A DNA stretch of 64,000 bases from Nipponacmea schrenckii (taxonomy: Eukaryota > Mollusca > Gastropoda > Lottiidae), in contig JAUJPP010000005.1 in assembly GCA_030562195.1 (NCBI GenBank), positions 28,507,106 through 28,571,105 on the forward strand, read 5' to 3'. Both the position numbers and the translations under genes were made by a program. Shown piece after piece: positions 1-64,000 of the stretch. Under the pieces are notes generated by a model that was given only the letters and a program-made list of their open reading frames with translations, searched no databases and was not told where the DNA came from. How positions within the stretch are numbered: position 1 is the stretch's first letter; every line of letters starts with the position of its first letter.

Positions 1-460
1 TATTTAGTTTTGGACGAACATTAGAAGTAACAAAATCACAAAGATTGCAAATATAAATTAGGATAACACAAATAAGAATGATTGCAAATTATATATGAGA
101 TTAAACATTTCTGAATATGAAAAATATGTACAATATTTCAAAATATATAAATATACCAAATCCCAAATCAAATAGCCCGTTAAATCCTTAAAATTAGGGG
201 TTGGGTGGGAGGGAAACTGACTTTTCAAACTGAGTTTACTTGCTGATGTAAAAATGTAAAGGGAGGATGTTCGGAACAGGGTTAAAGAAGTGAACTTATT
301 TCAACATAATAGTGAGTAGTATCAGTTATTGAAAACGAAAGAAATCTAATCAAATCAGCTGAACGCTGTGGGTCAACAGTACTAATCAATACATTGAGGT
401 TTACTACAGGGTCCAGACAATTAAACATTTTATAAATAAAATACTAATATTATCGAGTAT
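1..460. other. AT-rich non-coding stretch
   Basis: I see no coding exon, RNA gene or repeat here. All six frames are closed by frequent stops. Confidence 0.6.
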
Positions 461-603
461 TCCATGAACGATCTCTTTGGGAACGTCACCACTTGTCACC
501 ACCAACCTTTGTGTGCAATGAAAACCATGTCGATTGTCAGGTCCTTACAAATGATCTCCATCAGCTGCTTCTTGTTTGAACTCACTGTCATTTTATACTT
601 TAC
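461..603 (-). pseudogene. PIN-like repeat-protein fragment, copy 1
   Basis: On the minus strand a frame opens at 591 with MTVSSNKKQLMEIICKDL and, after a small frameshift, continues with LVVTSGDVPKEIVHGI. The DNA is strongly similar to 55025-55190, so this is the same repeat at the other end of the window. The residue pattern (SNKxQL, then LVVTS, then a short G-rich turn) matches a family I recall from large invertebrate repeat-associated proteins that also carry a PIN/XPG-like DDTDVF block. That block is absent from this copy, because homology stops near 461. It is truncated on both sides and cannot encode a protein. The identity of the repeat pair is seen directly; the family name is from memory and uncertain. 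Confidence 0.6.
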
Positions 604-605
604 TG

Positions 606-1845
606 ATTAAACTTTTAAAAAGTGGCCTGGTTTCACCACAGGAATCCCAAACTTCACTTTTGAATTTAAACAAAGGATCGTTTTTCTGTTCATACCCATG
701 GGTAGAGAGGTGTCACCACCCGGATTATGGAAGAGAATGTCTTGTACTGTGATATTCTGCTAAAAACATCGTATGGAAAAACTTGCTGGGTTCACTCCAA
801 AATGTGTGTCTGGCTGCTGGACTATTTCAAATTTTAAGATTCCTAAAACAATTTTGTTAGCTGGTCACAAATACTGACCGGATTAGTGGGGGACAACACA
901 AACGAAAGTGAATAATTGGAATAAAAGGAATAAATGATCAACTTTAAGGAATCTCAGAATGTTCAAAATAAAACAAAGGGAATAACACCCCACTTTAATG
1001 TCTTAAGATGGTATAGACGTCACCCATTTTTCCTCCACATTCAATAATGCTTATCAATTGTTTGAACATTTTACTTACATTAACAATACCCATTAACGCA
1101 CAATAAGTGTACTTGTCGTTGAGCTGATTGTGGCTATATATAGAGTTATTGAAAAAAAAATGAATAGACACTAATTATCTCATGACTACCATCGGCATTT
1201 AAGATGAAGCAACGCCGTACATAACCATTCCGTTTAGTTTTACCTTACGGAAAATTAGTACGATCAGAAAAGTGTGCCCTTTCTAAAAATATGTGTTGTC
1301 TTCATATAACTTGTAAATGGCATGGAAATCTATTTGATATATATCAGTCTGAAATAAAAAAAAAACGAATTATACAGTTCTTTATTTCCTCCAATTTGAG
1401 GATTACAACATAGTTAAACGTTATACAAACAAAATATAAATTAAACGATAGAAAAAATGTATAGAGTAAAATAATTAATATTTATAAAATAGAAATAAAA
1501 ATACACTATTTACAATTAAATTATATAGATGGTATTATGGTAAATAAATATTTGAAAAAGTGAAGTAATAATTCAGGTTTGAGAGATTCCTTCCGTAAGA
1601 TGGCTTATTAATACATTGATATACACTATTGTAATTTTGTATGATAATGCTAAAATCCACTTTTTGTATTATAATTTGATAGTGAAGGACTGTAATTTTC
1701 GCCAAAATTTATCACCTCTGGGAACATGGTCAAGGCAATCTGTTGAAATGTGTACTCCAGCACTGGAGAAAAGTAGTCCGTATTTTCTGCTAAGAAATAT
1801 TCACCTGTAGAAACTAGTTTAAGTGAATGTTTTGGTAAATAGTAA
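606..1845. other. Non-coding stretch
   Basis: AT-rich sequence with short A runs (for example 1357-1366). Small ORFs at 1616-1949 overlap the tandem repeat that follows and show no family resemblance. I see no gene or element. Confidence 0.55.
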
Positions 1846-2043
1846 GCGAGACGTTTTATACAAAAGGTTCGTAAGCCATACATCGTATGTGTAAAGCAAG
1901 ACGTTTTATACAAAAGGTTCGTAAGCCATACATCGTATGTGTAAAGCAAGACGTTTTATACAAAAGGTTCGTAAGCCATACATCGTATGTGTAAAGCAAG
2001 ACGTTTTATACAAAAGGTTCGTAAGCCATACATTGTATGTGTG
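1846..2043. repeat. 50-bp minisatellite, four copies
   Basis: Four head-to-tail units start at 1846, 1896, 1946 and 1996. Each carries GACGTTTTATACAAAAGG followed by a GTAAGCCATACAT block. The units are nearly identical; the first has GCGAG for GCAAG and the last CATTG for CATCG. There are no unique spacers, so this is a tandem minisatellite, not a CRISPR array. The high identity suggests recent expansion. Confidence 0.95.
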
Positions 2044-3703
2044 ACGGTTTACATTGGTATGAAAAGACAAATCTCTGGATTCTGAGATAGCTTGTTAGAC
2101 GATGCGCTTCCATAAATCTGGTTTCTCAAAAGTTCCTTGGAGATTTAGTTCTTGCGTCATGCTTTAATTCAAAAATTCAATTTTGTTTTCAATGTCTCAC
2201 ATCAGAGGTACCTGTTTTTATCCACGCCTAGACCCACTATCAACTTATATATGATACAACGCGACCAACTATTTTTTCACCTCTCCTTTATTTTGCTGTC
2301 AATTCTTGAATTTCTTGTACCATACCCAATTTTTTTCGTGAAAAGGTTTCCTTTCTTTTCCTCTGATACACAAGATTTGTCAAAAAATTTTCATGTAATC
2401 ATATTTTGACCCCCTGCAAATTACAGCAACTTTCTGTTTAAATAAACAGAATTCAAGTCGGTTGCAGTGGTGTATTCTAAACGTCAATTGTACTCTAGTT
2501 AAAGTAGGGCACCATTAAACTGTTGAGTTGTATGGTGCTTCGATGGTAAGTAAACAGAGAAATCAAAATCGATAAATAGAGCATTTTTAATTGAAAAATC
2601 TACACCAATAAAAAGTATCGAATGATATTGACTGTAGAAGTGGATTTAGAAACACCCAAGGGCGGCAATGCATTTTGCTTACAAGGGGCCATATCTTCTT
2701 GGGGTACTGAATGAAAGGGAAGGGGGACTATCAGAGATATATTTTGTGACAATTTGAAATGAAATGAAATGGTTGCAGTTTTACGTCCTACTCTTCTGCA
2801 CCTTATGGGGACATTTTTCCAGGATAGCGGCATAAGCCATGTTCTTTATATTAACAATTCATATTATCTATAAATCGAACTGAGGTTAAACGTATTGATA
2901 CTAGGTTTGCACTTGTGATATAATGTATAGTTTTGCATGAATATTAGAAAATATTATAAGAAAAAGGCTGTATTGTTCTGATAACCAATGTTCTGTTCAG
3001 TATGTTACATCAGGAATTTTAATGCAATTTAATAGGTATGGGATACTAGTATGCATGCCCCTTCAATTCCATGTCATGAACATATTAATCATGTGGCGAT
3101 GCAAGCACTCTAAATGGAGTGATCCACGTTCACATAAGCAGGCAGTGCGAAAGGTAACATCAATATAACAATCTATATTATTGAGAATGTATTGTTTGTT
3201 TTTCATCAAAATATCTTTATAGATTACATTACAAAGGAAATATTTATTTTTATATTTTGTTGTCTTAGTGGTTGTTCTAGTGGTTGTTCTATTATATTCA
3301 GAATTTTGATATTGATTTCTTCTAAAATATTCTCTGATTATTTAATACAACTATATATAATACTTATATATAATCCCTTATCGATTTGAAGTGTGAATGA
3401 TGTGAATAATTCATTGATTTTCTTTATTGTTCATGAATTTCATTCCCTTTAATAATACCATGCTGATTATAGGTTTTATTATAAAAAAATATTGATATAA
3501 TTTTAATATTGACATTATATCTCCTTTATATCCAGCAGTTTACCAACATCTCTGATCTGAAATCGACGAAACGTCACAGATGAGTGCAAATTGTGATGAA
3601 AAAATTTAGCGGAAATATGTCAAATGTACGTAATTGAGATGGATTAATTCTCACAAATTAGCAGACTAGGTTGTAACAAATAATTGTCGTTTTAGAAATG
3701 GGC
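2044..3703. other. Non-coding stretch
   Basis: I see no supported gene. Positions 2600-2830 are somewhat richer in GC than their surroundings and hold a 77-codon minus-strand ORF of low-complexity character. It resembles nothing I recognise, so I do not call it. Confidence 0.5.
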
Positions 3704-3711
3704 AGATGTGG

Positions 3712-4459
3712 CAGGCCCGTAACCAGCTCTATGTGCCAAGGGTGGGGGGGGGGGGGTGGCGACCGCATTTATAAGGGGGCGGTCACATTACTTTTAGGAA
3801 AGTGGGAGGGGGGGCAGTTATAACGATAATAATTGCATGATACTTAAAACAGCTTTCAATTCTTATTTAATTCAGGGATTGTGAAAAAGAAAATTAATTA
3901 AGGGGAGAGGGGGTGGTTAAAGATTAGATAAACAACTATTTTTTTTATATCAGACTGTTTTATAAAAAGAGAATACATTTTTAAAAAAATAACTATTCAT
4001 AGGGTAGTTTAAGTGTTTGAACAACCGAATATGAATAAATTTATGCATATTAATAATTACAGTTTGATTAGTTTCTCATATGCATGTGATAATCTAACAC
4101 CTTTGTCTGACTGGTCACTTCTGATGTTGATAGCTTCATGAAGTTTTCTGGTTTTATCAATATGTTTATTGATTGTCAATATGTTGGTGTTTTCAAAGTT
4201 GACTTTAACTTCAATTACGTTGCATAAACTTTAACCAATGACTGTTGTTCCATAAAACTGTGTCTACATATTGTTCCCACAATACTTGAATGCCATTTAA
4301 AGATCTTTAAAATTCTCAATAGAAGACAAAATTGATCTCTTTCAGCATTAAGTACAAGATTGTGACTGCTTTCAGCTTTAATTGATTTTTTTTTAGTATT
4401 TTGCAGGGGGGGGGCAAAAAGATTTCCAGGGGGGGGGGGCGCCGCTAGTTACGGGCCTG
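3712..4459. mobile_element. hAT-type non-autonomous DNA transposon (748 bp)
   Basis: The left end starts CAGGCCCGTAACCAGC and the right end is its near inverse, ending GCTAGTTACGGGCCTG. The element is flanked by a perfect 8-bp direct repeat AGATGTGG at 3704-3711 and 4460-4467. An 8-bp target duplication with TIRs beginning CAGG is the hallmark of the hAT superfamily. Long G runs sit just inside both ends (3743-3760 and 4407-4440). No transposase ORF is present, so it would have depended on an autonomous relative. A P-type origin, which also gives 8-bp duplications, is less likely given the CAGG termini. Confidence 0.85.
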
Positions 4460-4467
4460 AGATGTGG

Positions 4468-6230
4468 TCCAGATTCAATGGGTTCTTTTCTGCAGTTTTC
4501 TAGCACATCTATTATTTTCTTATCTGTATATATATTTAACACCGTAATTACAAAGAAAACAAGACGATCGACGCTCGAATTTAACCAAGTCACTTGTTAA
4601 AGAACACTAAGCATCATTTAACGTTGTTTGTTTATCAGGGTCCTATAAATAACCCATAACCCCTTCACTCAACATTCTAATCTAAATAATGTTCACCATT
4701 ATTTTCACTTTTAACTGTCATTCTAAATACGGTTTGTTTGATTGTTTCAGATATCAAACCTCAAACCTAGTAGAAACAGGATATTAATTCTGGTTGGATC
4801 AATAATTAAATAAACCAATCAAAAAATTAAATATTTAAAACCTTCCGAAAAAGAATCAGTTTACCAGATTCAAACAGGCTTGAGAGTCAATATAACTGAA
4901 CACTTTTCACCTTCTCTATTTTTTCAACAAATTGGTCCTGAACTTTACAATGAGGCCATACAGATTTTTCGGATCTTCGCCACAATTTAAAAAATAGTAT
5001 TTTTTAGTATAGGTTTTATCGATTTTATTGAAGAAATTTGAAATATATCATATAATTCCTTCAAATTTCCCTAGTTCAGTAGAGCATTTGTGTTACTATG
5101 TTGATTAGAATTCGGATCTGTTCATTTTACATACTGGTAAATGTATGTTACTTGGTCATTTAAAAATAGATGGCATTACTGGCATTGTAAGGGGGAATTT
5201 TAATCTTTTTGTACGTCGAAATTTGTTTGTTCAAAATTTTTAAATTAAGTTTTATATGCTGTCTTAGCAGGTGTAAAATCGATAGAAATCAATTAGTTAG
5301 AAACATACGTCAACTTGCTATCTACTGTTTCTAATAGAGATCTATTAGAAAATATTAAATTCAAAATTAAGAACCACAGAATTCAAGAAAATAAAGAATG
5401 ATAGGCAGGTAATAAGAGCAATTCAAACAAATATACACTATACATAAACATATTATAAATGAACATTTATTATACTTTTCCCTCGCTTTCTTGCTCTTTT
5501 TACCCTCGCTTTCTTGCCTTATTCCTCGCTTTGTCGTCTGTCGACTTCTCGTGGGTGTGAGGGTTATATGGCAGCAGCAGGCTTTCATATACTTATGCGT
5601 GATATAAGATGCCTTTTGTAAAGTTCCTATATGATAGCCTTTTTAAACATTAAAATTAAGAATGGCTGTATTACATTTTACAGATGAACTTCGCGTAAAC
5701 ACAATATTTTGAACAACGGACCTGCAACTCTTGACCTTCAGAGGTATGTATGTGAAGTTACTACTGAATAGTTTATCAAGTATTTGTTTTCCAATCAGAA
5801 TCGATTTTTCCAAAATGAAATATCTGCTAGAAAAGTACAAATTGAGCTATGGGTATTAAAATTGCCGATAAAATAGAAGTTCTATTGGTGGAGCATAGTT
5901 CAACCAGTCCTTATGGTTGCCGAGTCGCTGACTAGCTTCTTCATGTATACGAACACTATCATGTCGACAGCATGAAAGAATTTAATGATCTTCATTGGTC
6001 TCAAGAAACAGCTTTTGGATACGGCAGCTTCATGCACCGACTAAGTCTTTAAACTAATTATTCGGGATAAAAATATTCAGAGGCAGTCGCTGAACCAATT
6101 TATCGTTAACATGGGCTGGTGACTTGTTTTGACTATTAGCAGTTTCTCTATAAAAATAACATATTGTTTAGGACCATTCAAACGATTCTCTATTCAATTC
6201 GGACTATTTGATCGACCTTTGACTTAACTC
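4468..6230. other. Non-coding stretch
   Basis: No gene found. Positions 5479-5533 hold two to three imperfect copies of a CCTCGCTTTCTTGC motif, which give a short Lys/Arg-rich ORF on the minus strand that looks like a by-product of the repeat. Confidence 0.5.
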
Positions 6231-6238
6231 AGTTTTGA

Positions 6239-6391
6239 CCAATCACGTGGCTTCCTTTTCCCGCGAATTGATTATAAGACCCGAACAATTGGTGCATTCT
6301 GATACGTATTAGACTAGCTTATCAAGTCCGCTCTAATAGAAACTAGAACAATATGGCCGTTTCGTCAACAGCACATGGCAGAGATAATTAG
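6239..6391 (+). promoter_or_regulatory. Promoter-like motif cluster (tentative)
   Basis: Within 120 bp lie a CCAAT box fused to an E-box (CCAATCACGTGG, 6239-6250), an E2F-like TTTTCCCGCGAA (6256-6267), a TATA-like ATTATAAG (6271-6278) and then an ATG at 6353 opening a 12-codon frame. The arrangement looks like a small core promoter, but no downstream exon could be identified. It may be chance or part of an old element. Confidence 0.25.
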
Positions 6392-7685
6392 GTTCGAACA
6401 GTCCGTATTGAAGGGCAGTGTTAGACCTAACTCTAGTGGTAACGTACAAAGCCAATAGCTAATAAAACATTCAAAACGAAACTAATAAAATATGAACGAA
6501 AGTTAGGTCTATATTTTAATTAGACTGCCTATTTTAAATCTTATCCCGCTGTATTGTGTCAGAAAGTTGAAATTAGTATCACCAAGAGGTTCTAATCTGG
6601 AATGGAGTATGAATCAGCAACTCGGTTTATATCGTGTACGTCTACCCTTCATTTGGTTACAAATACAAATATTCATCATTATATTTGCAGCTTGATCAAA
6701 AAAACCTAAATTTGATTAAAATATGTTTTCATAAACTTTTAAAATTGAATCACTACATCTGACTATCAAGTACTTTAAATCACGTTTCTTAAAGACATCC
6801 AATCAGAGTAAGAGGAAATCCTTACTTTAGAGTCCAAATGTACTGTCTACAAGAAGAATTAAATATATTATTATCGTGGCTCATATACGACAAAATTATT
6901 TCCTATTGATTTTTTTTTTTTTTTTTTGTAAACTTTGATTTTCATTTTAATACTTTCATTTTCTTTTTTAGAACTTGATTTATCAGTATGGTGGAAAATA
7001 ATTTTTACCTTGGGTATTATATAATGATTTTTTAATTAAAAACTTGATTTATCATCTCGGTGGAAAGTTATTTTCACCCAGGTCATAATTCAATGGGTTT
7101 TTATCTAAAAACTTTCGTAATCTATGTCTAATTGAATCACGCGTTCTCAAAGATGGATGGCAGCATTAATTCTGTGTATACTGGAAATGTGAGTAGGAAT
7201 TAATCTTTAATCTTGTATAACGCATAATGACTATGTTAGGTCGAATATATGGTTTATGACCTGAATAAGTCAACAGTGCTTAATTATACAAATGGCTCAT
7301 ACAGATATTATAAGACGAAAACGTTTTTTACTGCAATTATTGAGATAATTCTGTACAGACAATCGCACCGTAGTAATACTTTTCATTGTTAGTCCCTTCA
7401 TACCACGGAAAAAGGGGAACACAGCCATAAACAGAATTCGAAACCGTAACAAGCATAATTTCTTCAATGGTGTAATATTTTAAAAGATGGAAGGGGGAAG
7501 TCGATATCTTCGATTACTGTGACGTTATATGAGATAGGTACACTGCAAAACTAAACGACTTTTTAGAAAAACTCCAATTATACACACTCGGGACTATATG
7601 CAGTGGTGCTGTTAGGGTACCAGTCACAGATTATTTTACCAAGACACAGGTGTAGTAACGCTACAAGTAAGACGACATCACAATA
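6392..7685. other. Non-coding stretch
   Basis: No gene found. It contains a T run at 6910-6927 and the 69-bp duplication listed separately. The rest is AT-rich without recognisable structure. Confidence 0.5.
6972..7109. repeat. 69-bp tandem duplication
   Basis: Two adjacent copies start at 6972 and 7041, each with AACTTGATTTATCA, then a GGTGGAAA block and a TTTTTACC or TTTTCACC block. They are diverged, so the duplication is old. Confidence 0.75.
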
Positions 7686-7689
7686 GGAA

Positions 7690-8034
7690 TTATGATGTAT
7701 AAAGTTTATCACCATTTAACTCCAAATTACCTTTCTAACCTGATACAAATAAATGATAAACCATACAATTTAATACAATACAACTGAAGGACTGAATTAT
7801 GTTATAGATCTTTCATACTGTCTGGCATTAGAGAATGGAATAAGTTATCTAATAACTTAAAAATTCTACCTTCCATAAATTCTTTTATAGCAGCTCTCAA
7901 ATTATATTAAATCCTAGTACCTACGTCATACTTTTATGGCTCTCGAAAAAATCAAATTCTGCTTCCTCGCATTCGTCTTTCTAGTTTTAGTATACCATGC
8001 TTGGTGACATAAGGTGATGCGAAGCAGAAGCAAA
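7690..8034 (+). pseudogene. Non-LTR RT C-terminal fragment
   Basis: The plus-strand frame from about 7696 reads MYKVYHHLTPNYLSNLI, then after stops SGIREWNKLSNNLK and YFYGSRKNQILLPRIRLS. This is the characteristic region just downstream of the catalytic RT domain in CR1/jockey-like retrotransposons: YKxxxxLTPxYL, then IREWNxL, then the segment before a C-terminal Cys/His cluster. It breaks off where the minus-strand element's poly(A) tail begins at 8042. The missing next segment (DLNQKNKILRHV and a CGH motif) appears at 9412, on the far side of that element. It carries stops and is non-functional. Confidence 0.75.
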
Positions 8035-8041
8035 TTATTAT

Positions 8042-9412
8042 TATTTTTTTTTTTTTTTTTTGTAATATTTTATTCAATAGAAACGGATCTGGGATCAGGC
8101 TTTCACCTATATCACCCCTCTCACATACACATATTTCCAGAATTTGGTTGTTATTAACATATATACAAACATTGCAACAAAACTTTAAATAATGATAACA
8201 AAAATAATAATGAAAGTATACTAAGGTTTTAGAATCTTTTTGAAAAGGCAATAAAATATTGAATTATTTCAAAAATTAAAAATGAGTTCTGGTTGGTGTC
8301 TGCTCCGAACAAAAGATTATCTACATTAATGAAAATAGAAGGTGAATAAGATAATGATCGATTTCGTGCATCTAAATGTAGGGGGCAGTTGGGTAACTAG
8401 TGTTCTGTATCCTCAAATGGATGACCACAAGCGCAGGCTGGTGAATCTGATATATGTCTTAAAAATTTGTGACCATTGAGATCACTACAGGAGAGACACA
8501 GGCGGTAGTGGATAATTTGGTTTTGTCGTTTTCCGAAATGATAAAATATGGGTGGTTTAGTATCTGATAATCTTAGTGAGTTTTTAGATGAGGAAATCGA
8601 AAGTGACAGTTTTTAAAATCTGGGAGAATATTCCACTCACGAATTGTAAATAGTAAAAAAGAGTAATAAGATGATGGCAAATTTGTTGTTTCTGAAAGAG
8701 TATACTGTTGGTTGGTAAAAGTTCCGAAAGAAAATTTGGAGTAATATTATTGATCATTTTATATAGTATTATAAGTTTGTGTCGTCGACGCCTCTCCTGT
8801 AGTGGAATAAATCCTTTTTCTTGGTAGATTAAGGCATGGCTTGTTCCCTTGACAGCCCCGCATATAGTTCTGAATGCGTGTAACTGGAGGTTATCTAATT
8901 CAGTCGTTAATTCTTTAGTGCTCCCGTCCCATGAAATATCGCAATAATCAAAATGAGGTAAGATAAAAGAGGTGTATATGGTTTGAAGAGATTTCCTTCT
9001 TAGACGATATATTTCAGACCTTCAAGACAGTTTTCTCTAAAATCTGATTAATATGACAATCCCATTTACAATTAGTTTGAAAATTTAGTCCTAGATGCTT
9101 GTGCGGAGAAACCTCCAGGATGTCGGTGATGTTAAATATTAAGATAAGCAAAATAAGATTATTTTTATTATGTAGTGCTAGTGATTCAGATTTCAGCGGG
9201 TTGAAGGTAAACAGCCAGTCCTTAGCCCAGTTGTTAATTTGCTCAAGGTCACGGTTTAGTATATCTGCGGAAGCATGTGGGTCAACAATTTTAAGATACA
9301 GACTAGTGTCATCGGCAAAAAGGCGAATGTTGGATTGTATGTTGTCTACAATATCATTTATGTACGGTATATTAAAAATGATAGCGGCCCAAGGACAGAA
9401 CCCTGTGGTACA
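8042..9412 (-). mobile_element. 5'-truncated CR1-like non-LTR retrotransposon
   Basis: Reading the minus strand from 9412: VPQGSVLGPL (RT motif 4), after a frameshift NIRLFADDTSLYL (catalytic Asp-Asp), HFDYCDISWDG, LYKMINNITPNFL, and a C-terminal cluster with CACGHPFEDTEH. An untranslated 3' end follows, and then a 20-nt A tail (T run at 8042-8061 on the plus strand). The 5' half of the RT, the endonuclease and ORF1 are absent, as expected for target-primed reverse transcription that stopped early. Several frameshifts and stops show it is dead. The 3' block at 8091-8122 matches 9752-9784 in inverted orientation, so both copies belong to one family. Confidence 0.85.
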
Positions 9413-9830
9413 CTATATAGACCTAAATCAAAAAAACAAAATCCTCCGACACGTTTCGGACAATCCTACCAGCTCATGTGGTCACATATTCGAAACCCTG
9501 AGTAAACTACACTACTCTCTTCCTCTTAAAACCTAACGATCTATCAATAAATAGACTTCTTTTCGGAACCAAATGTCAAGAATTCTATTCGTGCAAGTCC
9601 ATAATTTCATTCAACTCAGCAAAATGATCCTTTCAACTTAGAAATTTACCCAATATCACCAGCAGAGACGTGCAGATACCTTTGTAAATATATTTATTAC
9701 TTACATGTAATTCATTATCTTTTTGTATTTATTATGAACATATTGATTAGGGAGAGGGGTGATATAGGCAAAAGCCTGTTCCCCAAAGGCATTTCATTAT
9801 TATAGGAATAAAATATAGTTGACAAAAAAA
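9413..9830 (+). mobile_element. 3' end of the same CR1-like family, opposite strand
   Basis: The frame from 9419 reads DLNQKNKILRHVSDNP followed by SSCGHIFE, homologous to the C-terminal Cys/His block of the minus-strand copy. Remnants such as LLFGTKCQEF follow, then a 3' untranslated end with GAGAGGGGTGATATAGG at 9752-9768 and AATAAAATA near 9808. It begins abruptly at the 5' edge of the minus-strand copy. The simplest reading is that it continues the fragment at 7690-8034, split by insertion of the element between them. I found no clean target-site duplication to prove this. Confidence 0.75.
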
Positions 9831-10049
9831 GTGCGATATTGTTGATTTTTCAACCGGTTTTGAATTATTGCTCTTGACTTAGTCAAAACGCATCGAAATT
9901 AGCTTGTGAATATGATATGGACTACAGTTTTCGTCTTATTTAAATGGAATGTGGTGTGATCATATATATTTTTAGATTTGGCCCAAATAATCTGTGTTTA
10001 AATAGAAATTTACTTTAAAGTGGGTTTATCTTGCTAGGCAACCATTTGT

Positions 10050-10640
10050 CCTTTTATTTCAGATTCAAACACTTTTTGCCGTAGCTCGAGTCTTGGGACA
10101 GAATCAAATGCTTTCCTGTAATACCTTGTTTTAATTATCGATTAATCAGAGAGTTTAGATTGAATTATGGTCTAGCGTGTGATGTTTTCTGTAACATGTT
10201 TGCTCGGCGTTTACAATAATTCTTTTTCTTAATAGTTAATCTAGAATTGATAACCACAGCAAACAATTTACAAGGACAACTTATGATTGTAATTCCTCTA
10301 TACATGTTTGCATCTGTCCTACTGTCCTTGTTTTTGAAAACTGGATGAATAAGACCTGTTGTTCCAAATCACGAACAAGATTGAACAATAAGACGTATTA
10401 TACAAGTAACATCAGAGCAGAATTATACTTAATTTATTCGTTCAGTATTGCATCATCGCCATATGATTTAGAGTTTTTAAGTTTTGCAATACATTAAATA
10501 ATTTCATTCTCCGTGATTGGTGGATCCATCAATATGTGGCACACATGCGGCGTTCAACAGAATCTGTTTTTCGGTTTCGTCTATTTGTACACCTTCTTTT
10601 GATTCTCTTAAGTGTTCATATAATTCATGTTATAAATGTC
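10050..10640 (-). pseudogene. Reverse transcriptase fragment of a second non-LTR family
   Basis: Minus-strand frames, joined across stops, show the N-terminal half of a non-LTR RT in order: PPITENEI with a KLKN turn, a degenerate SYGDDAILNE, LIHPVFKNKDSRTDANMYRG (the HKKGxxxxxxNYRG equivalent), and YRKAFDSVPRLELRQKV (motif A, catalytic Asp). Motif B (GxxQG) and the FADD box are not present downstream, so the piece is truncated at about 10050. There is at least one stop per 40 codons. It is probably a different family from 8042-9412, because the retained regions do not overlap and the spacing is unrelated. Confidence 0.7.
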
Positions 10641-11000
10641 TTTGGTTGCGTTTTATACAAAGATAATAGTATCTTGATGTGTGCTGAAAAATTATAATTT
10701 TAGTGGCAATTAAAATATATTTGTTCTGGAGCATTATAAGATTAATCAAATGGGAGTTAATTTATTTCTGATAACAGAGGACGCTGTCCTCTTTTACTTT
10801 GGCGCCTTCAAGGTATAGTCCTTTTTTTGGCGCCCAATAAAAAATTTGTTGAGCATTTTGATCAGCTTTCCTTCGCTTACTCACTGCAAGGACCATATTT
10901 ATTTATGTTGAAGGCGCTATTAAATATTTGACTTTAGTTCAAATTGACGGGCTGAAATTTTGATGTTATTTTGATGTTATTAATTGGTGTCTGTGTTTTC
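10641..11000. other. Leader-like region before the SGNH ORF
   Basis: No coding signal. GGCGCC occurs twice (about 10800 and 10829), and the stretch ends in a pyrimidine tract and AG at 11001-11002. It could be the untranslated or intronic leader of the element that follows. Confidence 0.35.
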
Positions 11001-11010
11001 AGAATCAAAT

Positions 11011-11627
11011 ATGGTAAACCCCACGAAAGTGTTAGTTAACGGTAGTTCGCACATAAATCATTTACAAACTTTTATGTCAAAAAATACCAGGTTAAAGGAT
11101 TTTAACTTTCGGCCTGAAGAAGGATTAATTAAGGTGAAATATTGTGGAATTGGGGGCAGAAAAATAGAGAATACATGACATTGCTCAAGATGGAAACAAG
11201 CAATTAAGAATTATTCTCCAGATCATATTTTAGTTCAATTGTTAGGAAATGATTTAGACCACTGTGACCTCTCTCATGATAGAGTCAAACAGTTAGTGGA
11301 ATTCTTGTTTTTTACTCTAGAGTCATGGGTAAGAGATGGTTTTGTACGAAAAACAACAGTCAAATACCATCTCGCCTAGTCACTCGCTTGATTGCTGTTG
11401 ACCATTATAATAACATGATTGAATATGCTAATGAACTGATTAAAGCCAAGGTATCTGACAGCCCGTCAATGTATTTTTGTAAATTACGTGCTGTGAACTG
11501 TTTAAAACCAGCACAGCATATGTATCGTGATGGTGTTCACTTTAGTAATATTGGCAATAAGTTGTATTATAGAAGTCTTCGAGGAGCAATCCTTCAAATG
11601 TTAAAAGGTAATTATATGCACTGGTAA
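11011..11627 (+). pseudogene. SGNH/GDSL hydrolase-like domain of a retroelement
   Basis: The frame opens at 11011 (MVNPTKVLVNGSSHINHL), 9 nt after a splice-acceptor-like TGTGTTTTCAG. It is broken by an in-frame TGA at 11176 and a frameshift near 11345. The three SGNH signatures are present in order: GSS (block I, candidate nucleophile Ser), LLGNDLD (block III, G-N-D) and YRDGVHFSNIGN with YYRSLRGAI (block V, catalytic D-x-x-H). Such esterase-like domains occur in Ngaro/DIRS-type tyrosine-recombinase retrotransposons and in ORF1 of CR1/L2 elements. The DGVHFS...YYRSLRGA form and the gag-like ORF downstream favour the former. It is dead, but its active-site residues are still readable. Confidence 0.7.
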
Positions 11628-11647
11628 TTGAAGCTTATTCTGCATGT

Positions 11648-11965
11648 TATGCTAAGTGCTTCATTGTATGTTAGAGCCAATTCAGCTAAGCTAAGTGCTC
11701 TGTATGAGAGCTAATTCAGCTTGTTAAGCTAAGTGCTCTGTATGAGCTACTTCAGCTTGTTTAGCTAAGTGCTCTGTATGAGCTAATTCAGCTTGTTAAG
11801 CTTAGTGCTCTGTGGGAGCTAATTCAGCTAGCTTAGGTGCTCTGTTTATGCTAAGTGCTCTATTGAATTTTTGAAATAATTCAGCTTATTAAGCCATATG
11901 TTCTATATTATCTTCTGTTTTTAATTAAAGAGCTAATTCAGCGGGTTACGCTAAGTGCTCAAGGT
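11648..11965. repeat. Degenerate 36-bp minisatellite
   Basis: About eight imperfect units share AGCTAATTCAGCTTGTTAAG followed by CTAAGTGCTCTGTATG. The central four (about 11690-11825) are well conserved and the outer units are diverged or truncated. It lies between the SGNH and gag-like ORFs, so it may be part of the element's non-coding region. Confidence 0.85.
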
Positions 11966-12134
11966 TATGTGACAACTTGTAAGATATAATATGATGAGGC
12001 GTTCAAGCTCTTGCTGACTCATTGAATATAAGAGATAGAAATAACATATGAAATTTCAATAGGAAAAATAGGTTTTGGAACTAGTTCTAGAAGTTAGTAC
12101 TTTGGATTTTGTCTTCTATAATTTCAGAATAATA

Positions 12135-13035
12135 ATGTCGAAACGACCTTCAGATCTGGTTAGAGAGAGATCGAAACGTCTACGAACGCCCTCGTACAAA
12201 GTTCTATCTCAGGGTATCCCGTCCTCTTCTAAACCTTGCACAGTCTCATCAGAGTCAACAATACAAGATCAGACTAATGCCGTGTCCTCACAGCCATACA
12301 CAGCTACTTCAGCATCAATTGTGCAGGAGTCTTTGGATTCAGATGTTCTAGATCAAAAATTCAAAAGTTCAAATTCAAAGAAATAGGAGAAAAGATTCCA
12401 ATTCTGTGAATTCAATTGTTCAAGAACTAAGAAACAATTCAAGTGATGACGATAGTGATGATAATATCAGAGAACGTTATGCACTGCAGGACAGTATAAG
12501 TGAAGCAGTTACCGAAAGTGTTCAACAATCACTACACTGTATTATCCCAACAATTACGGAACAAGTGGCTGAGGCAGTCCTTAGCAGAATGCCTCAGCAA
12601 ATGCCTCAACAAATGGCTAATTATGATGAAGTTTCGGTCCCATAATGGTTAAAAGACCAAAATCCACTCTTTAAACAACATCCAACAACCTTTCAAGGTA
12701 ATTATCCAATGCATATTGTGAAACCATTGGCACTAGGGATAGATCCTAAGGTGAAAGGCAAAATTTGGACTAATGAATTTGTTGATTTTGGTCTGCTTGT
12801 GGGAAAAACGGCCCCTCAAAAATTTGTTATGAAACAAGGTTGTGGGAACTATTGAAAATTTAAATCAATGGGTTAGAGCATTTTTTGTATTTGTCAGTAT
12901 ATATACTGAAAGGCATCAACACGAAAAAAGATCTGATACAATCGTTACAAGAGTAAGTTCCCTTGCATAACTTACTTGGCACTAACTATTACATTCAATT
13001 TAATCAATTGAAAATGAAGTCAGTCGCAAACAAAT
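12135..13035 (+). pseudogene. Gag-like ORF of a DIRS/Ngaro-type retroelement
   Basis: An ATG at 12135, 8 nt after a splice-acceptor-like sequence (TTCTATAATTTCAG), opens a Ser/Thr-rich basic N-terminus (MSKRPSDLVRERSKRLR). The frame shifts near 12386 to an acidic segment, then a Gln-rich stretch, a stop at 12643, and then LALGIDPKVKGKIWTNEFVD. A further frameshift gives NLNQWVRAFFVFVSIYTERH and, after another, LLGTNYYIQFNQLK. The order (PLG..IK.KIW..EFVDF, then W..AF..F.SIY.ERH, then YD..FR-like) is what I remember from the first ORF of invertebrate tyrosine-recombinase retrotransposons. No RT or recombinase follows before 13190, so only the 5' part survives. Confidence 0.6.
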
Positions 13036-13189
13036 TTGTAATAATAACAATAATAATACTTTATTTCATAAATATAAGCCTTGCGGCCCAAAGTAAGTTT
13101 ATATACAAATGTTCATTTATAATTTGATTTGGTGAAAACATTTCAATCAAGTTAATAGTGTATATATTTACAATATGATTTACATTTAA

Positions 13190-14257
13190 GGGGGTTGACA
13201 ACCTTATCGTTCGAAGTGTATTTCAATCAAGAAACGTATTAATTTTATATCCATTCTATTTGGCATTAAAAGAAACTCATCTAGTAAAAATTTTAGCTCA
13301 ATCGCTTCAGTAGTTCGTCTGATATCCGTCCGTGAAGATAATCTATTTATAGAACAAAACGGGGTATTCCTCTATGTAGACGTACAAATTACGTTGTCAG
13401 TTGACATTTGTGATTACAACGTCATCGGCTAAATAAACATTCTCTACGTTTGCTGGTCAGTTATTGTTAATATCGGCGCGCGAAGTAAGAGTTTGTGTAT
13501 CGGGGGAATCCAGAAGTCACGTGATGTCCCATAAATCATTACGTCACATGTAAACAAATAAAATTTTATGATTGGTGGGTGGAAGGGTTTTGACATGTGC
13601 TAATCCATTGTTTTAGCACTCCAATTATGTGGATATCGGTGCATATCGATGCCTAAAAGGTGCTTAAAGATTTCTACAGCATGAAAGACAATCTTTTAAC
13701 AAAATGATCGTTTATTTCGTAAGGTTTACATGTGTTTGCAAAATGTTGAAAAAAAATGCCATTTTTCCAAAAGCATATCTCGCTTACGATTTATCCGATT
13801 TTTACAAACTTTGGCTTCAACTAAAGCTTACGATGTCCTCTATAACTTTACGTTGGCTTTTTTTTATAAAATGAATAGTTTTTTAAAAATTCAATTTTTC
13901 GTAAATGTACTCGCAAAATTTTGATTTCTATCAATATCTTCAAAACAAAACAAAATTTTCCAAAAAGCCAACGTAATTTTGTAGAGATACATGTAGACTT
14001 GCGTTGTGCAAAATTTCAACCTTCTATATTAAATAGCCTAGTAGATATGCTAATTTTAAGGGAATAATTGACGTTTTTTTCGTTCATCTTTCATACCCGA
14101 TTTCTTAAAGTTGAAATGTCATAAAGAAATAAATTTTATATTTTTGGATAGCTGAAAGTCCCCTCTTTCCATTGATATTTAAATATTTCAGATAGGTGGA
14201 AAAGAAGTGGTTGAAATCGTCTATTTTTTGTACATAGGTTTAGGGTTGTCAACCCCC
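13190..14257. mobile_element. TTAA-flanked inverted-repeat element (1068 bp)
   Basis: The ends GGGGGTTGACAACC (13190-13203) and GGTTGTCAACCCCC (14244-14257) are a perfect 14-bp inverted repeat. The tetranucleotide TTAA flanks both sides (13186-13189 and 14258-14261). TTAA target sites are typical of the piggyBac and Kolobok superfamilies. No transposase is encoded; the longest ORF is 64 codons. Inside are CACGTGA and ACGTCA motifs near 13516-13545 and a shorter inverted repeat (CGTTGGCTTTTT at about 13850 versus AAAAAGCCAACG at about 13961). I rate it a non-autonomous element; the superfamily is not settled. Confidence 0.75.
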
Positions 14258-14261
14258 TTAA

Positions 14262-15447
14262 TATAAGTAATAATATAATTCATTGAGTTTCCTCACTAGG
14301 TAGAATATTACATTCTTGTTATTTGTGTTTTAAAGGTATATTTACAATATAACGAAATTTTATACACATTTTATTACATAATATTATATAGGGTTTACTT
14401 ATTCATTTAGACTCTTTGTAGGCCTAAAAACTCGAACCTGATGTTGAAATCGAAAGTAAACGGTTAGAATCACAAAGAAAAACGATTTATTCGACTTAGG
14501 CTGTAGTATTTATCATCAAGATACCTTGTTAAAAACAATTTAAAACCCATTCCTCCTTTGAAATACGAAGATTTAATAATCATAAATTTATACTCTCGAA
14601 CGTCTTCAACCCGATTTTCACATGATAGGCATACAAGTTCTCGATTATTGCATATATAGGACAATCTACAAATTATGTTTTTATATTATTCTATTTTTAA
14701 AATTGAATGGATATTTGGGTATGTTTATTAATGTATCTTTTGATATGTTGGAACAAATTATAATTTAGATATTTCAATAAAATGGTCTGGTTGGATTTTT
14801 TTTTCTTGTTAATTCGCGTAAGATAGGGGAAATAAATTAAAACAAGAACTAGAAACATCGTTTGAAATGTTGAAATAGAAAGATGACTAGCCCACTTCGT
14901 TTTGCAAATAGGAACATTGGTCAGTACATTAACAATCGCAAGTATGAAATATCCAAACCGACTTCTACACTTCTTTTAAACTTTTTAAGTTTTAAACAAG
15001 ACTTTTCCTTGTGTGATAATCATTAATTTCACCCACATAAGTCACGAATTTGGCATGTAAAAATTGAATATTTTTTCTATTGTTTCGATTTTTTCTTGAT
15101 TCATTATGAACAATCCCCTAGATTCACTTAAATACGTTTTTAAAACAAGGATAATTCTAATTGTAATTATAGGACCATGTCCTTGTGTATTGACCCATAT
15201 AAAATAAAGAGTTTATTATTAATATTATTATTATAGTCTACAGATGGACGTACAGATGACGCAAATTTGCAGCGTCTTAATAATATTTTTCTCTACTTTT
15301 TACTGACAAAAAGGTTTATAATATATTGACAGAATATCATAAACGTACTTACATGTTACGAATGATTGACAGCATTTATAAGGTTGTGAATTGTGATATC
15401 ATGTTTATATCGGTTTAGATGTAACATATTAAACTCACGCCAAGGAT
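14262..15447. other. Non-coding stretch with a retroelement-like tail
   Basis: No exon recognised. At 15175-15237 a sequence containing CCTTGTGTATTGACCC, AATAAA and an ATT-rich tail looks like the 3' end of a plus-strand LINE or SINE, but nothing upstream confirms it. Confidence 0.4.
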
Positions 15448-15957
15448 ATGTGTGATATTGACTATGATATAATTGTGTTTTTAAGACATATTTATACATG
15501 GAATTACTATTTACATTGGACAAGATACAATCATTGTAATTATCACAGTATTCATGAAGACAGACTTGTTATTTGCCAATCTATACTGATTTTATATCAC
15601 CGCGTTTTCAACTTCCTATTTCAAATACCTAGGATCTTCAACAAAAGGTTACAACCATATGGAATGCTTCAGGTGCAAGTCTTGATCAACCAATGCGTTT
15701 TGTTTCAATTTGTATTGCTCTTTAGATTTGGTGAATATATTGTCTGGCCCCTTTCCCATATTCTACACCATGACTTATTTTCTGCGGACCATGGCGTAAT
15801 ATATTTGACTAATCTATTTGGCGTTATAACTCTTTTAATATTGGAGATAATCTACAGATTCACTACAGGAAAAATTACATTCTTACAAATAGACCGTAAA
15901 CCACGTCTTGAAAGCACGAGTTCCACCCCTTTTCCAACAAACAAAAACAGTAAATGA
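15448..15957 (+). CDS. Hypothetical multi-pass membrane protein ORF or terminal exon
   Basis: A 169-codon open frame, by far the longest non-transposon ORF here. The first half has about 40 aromatic and His-rich residues. Three hydrophobic segments follow at about residues 43-66 (CQSILILYHRVFNFLF...), 78-108 (LINQCVLFQFVLLFRFGEYI, then WPLSHILHH) and 118-138 (VIYLTNLFGVITLLILEIIY). The tail is polar and charged (about 139-169). An in-frame stop lies at 15430, just before the ATG. Alternatively it is a last exon entered at a TTATCACAG acceptor near 15550. The pattern of helices ending in a basic tail vaguely recalls TLC-domain C-termini, but I cannot confirm a family. No promoter or upstream exon was found. 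Confidence 0.4.
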   Translation: MCDIDYDIIVFLRHIYTWNYYLHWTRYNHCNYHSIHEDRLVICQSILILYHRVFNFLFQIPRIFNKRLQPYGMLQVQVLINQCVLFQFVLLFRFGEYIVWPLSHILHHDLFSADHGVIYLTNLFGVITLLILEIIYRFTTGKITFLQIDRKPRLESTSSTPFPTNKNSK

Positions 15958-15978
15958 GTCCTTGTTGGTTTTGGAGAA

Positions 15979-16507
15979 GATAAAACACTCTATTTAAAAT
16001 CCCTTCTCTCAAATTTTATACTATACTGAAAATTAAAGTACCGCACATTGAAGTAGCATGGTTATAGCTCATTAAAACTATCTATGTTGATAAGCGCAGA
16101 AAGGAATTAGGCGTGGATAACAATTCTTGTAACATTAAAGCAGTTCATATTTTTTCTGTTTGACCAATGAATTCTTTGACAAGCAACGGATACACAATGT
16201 TATCATGTTCTTGTGGCTAATGTCAAACATCAATTTTTAGTGTTCAGAAATGGATATTTTACATACTAGATTTGATACTAGATACAATATTTTCGGTCAG
16301 AAGTCGTGGTTCTAGTAATTAAGACGATGCAGCTTGAATTCTTAATCTCTTTAGATAATGAATTAGAATATCTGTATTCGACGTTAGATAACATTCAATT
16401 TCAGATTAATTCGGTTACGTTTACAGTTTTATCTAGGAAAGTCTGCTGTTAATAGTATTATAAAACAAATTTGCAATTTGAAACGGGAGAAACATACTGC
16501 CGAAGCT
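15979..16507. repeat. Source copy of the segment duplicated into the P-type element
   Basis: From GATAAAACACTC at 15979 to CTGCCGAAGCT at 16507 the sequence is nearly identical to 17429-18162, apart from a 103-bp unit that is single here and triple there. Scattered substitutions (for example TTGAAG versus TGGAAG, AACTATC versus AACTTTC) give a few percent divergence. It has no inverted or poly(A) ends, so it does not look like a standard element. Confidence 0.9.
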
Positions 16508-17144
16508 CAATTTTAGATAAGTGCTAAAATACTCAAGAATAAGACAAACCATTATAGTTTTAAAAACGTTTATTCGGCTGTAAAGTTCCATAGATAAACT
16601 TCAGGGTTTGTGTATCGTGGTAAATTATGTTATAAAATCAATTTAAAAGACTTAGACTCATCACTTGAAACCTTACAAATCGGCAAAGACACACTCGAAT
16701 CTCAAATTGTCGAGATAAAAACCCTTCAAATTCTAAGAAGTTATCAAATCAGAATTGAAAAATGTTTGACACTATAGTTGGCTTATGTTTTATTCTAGAA
16801 AGTCTGTTTAAAAAGGTTAAAGTCGCTCAACAGTTACATAATTGAACCTAACTATTGTTTTTGTTTCCAATGCAATAAGATTGAAAACATCCACAGTTTA
16901 ATGTCAGTCTACTATTAAACAATTGGAAATGAAATTCTAATAAAAGACAATATTCAGAAAGCTATTGAGTCATTGTAAATGTGGACGTTATTATTCGTTG
17001 CCCTAATCTCTCACATTCACTGTCGAATACAAATTGTACAACAAATAACAAATATTCTGAGTTCTGATTGGTCCAAATACATGGGGTTTAATAGCAATTT
17101 GACATCATGTCTTTGCAATTTGGCGTATTAATTTCAGCGAACTA
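16508..17144. other. Left flank of the P-type element; possible decayed coding remnant
   Basis: No intact ORF. Around 16645-16760 one frame reads DLDSSLETLQIGKDTLESQI, which looks like a coiled coil, and similar Leu/Lys-rich scraps occur at 16330-16500. This may be a decayed coiled-coil ORF spanning about 16330-16760, which would overlap the duplicated segment. I do not recognise it. Confidence 0.3.
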
Positions 17145-17177
17145 GTTACAAACAATGACGTCTATAAATAACTAGAC
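17145..17177. repeat. Left target duplication and TIR of the P-type element
   Basis: GTTACAAA (17145-17152) followed by the 25-bp terminal inverted repeat (17153-17177). Similarity to the right end stops two or three bases after the TIR. Confidence 0.93.
17156..17170 (+). promoter_or_regulatory. CRE-like site and TATA box inside the TIR
   Basis: TGACGTCT (CRE-like, 17156-17163) runs directly into TATAAATA (17163-17170), about 71 bp upstream of the transposase ATG at 17241. The same pair lies inverted in the right TIR. This suggests the terminal repeat itself serves as core promoter, as known for several DNA transposons. Initiation near 17195-17200 is an inference from TATA spacing. Confidence 0.55.
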
Positions 17178-17420
17178 TGCGCGCATGTCCCAATGTTGTG
17201 GATTTTCACTCCAAACTTCCGGTGGTGTCAAGAAACCAGCATGGTGAAGACTTGCAGCGCTGTCGGATGTACAAATCGGCATCAGTCTGGATCAGGCATA
17301 ACCTTTCATAGGTATGAAAAGCAATCGTTTATTCAACAATTTTTTGTTCGATTTGAATTTGTTCGAATATTCTTAGTTTCATCGGTTTTTACTGTTTTAT
17401 TATGGTTTTACTAACTCAAG

Positions 17421-18160
17421 ATAAGGAGATAAAACACTCTATTTAAAATCCCTTCTCTCAAATTTTATACTATACTGAAAATTAAAGTACCGCACATGGA
17501 AGTAGCATGGTTATAGCTCATTAAAACTTTCTATGTTGATAAGCGCAGAAAGGAATTGAGCGTGGATAACAATTCTTGTAACATCAACGCAGTTCATATT
17601 TTTTCTGTTTGACCAATGAATTCTTTGAAAAGCAACGGATACACAATGTTATCATGTTCTTGTTGCTAATGACAATTCTTGTAACATCAACGCAGTTCAT
17701 ATTTTTTCTGTTTGACCAATGAAATCTTTGAAAAGCAACGGATACACAATGTTATCATGTTCTTGTTGCTAATGACAATTCTTGTAACATCAAAGCAGTT
17801 CATATTTTTTCTGTTCGACCAATGTATTCTTTGACAAGCAACGGATACACAATGTTATCATGTTCTTGTGGCTAATGTCAAACATCAATTTTTAGTGTTC
17901 AGAAATGGATATTTTACATACTAGATTTGATACTAGATACAATATTTTCGGTCAGAAGTCGTGGTTCTAGTAATTAAGACGATGCAGCTTGAATTCTTAA
18001 TCTCTTTAGATAATGAATTAGAATATCTGTATTCGACGTTAGATAACATTCAATTTCAGATTAATTCGGTTACGTTTACAGTTTTATCTAGGAAAGCCTG
18101 CTGTTAACAGTATTATAAAACAAATTTGCAATTTGAAACGGGAGAAACATACTGCCGAAG
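17421..18160. repeat. 740-bp copied segment inserted in intron 1
   Basis: A copy of 15979-16507, expanded by two extra 103-bp units. It sits between two copies of a 29-bp sequence (17392-17420 and 18161-18189, beginning CTGTTTTATTATGG) that occurs once in the uninterrupted intron. The flanking duplication shows that this copy is the insertion and the outer copy the likely source. It carries no poly(A) tail and no inverted ends. Confidence 0.85.
17568..17878. repeat. Three tandem 103-bp units
   Basis: Units start at about 17570, 17673 and 17776 (each CAATTCTTGTAACATCAA, then a TTTGACCAATGA-type block ending GTTGCTAATGA). The source copy at about 16120-16222 has only one unit, so the expansion arose during or after the copying. 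The last unit reads TGTGGCTAATG and matches the outer copy best at its end. Confidence 0.9.
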
Positions 18161-20119
18161 CTGTTTTATTATGGTTTTACTAACTCAAGTCTCCAGTCGT
18201 CAAGTGAGTAAATGTCATCCCGAAGGTCATTTGAAGCTAGGCCTATTAAGCCTACTTTCGGTCTATTATATATAAAAATAGTAGAGCAAGTTTGCCTATA
18301 TACATCTACATTTTGTTCTCATTTGATAGATTTTTAGATTTTCAGCTGTCCACCTTCTCGTAACGAAATGGTTAAGCCACAACCTGGCAGTGATGATAGC
18401 CAGATAGGGACATTGACAATGACTGAATGGCACCTTCCATTGGCAGGGATTGGCTCCAAACAAGAGACCTGTTTATAAAGTAAGTTTAATTTCAAATAAA
18501 TCCATGCTTATAAATTTTTGAGGCATATAAGCATATAGCTTCCATTTTATTGGTAGGCCCTTTGTAGTCTATAAACTGTAACACTGTTTTTGTGTAGTTT
18601 ATATATTACCGGTATCAAATGTAGATCAAATTGAGTACATGTAGTTGAAATATAAACATTCAGATTACTGTTACGTTAGGCCCTATCTGTTTTCCAGGTT
18701 CCATAATTTTCAATTTGTTTCTCATTTTATAGGTTTGCAGCTTATGAAGCTCTTAAAACGAAATGGCTACAAGATGTTAAACGTTTACATCCAGACACCA
18801 AGAAGCAAACAAAGTTTGATTTTTTGTGCTCAGATCACTTCAAACCAGGAGATTTTTACAAATCGAAGCACGGGACGATGGCACTTTTAAAGAAGGAGGT
18901 GGTTCCATCTGTTTTAAGTTGGAAAACCTGTCCAGAGGTATAATTATACAACACATTGAATTATTGAATTGATAGTACTTATTCATGTGCTAAATGAATA
19001 TGATTATCAGTAGGTTTCACTTGATTTCACAAAAATCCATGATGAACAATTTTTGTAGCATCTCTATATTATCTGTACTTTACAAACTATATATAAGGCC
19101 CTATGTATAAACTTTTAAAAACACTGTTTTTGTTCAGTTTATTATCAAATATAGATTAAATTTAGTACATGTAGTTGAAATATAAACATTAACATTATCT
19201 GTTTTCCAGGTTCCACATCGCACATCTGTTAATTCTCACAATAGTTTTGAAAAGCCTGTAGTAGAAGCTGGTACATCTTTTAATTCCTCAAACACAGAAG
19301 TAATAGGGAACGACTACCCACATTTTGTTGAACCTACAACTTTAAAACGGAAATATGACAAGGTCTTACAACAACTAGATACAACAAAGAAAGAACTTCA
19401 CAATTCAAAGAAAAGAGAGAAGCGGGCACGGCATTCTCTTGAAATCGTGTTAAATGACTAAATGAAAAGGCTTCTCAAATGTAAGATACTTATAAAGGTA
19501 GGTTTTTCATGAACTTTTACTGGATTATTAGCCACCTTCATTAAAGTTTCGATTTTCAACTGTCTAGTGTTCTTTAATATATGCTGGCAATTTCATATAG
19601 GGCCACTAGTCTGGAAAATAAATTCTCAAGTGTGTTTCCTGTAAAAGGCAGAGATTGCAAAGTGCAAACAATTGAATATTTTAATTAGTTTTGTTCCACT
19701 ACATTTTTTAAACTATATAAATGCCAGTATAATAGTTGATATTGTATTTGAAATTTTCATGTTATTCTAATATTGAAAAATCTATTATATACTTTCAGAC
19801 ATCCCAGTAGATATATTTAAGAGACCTTCAAATGAATATTCGACAGAACAACGACAGTTTGCCACTACGCTTTTTTTCTATGGACCACGTGCATACAGAT
19901 TTGTGAGGGAAAGTTTACACCTCCCACATCCATCAACAATCGAAGGTTAGTACTTTGTCAGGAATCTATATGGTGATACCAAATATTTGTGTTAAATTTT
20001 ACATTTGCATTGGAACACTTGACTTGAAACAAATAAATATCATATATTGACAATAAATATAGAAAAAGTTTCCTCCTAATTCCCCTGGTTTTATCTATTA
20101 CGCTTACATGCCTAAAAAA

Positions 20120-20330
20120 TTCTGTCTATAAAACTTGTGCCTAAATAAAAGTGGACCGTTGTGGACGTATATTGTCATCGCCACTAGTGGTCTGCTCGTC
20201 CATAATTAGTTTGTGAACGTGATGGCCGGCCAATGGATGCAACAGGTTTAGATAGATTTTTATGAAATTTTGCATGAAGGATTATATTCAAAAGATCAGG
20301 GTCAACTTTGAATTTGGGTATAACCAACTT
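20120..20330. repeat. Satellite-like insertion in intron 4
   Basis: The intron contains a segment with TTTTTATGAAATTTTGCATG and TCAACTTTGAATTTGGGTAT. This phrasing is close in style to the 161-bp satellite at 63.2-64.0 kb (gene-free, GATTTTGATGAAACTTGG type). It is probably a solitary relative of a dispersed satellite family; the similarity is suggestive only. Confidence 0.35.
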
Positions 20331-22714
20331 TGATGGTGTTTCAACCCATTTTTTGGGTAAGTGGGTGTATCTTGCAACTGCTTATTTATTACAGCATTGA
20401 AAGGTTTAAAGAGACATTATCATCCAGGTGGATGAGTAATATCCAGTCAAAACCAGGTTTGTCTAACCAGGTTTTAGATATGCTGAAAGAAAAAGCTGCT
20501 AAAGATCCAGTGAATTATGGTAAATGTAGTTAAATGCTGGATGGTATGTCCATACGTAAACATGTGGATTGGGGTCCCAAATATCAGGAAATGGTGGGAT
20601 TTGTTGATCTTGGAGCGGGCAGTCTTGAAAATGTTGAAGAAGCCACAGAGGGTATTCTTGTACTTGCTGTCGGATTACAAAATCACTGGAAAGTTCCTGT
20701 CGCATATTTTTTGATTAATGGTTTAAGCGCAGATGTGCAAATGGAGCTGTTGCTGTCTTCTGTTGTGGCTTTATATGATAGCAATGTGACAGTACAAGCA
20801 TTAGTAATGAATGGCCATACTACCAATTAGAGAATGGCATCTCTCCTTGGATGTTCTTTAGATGTAAATAACACCATAAGTTGCTTTAACCATCCATGTG
20901 ATGACTCTGTAAATATTCATGTATTTTTTTATGCTTGTCACCTCCTAAAAAATCTTAGAGGAACATTACATGCGTTCAAAGAATTCAAAACCACATTTTG
21001 AACTGTTAAGTGGATGGACATTGTCAAGCAGCCCAAACCTTAAGTACATCAGTTGCCTCTGCATTAATATATTTAAAGAACCTTAAAATCAAAGGTTTTG
21101 AAAATGCTTCCAGTACTGCAAAATTTGTTGCTATGGTGGACCGCTTATTTGATGTGTTCAATAGTAGATCACCTATTGGTAAAGGTTATAAGAGTCCAAT
21201 CAGACCAGGTAAGTTCAATTATATCAAAGCCTTCCTTCTAGAAACCAAAGAGGTTTTAGTTAATATGACAGACATGACAAATAAAAATATATGTGATGGC
21301 AGACGAAAGTTAAGTGTTATTGGATTTGTTGTTAACATAAATAGTATATTAAACCTTGCACAAGAATTGCTATTGACTTCAACACCTGCTCTTAGTTACC
21401 TACTGACTTACAAGCTATCTCAGGACCATTTAGAGACTTTATTTTCTGCTGTTCGTCAGTGTGGTGGTTGGAACAATAATCCATCAGCTCTTCAGTTTAT
21501 GGCAGCATATCGCTCACTCTTAAGTCATGCTGGTGTTCTTATCACAGGCTCTGAGAATGGAAATTGCAAACCTGAAGACACAACATCTCTTTTAAATATT
21601 GTTAATTGCGACAATGACGACAAACCAACACCAATTATTACTTATAATAAAGCTTTATTTGACCATTTTTACAGCAAAAATGAAATTGGGTTTAGTCCAT
21701 TTGTTGAAGGTGTCTTAGAATATGTTGCTGGTTGGGTCGTTCGTAAGGTCACATCGAAGCTAGCATGTGTTGACTGCTCCTTTGCATTGATTAAACCATC
21801 AGTTGTACAACGCTCATCAACATCCTCATCTTTGCTTATAATTAAGAATAATGGAGGACTTGTTTTTCCCTCTGATAGTGTTGTAAAAATCATTAGAAAT
21901 TGTGAACAGTATATACGTTCTACCATTAATGTTAAGAAGGTTAAGTCGTTGCAGTGGGAAAAAATAATGATTTCTCAAATGATAGCAGATCTGCCAAGGA
22001 ATGTTTTCCCAAAACTTGAAGAAAATTTTATAGACACTTCAAAGGGAATTGATACACATGAGTACATTTTACTACAATTATTATGTAAAGAATTTATCAT
22101 ATTAAGAAGAAATCACACAGTGAATTTAACCAATTTAAGTTTAAAAGGACAAGGTGTTCGGCATTGCACTAATAAAAAAATGTTGTTTCTTCATCAGTAG
22201 AAGTGTCAAGGTATTAAAGAGATTGTAAAGAGGTTTTCTAAACTTGTTTTGTGTATCAGGGACACTGAAGCATCGATTTGCACCATTATGATTTTCAGTC
22301 AGACCTCTGAGATTCTATCAATTCCACAAAAACCAACACATTCTACTAGGGATAGACCTTTGAGGGTGTTCATATGGGGATAAGCATGAGGCCTAGGCCT
22401 ATCATGTAGCCTATACGTAGACTTTATAGTAGGGTATAATCTAGTCATGTTATTATTATGTGAATAAAAAATACTTCTAAATGATTTTTTTTTCTTAAAT
22501 CTATACGGTTTCAAGATTCAAATTAATAGAATTTATATAATATTACTCGAACAAGCTTGCCCCTTTGGAGTTCCAACGGCCCGTCAAGGGTTCATATTAT
22601 TTATGTTTACATTAGAAACCATACGAGCTTGCATTGACCTAGTTGTTTTCTGCCACTACCGGAAATCAGCACTGATTGGCCATGCCGTCCTACGTAAATT
22701 GACTTGAGCGATCG

Positions 22715-22747
22715 GTCTAGTTATTTATAGACGTCATTGGTTACAAA
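22715..22747. repeat. Right TIR and target duplication of the P-type element
   Basis: Inverse of the left TIR (22715-22739), then GTTACAAA (22740-22747), identical to the left flank. Confidence 0.93.
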
Positions 22748-22926
22748 TCTTGTTAAATGTTAAAACATAAAAAGAATGTCTTCTTTTTCATTCAATAGCG
22801 CACGTGCAGTTTGTTTTTATGTGCGTCATACTGCACCTCACGACATAAAAACCGAATAACCCATGTCTAAATTATCCATAAAAAAGAGTCCGAGATTAAA
22901 ATAATCACAATTTGTGGTACAATTCC

Positions 22927-23086
22927 GATAAACGACTTTCTGTTTTAGATTTAGAGGGGGTTTATTCGATATTTAACCATGCTTGAATATACCATTAGAG
23001 ACCCTCGAACGCAAGCGGTCTCGGGATCTAATGATTCAAGCATGGTTAAATATCGAAAATCTAATCTTAAACAGAAAGTGTTTATC
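22927..23086. repeat. 160-bp imperfect palindrome (fold-back)
   Basis: Two arms of about 70 nt face each other. The outermost pair is GATAAAC with GTTTATC, with TTTCTGTTT and AAACAGAAA next inside. A perfect 23-bp inverted core (22966-22988 against 23034-23056) contains ATATTTAACCATGCTTGA. The loop is about 45 nt and includes CATTAGA/TCTAATG. No target duplication is apparent. It could be a fold-back MITE or a DNA hairpin of another origin; it lies 180 bp outside the P-type element. Confidence 0.8.
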
Positions 23087-23790
23087 TTCTAATTGTAAAA
23101 TTTTGAAAACACATTCTCAACCTCCGTGACTCCTGATGTGCTTTTATATTAATCAAAATTGGCACATAAATTCTTTCCATATGGTAGAACTGGCGTCTTA
23201 AGTGTTTACGCCATTAATAGCAATATGAATTAAACAGAAATATTACAAAAGTGTAACCGAATTGGCCTTTAAGTTAAAAAAAATTGCAAATTGAACCACC
23301 AGCGGATTAAATAAAATAGATAACATGAGACGCCATTGATCTCTATAGAATTACTCTACATTTTCCTTTAGAAGAATCTTGTGGATAAAGAATAGTAATT
23401 AAATAAAATTATTTTATTTATCCAACGACAATTTGGAGTCATTATAATACCCTTGTTTATTTCTCAATTTCCTTTCATTTGTTACCAAAGAACGATGGCT
23501 ACTCTAAATTATACTCTTGTGCCGTTGTTCCTCGTATTATGTAAGATGGAACAACTGTGTATTAAAATTGTGTATGTGTGTTGGGACATTGATTGAATCA
23601 CTTTGCAACATTCCAAAATACAATCAAACGTCGGTGGCTCCCGCAATCCCAATAAAACTAAGTATTTGATGACAAACTACTGGAAATTGGAATGGTGCAA
23701 ATTGATTCTATCAGTGTCTCAGATACAGAATTTATTTTAGGAAATTTCTTTACAACCCATTTACGCACTGCCATTTAATAGACCTTATAG
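23087..23790. other. Non-coding stretch
   Basis: I see no gene, repeat or element end here; it separates the palindrome from the tail of the minus-strand LINE. Confidence 0.55.
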
Positions 23791-24415
23791 TAAGATAAGA
23801 TAAGATAAGATGATTTATTGTACGTTACACCCTTGTAGGGCAGAATACAAACATATTTAAAACATACAATTACAATACAAAAAGCAAACATATAAACAGG
23901 GTATCAGAAGGTGCTTTATAAAATGATATACGTATAAGGAACTTAAAGTCAAAAGGAATTTTATATCAATATAAAATGTAGGTTAATATGTAAAGAAACA
24001 AAGGTGTCAGAAAGAAAACAGACATTAAGTTTTATATAACTATATTAAGGAGGCAGTCCCAGTAGCTTAAACATCCCAAATTTATTTATTTATTTTTTTT
24101 GAGAAGAGCTCTCCCAATGGAATATTATTTTCAGGCGAGAAATTAAGGTTTTTACTTATAAAATTACTTAAGAAATATTATTTACTATATGAGTCATTCA
24201 ATTTTCAACTTACCAAAATTTAAAAAAAAAAAAAAAAAAACATAATTTAATAAAAAAAAAAAAGGGCCATTATACATGAAAACAGGAATACAAAAATTTG
24301 ATTAAAAGGAAATAATAAAGTTGAATATGAATAAGTGTGAAGAAGTATGACAATAATAACATCGAAGAATTTGTTAATGAGCTTTGTCATTATCAGTGTA
24401 TATAGGCAATGGTTT

Positions 24416-26767
24416 TTAGATTCCCCTTTCTTTAAAGGCGTAAAATGTATAGGCAGCAACTGCTCTGGCTAGGTCTGGTGTCATAGGGTCTAGAAGCAGT
24501 GGCAATGAAAGTGGAATATTAAGTACAGATATTGGTGAACTTTTCACGTAGAGAGTGGTAATTCGGGCATACCAGTAAAAAATGGTGTTCATCCTCAACC
24601 TGTGACAGGTTGCATTGTTGACAGATTCTCTTCTCCACAGGGATCTGTCTATAACGACCTCTCTCAATCTCCAACCTATGTGTATTCAGTCGTAACGATG
24701 TTAAGGCTAATTTGTGTTTAGGATTATTAACAAATTTAATGTAAGGAACAGTGTTTGAAAAGAAAGGTTTTACGGAGCCATAAGTTCTTAATTTACTGTT
24801 TGGAGCATTAATCGAGTTATTATACACAGAACTAAAGGAATTTTGCAAGGATTTTCGAATTTGATTGGATGAGTTATTAAGGTTGATATCGAATGTAATC
24901 AAAATTTTATTTATGGCCGATGTCCAAGATAGGTTTTGATGATTTTTGGCTAAATGCAAGTCTTCTTCTAAAGCAGCTGTCAATAATGAATTTTTCTCGA
25001 GTGTGTCGGTATTTGCCAATCTTTTAGAATATAAAATCATCCTTTGATAAATTTCTAATTGCAACGGAAAAATACAGAGTTCCGATATACTACCAATATT
25101 GCTGGCATTTTTTGGCAACCCAAGAATAGACTTGGCTGTGCGTATTGAAAGTTGGTTGTTTTCTAATTTGTCCCAGTTGGTAAATACGTATTTTTTGCTG
25201 TAGACTAACTGTTGTCCCCAAATATCTGAAGCGTACAAGGCAATTTGTTTTGTAATGCTATGGTAAAGTTTTAACAGAATATTGGAAGGAAGATTGTCAT
25301 TGGTACAGACTTTCTGTCTAATACTAAACCAAGCTCGTCTCGCTTTCTTGCTCAACTCGATCATGGCACCTTTAAATGAAGAGTTGTTTGTTATAAGTAT
25401 ACCGAGATACGTATATGAAGAGACAATGCTAATTATTTGTTTTTTGAGGTAGAATTTTGTATGTGAATTTTTTGTTTTGCAGTTGAAGATCATTATTTTG
25501 GATTTTTCTAAATTAATGTTGAATTTCCAATCTCCACAAAATTTATTAAGTTGATTAATAGAGTTTTGTAACCCAGTGGGAGTCCTTGAAAGTAAAACCA
25601 GGTCGTCAGCAAATGATAAATGAGAAACAGTGGTATTGCCTAATAAGGGGGAATTTGAAGTAGATTTGTTGATATAGTTATGCAAGTCATTGATATATAT
25701 GTTAAACAATGTGGGGCTAAGGACGCATCCTTGTTTAACACCAGTTGTAGAGTTTATACTCTGTGTTAGTCCTGAGTTTGTTTTTACCGTATAAGTAGTA
25801 TTTCGATATATTGATCCTAATAATTTTAAAACAGAGCCGTTTATTCCAATTTTCAGCAATTTATAAATAATGCCTTTTCTCCAAACATTATCAAATGCCT
25901 TGGATAGATCTACGAAAAAAATATAGAGGGGTTGCTTTTTACTTTTAAATTTGTTTATCAATGTTTTTAATATGAATATATTGTCAACAGTTCGATGATT
26001 TTTTCTAAAACCAAACTGAGCCTTATCTAAAATATCATTAGCTTCTAAATATGTCGTAAAACGCCGATTAACTATTGATAGAAATGTCTTTGATAAACAA
26101 CTACTTAATGCAATACCTCTGTAGTTATTCACATCGGTTTTAGAACCCTTTTTATGCACTGTAACCAGAAATGATTCAGCCCATGAATTTGGAAAAGAGC
26201 CTGTTGAAAGAATTAAACAGTTTATGGTAATGAGATTGCATGTCACTTAATGAAGTAATCAACATCTCATTAATAATCATATCAGGACCTGTTGATTTGC
26301 CCTTCTGTAAAGATTTAAATGCCAATTGTATTTCGTTGTGGGATATTTCAGCGTTAAGTTCGGAATTTGACGTGCTATTAGACCATAAAGTATGAATTTT
26401 CTCATTAATTTTTTCTTCGAATTTTGACTTATTCTTGCCTTCGTCAAATAATTTCGTGAAGTGTTCTTCCCATTGTTTTAGGGGAATGGAATCCTCATCC
26501 TTGTCCGGATCAGTTTTGATAAGAGCATTGACTAAACTCCAGTATTCCTTTGGATCTGAGGATTTCAATTCATCGAGTTTTTTTAAAATTTCGTTTTTTG
26601 ATTGTCTCCTTTTATATTTAACCACTCGCTTATATTCTTTTTTTCGACTGAGATAAATATACTTTAAGTTTTTATTGCTAGGATTTTGGTTAAATGCGTT
26701 TAGAGAATTAAGCATGTCTGTCTTCAATCGGTAACAGTCCTTGTCAAACCATTTGTTTTTCTTCCTG
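24416..26767 (-). pseudogene. LINE reverse transcriptase (ORF2 without endonuclease)
   Basis: Starting with NKWFDKDCYRLKTDMLNSL, the linker that normally follows the endonuclease, the frame gives HNEIQLAFKSLQKGKSTGPD, shifts near 26200, and then runs 575 codons (26246-24519). Within these lie VHKKGSKTDVNNYRG (30-44), AQFGFRKNHRTVDN (76-89), VDLSKAFDN (112-120, motif A Asp), GVKQGCVLSPTLFNIYIND (169-187, motif B), FADDLVLL (212-219, catalytic Asp pair), LEKSKIMIFN (246-255), YTYLGI (278-283) and ALYASDIWG (336-344). A C-terminal cluster CQQC...EDEHHFLLVC (542-560) follows, then a last frameshift into SVLNIPLSLPLLLDP. All RT catalytic residues are intact. Without the endonuclease it could not nick its own target in the usual way. 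Confidence 0.88.
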
Positions 26768-27503
26768 TTATTATTATTGATTTTAGTAGGCCATTTAATT
26801 TTTCAAGATTAGAGTTATTCGAAGCCCGTGGTAGAATTTCTAGAAATTTTATACTTGAATTCGGGAATTTGCTTTTTGTAGTGTTTATAAGGGATATATA
26901 TTCCGTTTTACACTGGTCTATATTAAAATCCTCTCCACATCCATCATTTGAACTAATTAGAAATAGAATAGTTGTACGTTTACCTGAGGCGGAACACCTT
27001 GAAATGAAAGTTGTTGCATCACATATTTTCCCTCCCCGTAATGTCCTTACATCTGTAGACTTTGTGTAATCCATTCTATTAGGGATAATATGTTTCAGAA
27101 TTGATGATCCTATTATGATATTTGGCACATCTTTTAATGGTTTAGCTGTCATAGCTCTGACGTGGGCTGGTCTATGCGTCCCTTCAGTAGAATTTGGTTT
27201 GGATTGCGTTTGGTTGTCGTCACTCAGAGTAGGTCGTAGGTATTCCAACATCTTCATTGCTTTATTTAAATTTTCAATTTCCTTCAGTTTGGTTTTATAG
27301 TCATCCAATAACTTGATATTTTGTTTAGTGATGTTGGACACTTTTTGCCTTTCTTCTGTGAGCTCTTGCTTGATGATATCTATATCTTCAAACTGCCTTG
27401 AAATTTTCTTGAATTCGTTGATTTTTTGATGGAGTGTTTCATTTTCTGTTTTTAGAAGTTTGATTTTCTTTTGTAGATGTTTGTAGTAGGTTCTGTAGGG
27501 CAT
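26724..27503 (-). pseudogene. LINE ORF1 coiled coil and truncated SGNH-like esterase
   Basis: A 259-codon frame. Residues 1-95 form a coiled coil (LQKKIKLLKTENETLHQKIN). Residues about 126-226 match an SGNH-like fold: IIIGSSIL (129-136, block I), RTLRGGKI (153-160, block II-like Gly), LISSNDG (182-188, block III-like with S-N-D) and FLEILPR (220-226). The final block with the catalytic D-x-x-H is absent. Instead the frame runs out of register into ORF2 linker sequence after TGRK (residue 249). This indicates a deletion that joined ORF1 to a point inside ORF2. Such esterases occur in CR1/L2 ORF1 proteins; their role is not well settled. Confidence 0.7.
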
Positions 27504-28483
27504 GGTTTTCTTGGGTGATTTCTTGTATTTGTCTTTTTAAATTCACATTTTCAAACTGTAGGTTTTGTGCACACTTATCTGCCTTTTTTATATCATCACG
27601 TTGGCTATGGATTAGCGATTCTAAATTAGTTATAGTCAATTTTAGATTTACTGTTTCCAGGCTGTCATGGATTGGGGAAGATCTTTTCGTGTATTTACCC
27701 TTCAATCGCTTGGAAATGCAGGGTAGTTTCCTATTGTTACTTGTTTTCGGAAAATCTAATTCTATAGCACTTAGTTCCGAGTTGATGGTTGTATATGAGT
27801 CATTTATTCCAGGTTCACAAGAATCCTCTTCGTCTGTTAATTCTAACCTTAACTTAAAACTATCTCCAGCTACCACCCGATCCTTAGGTGTGGAAAATCC
27901 GATAGGGCCTATTGACAAGTTTTGTGTGTTTTTACGGGATTCGTTTAATTCAGAGTTTTGAAGGAGGTTGTTGATATTTTCTGCATTTTGCTGGTCAATC
28001 ATCGACATAATAGAGGGGAAGTGAACATCAAAAAACTTTTTGCAGTTTTTTCCATAGAGGAGTATTTTGGAAGTAGTGTGATAGAGATTCAATGTATATT
28101 TTATTTTGGGTGATGATACATGGATAGTATCTGATTCTGAATTGTTTTCCCTATCACATTTTTTCGTAAATGATAAATTATTAGATTCTGCACATTTGAG
28201 AAAATATACCTCACACATTTTCCTGAATTCTTTATAGTATCCGGCATTCCATGTAAGTACGTAGCCTCCACCAGTTTCGTCGATGGAGAGTTTGTCTCTA
28301 TGCGAAGCGTCTATAAGTTTTTTTACACTTCTCTTTTTATTGAGTTTGAATGAAGAGATCATTTTTGAGAACTTTGCTGCTTTTATCATTACTAGCCTGA
28401 TAGCCTGATATAGTTCCTGAAACACTGGGTTCACTTGTACATGTAACACTACTAAATAGGGATGAACTGCTATTGTCAGACAT
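27439..28483 (-). pseudogene. LINE ORF1, N-terminal part
   Basis: An ATG at 28483 opens MSDNSSSSLFSSVTCTS; after a frameshift near 28360-28390 the frame runs on as the large open stretch ending at 27439. Visible parts: a basic region (FKLNKKRSVKKLIDASHR), a conserved-looking TGGGYVLTWNAGYYKEFRKM, a serine/acidic middle, and a C-terminal heptad-rich coiled coil (about the last 70 residues). This is the RNA-binding and multimerising half typical of LINE ORF1, though I do not recognise the middle domain. A further shift at 27439-27503 connects it to the next frame. Confidence 0.65.
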
Positions 28484-28490
28484 ATTGAAA

Positions 28491-31400
28491 CAAATTACAT
28501 TGAATTATAACAGAATTTTAAAGTTACCTTGCTTCTAAATGATATCGCCCTCCTAAAATCTTCAATGATAAGTGGTAGCCTACATTATGAGGGAAAATAT
28601 TTCGCCTTTCTTTTTATCGTGCCTTTCTGAGTTTAGCCGCATGCTGGAGATAGAACTTTGTTTTTCGTTTTTTTTTTATCAAATGAGGCCTCATTTTAGT
28701 AGGGGTGATAATTTTCATATCTAGAATTGTTGTGTATTTGCATGCCCCAGTGCCTTTTTTTTTCGTTTGAAGATTTGTTATCTGGGGGCTTTCACTAGTT
28801 CATTTCTGGTTTAAATTGTTTTAAAATGTAAAGATTCAACTCGAGAAGCTAAGTAAATATGTGAGAATCGAACTAGAAGATATTTCGGTATTTTATCAGT
28901 GTATTTTTCCACTTTATCAAATACTTCTTAAGATTCTTTCATGGTTATTTTTCTCTAAGATTAGTTGGTGGTTGGAAATTGAGTAAATAATGTTTAGACT
29001 GTTGATTCCATAGATATGTTCTTACAGACAGAATCTAAGTGTTTCCCTTTTGATAACAAAATGTCAATATTCTTTAATATGAGAATGTATCATCTATTCA
29101 ATATACAAAACAATCGAGTTTTCCATCAGACACGTCTCTTTTTAATCAATGGTTTTCTTGTTTATTTCTTATATTATGTGGACCGTGGCGTATCCGGGGG
29201 TGGACCATCGTGCCGTGCCCCTTCCTCACTCGAGCCTTTCAAATGTTTTACTTTGAAGTGAAATGAAGAACTTTAAATACTCAAAATTCATTTATAACCC
29301 GTTTGATTCTGAGGGCCTCTGGCAGCTTTTAAAACCCGAACTTGAGGGTATTTGGCCCTACGGGCCTCGCACCTGCATATCTACTATCTAGTATACATAT
29401 CTAGTATTCCAGTTTGTAATCAGAATAATAGACAATACCGGTACTCTTGTCAATGCATTATAGAAGGATAAACTACGAGAATTGTATTGATGTGAAGTAG
29501 TTGCGACAAGATTTCATCTAATTAATGGTCAAATTAAATCACTAGTCTGTAATAGGGTGAAGAGTTCAGGGTTGCATACTTTGTATTCATACTTGTAACT
29601 TGATTATCTTCTAGTTTCTTCAAATATCTATTTAATCATAAGGTTCTATGATGTTTCTCACTCTGCAACTTTTCTACATTTCTTAAAGTGACGCGAACCT
29701 CTATTTTATCTCTATTTCGACTATGTACCCACGCCCCCCCCCCCACCGTGTAAATTTCATACAACACGTCTGAAATATGGTTAACGAATATTTAGAGGAC
29801 TATATATCTACTATCATGTGATAGTATAATAGGATAAATGGTAGGTATGAATTGTCAGTATCTTAGTAGCTACCAAACACCTATAGTCTCTATATCACTT
29901 GATCTGAATCTGTCTGAGGATACAGATTTTTTTTTCATTTTCAAAGATAAGTATAGTATCGATAAATGTTCTCAATGATATTAAATCTGGGTCATTTACG
30001 TCAGGTGAATTTGCATTTTAGAACAGCTAAAGGTATTACACGTGATAGAGTGAAAAATGATTTATTTGACATTCAATACTTAGCCATTTGATCCCCAAAA
30101 AAGCATTAATAAACACAATATCGTAATGTCGTTTATACTAGTGCAATCTTCTGAGCATTATTTAGAACACTGCAGATAAAATTATTGTTTTACATAAAAT
30201 GATTTACCAGTCTAATGATAACTTAAATATAATTAAATACACTGTTTTATAATTAACACAAAGATGTTAGTTGTTTCCGGAACAATTATTGCATTATATC
30301 ATGCAGACATATGAGGTAATAAAGCTTTGGATAATAAGTTCAATCTAACAGGCGTTAAAAGTGTATTAATACTCTACCTATCTCTAAAAAAAAAAAAAAA
30401 AATCAAAAAAAAAAAAAATACGAAAATACAAAGCATTAAAATCGATAAAAAAAATCACGCATACGCCGTTACATGAGAGTGGCGCATTTTTGCAAAATTT
30501 TAAAGTCCGCTTGATTTGATTTAATTTGCATAAACACTTGTGCGTATTTGCAGATATAGTATTGAAGATACCACGAAAATTCATTCAGAAGAGCGTATCG
30601 AAGTTTCACTAAAAGGCGTATATTCAGATATTGTAAGTGAGATTTTGAAGAAAATTTGTTTGAAAAAATATGATATTGAGGCCAAAATCATAGAAATCGA
30701 ATAAGATAAAAAAAAAATGGCGAAGGAATTAGAATTTTGCTAAAATGTAATTCTATAAGATGACAGCTCATGTATCACTTCCAATAAGGATCTTTTGTTC
30801 TACGTGGATTGTAATTATTCACAATAGACAATATATATATATATCGTTTTTGTCGACAATTTCAATTTACACCCGAAGTGAGGCGTTATGTTGAAAAACC
30901 GGAAGTCCTCACTCAAAAACTAGAAGTGATAAAAAAAAAAAATTGGGGGGAAATTTTCGTGTAATTTTTTTATACATCTTCTCTAATGAACATATTAAAG
31001 AAATCAGCTATACAGACTCGATGCAAATTTCCTGCTCATTATGTAAAATCTCATTCCGGTTTAAGCAAATATTCGGTTTAAGATATTCACTTGGTGGTTC
31101 AGTCCTTCTCAAATTGTTTGGTAAGACTAGAAATTAGTAATTTAATATTTATGCATTTTTTAGCTAGGGTTTGAGGACGTAGGATCTAGAGAGTAAAGGG
31201 AGATTTAGGGTACATCTTGCCTTCTAGTGCATACCTAGAAATAGAATGCAAGTAAAGTATTGTATATATTGGATTCTGTTTGGAAATATCACGATGGAAG
31301 AGAGCACAACATCAACAGCGTGATGATGTTCCATTAGGCAGCGCTAGCACATTTATAAAAAGTTGCAAAATGTCTCAAAATGTTCGTAATGAATAATAAT

Positions 31401-33677
31401 ATCCAAAACATTTCAATATCTTTAATTGGTCAACTTCATACGATAAATCTTATTACAAGAAAATCCAGTTTCTTCATAAGGCAAGTGGTGACCTATTTAA
31501 TTTTGGTATATTTTACCTTCATCTTTCTTGTTGATATTAACCCTATTCTCAGGGGGGTGGTATTTGTCTGTGAATTGTGTATACCTGGTGGATTCCTATT
31601 GGCTTTAAATTATTAGCATACAGTAGAGCATTTCTTATATCACATAATTGATGAGTGGTAAAAGAATGAAACGAAATATCCATTGTCATAACTTAAGTAT
31701 AAAGTTCAATGCCCCCATTTCTCTTACTTACCATAGTATAATGGTCAGTATTGCGAAGTATAGAAAATACTGAACTGTTATCTTGTACGGATCTCGGTGC
31801 TTCTTCAATTGTTTATGCCGGTCAACGTCGTTCATAGGTGCTATATGGCTCGTTATGGCGCTGATTTGGTTTCATTTTGAAAGATCGTCCATGTAGATAC
31901 TATACAGAAAGTAGGAATTATAATAGTAATTCCCTGTGAATATGTTTACATTTTGTTAGGGCTGTTTACGATATTACGTTTTTGGTTAGATAATCAATAG
32001 AAGGACGTGATCAATTCAGCTTTTCAAAATATGATTAAGAGATACTTAAAATATCAAATCAGTTTCTTGGTAATATTCCCTATCACGTAATTCCTGTCTA
32101 TCAATTTATTCTAACAAAAGCTATTTCGTCATTGGAGGGTTTTCCTGTTTTCGGGCTTATATTACAAAATAAGAAATTTGAGTATCTCTCAAATCCTGTA
32201 GGCGAGCTTGTCATTATCACTCTGCGTTTCGATTTGTATCCAAATTGCCTCCTTGCATACGAATCATTTTCAAGTCTTAGAAGACTTCATAAAGAAAAAG
32301 AAATTTGGTTTTATTTAGTTTTGTGACAAATGTTTAACAGCGGGAATCTCGAAGAATAGAATCGGGGCATTCAAGTAATTGTTTGAACAGTTGAAATGTA
32401 CTATTTACCAAGCATTAACTCTTTTTTTCATATAAAGAAGTAGTTCTGAATATTGAGATAGTAGCCCTCGATTAGTTAGGAACTGATCAACTCAAATCAA
32501 GTCAACAACAAAACCAATGACCGCTTTATTGAGTTCACTAAATTCAAAGTAACAAGTTATGATGAATCTGGAGATTACAGATTGAATCATGTGAACCCCT
32601 CTTAACATCATTCATTAGCATACAAAGTACTTGAAGCTTTTATTAGACTTTTATCACAATAGACCATACGGTTCTGATAAACTGTTCAATACAATAAGAT
32701 GGGGTAGTTACTGCAACAGAATTAAAGATACTATATGTCAGGTATCGATATAAAATATAGACCCTTATACATTCTACAAAATGTTCTTCTGTAGTAGTAA
32801 GGGAGAATTATTTTGCTTGCATAGTTTGGATCCGATGATTTTTTATTCGATATTTATTCCCTGAAGGATTGTGTCTTTGATTTGACAAAAAAAAAAAAAA
32901 AAAAAAATAGAAACATTAATTAAACATATGTTTAATAACGATCTGAATGATCACGATGTGAATTCCAGACTTTAACTATTTCAATATAAAAATATTTTGG
33001 GTTTTAAATATGCATTAACAGTATGTATCCAATTTGATTTCATTAAGAGAGCTATTATCTTTGATAGGAATATTTCACGTGTCAGGTTGAACCATAATTA
33101 TTTCATCCCTAAATGGAATATAGGCATTTTAAAGATTTAGAACAAAAAAAAACACCATTTTCAATTTTATATCTAATATTTAATATGGCATATTTTAGAG
33201 AATATTGCAGGTTGAAGAGATTACGTAATCTCCCTATAGAATTTATATTTAAATAAATAATAAAACACTGCGTTTTATGATGAAATTTGTATAAATAAAT
33301 CACAAGATTATTCTTTGTTGACATTCTGCAATGAATTTTTACAAATTTTAATGAAAATGCTACAAATGCGCAAATAGTTATAGATGTAATGTGTTCTCAC
33401 ATATGCATTTTGTTTATATACAAAAGTTTATCTAGATACTGAAACATATTAGCTTTAAAACAATCGATAAGGTGATAGGGAAGAAACGATGGCTCAGTGG
33501 TCAAATGTCCAAGTCAATTTTTACAACGTAATATTGTAGTAATTAGATGTGAACGAAGAAGCACTAACAAAAAACATGTTACTAACAATAATACACTTTT
33601 TATACCAAACTACAGTCGCTTTCTGATTTCAACGCGCCAGATAGATCTACAATCCTAACAACTGCGATTATAATATA
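28491..33677. other. Long non-coding stretch
   Basis: Five kilobases without a supportable gene. Notable only are a C run at 29733-29746, A runs at 30386-30418 (two, separated by TC), an AT dinucleotide run at 30833-30844 and an A run at 32887-32907. A tRNA A-box-like TGGCTCAGTGG occurs at 33491-33501 without a B box. ORFs here are below 85 codons and match nothing I know. Confidence 0.5.
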
Positions 33678-33680
33678 TTA

Positions 33681-34702
33681 AGGTGGGCTGATGTCGGCTT
33701 GCGACACTCCTCGATTGTCGGCATCTAGCTGGAACTGATAAAACCAGAGCGCTCAGGTCGGTTGCAACGCTCCTCGACGGATCTGGACGGATACAGCGGC
33801 AACTGGTCGGCTGCGACTGTCTACGACTCGTTCAGATTTCGACGGCCATCTGATACATTTCAACATGGCGGCGCCTATGAAACTTCACGTTGTAAGTTTT
33901 GTGTGTTCATTTTTAACTCTTTTTAAAGTTTTGCAACGCTTCCTTGGTACTTCGACTACCTGTAGTCATATTTTAACCCCATATTTTAGTGTTGATATGA
34001 TTATTTCACTCATTTCTCATGAAAAACTCGTACAAATTAAGAACATCAACATGAAATACTACTCATGAAAGATTAATTCGGGTCATTTGTAGTTGAGTGA
34101 AATATTGCTTTTTTCAGACTTAGGATTATTTGAACACGTAGTAATATGTAGTCGAGGCAGAAGTGAGAAGATGGAGAGCAGGTGTAGCAGAAGCAGTTGC
34201 TCGGCGCCGCAAAAGAAGAGCTAGGCACTATGGCGTGTTCTCGGTTTGCAGTGTTTTCATTTGAGTATTCCTTACTCGAAGTAGTAAATAACGTAGGTCT
34301 TTCCTGCCATAGTTCAATAATTTCGAGCTCGTCAGACCATTCAGCCAACTTGATTTCTGTTTGACTTTGGATACTAACGCCACCAAGCAGGGACTAAAAT
34401 AAGCGCGCGTTGATTGGCTTATATCTACAACTCAGTTGCGTCGTAGGTTTGACTCAGGTCGCTACGACCGCTTACGATCGTCGGCAACTACCCGGAACTC
34501 GTAGGCCAGAGTAGAACATGCGTGACTCACTGGATCTGGCTGAATCTCAGTTGCCGACAGTCGCAAGGAGGCTAGTTGCGTCATAAGCCATCTCAGGTCG
34601 GCAGGAACTGTCAGCCTACCGCAGGCCGACAGTTGCGGCAACTGACTGGATCTGCCAGTTGCCAACAATCGAGGAACGTCGCAAGCCGACATAAGCCCAC
34701 CT
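33681..34702. mobile_element. Long-TIR element with TTA duplication, Harbinger-like (1022 bp)
   Basis: The left end begins AGGTGGGCTGATGTCGGCTT and the right end is its inverse with few mismatches. Similarity continues inward through CTCGATTGT and further CGGCAACT/AGTTGC-type blocks, giving unusually long GC-rich terminal repeats. TTA flanks both ends (33678-33680 and 34703-34705). A 3-bp TWA duplication is typical of PIF/Harbinger; TTAA-type insertion is a weaker alternative. The interior carries a MADF-like exon on the minus strand, and on the plus strand an ATGGCGGCGCC start (33865) followed within 27 bp by a GTAAGT donor. The DDE transposase is absent. Confidence 0.8.
34231..34348 (-). 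pseudogene. MADF-like domain fragment
   Basis: From the ATG at 34348 the frame reads MAEWSDELEIIELWQERPTL and then SSKEYSNENTANREHA. This fits the start of a MADF/Myb-SANT-like DNA-binding domain (W..ELI.LW.ERP.L....S.EY.N...R..A). Proteins of this type are the second gene of PIF/Harbinger elements and bind the transposon ends. The expected continuation (I...L......V..KW..LR) is not seen; the frame instead runs into Ser- and Cys-rich sequence, so either an exon boundary lies near 34235 or the rest is lost. It supports the Harbinger assignment of the surrounding element. Confidence 0.55.
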
Positions 34703-34705
34703 TTA

Positions 34706-37700
34706 AGGTCATGATTTCTTTAGAATAGTAAACAGTGAAATTTCACAAACGATCTGCATACAAACATATAACTGTATTGATTGACCAAAACACAAAGTTT
34801 TCTTTTAAGTGCGTTCATTCAGGATAATTTTCAATAAAATTGGGCACCTTTTTGTCTTAAGACTTAAACTGTCTACTGTTCAATTACGAGATCCAAAATT
34901 GAGAACTTTATTATTCCGTAAGTTACAATCAAAGTAGGAATTAATCTGAATTGAGAGCAAACATGCTAATGAATAGTGATGTTTGGTTGAATTCAATTTA
35001 ATTCATCTTTCTAATTCAAGTTTTCTGCAGGGAATATGTTTTCTGTTCAAATTACCATCACTTCTTTGGTATTTTCTAGTATAGTTTTAATCCAATAAAA
35101 ATACCTTAAAATATTTGTCAATATGACCATGGCTGAAAAAACCAGAACAGATTTTTGTATAAACGAATAAGTGAAATAATAGGAAAGATTGACTCGAAAA
35201 GACAAATCAAGGTTAGACACAATTTCATGGAGTTTTATTCTTGCAATAGTTCAAAATAACACTACTGCCGATCACATAAAGGTGAACTCTTGAAAATACG
35301 TGGAAGAAATATTTCTGTGCATTTAAACGTACGTCATACACCTATCATAATGCTACTTGAATAATATTTACACCTTACAAAATATGAAGGTTTCTCTTCG
35401 AACTGTGTGAAATAACAGTAAGAATAGAAATATGTTTTACGTGGAAAAAAGATGAAATATTTGGTTCAGGATACCACTCTTGTGCCATATGCATGACCCT
35501 TATCGAATGTTCTTTACAAAAAACATAAAAATATGACTAAAAAAATTGATATTTAACCAATAAAATACATTGGAGGTTAATCACTGAGTTGTATTCAGGA
35601 TGCACATATTGTAAAGGTTGGTGTACTAGTATCTTCAGATGACAAGTCGGTGAGTTTTATTTAAACTGTACTCGTTATATCACATTTACTTAAATCATTA
35701 TTCCAATGGAATTCGTCCAAAAGCTTCGGTTATTTTGACCATAAATATTTCATGTTACCGTTTCTAGACAAAAAGAAATTTTTTCCATTTATATTTAATA
35801 CAAAATATATATTTATTAGGCTTATGATATTTACAACTGTTTCTCATTCCAGGAGTGTTTTCTCTTCTTTTTTCTTAAAGATTTTCTTATTTCCGCTCAA
35901 TAATAGAGAAATTTAAAAATATCGAAATTGTCTGAGATTTTTCTATAAAATTGAATTCTCTTTAAAATAGACAAGTACATGACCGCAAAAAATGTAAAAT
36001 ATTTTAACGTATAATTTGTTTTAAATACACAATATACATGTGTATAAAATGAACAGATGCATTTTCCAGCGATCAAGTACATGACCACAAAAACTATATA
36101 TTATTTCAACGTACAATTTTTTTTGAAAATACATAAGTACATGTACAAGAACATTAAATGAAGAGATCTATATGTTCTTGCTATGCGTTACCACCAAGGA
36201 ATAGACTAGTACATGTGCATGAGACGATCAATTGCATGTAACATGTAATTTAAAAATTGTCAGGATCACAGGATTAAATAACATTTAAACCAGTATGATC
36301 GTCAGTATTAGTTGTTTCGATCTTTTGAAAAGTATCTAATTAGAAATAACTTTACTTTATTGGCAGGGAATTGGTAGTGAAGAGAAAAGAGAAAATAAAT
36401 CTTTATTCTGAAACCAAACATCAAAGAACATCAATACTGTGTTTGAAATGAAACAAAAACCTGCAGCACTATTTCACCGATTAGAAAAACAAATGACTCT
36501 CAGTTTTCTGAGCAATTGATGCATTGCCTTTGGATATTTTAGAAAAAAAAGCGATTGTAATGATTCTTTTCGCAAAACAGAAAACATCGAAAGTTACAAC
36601 AATATCAATGATTCCAGTAATAAACAAAATTTACTGATACACATTCATACTAAAAACAAAAGGTGGCCTATTCTGCATTCGGGATCACTGTCCAACGCTA
36701 CGGCACTTTTTCGAGAAGACCGATTGTCATGAAAACCAAAGAGGAGAATTGGATTCGAATTAACTATTGACATGAAATGTACCTAACAATTTAGAGACAA
36801 TTCTATAAAACATCTCTGATCATCAAATTTAAATGAAATGATCAAATATTTACCATAACAAATGTCGATACACATCGTCCTTTTAGATGATTCTCGAAGA
36901 AATAAGAACGAGACGAAAACCCAAAATTGACAAGAGTAGTCACAAAATCATTCTTTTTTGTTAATGAATCCAACATGCAGTTGGTGTATTCTAAACTGAT
37001 TGTAACCGCGATTTCGCGCAGTTTGGTATTAGTTTCTTGACAATATTCGAAAGAATTTCACGAATCCTAACGAAACCTTACATTAATTTAAAAATGGACC
37101 CGATTCGTAGGATTCGTGCTGTGTTGAAGGATGAACATTGTTTCTATCAGCTGTGATATTAGACGATGAGAAAATGTATCCTTTTAACGTGAACAAACTA
37201 ACGGAACCTTTCAAGGAGAAACTATTTAACTGAATTGTAAAGTAAATCTCATCTCTTGGATGGATTTTCAGTTCTTGGTTTATTATACATAGAGTATTTG
37301 ATGGTAATAGATAATAAAGGTCGTGTATTAACTATATCTTATGAAACTTTGAGCGTGGTCCACAGAGACAGTCTAACATAGTGAACAAGAAGCCTATACC
37401 TTTCAAAAACATTTTTTAAAAGAGAGATAATCTTTTTTTTATTATTTAGAAATTTTGTTAGAATCGAAACCGATATTTTTTTTTCAAAGTATGACTCATT
37501 TATTTGCATTAAGTACTTCCTGCTACTTATCACAAGTTCTAATCTCGATCGGTGTGTGATTGTCCGATGACCTTGAATAAGTCATCTTCACTCATAATTC
37601 CAGTCCACCCAGCTGTAAATGGGTATGGATAATCCGGGAAAGATCAATGTCAAGAGGTTTAGCTAAGGACCAATTGGTAAAAGGATCCCTGTCACAGCGG

Positions 37701-38630
37701 ACTTGTGAACCTAAGTTGTTATCCTTGTAATATATAGTTGTTTCTTTTTTGTTTCAATGCGCCATGACACCTTGACACAATTCGTATAATTAGTTCAAAA
37801 ATACCCCAAACTAGGAATGAATTGTCACTTAACTTAAAAACGAGAACAATTCTGGACAAACATGGATTTGAAGTCCCGGGCTTAGGTAGTGAGTTGTTAA
37901 AACTTACTAATTAGCTACGGCTAAGATTTTTTAAATGATGTTCTCATTTTTTGCTATTATCGGAAGTGCAACGTAGGTGATTCTGTTTTTGTTCTTTTAT
38001 ATTTCTCAAAATATTATGTAGATGTGGTTTTTATTTTTCGGTTTAATCTGATCGATTGTGTGGCATGTTTGTGCGAACCTGAATTCTAAATAGATGTCGA
38101 CAACGCCCTGAAGCACCCAGCCCTAATTATTTTGCGGAATGTGAACGACAATAGCCCGAGGGTTCATTTACATGCTGGGTTTGGTAAGGGTTAAATTAAT
38201 TGATTAAGACTATATTCTTTTGACTGACGTTGGCAGTAAGTGTAATGGATGCTGTATGTTGAAAATGTCAAAGAATTGCCAAAAAAAAAAAATGCTCGCT
38301 CGTGGACACCTTTTAAATATTATCTAAAAACCGAAAATAAACCGTACGTCAAATGGACACGTGTTTTCGTGTGAAATTAGGACTAAATTCAGCTCCAGCG
38401 CTACACGAAGAATGGTTTCGGAAGATATATTTAAAACTGAGGCTTCGTTCAAATCAGGTTATATGATTAAAATCCAAATCTTCTAAATGGTAAATGGGCC
38501 CCTTAGGTCATTTATTGTTTCCATGAACTGTCCAAGGTTTTTCTTAATCAAACTACTTAAAAAGATTCCATCGCCAGATTTAAACTGTTTTTAAGCTTCA
38601 CTTTCTACTCTATAATAATTATTACTCTAT
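34706..38630. other. Long non-coding stretch
   Basis: No gene found. It contains the 102-bp duplication at 35972 and several ATGTACATGT-type palindromes around 36000-36200. At 37595-37625 CCACCCAGCTGTAAATGGG resembles phrases common in invertebrate SINE tails, but no A/B boxes were found. Confidence 0.5.
35972..36175. repeat. 102-bp tandem duplication, diverged
   Basis: Two copies start CAAGTACATGACC at 35972 and 36074, followed by matching AATATTTTAACGTA and TTATTTCAACGTA blocks and a final ATGAACAGAT/ATGAAGAGAT. Divergence is substantial. Confidence 0.7.
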
Positions 38631-38632
38631 AC

Positions 38633-38700
38633 AAGCGCTCTGAGCATGTCCCTATGTGATGTGGATATCAGCGCTTTAGAAATGTCCATATTATTACTCG
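38633..38700 (+). repeat. 3' tail of a SINE or L2-type LINE (tentative)
   Basis: AAGCGCTCTGAGCATG, then GATATCAGCGCTTTAGAAATG and TTATTA follow the widespread animal tail pattern of two GCGCT boxes about 35 bp apart before a short A/T microsatellite. No body of the element is recognisable upstream. Confidence 0.4.
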
Positions 38701-38754
38701 CGTCTATTAGCATTTTTAGCAATTGAACAACTAGCGCTGAACCATTCGTTCTAT

Positions 38755-38871
38755 TTGGAAAGATACTTTCGTGACTTTGGTCGTTTCTTTGTTGATCTGG
38801 TAATAGTCTTCAAACTTCGATTTAGGAGGTTTGAACTCAAAACTGAAAACTCGTTTAATTTTGGTAGCCAT
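38755..38871 (-). pseudogene. Second Ty3/gypsy gag start
   Basis: On the minus strand an ATG at 38871 opens MATKIKRVFSFEFKPPKSKF followed by EDYYQ. The element upstream begins MATKISYPKQKFEDYYK at 41396, and the DNA around both ATGs is alike (GGTAGCCATGTTTT on the plus strand, and AATAGTCTTCAAACTTC). The frame ends after about 50 codons. It suggests a second, truncated copy placed head-to-tail behind the first. Confidence 0.5.
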
Positions 38872-38979
38872 GTTTTTTATTCTACTCAGTTATTTTCAAA
38901 ATGTCTCTCTGGCCTGTTTAACACGCTGCCAGAATTGGTTGTTGGACATCAGAGTTGTTAGCTTGCTGTTGTTGATGTC

Positions 38980-39720
38980 TCAAATCTGTAGGATCTGTGT
39001 TGACTGATCACGGACAGTAGTATGGTGATTTGGTAGTAGTAGATCTCTGCGGTTTCTTCTGATGGTTCCACCAGTATCCGTTTTCACTAAGTATGAACGT
39101 GGTGCTACTTCCTGGATTATTCGTAGTGTCATTGTGAACTCTAACATTACTGCCTGGCTGAAGTTGAGGTAAAGGAACACTTTCAGCATTCTTGTCGAAG
39201 TGTCTCTGCCTCTCTCTGGCTTCATACTTGTGAGCTGTTACTGTCTGAGTATCTGGTGTTTGTAAGCACTATGGAAGTTTTCAAAGGGAGGATTTCAGTC
39301 GACGATTCATAAGTAGCTGTGACGGTGAGAATCCACAATTCAGTGGTGTACTGCGATATGCTAGCAGTCCAAGATGAGGGTCTTCTCCTCTTTTGGTACA
39401 TTTCTTGATTTTGATTTTAACTGTCTGTACAGTTTTTTCAGCCGACCCATTAGATTGGGGGTACCTTGGACTAGATGTTATGTGTTTCAATTGCCAAGAA
39501 CTTGCGAACTTGAAAATTCTGTACTGGCAAACATGGTCAATTATCACTGTAAAGCTCATCAGGAATACCATGCCATATATATGTTGATTTGAGAGCTTTG
39601 GTGGCAGCTTGACTTGTTTGACTTGATACCTCGGGGTAGTTAGAATATGAATCCACGATGACTATGTAATCTTTTGACAATAACTCAAACAGGTCTGTCG
39701 AGACTCGGCTCGACTCTTTG
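38980..39720 (-). pseudogene. Ty3/gypsy integrase remnant
   Basis: Visible in order: DLFELLSKDYIVIVDSYSNY (first catalytic Asp region, about 39700-39640), a frameshifted DELYSDNGP-equivalent, then the open frame from 39571 with FASSWQLKHITSSPRYPQSN and GSAEKTVQTVK, where the Glu of the D,D-35-E triad is retained. YRSTPLNCGFSPSQLLMNRR follows. The C-terminal GPY/F-like tail is traceable (EARERQRHFDKNAE, then LPQLQPGSNVRVHNDT) to about 39000. The original enzyme would insert element cDNA into chromosomes. Confidence 0.8.
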
Positions 39721-39989
39721 CCGATGTCGATGTGTCAGGCATATGTCACAGCTGCTTACCATGTCTATCTTATGATTCATTATTGGCCAGAATATCACCC
39801 CACGAGAGCGTTGTTTGCATTTTCTTGTCAAAGATGACGCGTGTGAATCTTTTGAAGCATCGTAGGACGAAGTTGACTTGGAATGAAAACTCCGGTACCT
39901 TCCATTGATGATAGAGAGTTCGTCTCGGTAGTTCTAAAAGTCAGTCACAACCTGTGGACAATCAAAACACAACACTGTCTACGTAGTAC

Positions 39990-41050
39990 GTACATATGCA
40001 CATCTGTTTCAGTTGTACTTGTAACTTCATTTTCGTAAGGAAAGTTGCGAGATAGCGCATCTTCTATGTAGATAGGAACAAGTGGTTAATGGTCAGTTTT
40101 CTACCATAAACATACTGATGAACGCGTTCTACTCTAAAACATATCCAAAGAGCCTCCTTCTCGATGGAGTTTCTGCCGGAGTCACAGCTCGAGATCCATA
40201 TGCTACTGGACACCAGATGTCATCATGTTGTTGAGTCTTTGTATCTGAGCACTGGTTGTCTAGATATCATGGTTCGGAGATCATTCCACGTATTGTCTTG
40301 AGGTTGAAACCATGACCATTGAACATTCTTTTCCAATAAATGTCTCAGTGGAGCTGATTTTGTAGATAGATCTTGGATGTATCTTCCAAGGTTATTCACC
40401 ATGCCCAAAAACTGGTGGAGCTCTCTCTTGTCATTTGGTTTTTTCAGATCCATGTTAGCTTTGACTTTGTTAGGGTCTGCTATAATACCATCAGCTGTGA
40501 TACGATCACCAAGGAAAGTAAGCTCTGATACTCCATACTTGTCTCCATTCAATTTTAGCCCAACATTTCTACAATTTTCAAGAACCATTCTAAGTCGTTC
40601 ATCATATTGTGACTTGTTATTACCCCATATGATCATGTCATCCATGCTTGTATCAGTCCCTTGTATATGTTCAAAGAGCTGGTACATGGTGGGATGGTAT
40701 ACTTCTGGTGCACTGGATATACCAAACAGGGGGCGGAGATATGGATATCTTCGGAATGGCGTGTTGATTATGTCACTGTCAGCAGAGAACTTTTCTGGTC
40801 AAGCTTTAGTTGCCAAAAGCCAGAGGAAGCGTCCAATTTGCTGAATACTTTAGCACCTTTAAACTGTGACATCACCTCTTCTCGGGTAAAAATTTTGTAG
40901 TGTTCTCGCTGAATCGCCATGTTTAAGTTTCTCGGGTTGAAGCAAATTCTGAGCTTGCCATGTTACTTGTGCACGATCACAATCGAACTGACCCATTCAG
41001 TGGGCTCGGTCACCTCTGTGATGACACCAAGAGATTTTATCCTGTCGAGC
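39990..41050 (-). pseudogene. Ty3/gypsy reverse transcriptase and RNase H remnant
   Basis: From about 41040: LGVITEVTEPTEWVSSIVIV, FNPRNLNMAIQREHY, FSKLDASSGFWQLKL (motif A Asp), TFNTPFRRYPYLRPLFG with SSAPEVYHPTMYQLF. The open frame 40687-40223 then holds SMDDMIIWG (catalytic DD; the first position is Ser rather than the usual Tyr/Phe-x), GLKLNGDKYGVSELTFLG and HQFLGMVNNLGRYI. RNase H traces (EKEALWICFRVERVHQYVYG) follow at about 40165-40105. Stops and frameshifts lie between these blocks. Confidence 0.8.
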
Positions 41051-41057
41051 TCTTGTT

Positions 41058-41396
41058 TCAGCTGATCATGTAGTGCAAAGGGAACTTTTTGTCGACTGTT
41101 TTGGCTTGTCCCATTACAGGTTCGTTGGTTCCGCCATATGCTTTCAGTCTCACCTTAGAAGGTTCAAGAGTTGGCTGACCCACTGTCTCATTATATAGAT
41201 ATCTGCACCATTGTCTAACTTGAGAGGTACTTGTGTTCCATTTATGTCCAGATTTATTACTTGAATCTTTCAAATGTAATGTTTTTCTAGGAATACAATA
41301 GTGCTCAAATTTTTCGATGATTTTCTCTAACTTCGTCTGATCTTCCTTGTAATAGTCTTCAAACTTCTGTTTAGGGTAACTTATTTTGGTAGCCAT
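41058..41396 (-). pseudogene. Ty3/gypsy gag remnant and aspartic protease
   Basis: The frame from 41396 begins MATKISYPKQKFEDYYKEDQ and continues through FEHYCIPRKTL, a gag motif (FE.Y..PRKN). In an adjacent frame the protease reads NGTQVPLKLDNGAD, where the catalytic D-T-G is D-N-G. Back in the first frame follow LEPSKVRLKAYGG and EPVMGQ, the protease flap-to-end region. The Thr-to-Asn change in the active-site triplet and the frameshift around it disable the enzyme. Gag lacks its zinc knuckle and most of its length. Confidence 0.7.
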
Positions 41397-41401
41397 GTTT
41401 T

Positions 41402-41970
41402 AATTATTTTTCACTTTTAGAAACAAATGCATTAAGATAAAGACACCATATTCTCAATGTTTGTATGATTTTTAAGTAATGAATCATGTAATAAGGGGTA
41501 GCTCTAATATAATGTATAAGTTTCTTAACATTATGAGTATCTTTGCATGACCCCCTTAAGCTGTAAGCTGCTCGGAGTATGATCAGAAAATTCCGAATGA
41601 AGTTCGATACTGAATTTACCATCGAGGTACCTAGCCCAGCTAAGATCACGTAATGTATGACGCTTGAACCATTTGCCGTACAGCAAGTTTAAATCGACCA
41701 TTCATTATGCATGTATTACTGTTCTTACAAAGTTGTAATAATCCATTAATTACCTTACCTTAGCCATGTCTATTTCCTAAGGGTTATTGTTAAAGATCAT
41801 TAATGGAAGTAGGTTCGATTCCAGTTCAGCTGTTAAGATCCTTTACAAGCATATTTCAAGTGTGCAGTTTCAATGTTTTGAATTCGACATCGCACAGTTT
41901 ATAGTATCGACTGAGCTCACGGGGAATGTAAGCAATACGCAGATATAGATCCAGAATAAAAGCAGTGCTT
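41402..41970. other. Gap between gypsy and LINE remnants
   Basis: Probably includes the untranslated leader of the gypsy element on the minus strand. An 81-codon minus-strand ORF (41649-41404) shows no domain. No LTR boundary was found. Confidence 0.35.
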
Positions 41971-41974
41971 TCTG

Positions 41975-43515
41975 ATTTTTATGTTAAGTAGGGAAAGCTT
42001 CCATGTAGACCAATTGGCAGAAGAGGCACAAACAGCAGCACAACAGAATGACATGAAGACCCTGTACACCATCACCAGACAACTGTCAGGGAGGAACAGA
42101 GCGGGCAACACTTCCAGGCCAGTAACCGATAAAGATGGGATCGTCCTATCAAAACCTGCGAAACAGATGGAGAGATGGAGAGAACATTTTAACACCCTCC
42201 TCAGCAGCACTCCTGGTACCAACCCACCTGATCTAGACGTCGGAGAACTGCTGGATGTCAACACAGGACCCATACACAGACAAGAAATTATTCTTGCAAT
42301 CAACAAATTGAAAAATGGTAAAGCTCTTGGACCAGACATGATCCCACCCGAAGCCCTGAAGAAGAAGAAACTACAGCCGACATTATTCAGGACCTCATAC
42401 AGACAATCTGGGATGAAGAGACGGTTCCAGCAGAATGGAGGAATGGGTATATTGTCATGATGCCCAAGAAAGGCGACCTCAGCGATTGTCACAACTGGAG
42501 AGGTATACAACTACTGTTCAGCCCTGGCAAAGTCCTCACTCGCATCATCCTAGAGAGGATAAAGAAGGCAGTGGACACACAATTGAGGGAAGAACAAGCT
42601 GGTTTCAGACTGGGGAGATTTTGCACAGACCAAATGGCTACTTTCCGCATCATCATCGAGCAGTCTATCGAATGGCGTTCTTCCATATATGTGACCTTCA
42701 TCGACTTCAAGAAGGCCTTTGGCATGATAGACAGAAGAGCCATCTGGAGCATACTCACACATTACGGTATCCCAGACAAGATCATAAACATCATACGGAG
42801 TATGTATAACAACAACACCTGTCAAGTAATCTACGACCTGAACCTGTCAATGCCCTTCAATCTCTTCTGGAGTCAGACAAGGATGTTTGCTGTCGCCACT
42901 CATCTTCTCACTTGTGATAGACTGGGTTATGAGAGCCACCATGGACCAGCCTAGAGGAATCCAATGGACACTTTCACAACGGCTCGAGGACTTGGAATTT
43001 GCTCACACCTACAACCATATGCAAGAGAAAACTGAACGCCTGCAGAGGGTAGGAAGACGAACTGGCCTTGAGGTAAACCTGAAAAAACCAAGAGCCTGCG
43101 AGTCAACGCGGCACAGGATATACCTATACGCATAGAAGGGGAACCAATACAAGATGTCCCACAGTTCACATACCTCGGCAGTGAAATCAGCAGGACAGGG
43201 GGCACAGAGGAAGACATAAGGTCCAGGATTGGAAAGGCAAGGTATGCCTTCATCACCCTAAACCCTGTCTGGAACGACAGGGCCATCCAACAGAAGACCC
43301 AGATAAGGCTCTTTAACACCAACGTAAAAACAGTCCTACTGTACGGTGCAGAGACCTGGAGACACACAAAGGCAATGGACCAGAAACTCCAAGTTTTCAT
43401 CAATACCTGCTTGAGAAAAATCCTTCACATCAGATGGCCAGACCATATCTTCAACCAAGAACTGTGGCAAAGAACCAAGCAGCAACCGATTGGATTGTAT
43501 GGACACACTACCAAT
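41975..43515 (+). pseudogene. Non-LTR reverse transcriptase without its FADD motif
   Basis: GC-richer than its surroundings. In order: VTDKDGIVLSKPAKQMERWR and EHFNTLL (linker), AINKLKNGKALGPDMIPPEA, a frameshift near 42360-42440, MPKKGDLSDCHNWRGIQLL, REEQAGFRLGRFCTDQM, YVTFIDFKKAFGMIDRR (motif A, where the usual FD is FG), SGVRQGCLLSP with VIDWVMRA (motif B). Next comes LEDLEFA joined directly to HTYNHMQEKT, where other members of the family carry the catalytic Asp-Asp box: about seven codons are gone. Downstream are FTYLGSEISRTGGTEEDIRS, LLYGAETWRHTKAMDQKL and INTCLRKILHIRWPDHIFNQ. It ends near 43515 without a poly(A) tail. Both ends are truncated, and there is no endonuclease. Confidence 0.85.
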
Positions 43516-43521
43516 CTGCAA

Positions 43522-46500
43522 TCCTTTCTTTTTTAATGCTAAGAAAGAAAAGTAGTAAAATATTCTTCAGAAATTGGGTCAGTGTAAAACGTTTAGAATT
43601 AAAGAAACATATCTTATACTCAACACATATTATTGGGAAAGAACTTGATAAATAGTCTAATGAGATTTTTCTTAAGACAAATATTATAAATTTTCGGATA
43701 TTATCTAAATTTTTCTCAACATTTTGCCAACTTATTCGTCATTGAGCAAATATTATAGTATATTCTGAGCTAATGGAAAATTCTATTGAGAATGTTGTCA
43801 ATGATTTGGAGATGATAGTACGTTATTGATTGGCAGTAATAATCAAACGTTAATACTCAACTTATCATCTCGCGACCAACTCCACATCCCATTCGTGTTA
43901 CAATACTTCAATCTGAAAGCAGCGTGGCACTGTACCAATACCACCAACTTGACGTTATACTGACTTAAAACAATGCAATATTTTTTGTTGGTTTTAAACA
44001 AAGATGTGTTCTAGAGTTCCACCTTGATTTTTGACAAAGATCTCATTACAGGTGGTGAAGGCTTTTGAAATATTATGTTTTCCTCGTGAATTGTTAAATT
44101 CAGTAAATTGTGAATTGTCAATTTTAAAACTAACTGTGTGGCTGTGGAATGCAAAAAGTACTTTTACTCAAACTCATTAGTCAGGAAAAGCAGAATTTCT
44201 ATAGAAATTGTACATTGCATCTCAAGTGTGTAATGTTATATATTTACAGATTTGACAGACTAAGTAACAGAAGGTAGGTGCATTATTGTTTAGAGCGTTT
44301 GTCTAATTAATTCAATGCGAATTAAAGAGAAGAGTAATTTATGGATTTTCATTGTTATATCCTATAATATAAAAAGAATCTCAAAAATAAATTCAGTCTT
44401 TTTTTACCGGTCAAACAGTCTGATTGCAATCAGAACAACGTATCGTTGTGTGTCAGTTTAAAACCATGGACTCGATGCATCCTACTTGAGTTTTCTGATA
44501 GATGTAGTTTTTTTTATTTAATAATTGAAATCGATCTTTATTGTCCGATTTAAGTCTGACAAAGTTCCTAAAAGTTTGACTCAAGTAATTTGGGTTATTT
44601 CAATTATCGAGTAAATTGGTTGCGTGGAATGAGGTTTTAAATGCGTGTCTGATCCAGAAAATAGAACCGAGCCAAATCTAGAGGGAATGATAATTTTGTT
44701 TAAATTGGCATTAAAATATTCATGAATTTAGCTTCAAAGAACATCGTTGCTACCAGATCTTTAACCCTAATTGTTGTTATTATTCTTTAACCTTTATGTG
44801 GTTTGATTAATATATCTTTTTCTAAAATATATGGTTTTATCCGGAAAACAATGTTCCAACTCAATGTTTTTTTAGCATCTTATAGGCCTATTTCTGATTC
44901 AATTAGCCCAAATGTATTGAAGTATTTATAGCTGACTTGATTGCTCAAATTTGAAACCATCGTTAACAAGGACATGTATTATCAGTACCTTATTTAAGGT
45001 ATCTATTTTTTGGGATACAATTCACAGAGTGTGAAATTTCGCGAAGAATAACAAATGGTTTTGTCTCAAAAGACGTGTCTTGTAACCCCTGTTATTTAAA
45101 AGACTGAATCGTTAATACTGTATATTTGTTCTGGTTTTTACCTCAATTCCCTATCCATATGTGTATTAAATATCGTTTAAACCTTTCGAGCAAAAAGTTC
45201 TATGTTATCTGAATAAATGCGATTTTTTTATGTTCAACCCACTATGAGGTTTCCTTGATAAGAGATTTAGAAAGTTAATTTTAAATAATTACGGTTACGC
45301 AACTATGTCAATCCTTTGAGAGTTGTATTATTACTGAAAGCAACAATGAAACAGTGGTAATTTCACTCTTCAGTTTAAATATTGCTTTCATTGTGTCTAT
45401 TTGACTTTATTGGCTAATATTCTTCTAATAAAGCTTGAACCATAATGGAAGAAAATAATGTAATGTTGCAGGGAATAGAACTTCTAACGTCCGGAATTAG
45501 AAATTAATTGAGCTTCTCGAATAAAACAGAGTGTTGTGGAAAATATCTTTTCAATAGTAAATTTACTCTCAAAGACCTTTTTTAAAAATGAAATTAAATG
45601 TAAATCAAGTTTGAGCAATAATTGAAATTTGAAATAGCGGGACTTCTGATGTTTTTCTAAAAAACAGTTTTGGAAAACAATCATACATTCTGAATAAGTA
45701 TGTGGGGAGAAAAGAAAAGAAAGAAACCAGATTCTGTTCACTAATTATTTTCCTTTCCTTACTTTTTCTATGACCTTTAGTTATTGGTGATGTGACAGCA
45801 TAAAAACCTTTAAAAAGGAGCATTATATGATTACAATAAACTTGGGCTATTACTAAAAGTAATGTCAATTTCTAAGTAATATCATCGTGGAATGGAGGTA
45901 ATATTATCCTTATCTAGATTTTATTATTGATCTATTGTAATTGAAATTGGTTATATTCTAGCAATTATAAAACTGTCGTTAATTCACCTGAACTCTTCCA
46001 AGCGCCTACCCGAGTCAAGGTTTTTTTTTTTATTCGGTTCGCTTTAAATCCGGAAATTTACCTTAACAAATAATTATAACATGGAATAAATATTTTCACG
46101 AAGGATCGACGTTCTACCAAATTTTCTGTATATCCAATTAGACGACTAGATGTTAAAGCAACTACATGAATCATATAATGACAGATAACTTAAAAAGGTA
46201 TATAGGCGAAGTAATGTAAATGATGTTTACTATCCGATGTTTTTCTTTATAGTATTCCAAATTTCTTTAGAAGGGGGCGGGCGTGACGAATTTTACAGCA
46301 AGACTCTTTTTTTGCTGAACACGTCACTGCTCTGTCACTAATGCAGTTTTGCGATATTGATATGGGAGGAAGAGACGAAAATCTCCCTTAATACTCAAAT
46401 TGGATATTTAGTTAAAAGTATGTAAGAGACATGTGGTTATTCTCAATATTAAAATCTACCTACACGGACACATATCGGTAATTCATTTGCCATATTTTTC

Positions 46501-49500
46501 CACGGTCAATCACGAAATTCAACTTTCTATGATTGTTCGAGAGAATTCTTTGAAAACTTCACAATATTTCATGACCTTAAAAATCTTGAGTTAGTTAAAA
46601 TAAAAGTAGACCAAGGCACCGACAAAGGGTTAAAACAGTGTTAAAATATATGTTAATTTAAAAAGTAAATTCATAGTATAAATGGATAGAAATGACAAAA
46701 AAGAAAATGCTTAAAGGGTTTGGAAATAACTTTTCACTGGCCCAAAATGCACTGAAATAAATGGCAATGATTGTTCAATAAAAAAAAGTAATATCAATGA
46801 TTAATCCAGATTAATTGGATCAAGTCTACCGTGAACAAGGATTATCATTAAGGTTTCAATTTTTGGAATAATTTATAACCAGTTTTGTTTTTATAAAATA
46901 TTGTTGAAAATCTATTTTGTTGCTATGAATAATACCGTTTAACAACCCGGGGCACTTCGCCTACAGCTTGCACAAACGAAAGTGATACAGACAATTTATT
47001 GTGTGACTTCCTTTTGCTAGTAACAAGGTCAACAGTACAGCAAGATATTTATAAATATGAATACTTTTTCAGCTTAACAGATACTTTTAATATAAAAAAG
47101 TCATGGTTAATGCTCAGTAATGTTATATTATAGTATGACAGAATTGATGGATGACTTTAAGCATGTATTTACACAATAAAATCTGTAACAAAAGACCTAT
47201 AACATCGTGCTTATTGTGTTTTAAAAGCCCATTTTATTTCCTTTCGCCTCATTAGGTATTCCATAGATGATTTATCATTAATCCAAATGGAATGACAGAA
47301 AGTGAGATGATTGAAGGTTTGTTTCCTGAAACATGATGCATCTGTTTTATATCATAATAAAACATCAAGATAGCATATATTATAGTATTGGCAAACATAT
47401 GTTTATAATATTATATTAGCATGTATATTACTTTTCTTTAAACCCATAATAACGATATTCATCAACATACGATCAATTTAGTCCACCATGAAATATCAAG
47501 GTAACAAATATTCGCAACCTCCTCCAAACATTAAATCATATTGTCGATCACTCAGATATACATTTCTATATTCATAAAACTACAAGAAAGTCATATCATC
47601 GGCTTCAGAGGAAAGCATTGTGATCAGTTTGGGTGAATCATGGATAGTTTAAATTCAAATGTGTCAAGGAATGAACCAAATTGTCGTCATGAATTGAAAA
47701 CAAACATAGCAATATGATAACATGTAACAATACCAGAACCGTTGCTAAGTACCTCAACGCCGGGACACAATTCTTCATTTCTAATTCCACAAATACTAGC
47801 TGCCACTATTAACACCTCAGAAAACCAATCAAAATTCCAAACCAGAAACTCAAAGAACCGATTTTTCGTCGTTACCCAGTTTAGAAATTCGTCGCCATCA
47901 TGTTAACCGTGAGGAAGCAGATACAACCAAATGGTCTCAATCCAAAGAATGGCTAATATCCGGAAGCATGTATCCCGCGAGTTAATCTGATTCAAATACC
48001 CCTATCTACTGTTCCAAAAAGTGTTATTTAAAATGATTTGAACGACAGGGAAAATTCCGGACGATCCATGTATAAGATGGTGATAATAAGCTAAAAGATA
48101 TTGTCAATATTGATAATGTCCTTATATGAACAAGAAAGAAAGTTTGTCGAAGGCTGGATAACACTTGGAAAAGAACCTGATATAGACAAATTTTAGTGTA
48201 GTCCTTTATGTATGAAAGGTAACCTGCGTCTGTGGTTCAGTGACATTTGAGTGTTTACTTACTATCTTACTATAAGTTTCATGTTACTTATATGAAACTA
48301 ATTATAAACGTATCGGAAGTCTATGAAAATCGCATTGAAAATCATGTTGTACATTTATCAATATCCTTTCTTATAACACAAGTTCTAAACATAAAACTGA
48401 ATATATTGGACAAAGAAAAATTAAATCTAACATTGCATGACAAAAAATCCAGACAAAAAGGCAGGTGGTCTAAGAAATTGTATGACATTCACGCTGATCT
48501 ATTAGACATACAAGATAGATGAAAATGATTAGAATACCTAATTCATCAGCTTTCCATAGCAAGTCACGTCATTATAATTTCAAATTGTATTGTCTTTTAC
48601 GCCACGCATGTTAAAATTGAGGAATTAATTCAGACAGTCACACTGGTGAGTAGCAAGCAACTCTTGTTTCAAATCTCCCAGTCATTATCTGTCTAATTAA
48701 TGTTTAGAAAACACTCCTCTGTCTTTTTATAAACTTGTATGAACTAATTTGGATCTCTGAATCATGACACTTAACAATGATCTGATGAAGGGATTCAGAC
48801 AATCTCGACCAGAAAGAGTTCTGGATACACACCTTACAATCCGCTGTTGGTAGTTTATTACTTACTCCCAAATCAAATCACTTGCCATTGCCTATAAATA
48901 TATGAATACATAAACAGATTAAATAAAAAATCTAAACAACAATGAGAATCGAACTACAAAAAAAAAAAATAGAAAATGAGAAAAGATAGAAACATGTAGA
49001 TATACTAACATATTATTAAAACTCAAAGTCACAAATATATTTTGATGTTAATGCTGGACTGGAACCGTTGATGTTTTCAACTTTGACGCTCGGTCCACTG
49101 CTGCATTTGCATTCTGCAATGATGACAATCGCGTCCTAACTGGAACTGTTCCTATCGTGATATTTATTGAATAGAAAAAGTAGATCGTGCAAATAAGATG
49201 AGCGAAACGAGCAGTTTGTAAACACTTCCAACTGAATCCTCAAATACTTAGTCTTTTCTCGTGAGTAGACTAATGTCAAGTCCAGGTTGGTCACCATTTC
49301 TTCCTTAATTAAAACAACCAATTAGGTTTTGAAATTAAATAAATATCACTATATTATTAACCCATTCCTCACCGAGTTGTACTTATGTCAGTGACATCAG
49401 TAGCATTATCTGATTATATCACTATACAAATAGCACTTTATCTTTGCTTAAATATTCCATTATGCTTTTAATGCGTTATGGGATAGAAAAAAGAAGCAGT

Positions 49501-49790
49501 TTCCTTTCGAAATAATTTACAGCAAATTTGATAATGGCTTTCAGAAAAATTTGGAGGTAAAATTTATCTTTTACATTGTAAGTGAAATAGTTTAATATCT
49601 TGGATAGTTTTACAGGTTCATATTAAAGATAATAATCTCGCCTGAAGTCCAAGGCCCTTTGTGTATTAGTTTAATTAACATATTAGTGATCCCAGAAGGA
49701 AAGTAAGAGTGTTCTAAGATAGTGTAAAACCTTTCAATTTTGAAATGCTGCAAGACAAAAGACATTTTCTACTTATATTCTCTGATAATA
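43522..49790. other. Long non-coding stretch
   Basis: Six kilobases in which I recognise no exon, RNA gene or element. Short T and A runs occur (46021-46032, 48958-48969). The longest plus-strand ORF (48247-48522, 91 codons) has a Lys-rich end and no family resemblance. Minus-strand ORFs near 45484-45868 also look random. Confidence 0.5.
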
Positions 49791-49794
49791 CAGG

Positions 49795-50900
49795 TACAAG
49801 ACAATGTGAATGTAAGAAGGTGGATATTATGAATGTGACAAGATAGATTGTATTAATGTAACTAGACAGTTATTATGAATGTTACAAGACAGAAAGACAG
49901 ATACATGTAGTTATGAATGTAACAAAACAGATGGCACTATTAATTTTACAAGACGTGTAGCATTAATGTAACAAGGCAGATAGTATTTATGTAACAGGAC
50001 AGATAGTGTGAATGGTTAATGATAGAAAAAGTATTAATGTAACAAGACAGATAGTATTAATGTAACAAGGCAAATAATTTTAATGTAACAAAAAGAGATA
50101 GTGATAATGTAACAAAACAGATAATATTAGTTATAAATGTAAAGATAGTTTTATTGTAATAATACTGAGAGTATAAATGTAACAAGACATATAGTATGAA
50201 TGTTTAATGATAGATACTAGTAATTTATAAAGACAGATAGTGATATTGTTGTAAATTGATAGAAGGTACTAAAGTAACAAGACATAGTGATAATGTAACA
50301 AGAAAGATGCCATTTATGTATTAAACAGATATCATTATTGTAACAAGACAGGTAGTATTAATGTAACAAAAGAAATAGTGATAAACGGAAAGTATAAGAC
50401 AAGTTTTAAATGAGAGATAGTATTGATTTAACAAGATAGGTAGTTTTAATGTAATAAGACAATATGTTATTTATGTATTAAACAGATATCATTATTGTAA
50501 CAAGACAGGTAGTATTAATGTAACAAAAGAAATAGTGATAAACGGAAAGTATAAGACAAGTTTTAAATGAGAGATAATATTGTTGTGACATTACAGAGAG
50601 TATTGATTTAACAAGATAGGTAGTTTTAATGTAATAAGACATATTGTTAATGTAACAAAACATAGCATTAATGTAACCTGACAGATAGTATTAATGCAAC
50701 AAGATAGGTATTATTAATGTAACAAAAGAAATAGTGTTAAACGGGTAGAATAAGTTTTGAAGGATAGTATTGTTATGACAATATAGATAGTATAAATTTA
50801 ACAAGACAGGTAGTTTTAAAAAAGACATATTATTAATGTAACAAAACATAGTATTAATGTTACAAGGCAGACACTGATATATTAAAGGATAGATAGTGGC
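49795..50900. repeat. Degenerate 24-bp-type minisatellite, about 1.1 kb
   Basis: Some 40 imperfect units based on TGTAACAAGACAGATAGTAT with variable spacing (about 22-26 bp). Variants carry AGGTAGT, AAATAGTG or TTTAATG in place of the middle. The reading frames are open only briefly, so it does not encode a repeat protein. Irregular spacing and high divergence indicate old expansion followed by shuffling. Confidence 0.9.
50313..50578. repeat. 157-bp higher-order duplication inside the minisatellite
   Basis: TTATGTATTAAACAGATATC starts at 50314 and again at 50471, and the following 100 bases (through GATAAACGGAAAGTATAAGA) are identical or nearly so. This block must have been copied much more recently than the base units diverged. 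Confidence 0.9.
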
Positions 50901-52082
50901 TAACTATTTTTACTATGTATAGTAGGTCTGCTTATTAGTTCGAAGACAGCTAGTGTAAGTTATACCAGATAGATTTTATGACAATTTGAAAATGGGTAGT
51001 AGTTTAAGTCTTCAAGTCAGGTAAGCATGGATACCAGACAAGATATATAGAAATCATTGTTTTGTACGGTCTAATATGCCTTTAAATGTTAATAAAAAGT
51101 ATTATATGCATAAAATATTTTTTGTAATTATGACACTAATGAAAACATATTTAGGGGAATTATCAGCAGCGACAACTTTACGAATAGTGTTTAGGTTGCA
51201 CAAACATACAAATGTTTCCTACAAATGATAATGATAGAAGAATTTATTTATATGTAGTTCATTTTCTATTCAAAAGAGACTTGTAATATGACCAATATTG
51301 TCTCGATAATGTCTTTACGATGCACCAGTGTTTGACAGTTGATTCATTTAACTTTCTATACTCTGAATTCTCCGGGGCTTAAACGTCAGTCTGTTTGAAT
51401 TATTGTTAACCTTTATATTTAACAACTATCTCCTTCATAGATAAAAACAGAACTAATTCAAAAATCGAGTAATAGACAACTTTGTGTCAAATGATTAATG
51501 TTTATAAAAAATTGCTTTCAAATTTGAACACAATGACTAGAATGACTATAAATCACTGTAACAAAAGTGACTCACGATGAATATCATACTAGAACACATT
51601 TCTTTGTAGGTTTCAATTAAAGCAATATCACATCCCAGTCTGCTAGTCACTATTTCTTACGATTAGCTAAAATTAGAATTTATGAATGTATATATTTTCG
51701 TAAGAAAGTCTTCCAAAGCTCGAAGCTGGAAATAGGCTAAACGCCAAATGTCGATGGTTTCTATAATTTAGGGAACTATCGTCATTGGCAAGTCTATAAC
51801 TGGAATAATTTGCCATCGAATTTGAACAAAATGCGAATTAAAATTAGATAATTGAAAATTTCAATTTAGTGTAATAAATTGCTAATCAAATTTTTCAATG
51901 TAAATTGAACCGTGATCCTATCACTTTATTTCTAAATTTACCACACGTTTTTCATTTTTCAGACTTGTCAAGATTAAAATGACTTGAAGATTGTTAAATC
52001 TCCGTTACTTCCTGGTGGAGAAGTTTAATTCCCAAACCTGCCAAACAAACCTTCTCTACACAGTGTTGTCATTTTCATTGAA
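50901..52082. other. Non-coding stretch
   Basis: I see no gene or repeat in this interval. Confidence 0.5.
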
Positions 52083-52086
52083 TTAA

Positions 52087-52576
52087 AGAGGCCCAGGCTA
52101 GATTTTTAGGAGTCGTTTTGGGCCTTTGTTACATTTAAACAGTCCTCGGAAATACTCAAGCTCTAAGAAAATCGCAAAATACCTTGAAATATACCTCAAA
52201 CAAAAAATGTCACTTTTCATTTTTTTTCCGTGCTGTACGCGGCTGGTCTCCAGTCAGTCTGAAAATTGTGTGTCCTGTTGACAAAGTCTACAATTGAAAA
52301 TGCGTTGTAGTCTATTTATATAGATGACGGCTATTGCACGACGGGAAGGATAACTCTTTGATTATCAAGACGAACCGTTTTCCAATATGGCGGGACGTTC
52401 GTAATTTCTTACGACATTATGATTTTTCAAACACGGATAATTATGGATACACGTGGATTTGAAGGCTCAAATTTCAAAGGTAAGCTCTGTAGACTATTTC
52501 TGATTAGCTAACCAAAAGATTTCATGTGTTTGAGGCTGTCGGATGATTGTCCGAAACAAATAAAGCCTGGGCTCCT
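52087..52576. mobile_element. TTAA-flanked MITE (490 bp)
   Basis: The left end AGAGGCCCAGGCT (52087) and the right end AGCCTGGGCTCCT (to 52576) form a 13-bp inverted repeat with two mismatches. TTAA flanks both sides (52083-52086 and 52577-52580). No ORF of note. The interior includes CGTGCTGTACGCGGCTGG and an ATGGCGGGACG near 52388. The termini differ from those of the TTAA element at 13190, so it is a separate family. A TTA-duplicating Harbinger MITE is also possible. Confidence 0.75.
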
Positions 52577-52580
52577 TTAA

Positions 52581-54880
52581 TGTAGACTGTTATTATAATT
52601 ATCTTATCTTGCTTTTAAAGTTGTTTTATTGTTAGAGGTGCATAATATATAATATAGCGGTATTAAGTTTTACCCGGTGGATTCACTTGTTTCATTAATG
52701 TTGCTCTTAGTATTTTCAAATACTATTCGTATAACTATTTAAGACATCGAAGAAAATCAGGATTAAATGAAGACATAAAGGTAACAAAGAGAAGCAGAAG
52801 AATGATAAATGAGCTTATCTATCACAGTATTTTCAGTGAAATTTCTTTTGCCTTTCAGTATTCATGTATATTATCTTATACTGGTAATTAATTAGTACAA
52901 ATTAATAACTAATGGGAGCATGTATAGATAGATATTCACAGGAACAAAGTTTTATTAGACCATCATGGCATATCAGGTTTTATTTAATTAGTTTGGTGGA
53001 AACAAGACGCAAAAAAGGCATTATGCAACTCTGGTTGAAATGAATGGAAAGAATATATATGTCTGTCTGGGTTACGTAGGCCTTGGGTTGATCAAGTTTG
53101 ATTTTGTATTCCTGTCTTAATTACTGTAAAAGGATATCAGCTCAAACAACCTGATGCTGCAAATTAAAAACTAAGTTAAGTCAAGTCAAGTCTCCTAGGA
53201 TATAATTAAGACTTCACTCAATTTAAGTAATACGATGCTCTCTAATGAATGGCTAGACCAGGAAGCACATGTTTCTGCATTACCTAACGCTATTGACGTA
53301 TTATTTTATAAAACGAACAAACAAGGTATCAGAAATTGTCAAACTGAGGGAAGAACTGATTTGATATCAGGTTCATTAATGTTAATTATCCACAAACCAA
53401 CAATGATAGCTAATATAGATATCGATTCTCGTATACGGTCCATCTTTAAAGGTAAATGAGAAATGCAATCAAAGAGGTATGTCTCTACAAGCGGTGCCCC
53501 TCTGAAAGAAGTAGATTTCCGTCCTTACTGGACCTTAACACCATACCACATTGCCCCGCCGGATATATTTGCATCCACTGTAATCCTCTAACACCCTCTC
53601 CTCCGAAAATCAAGTCTAGATATTGGCTAGAATAAGAAATAGAGTGGTGACAATTCTGAAAACCACGTCTCACACACTTAATGGTTCATAAAAACCTTAG
53701 ACAAAAGTGTTCAAATGATCGAGATTGATACTACATGATTGATGGATTTTGTGTTATGATATTGTTTAATATTATTACTTTGTTTGATAGTTATTAACTA
53801 TTAACACAAAAATTTATAATGCACCCAGTTGTTCTTTTGAAAGGATTAAGAATTTGATCATGTGATTATTATTCCTGCCTCTTATCAGATCCCAGACCTC
53901 TTTCATAAGCTTATACAACACTGTTTGCATGGACACAACCTTTTTGGATTGAAGGAAAAGGACAATCTTTCAAAATTATCAAGCGAATTTGTTATATTAA
54001 GATATTTCTCTTTCAGTAAGTGAATCGATAAGTTTGAATCTCAACAAGAAATCACCAACAAATACCTGATCGGGCATAATCAATGTAAGTAAACCTTGTT
54101 CACATATGAACCCCAAATCTGGCTTTCATTTACTCCACTTTATTTTTCAGTGATGTGCGACTCAGTGAGTTATCGAAACTTTATTGGACAATCGTTTTCG
54201 ACTGTAAATTCTGACGAAAATAATAAGAATATCAAATGCAAGCCGTTCAAGCAGAAAACACGCAACATAATTGAAGTTTTTGATGGGCTTCAAATGAGCT
54301 TTCGCAGAAAATTGAAGAATCATCTTGCCTTTCAAATGTTAAAAATTCCTGATTTTTTTATTAGTTTTTTTTTATTTTTGGCTTAGTTGAAACGTTCCCG
54401 TTTCTGAGACCGAGGTATGATTGGTCAAATGAATGACTCACTTGTTCTTTTAAGCTTCTATTTGTATCTTTTCAATTTCCTCATCTTTCTTGAATTTCCA
54501 CATACCACAGACAACAAACTTGAAATCAAAATTGAGCAAATATAAGCAATATACGTAATTTCAGATATGTTTTCTCATTGGACGTTCTTGCTGTAGCTAT
54601 AAACTTGATTACCTGGCTGATAACATTAGTGGTGAATCAGGATTATCTAACTTTATTAATGAGTCAGGGCAAGCTTTAAGAACTTAAAGCACAGTTCCTT
54701 TGTCTATCCCATAATATGTTTTTTGATAAGGATTGAAACATACTTTAAATATTTTAATCTTAATTTATGACATTTTCCATTAAATAGATTTGCATTGCCG
54801 TCGATTTCAGCACTTTGACTGGTAAAACGTTCTCTCATATAGGCGATGTCATAAACATAGGGTTATTAAATGTTTGTTTA
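52581..54880. other. Non-coding stretch
   Basis: No supported gene. Small ORFs at 53235-53459 and 54096-54386 have no recognisable domain or splice context. Confidence 0.45.
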
Positions 54881-54882
54881 GG

Positions 54883-55190
54883 TAATGAAAAGCAGAAGTG
54901 CGAATACATCTGTGTCATCTGCTAAGATCATTACAGCCCCAGATTGCTCATTAGAACACATTACTTCCTACTGTGCTATGGTACTATCGACCCTTTAGTG
55001 AGATGTGGCAATATCACACCTTTCAGTGAATATTCCATGAAGGACCTATTTAGGAACTTCACCGCTTGTCACTACCAACTCACGATTCTGTTGTGCAATG
55101 AAAACCATGTCGATTGTCAGGTCCTTACAGATGATCTCCATCAGCTGCTTCTTGTTGGAACTCACTGTCATTGTATTCTTTACTTAACCT
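54883..55190 (-). pseudogene. PIN-like repeat-protein fragment, copy 2
   Basis: Minus-strand frame from 55171: MTVSSNKKQLMEIICKDL, ELVVTSGEVPK, a stop, VLHGIFTERCDIATSH, a shift, then STIAQ, a stop, EVMCSNEQSGAVMILADD and DTDVFALLLFIT. In the family I recall, the order is SNKxQL, LVVTG, a turn, DL.T.HEEAD..I..Q and then S(A)DDTDVFVLLL. The Asp-rich end resembles the metal-binding block of PIN/XPG-like nucleases. These proteins are multicopy in molluscs, cnidarians and other invertebrates and behave like transposon cargo; their function is not known to me. This copy keeps more than copy 1 at 461-603, but stops and shifts make it a pseudogene. Confidence 0.65.
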
Positions 55191-55798
55191 GATGATGCAA
55201 TGGATCCTCTCTGGCCATGCTTTTGACTACTTGCCACCTTTACAGTTAAAGGATATACATGTAGTTGGAAAAAACACCTGTTATCCACCAGGGTCATGAA
55301 CTAGTGTTCTAAGTTAAACAAACAGAAATTTTTCGTAGTATTCCGTATCTGTCGGCAAACAAACAAAATTAAAAATGCATAAGATTATTCAAACGATTTT
55401 ACATTATAATGTGTTTTTCTAATGTCTTGTTTTCTGATTTGTTTGTTAAGTTCTTTGTCACAGCAAAGAGTGTGGAAATGATAAGTCAATAATCAATGGG
55501 TCTTCAAAATAACAAGACCCAAACAAGCAACCTGTGAGTGCTGAGTTCAAACATGGCAAGCTACAGATTTTATGCAATTTCAGATTTTTATGAAAAAAGA
55601 AAAGAAATATCGAGCGTTACAAAAAAACAACATTCAAATGTACTGGCTGAGCCGTATTTTCCCGGAAGCATTTCCCAGAAATATATCCAAAAGTTAGATA
55701 AGCATCTTTCAGAACATTACTACAGCTGATAAAAGTTATCAAATTTGTGTTTGTAACTTTTGCATTATACACTTACTCTGAGCAATCTCGATTAATTC

Positions 55799-55930
55799 TC
55801 CAGGAGTCGTCGTCTATAATACTTTTGTCCCAGCGCCCTTGGCAGTGTTCTTCCATGATCGTTAGGTCTTGATTAAATCGCTCTCCTTGTTCGTCACTCA
55901 CAGCCTCCAGGTTGTCAGATGACCTGAATT
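55799..55930 (-). pseudogene. Fragment of a second repeat-associated protein family
   Basis: On the minus strand one frame reads SSDNLEAVSDEQGERFNQDL followed by TIMEEHCQGRWDKSIIDDDS. I recognise the pattern NLGAVSDEHGERFHQD...ME..YQG.W....L.D.CW from numerous uncharacterised invertebrate proteins that occur in many copies, probably carried by mobile DNA. Only about 44 codons remain, and no domain of known function is included. It lies 600 bp beyond the PIN-like fragment on the same strand; whether both came from one element is open. Confidence 0.5.
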
Positions 55931-55939
55931 CGTTATTGT

Positions 55940-56200
55940 TTGGTGTTCCCAATAATCTTATCCAAACTTACAGAGACTACAAAACATGTATATGTATTAA
56001 TAATCTTGCTCAGCCTTATTTAGGTAATCTCCCCACTTTATATCCGCCCTTGCGAAACCTCCGATCGAGTTACGATAGTTTTCTTCTTGTTGAACGTTAC
56101 ACTATAAGCAGAAGACGTGTGGAGAGAGTGCTTTCCATTAGAGCTCCTAAACTTTGAAATAAACATCCATTATGTCGGAAGCAATCCATCATTTCAATTT
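55940..56200 (+). pseudogene. Non-LTR RT C-terminal fragment
   Basis: The plus frame reads DYKTCICINNLAQPYLGNLP, NLRSSYDSFLLVERYTISRR and LSIRAPKL, then a stop where Trp would be expected, then NKHPLC. This is the post-catalytic YKCLN.LAP.YL...RNLRSS......L.....RAFS..AP.LWN.LP signature of non-LTR retrotransposons. It is truncated at both ends, without a tail, and abuts the minus-strand fragment at 55799-55930. Confidence 0.75.
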
Positions 56201-58504
56201 ACTTGTGGGTCTTTACTTGAGTAAAGAAAACAATTGACCATAAACTACCTTTCAGCTAATTATGTACAAAACCAAATTGCGCCAATGGCATGTAGTAGTT
56301 CTATAATTTAGTCAGATTTTTCTGGATTTTCCAAACACCACAGTCAACATTTAGCACATGGAATCCATGCTTAATCTTTTAAATTGTACCTTCCTTAATA
56401 GCACCATGAAGTAATACATTTGTAGTATCCCACATTCAAATCTTACCAGCCATTATCATTAAAGGCTACATATTAGCCTGGTAATTTGAATGTAAAATAA
56501 AACAATATGTAAAGCAACTGAAGTAAATTATTTCAACATAAGTCTACAGTTTTGTCAATATAGAATACTGGCAGACAATGGTGGAATCTCGGGGGAATGT
56601 TATAACTAACAGACATTGAAAGTCGTGAAATATTTATCGTATCTTATGTATATTGAAGTTAAAGATTCGTTCTACATTTCCGCGACATTATTGTCGTCAT
56701 TTTGCCAGACAGGGTGGAACATACAGATTTAATTCAATTAATACCTACGGACATTGTAATTATTTCCATGATAAAGACAAGGGTCTATCTTGACACGTTT
56801 TGAGCTTACACTAGAGAGAATAGAGGGAAATTATGATAAAATACAATTGTTAAAACTCCGTTTGACAAATCATTAGATTTATTAACTCTAGATTACCATC
56901 ATCTATAGAGATCTTACAGCTATTTTTAAAAATAAATCTAGATTATCTTGTTCTAAACGTTTATATAATTGTGGTATTTAAGGCCTTAAATAATATCTTT
57001 TTCAGATTTAAATGTTAGATTTCGAAAAAGATAAAGATTGTCGTGATCTATACCTTTCAGATGTAGATAAGATGTAAATTACCATCGTCTTAACGTGTAA
57101 TAATTGGGTGCTAATAAAATTTATAATACGATGTTCTGATTACCATAATAGAAACAGGTTTTATTGGAAATAATTCCACCCTTTTTAGTTTTCGATCAGG
57201 TTAACTAAGTCGCCTTTCCAAACTGCTAAAACTCCATTGCATCTATGTAAAGTACATTTGAGAATGAAAATCTAAGTTGGCTCCGTCTGCTACAGGACAT
57301 TCAAAGAAATTAGGGCGTTCCAAAAAAAGTCGGCAATTTTGAGATCATAATTTTTTAAGATGTCATAGTTTATATTCTTTTCTTCAGGTTCTTTGACATG
57401 CAAAACTATTGATACAAGTTACTGTATGTATAGCATACATAACACCTAAACTATGTATTTATCAGACTTTTGAAATGCCATTGCAATCTTGTCTATGAGA
57501 ATACAAATACAAATATGCCAATGCTCTTTAACGTATATTATTGTATATTGACATGAAATCTCAATGGTGTAAAACATTAAATTTGTACTTGTACCGTGTG
57601 AATGTAATTGAATGTATATTTTATTCCCATCGTCAAGTCCGTGGACCTATTTTGTTGTCTGGAATAGCAGATTCGTTTATCATATTTCGATCGAGATCCT
57701 GGGACATTAAAGCCCTGCCTTGCCATAAAACGTGGATCCCGTGATGTAAATATATCCAGATATTACCTTTTGGCGTTATTCAAAGGTAGTTTCTCGGTTT
57801 CTTTCGACTTGTGGAAAATAAGTAAGTATAAGTTTAAGAATCTGCAATCGTAGTTACAAGCAATTTGATAAGAAAGCATATAAGGTTATAACAATCGGTT
57901 GTTTGATTGGGCTTATTTAACCACATTTACTAGCTTTGATTAACAGGGGGCTCTCAGAATTGGAAAATTTGAAACCACTCAGATCGCTCTTTCTTATCTT
58001 TATATCGTAAATAATGAAATATAAAAACTCCCTTAATCAGGTCATTTGGGTTAAGACCTAATACTTATCTATGGCAGATATTAACCGATATCAAGCCGTC
58101 ATTTCCTTATTAAATCTGACATAATGACATTAATTTGATCAGTTTTAGGAGCTTCATTCCGTTAAAGGAGGCGTGATATATAGGCTAATATTTGAACACT
58201 ATATCAGCATCTAGTTCTGTCACGGAATGAAATTCTCAAAGAAAACGTAGAGGAAAGTACGATTATGTTTTACACAATAGAAGTCTAGAAAACTATTTAT
58301 TATTAACTTTTTCTAAATTATTGATTTAATTATTTTGTTTATAAATATTCTTCTTTTATAGTGAACAATGTAGACTATATATTTCCAAACCAAATAATGG
58401 TAATCAAGAAGATATTTTAGACATACAGGTATAATGGAATTTAATTTAGTTTCATTCAGGCAAGCGTGACTAGGTTATTATCCTTAAATACTTTATACAG
58501 AATA
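56201..58504. other. Non-coding stretch
   Basis: Nothing recognisable: no exon, element end or tandem repeat. Confidence 0.5.
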
Positions 58505-58506
58505 TA

Positions 58507-58846
58507 GATGGAGTTTATTTCATCGAAATTTGGTGTGGAGTTTGAGTTTGCCGGTCTAGAGAGAGGTGGGATTTTACAGTGAATTCCTAGCAAACAATTG
58601 GTGAGGGGTCGAGAAGAAGTGCCACTGTCGATTTACGATGCTAAAAAGTTGATTAAATGTACATGTCTTTATAGATCGGAGATGGAGTTTATTTCATCGA
58701 AATTTGGTGTGGAGTTTGAGTTTGCCGGTCTAGAGAGGGGTGGGATTTTACAGTGAAATTCCTAGCAAACAATTGGTGAGGGGTCGAGAAGAAGTGCCAC
58801 TGTCGATTTACGATGCTAAAAAGTTGATTAAATGTACATGTACACA
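58507..58846. repeat. 174-bp tandem duplication, almost perfect
   Basis: Copies start GATGGAGTTTATTTCATCG at 58507 and 58681 and run to TTAAATGTACATGT. Only a few differences are visible (GAGAGAGG/GAGAGGGG, TGAATTCC/TGAAATTCC). The near identity implies a recent event. Confidence 0.95.
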
Positions 58847-58849
58847 TAC

Positions 58850-61800
58850 AACTCATTCTATACACGGTGAAGTAAAAAGCATCGATTAATGTTAATACAT
58901 TTACCTAGTCGCTTCGGTTGTTATGAAGATCTTTCTGACCCTTGGTCAGGTTTCATGAAACCTTACTGTTCGTTGATCCCGCAAATTACAACGGCTGTCT
59001 CTAATAGGAAAGATAAATGTGTAAATTGGCGAGAATATTTGACAAATTTCAAGTAATTTTCAGAGATAAATAGATTTCTACTGTTTTTCAATAAAACACG
59101 AACAGTTGAAATTTGTTATTGTCAACTTTAACAATGTAAATATTGAATTTATCTGTTTAAACAACGTTTTAGTAATAATTTATATCCAGAGAACCAGTTA
59201 AGACATTTATAGAATTACTGCACCATTTCCACACAAAGAAATATGCTTTCAAGAATTTGCTTCAAGCACTATTTCATCTCGCTAATTATGGTGGAAAGAA
59301 TTTTTTGAAGTTTTGAGATATAAACGAACATGAACAACTCTCTCTAAGGTCCGTACTCTTTATATTCCAGGTCCCGATTGGCTTGAAAAACAAAACAGCT
59401 TACCAAACTGTATGCAGCTTCCTGATTATTACTTAATATTCAATAAGACACTTACAAATTACTTTGGACAGAAGAGGAAATTTAATCTGAACACGAGACT
59501 GGAATTTATTGGAATAAGTTTATCTCAGAAAGTGAATTATAATATTTATTATAGTATATTTATCTTATTTATCTTCGGTGTTATTTTTCATATTTTTCAT
59601 TCTCCCGGGGTTCTCAAATGACATATTTATACGCACAATATAGAACATGAAATTCAGAAATTGGCGTTTAGCTTACATCGCTTTGTCGCTCGTGAACGCT
59701 CGATACGGCTAATTCCATACTTGGCGAAACCTTGTTCTTTACATCGCTCCGATTTTTAGTTTGTAAACAATCAAATAGACATAATTTCAGCAAACCAATA
59801 TTAAATTTCAATAATCAAACCGGAATGAAACCTATCGAAAATCAAAGTATCCAAATATATTTTTCTAACACAATTAATGCTGAGTATTTGATCTTAATAA
59901 TACATTTAATCCCTTTTACACTATACCCTAAAAGTGAGCCGTGCCAGGCACCGTGCCAGACTCGCATATTTTGGACCTTTTACATTATACGTTGAACAAG
60001 TGAGCCGGGCTCGTTATTTCCCCTGTTCATCAAAAAGTGTTCAAAATCTAGCTCTCGAGCAAACACAATTCTTTGTTGAGTTAGATGAACTAATGGACTT
60101 TATTATTAGCTCTTAAAAACGAAAATCGAAAATATTGCATATAATAAATGAAATAACGTGCGTCTTTCTTCTAAATACATTTGAAATTAAATTATTATTT
60201 ATAGAAATTTGACTAACTTTTGAATTGTTACCTTGGATAATAAGAGTAAAAAGTATATATTTTTGATGTTTTCACACAAGTTCAAGTTAAACATCAAGTC
60301 ATATTTATGGTCTTTTGTGAAACTTTCAGAGGAAGATGTGATTGTGTGCATTTTTCATATTGTCTGTTCAGATCCTTAGAGATCATCTGGCATTTTCTTT
60401 CGGCGCCGTGAATTCCTCTCTGTTTAACAATAAACTACTTCAGTTATCCCTTATCATTTTATTTTAACAAAATACTGATTTATGATTCAAGTTACATAAA
60501 TTTCAATTTGTTTTAAACCCCACTCCGGCTCTCTTCTGTTTCAAGTTAAGATTCCATTTAACAAACAAGTTAATAACCCCAAGATTTTAATTCAGAAAAA
60601 ATTTTGTCAAATGGGGCTTCAAATTATTGTTGTTATGTATCATTAATGTATCATTAATGACGAGGATAGGCGAAGCGCTCTAATGGGAGTATTATACAGT
60701 TTCGGTAATACATGTATATCCAACTGATATTAACTTATATATCTTTTAAAGTATACGAATAAAACCCAAACTTAAGACAACTTATATATATTTCCACGAA
60801 TGTTACAGATAATCGTCACTACTGGCGACTGTTTTTTTTAGGTACATTAAGGTGCATTTTTCAACATTCCTTGCCAGTTAACTTCATAGAGTCAAACCTA
60901 AATATTTCATGTAATAACTCCATATATAAATGTTCCGAATATCCAGCTACAAATGTTCTCTATTTTCTGGACGTTTTTGTCAAACCACAATGCCAATATA
61001 CCTACCCGAAGTTTAATTTATTTTCTTCAGATGGGTGTATACACCGCGTTTATCCAGAATATGTATAGAAATTAGCAAGGTACGGCAAAGGTAAAAGCAT
61101 ATTTGAAAAAATTGGCAGAAAGCAACCATCACCAGTATGATCATTTTGAACCTATACTCAAATATTTCTTTTAGAACTGTGGCTAAAAAAATAAACATAC
61201 GCCTTGATATCGGGATTTACATCAGTTGATTTCAATTGAGATTAATGTTTTGGTGATAATGAACAATTTCATACAATATTGTCGGAACGTCAAGAATCTG
61301 TATAATTGGCCTATACGTTTAGCCAAAAAGCATTTCATCGTATCATTCATAACAACAACAAAAATTGTTTTCATGCAAGATAATCAATATCTTGTTGAAG
61401 TATCGTACTTGAGTCTTGAAGGTTAATTTGATTTTAAGCTCGAAAAAGAAACCCTTTGATACGACATTCTAGAATCATGTTGGCACTTTTCTATGACCTG
61501 ATTTTAGATAAACAATCAACTCTAATTGATAGATTACAGATACACATGGCGATTCATTTCCGTAATTATCTCTTGCTTTTCTTCATTTGAGAAGAAGTGT
61601 TCACTTCTTTCTCAAACCGATCATTTCAAACTGCCAAAGAGATCCGTTCCATTGATTTAAAAGAAATGATTCTTGGTTAATGTACAAAATCGTTATTTTA
61701 CTGGGATAAAGCACAAATTAAATGAGAACTTACTTAAAGAATTTTCTTCATTAAACTAAGATTTTAGGAAAGATTCCACACGAAATGATGTCTGTTAACC

Positions 61801-63190
61801 TTAAAACACGTTTTAAGCCTCAGTCGTTGCCAATGAACCAAGGGATTTGAAACACTCTCCTATTGTTTTCAAAGTATTTTATCTTGATTTATGGTAAAGC
61901 TTTCAATTCGTTACGTATAACTCAAATACTACTCGTGAGATGTAAGTAGACCTCCGCATCGTTTCGATTTGAGTATTAATCTACTGACATTTATTATATA
62001 CGAACTGTCGCTGTATTGTTATTATATATTTCTTTTAGAAATTATATTCTATTATATTTAGTCCATATAGTGTACTTAACCAAAAGTGAAATAAGAACTA
62101 GAAGACAAAAAGTATTTTTATATTATCACATTTCATCCCCCTGTTCTTCTAATAGTACATCTTAAATTAACCTGTGCTCCCCTTACAAGCTACAATGTTT
62201 GAAACATTTTTAATTTTTTAACGCGCACATATTTCTTATCGAGTTTTAAGATCCAGTTATTATATACAGCTTTATATACAGCTTTTATATAGCGCCAAAC
62301 TAAATAAAATTTACTCAAGGCGCTTAAAGAGATCTCTAGTGATGTTAGACAGTATTGAACATATGAAAGCCCAATGTGGCTTAATATCCACAGACTAGTT
62401 TATATTTAAACTTTTAACATGGATTAATTTTGATACTGATATTCTAAAAGTTTAATATAAGAGGTAGAATCCGACTAGGAAGTGATAGTTATCGCAATGA
62501 ACACTTAACAATTCACCCCGGTGCATTGGCCCATTCAGTGATCTGAATAGGGTTAATTAGTTTGAATCAAACGGAATGAATCTTATGGTCCTCAAACTTC
62601 AATATCGCTCTAATGATATCTGATATAAAACCGACATTCTGTCAATCAAAAGGCAGTAATTAAGTCTTTTTCTCAAAAAGGGTATATAACATTCATAATT
62701 CATTCCAATCTTGCGTCTCTGGCGATTCAAATACGAATACTGATGAAATTGTTCAAAATGTGTCAAAGATATGAATTTCCATAACTGATTTGACTAGTTC
62801 TCACTTAGGACGAATGAGTATCATCAATTCAATTATTCAAACCATCTTGTTCATCTATCATCGATTAAGCACCATTAAATATTATTTAAATGACTGTCTA
62901 AAGGACAATTTTTATATCGTCTGGTGAGGAAGCGTTATTATACAATTATCATAATTTGTTACTTATTAGCATTCGTTTTACACCATTTGATATCCAATCC
63001 AGACGACCAGTTTAGTAGTTTACAATCGTTTTAGACAGAGAAATCTCATAAAAATAATTATTACTAAAATATGTGAATAGGAAAATGTCTTTAAATGGCA
63101 GTATGTGCAAAATATATTAATATCAAGACAACACGTCATATTATACTTGAATGCTGGATTGAGTATACAATTTATACGCCTAAATGAATA
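58850..63190. other. Long non-coding stretch
   Basis: No supported gene. At 62250-62335 a TTTATATAGCGCC block and CAAGGCGCTTAAA look like the GCGC-box tail of a SINE or LINE. TTACATCGCT recurs near 59674 and 59739. ORFs of 60-87 codons carry no recognisable motifs. Confidence 0.45.
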
Positions 63191-63195
63191 ATTAT

Positions 63196-64000
63196 GTCCG
63201 TCGGCCTGTCGGTCCGCCCGTCAGCATTTGTTGTTGTTACAATAGAATCTACAATTTTCATGATTTTGATGAAACTTGGTGTAAGCATTGAAATGGATAA
63301 GACGGCGGTCAAGTTCGAATTTTGGTGATTTTTCGATTAACAGCTTTTGAGTTATTGCCTTGGACTTGTAAAATTGCGTTAAAATTTTATTGTGGGTGCA
63401 ATAGAAGCTAACATTTTCGAATGGATTTGGTGAAACTTGGTATGAGTATTGGAATTGATACGACGGCGGTCAAGTTGAAATTTTACGATTTTGCAATGAA
63501 GAGCTTTTGAGTTATTGGCCTTGACTTAGTAAAATCTCATCAAATTTTATTGTGGATGCAGTAGAAGCTACAATTTTCAATGGATTTTGATACGTCAACA
63601 TTTGTTGTAGACACCGTAGAAGCTACAAGTTTTGATGGATTTTAATGAAACTTTGTGTGAGCATTGCAATTGATACGACGGCGGTCATGTTTGAAATTTA
63701 CTATATTTCGTTTAACTGTTTTTGAGTTATTGCCCTTGACTTAGTAAAATCGCTTAGATTTTTATTGTGAATGCAATAGAAGCTACAATTTTCAATGGAT
63801 TTTGATGAAACTTGGTGTGAGCACTGGAATTGATAAGACTGTATCCGTATATAGTCATGTTTGAATTTAAAGATTTTTTTCTATGACTGGTTTGCCATTG
63901 ACTTAGTAAAATCGCGTCAAAACTTTATTGTTGGTGCAAAAGACGCTACAACTTTCAATGGATTTTGATAGAACTTGGTGTGAGCATTGGAATTGAGAAG
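63196..64000. repeat. Diverged satellite of about 161 bp, running off the window
   Basis: The phrase GATGAAACTTGGTGTGAGCA (with variants) recurs at about 63270, 63432, 63647, 63807 and 63970, that is every 160-164 bp with one extra 54 bp before the third. Other shared blocks are GATACGACGGCGGTCAAGTT, GAGTTATTGCCCTTGACTTA, AATTTTATTGTGGATGC and AGAAGCTACAATTTTCAATG. A GTCCGTCGGCCTGTCGG stretch lies at the start. A single similar block (GACTTAGTCAAAACGC) occurs at 9875-9895. The array is cut by the window's right edge. Confidence 0.9.

What the first reader, a model, noticed from the sequence alone, without database searches (positions are those of the whole stretch)
17145..22747. Structurally complete P-element-superfamily transposon with THAP finger and introns in an invertebrate
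Terminal repeats, target duplication, THAP C2CH finger, coiled coil, RNase H-like core and C-terminus can all be placed, so the full architecture of the family can be read from one locus. The 25/25 identical TIR and 8/8 identical duplication suggest insertion is not ancient, so active relatives may exist in this genome. P-type/THAP9 elements are patchily distributed among animals.
Basis: partly seen in the sequence, partly recalled or inferred. Interest (0 to 1): 0.75.

Follow-up and report, generated by a model that had tools for sequence, protein, structure and literature searches.

The report
Dead P-element in a P-rich genome
This is a real but inactivated copy of a known kind of jumping gene (the P-element/THAP9 family); the animal carries relatives, some of which seem to have moved recently, and their ends share a spacing pattern worth testing.

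Summary
Confirmed: a 5,587-bp P-superfamily transposon (17153-22739) with identical 25-bp inverted ends and an 8-bp duplication (GTTACAAA). It sits in a high-copy host repeat: 40 scored places match the joined flanks across the junction at 93-95% identity, and the two read base by base hold GTTACAAA once. THAP, P-type HTH, split RNase H, GTP-binding insertion and THAP9 C-terminal domains pass Pfam cut-offs. The copy is dead: at least four in-frame stops, a frame-changing deletion, and loss of the second catalytic aspartate. Identical ends do not date it: loci with only 55-56% identical transposase carry the same 25-mer. Recently mobile relatives are likely: one lineage has two 4.97-kb copies, 99.2% identical, at different sites with different 8-bp duplications and 771-aa open frames. 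Ordinary as an element; the end geometry is the interesting part.

The parts
17145..17152 (.). left copy of 8-bp target-site duplication GTTACAAA
   Evidence: single copy in the two empty sites read base by base
17153..17177 (+). 5' terminal inverted repeat CAATGACGTCTATAAATAACTAGAC
   Evidence: genome copies
17217..17231 (+). 5' subterminal motif TTCCGGTGGTGTCAA, decayed form of TTCCGGTAKGGGCAA, candidate THAP site, starts at element base 65
17241..17311 (+). exon 1: start codon and first half of THAP C2CH finger (CSAVGC)
17393..18189 (+). window-only insert of about 770 bp in intron 1 between 28-bp direct repeats (starts 17393 and 18162); holds a 103-bp x 3 tandem array at 17569-17881; siblings L045 and L046 read straight across with one copy of the repeat
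18733..18937 (+). exon 2: second half of THAP finger (CSDH) and VPSVL box
19210..19497 (+). exon 3: coiled-coil-like segment (by eye); in-frame TAA at 19459-19461
19799..19945 (+). exon 4: P-element-type helix-turn-helix, PF12017
   Evidence: (E 2.3e-18)
20428..22200 (+). exon 5: RNase H N-half, GTP-binding insertion, RNase H C-half, THAP9 C-terminal domain; in-frame stops at 20531, 20828 and 20999, about 77-bp deletion near 21030-21059, D303 position N, D339 position Y
   Evidence: acceptor placed by comparison with L040
22650..22664 (-). 3' subterminal motif TTCCGGTAGTGGCAG, candidate THAP site, starts at base 76 from the 3' end
22715..22739 (-). 3' terminal inverted repeat
22740..22747 (.). 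right copy of target-site duplication

Best explanation
A defective, formerly autonomous cut-and-paste transposon of the P-element/THAP9 superfamily that inserted into one copy of a high-copy host repeat, making an 8-bp duplication (shown). When the family was active, the THAP finger would have bound the inverted subterminal sites 39 bp (5') and 50 bp (3') inside the 25-bp TIRs; the HTH would have gripped the TIR; a GTP-dependent complex with a split RNase H (D, D, E) would have excised the element and joined it to target phosphates 8 bp apart (inferred from the Drosophila enzyme). The 5' site ends 9 bp before the start codon, so binding could also repress the element's own gene (inferred). 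This copy can no longer make the enzyme, but its ends are intact and might still be moved by a related transposase (inferred).
For: Domains above Pfam cut-offs; similarity to the solved P transposase 6p5a, E 1.6e-8 for the window C-terminal piece and 6.3e-23 for a sister frame; 8-bp TSD and CA...TG ends; empty sites; linkage of this TIR to transposases elsewhere (22 of 34); exact 8-bp TSDs at L038, L039, L040, L043 and the C11 element; subterminal motif at 65/76 whose core matches TXXGGGX(A/T) in the sister families (consensus from a passage of PMC3464256); lesions.
Against: No binding, expression or transposition data. In the window both subterminal cores deviate from the THAP consensus (TGGTGTCA, TAGTGGCA). 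The exon 4/5 join is out of phase in this copy, so the exon model is approximate. L041 and L042 have TIR pairs without matching TSDs. The C11 element carries two 3'-type ends (76/76) with an exact TSD.
Confidence: 0.95

Rival explanations
1. A domesticated THAP9-like host gene that happens to lie between transposon ends.
For: Human THAP9 is called a domesticated transposase (abstract of PMC9326536 in the listing); two other open THAP9-like frames in this genome showed no CA-starting TIR/TSD pair in the 6 kb fetched (L054, L055).
Against: Stops, deletion and a lost catalytic residue; TIRs, TSD and empty sites. Selection was not measured.
Confidence: 0.02
2. A recently inserted, near-active copy.
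For: Identical TIRs and TSD.
Against: The 25-mer is identical at loci with 55-56% identical transposase; L046 is 90-96% identical over its longer pieces; at least four in-frame stops and D303 to N.
Confidence: 0.05
3. The conserved 65/76 spacing is only shared ancestry, not a functional geometry.
For: The lineages share an ancestor and nearly the same TIR; three lineages is a small sample; no Drosophila sequence was aligned here; indels are tolerated (L003 at 56, L031/L032 at 67, L020 at 68); the C11 element has 76/76 with an exact TSD, so unequal ends may not be needed, unless it was rearranged after insertion.
Against: Spacer identity is 15-25 of 39 and 24-27 of 50 while the length is fixed; motif identity in the six pair comparisons is 12, 8 and 11 of 15 at the 5' end and 13, 12 and 14 at the 3' end; 20 of 29 distinct ends keep 65 or 76, 6 of 8 paired elements keep 65/76.
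Confidence: 0.45

Closest known systems
Drosophila melanogaster P element and its transposase (6p5a/6pe2)
   Same: 8-bp TSD, TIRs, THAP + dimerisation segment + HTH + RNase H split by GTP-binding insertion; THAP site inside each TIR with unequal spacing at the two ends (passages of PMC7776569, PMC3688188)
   Different: 25-bp not 31-bp TIR; 5,587 bp not 2.9 kb; four introns here (three in D. melanogaster, recalled); candidate sites start at 65 and 76 rather than 53 and 41; this copy is dead
Zebrafish Pdre2 / THAP9 (passages of PMC10983969, PMC7776569)
   Same: THAP9-type transposase, 8-bp TSD, subterminal inverted repeats
   Different: 13-bp TIR, 12-bp subterminal repeats with 400-bp spacers
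Anopheles gambiae P subfamilies (passages of PMC1562414)
   Same: several P subfamilies in one genome, 27-31 bp TIRs, 8-bp TSDs, 4,178-7,545 bp, small non-autonomous relatives
   Different: a different host and set of families; sequences not compared here
Galileo (PMC3688188, discussion section and passages)
   Same: P superfamily; a THAP site about 70 bp from the end
   Different: Galileo has long Foldback-like TIRs and several THAP sites
Unnamed public proteins P0001-P0006 (53-61%) and Patella caerulea P0011 (53%), identity to the L042 frame
   Same: same RNase H / GBD / THAP9_C layout
   Different: proteins only; no genomic ends examined

Membership tests
P-element superfamily | 8-bp target-site duplication | tested here: met
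   two empty sites read base by base, 40 scored places crossing the junction
P-element superfamily | short TIRs beginning CA | tested here: met
   25/25; 13-bp CATAGAGTTATAA in family D. That CA starts are typical is recalled, apart from the zebrafish TIR shown
P-element superfamily | THAP C2CH N-terminal finger | tested here: met
   exons 1+2 joined: PF05485 E 8.7e-15, profile 1-86 of 87
P-element superfamily | P-type HTH | tested here: met
   PF12017 E 2.3e-18
P-element superfamily | RNase H split by GTP-binding insertion | tested here: met
   PF21787 6.4e-28, PF21788 1.3e-19, PF21789 5.4e-20; 6p5a
P-element superfamily | catalytic D, D, E | tested here: not met
   this copy only: first D and E kept, second D is N; of 120 public relatives 117 have D in that column and 3 a gap; the sibling and families B, C, D have D. 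It is loss in a broken copy, so membership by descent stands
P-element superfamily | subterminal THAP-binding sites | tested here: inconclusive
   motif present at preferred places; binding not tested; the window's own cores miss the consensus
P-element superfamily | GTP-dependent transposition | not testable with these tools
   needs biochemistry
Active autonomous P element | uninterrupted transposase frame | tested here: not met
   stops at 19459, 20531, 20828, 20999 and a frame-changing deletion

The most novel reading that the evidence does not exclude
P-superfamily ends in general prefer a 12/23-like geometry: each end has a THAP site in inverted orientation, with the two ends offset by a near-whole number of helical turns (11 bp in lineages A, A' and B here; a 20-bp subterminal repeat at 70 versus 92, offset 22, in lineage D; 12 bp in Drosophila). 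The length, not the sequence, of the spacer would be what selection keeps, which would make unequal end pairing an ancestral, though not absolute, property of P transpososomes.
Probability: 0.3. Interest if true: 0.6.

Novelty: new member of a known kind. Interest (0 to 1): 0.35.

Why it matters
As an element it adds one more lineage to a well-described superfamily. It matters because one genome holds several P lineages of different ages, from dead to apparently recently mobile, so end architecture can be compared within one host; the recurrent 39/50-bp spacers give a testable hint that the unequal ends known from Drosophila P, likened to V(D)J signal spacing, are older than flies.

Tried and rejected
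Domesticated gene: rejected (broken frame, TSD, empty sites). TIR unrelated to the ORF: rejected by linkage. Exact inverted repeats of at least 11 bp beyond the TIR in the subterminal 700 bp of the window element: none found; the motif was noticed in the L038 ends there and followed up over all ends collected. The same motif in family D: absent (best 6 mismatches); D has its own subterminal repeat. Family C (L050, L051): no TIR/TSD pair found; one end carries TTCCGGTTAAGGGCAA starting at 77. L054 and L055: open 700- and 763-aa frames, no CA-starting TIR/TSD pair within the 6 kb fetched; an 8-bp pair in L054 was taken as chance. Window RNase H N-piece against the PDB: only weak Hfq hits (E 0.7-0.8). 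Naming the organism by a mitochondrial gene: not completed. A genome-wide count of the subterminal motif: not completed, so its specificity rests on the window background: with up to 2 mismatches 3 places on both strands, two of them the element's own ends.
Full report
What is there. The window holds a 5,587-bp element at 17153-22739 bounded by identical 25-bp inverted repeats and flanked by GTTACAAA on both sides. Joining the host flanks with one GTTACAAA gives a sequence that matches many other places in the same genome: 40 were scored of 472 candidates, all 40 at 93-95% identity across the junction, 37 after the doubling of contig C3. Both of the two fetched for reading, L056 and L057, run through the junction with a single copy of GTTACAAA. 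The element therefore sits in a high-copy host repeat and the duplication is a true target-site duplication.

Protein anatomy. Exons 1 and 2 joined give a complete THAP domain (PF05485, E 8.7e-15). Then follow an exon that looks like a coiled coil (by eye), a P-type HTH (PF12017, E 2.3e-18), RNase H N-half (6.4e-28), GTP-binding insertion (1.3e-19), RNase H C-half (5.4e-20) and THAP9 C-terminus (7.3e-10). The C-terminal piece matches the solved Drosophila P transposase (6p5a, E 1.6e-8), and an open sister frame does so at 6.3e-23. Introns with GT-AG borders have counterparts in family B copy L040; the exon 4/5 join is out of phase in the window.

It is dead. In-frame stops lie at 19459 (exon 3) and at 20531, 20828 and 20999 (exon 5). 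Against sibling L046 the window lacks 77 bp near 21030-21059, a frame-changing loss of sequence that family B also encodes, and 19 bp near 19457. The residue aligned with D303 of 6p5a (counted on the alignment; catalytic role from passages of PMC7776569 and PMC8230255) is N; of 120 public relatives 117 have D there and 3 a gap. The D339 position is Y, against D in 118 of 120, one gap and one Y; that Y is in P0001, the closest public relative, so this change alone need not be disabling. First D and E are kept. Insertion age cannot be read from the TIR: 10 of 34 TIR hits are the identical 25-mer, and some accompany transposases only 55-56% identical (C3:19204514, C7:7865974, C7:1783702). DNA identity to L046, whose right end was not found, is 90-96% over pieces of 260 bp or more and 84-90% in three short pieces, not counting the 25-bp TIR match; a forced full alignment gives 89.8% over 4,667 columns, lowered by that missing end. 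L045 holds only the 5' part, 95-98% identical over its pieces of 130 bp or more. A third family A copy appears at C9:15605835-15606937, 88-92% at protein level, not fetched.

Relatives in the genome. The TIR with up to 3 mismatches occurs 34 times, reversed control 0; 22 of 34 have a transposase match within 10 kb against 0.42% of the genome. The transposase piece finds 107 matches, many of them fragments of one element. Counts on contig C3 are doubled: its two halves give the same matches at an offset of exactly half its length (29,626,336 of 59,252,672), an apparent assembly duplication. Lineages: A (window, L045, L046), A' (L038 and others with the same TIR), B (TIR CAATGACGTCTATTATAAACTAGAC; about 58-70% aa in the main-piece matches; six copies 96.1-99.4% identical over local alignments in 15 pairings), C (about 50-52% aa; 642- and 643-aa open frames), D (38% aa; 8 rows, of which 2 were fetched). 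The two D copies, 4,971 and 4,978 bp, are 99.24% identical over 5,000 bp, lie on different contigs with different TSDs (GATGAAAC, GGTTTCTT), and each has a 771-aa frame without stops; the one scanned carries HTH, RNase H and GBD. That is what recent transposition would leave. Exact TSDs flank L038, L039, L040, L043 and the C11 element; L041 and L042, on small contigs, do not show them. The D frame starts after a first THAP exon, the C frame within the part equivalent to exon 5, and no frame was tested for expression or activity.

End architecture. I collected 29 distinct 160-bp ends from the window and loci L001-L037, which cover 30 of the 34 TIR hits; many are near copies of one another. With up to 3 mismatches to TTCCGGTNNGGGCAA the best match starts at 65 in 9, at 76 in 11, elsewhere in 4 (56, 67, 67, 68); 5 have none (both ends of a 59-bp remnant, two other tiny remnants, and L018). 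Of 8 elements with both ends read, 6 (window, L038, L039, L040, L042, L043) have 65 at the transposase 5' end and 76 at the 3' end; L041 has 65/67; the 10.5-kb C11 element has 76/76, being bounded by two 3'-type ends, and still has an exact TSD. The last is evidence against a strict rule, unless C11 was rearranged after insertion. Comparing window, L038 and L040, spacers agree at only 15-25 of 39 and 24-27 of 50 positions yet keep their length; the motif agrees at 12, 8 and 11 of 15 at the 5' end and 13, 12 and 14 at the 3' end. The core TAKGGGCA fits the THAP consensus TXXGGGX(A/T), which I saw in a passage of PMC3464256, in A' and B; in the window both cores have drifted from it. In Drosophila P the THAP sites are at 53-63 (5') and 41-51 (3') (PMC3688188 discussion); PMC7776569 gives spacers of 9 and 21 bp and compares them with 12/23 signals, but assigns them to the ends the other way round. 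Family D has a 20-bp subterminal inverted repeat at 70 and 92 that is unlike the motif. A near-whole-turn offset is thus shared, but three related lineages plus one do not prove a rule, and binding is untested.

How it most likely works. As in Drosophila P (PMC7776569 passages): THAP docking on subterminal sites, GTP-dependent pairing, staggered cleavage, integration at phosphates 8 bp apart. Shown here: TSD, TIR, domains, empty sites, motif position. Inferred: binding, pairing geometry, possible self-repression (the motif ends 9 bp before the start codon), possible trans-mobilisation.

Novelty. P elements with these hallmarks are known from flies, mosquitoes (PMC1562414 passages) and zebrafish (PMC10983969 passages), and P is among the 17 superfamilies screened in molluscs, 16 of which were found (PMC10294476 passages; I did not see P named among those found). 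I saw no paper describing a one-turn offset of THAP sites outside Drosophila in the listings of searches and the passages read of the papers named here; subscription papers and Repbase were not searched.

Noticed in passing
L048 (G000:C7:3951538), L028 (C10:5030408), L025 (C9:17302274): Tiny remnants of two TIRs fused head to head: 59 bp with TSD GTCGCAGT, 46 bp with TSD CATAGAAC, and 34 bp with an imperfect duplication (6 of 8), read by eye. They look like near-complete internal deletions or excision scars.
   Followed up: partly
L044-L045 / G000:C11:7973612-7984138: A 10.5-kb family B element bounded by two 3'-type ends (TSD ATATAACC) and holding several transposase pieces is followed after 9 bp by the 5' end of a family A element: two different P families at overlapping target sites.
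   Followed up: partly
G000:C3: The contig appears to be one 29.6-Mb sequence written twice (paired matches offset by exactly half its length), so copy counts there are doubled.
   Followed up: partly
window 17393-18189: About 770-bp insert in the P element's intron 1, with three 103-bp tandem units and flanking 28-bp direct repeats, absent from both siblings compared.
   Followed up: partly
window about 22964-23070; L018: A palindromic repeat (GCTTGAAT...ACCATTAGAGACC...GGTCTC...TCTAATGATTCAAGC) next to the element; a similar stretch lies inside the P end L018, suggesting another mobile family.
   Followed up: no
L055:4364-5641: A 1,278-bp inverted-repeat element with long near-identical arms (GAAGATATAATCGATTTTC...) and 8-bp duplication AAATATTT, not CA-starting and probably not a P element.
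   Followed up: no
L052:667-5637 and L040 5' end: GCCATTTT-type motifs (resembling a YY1/initiator motif, recalled) near the subterminal sites, possibly the element promoter.
   Followed up: no
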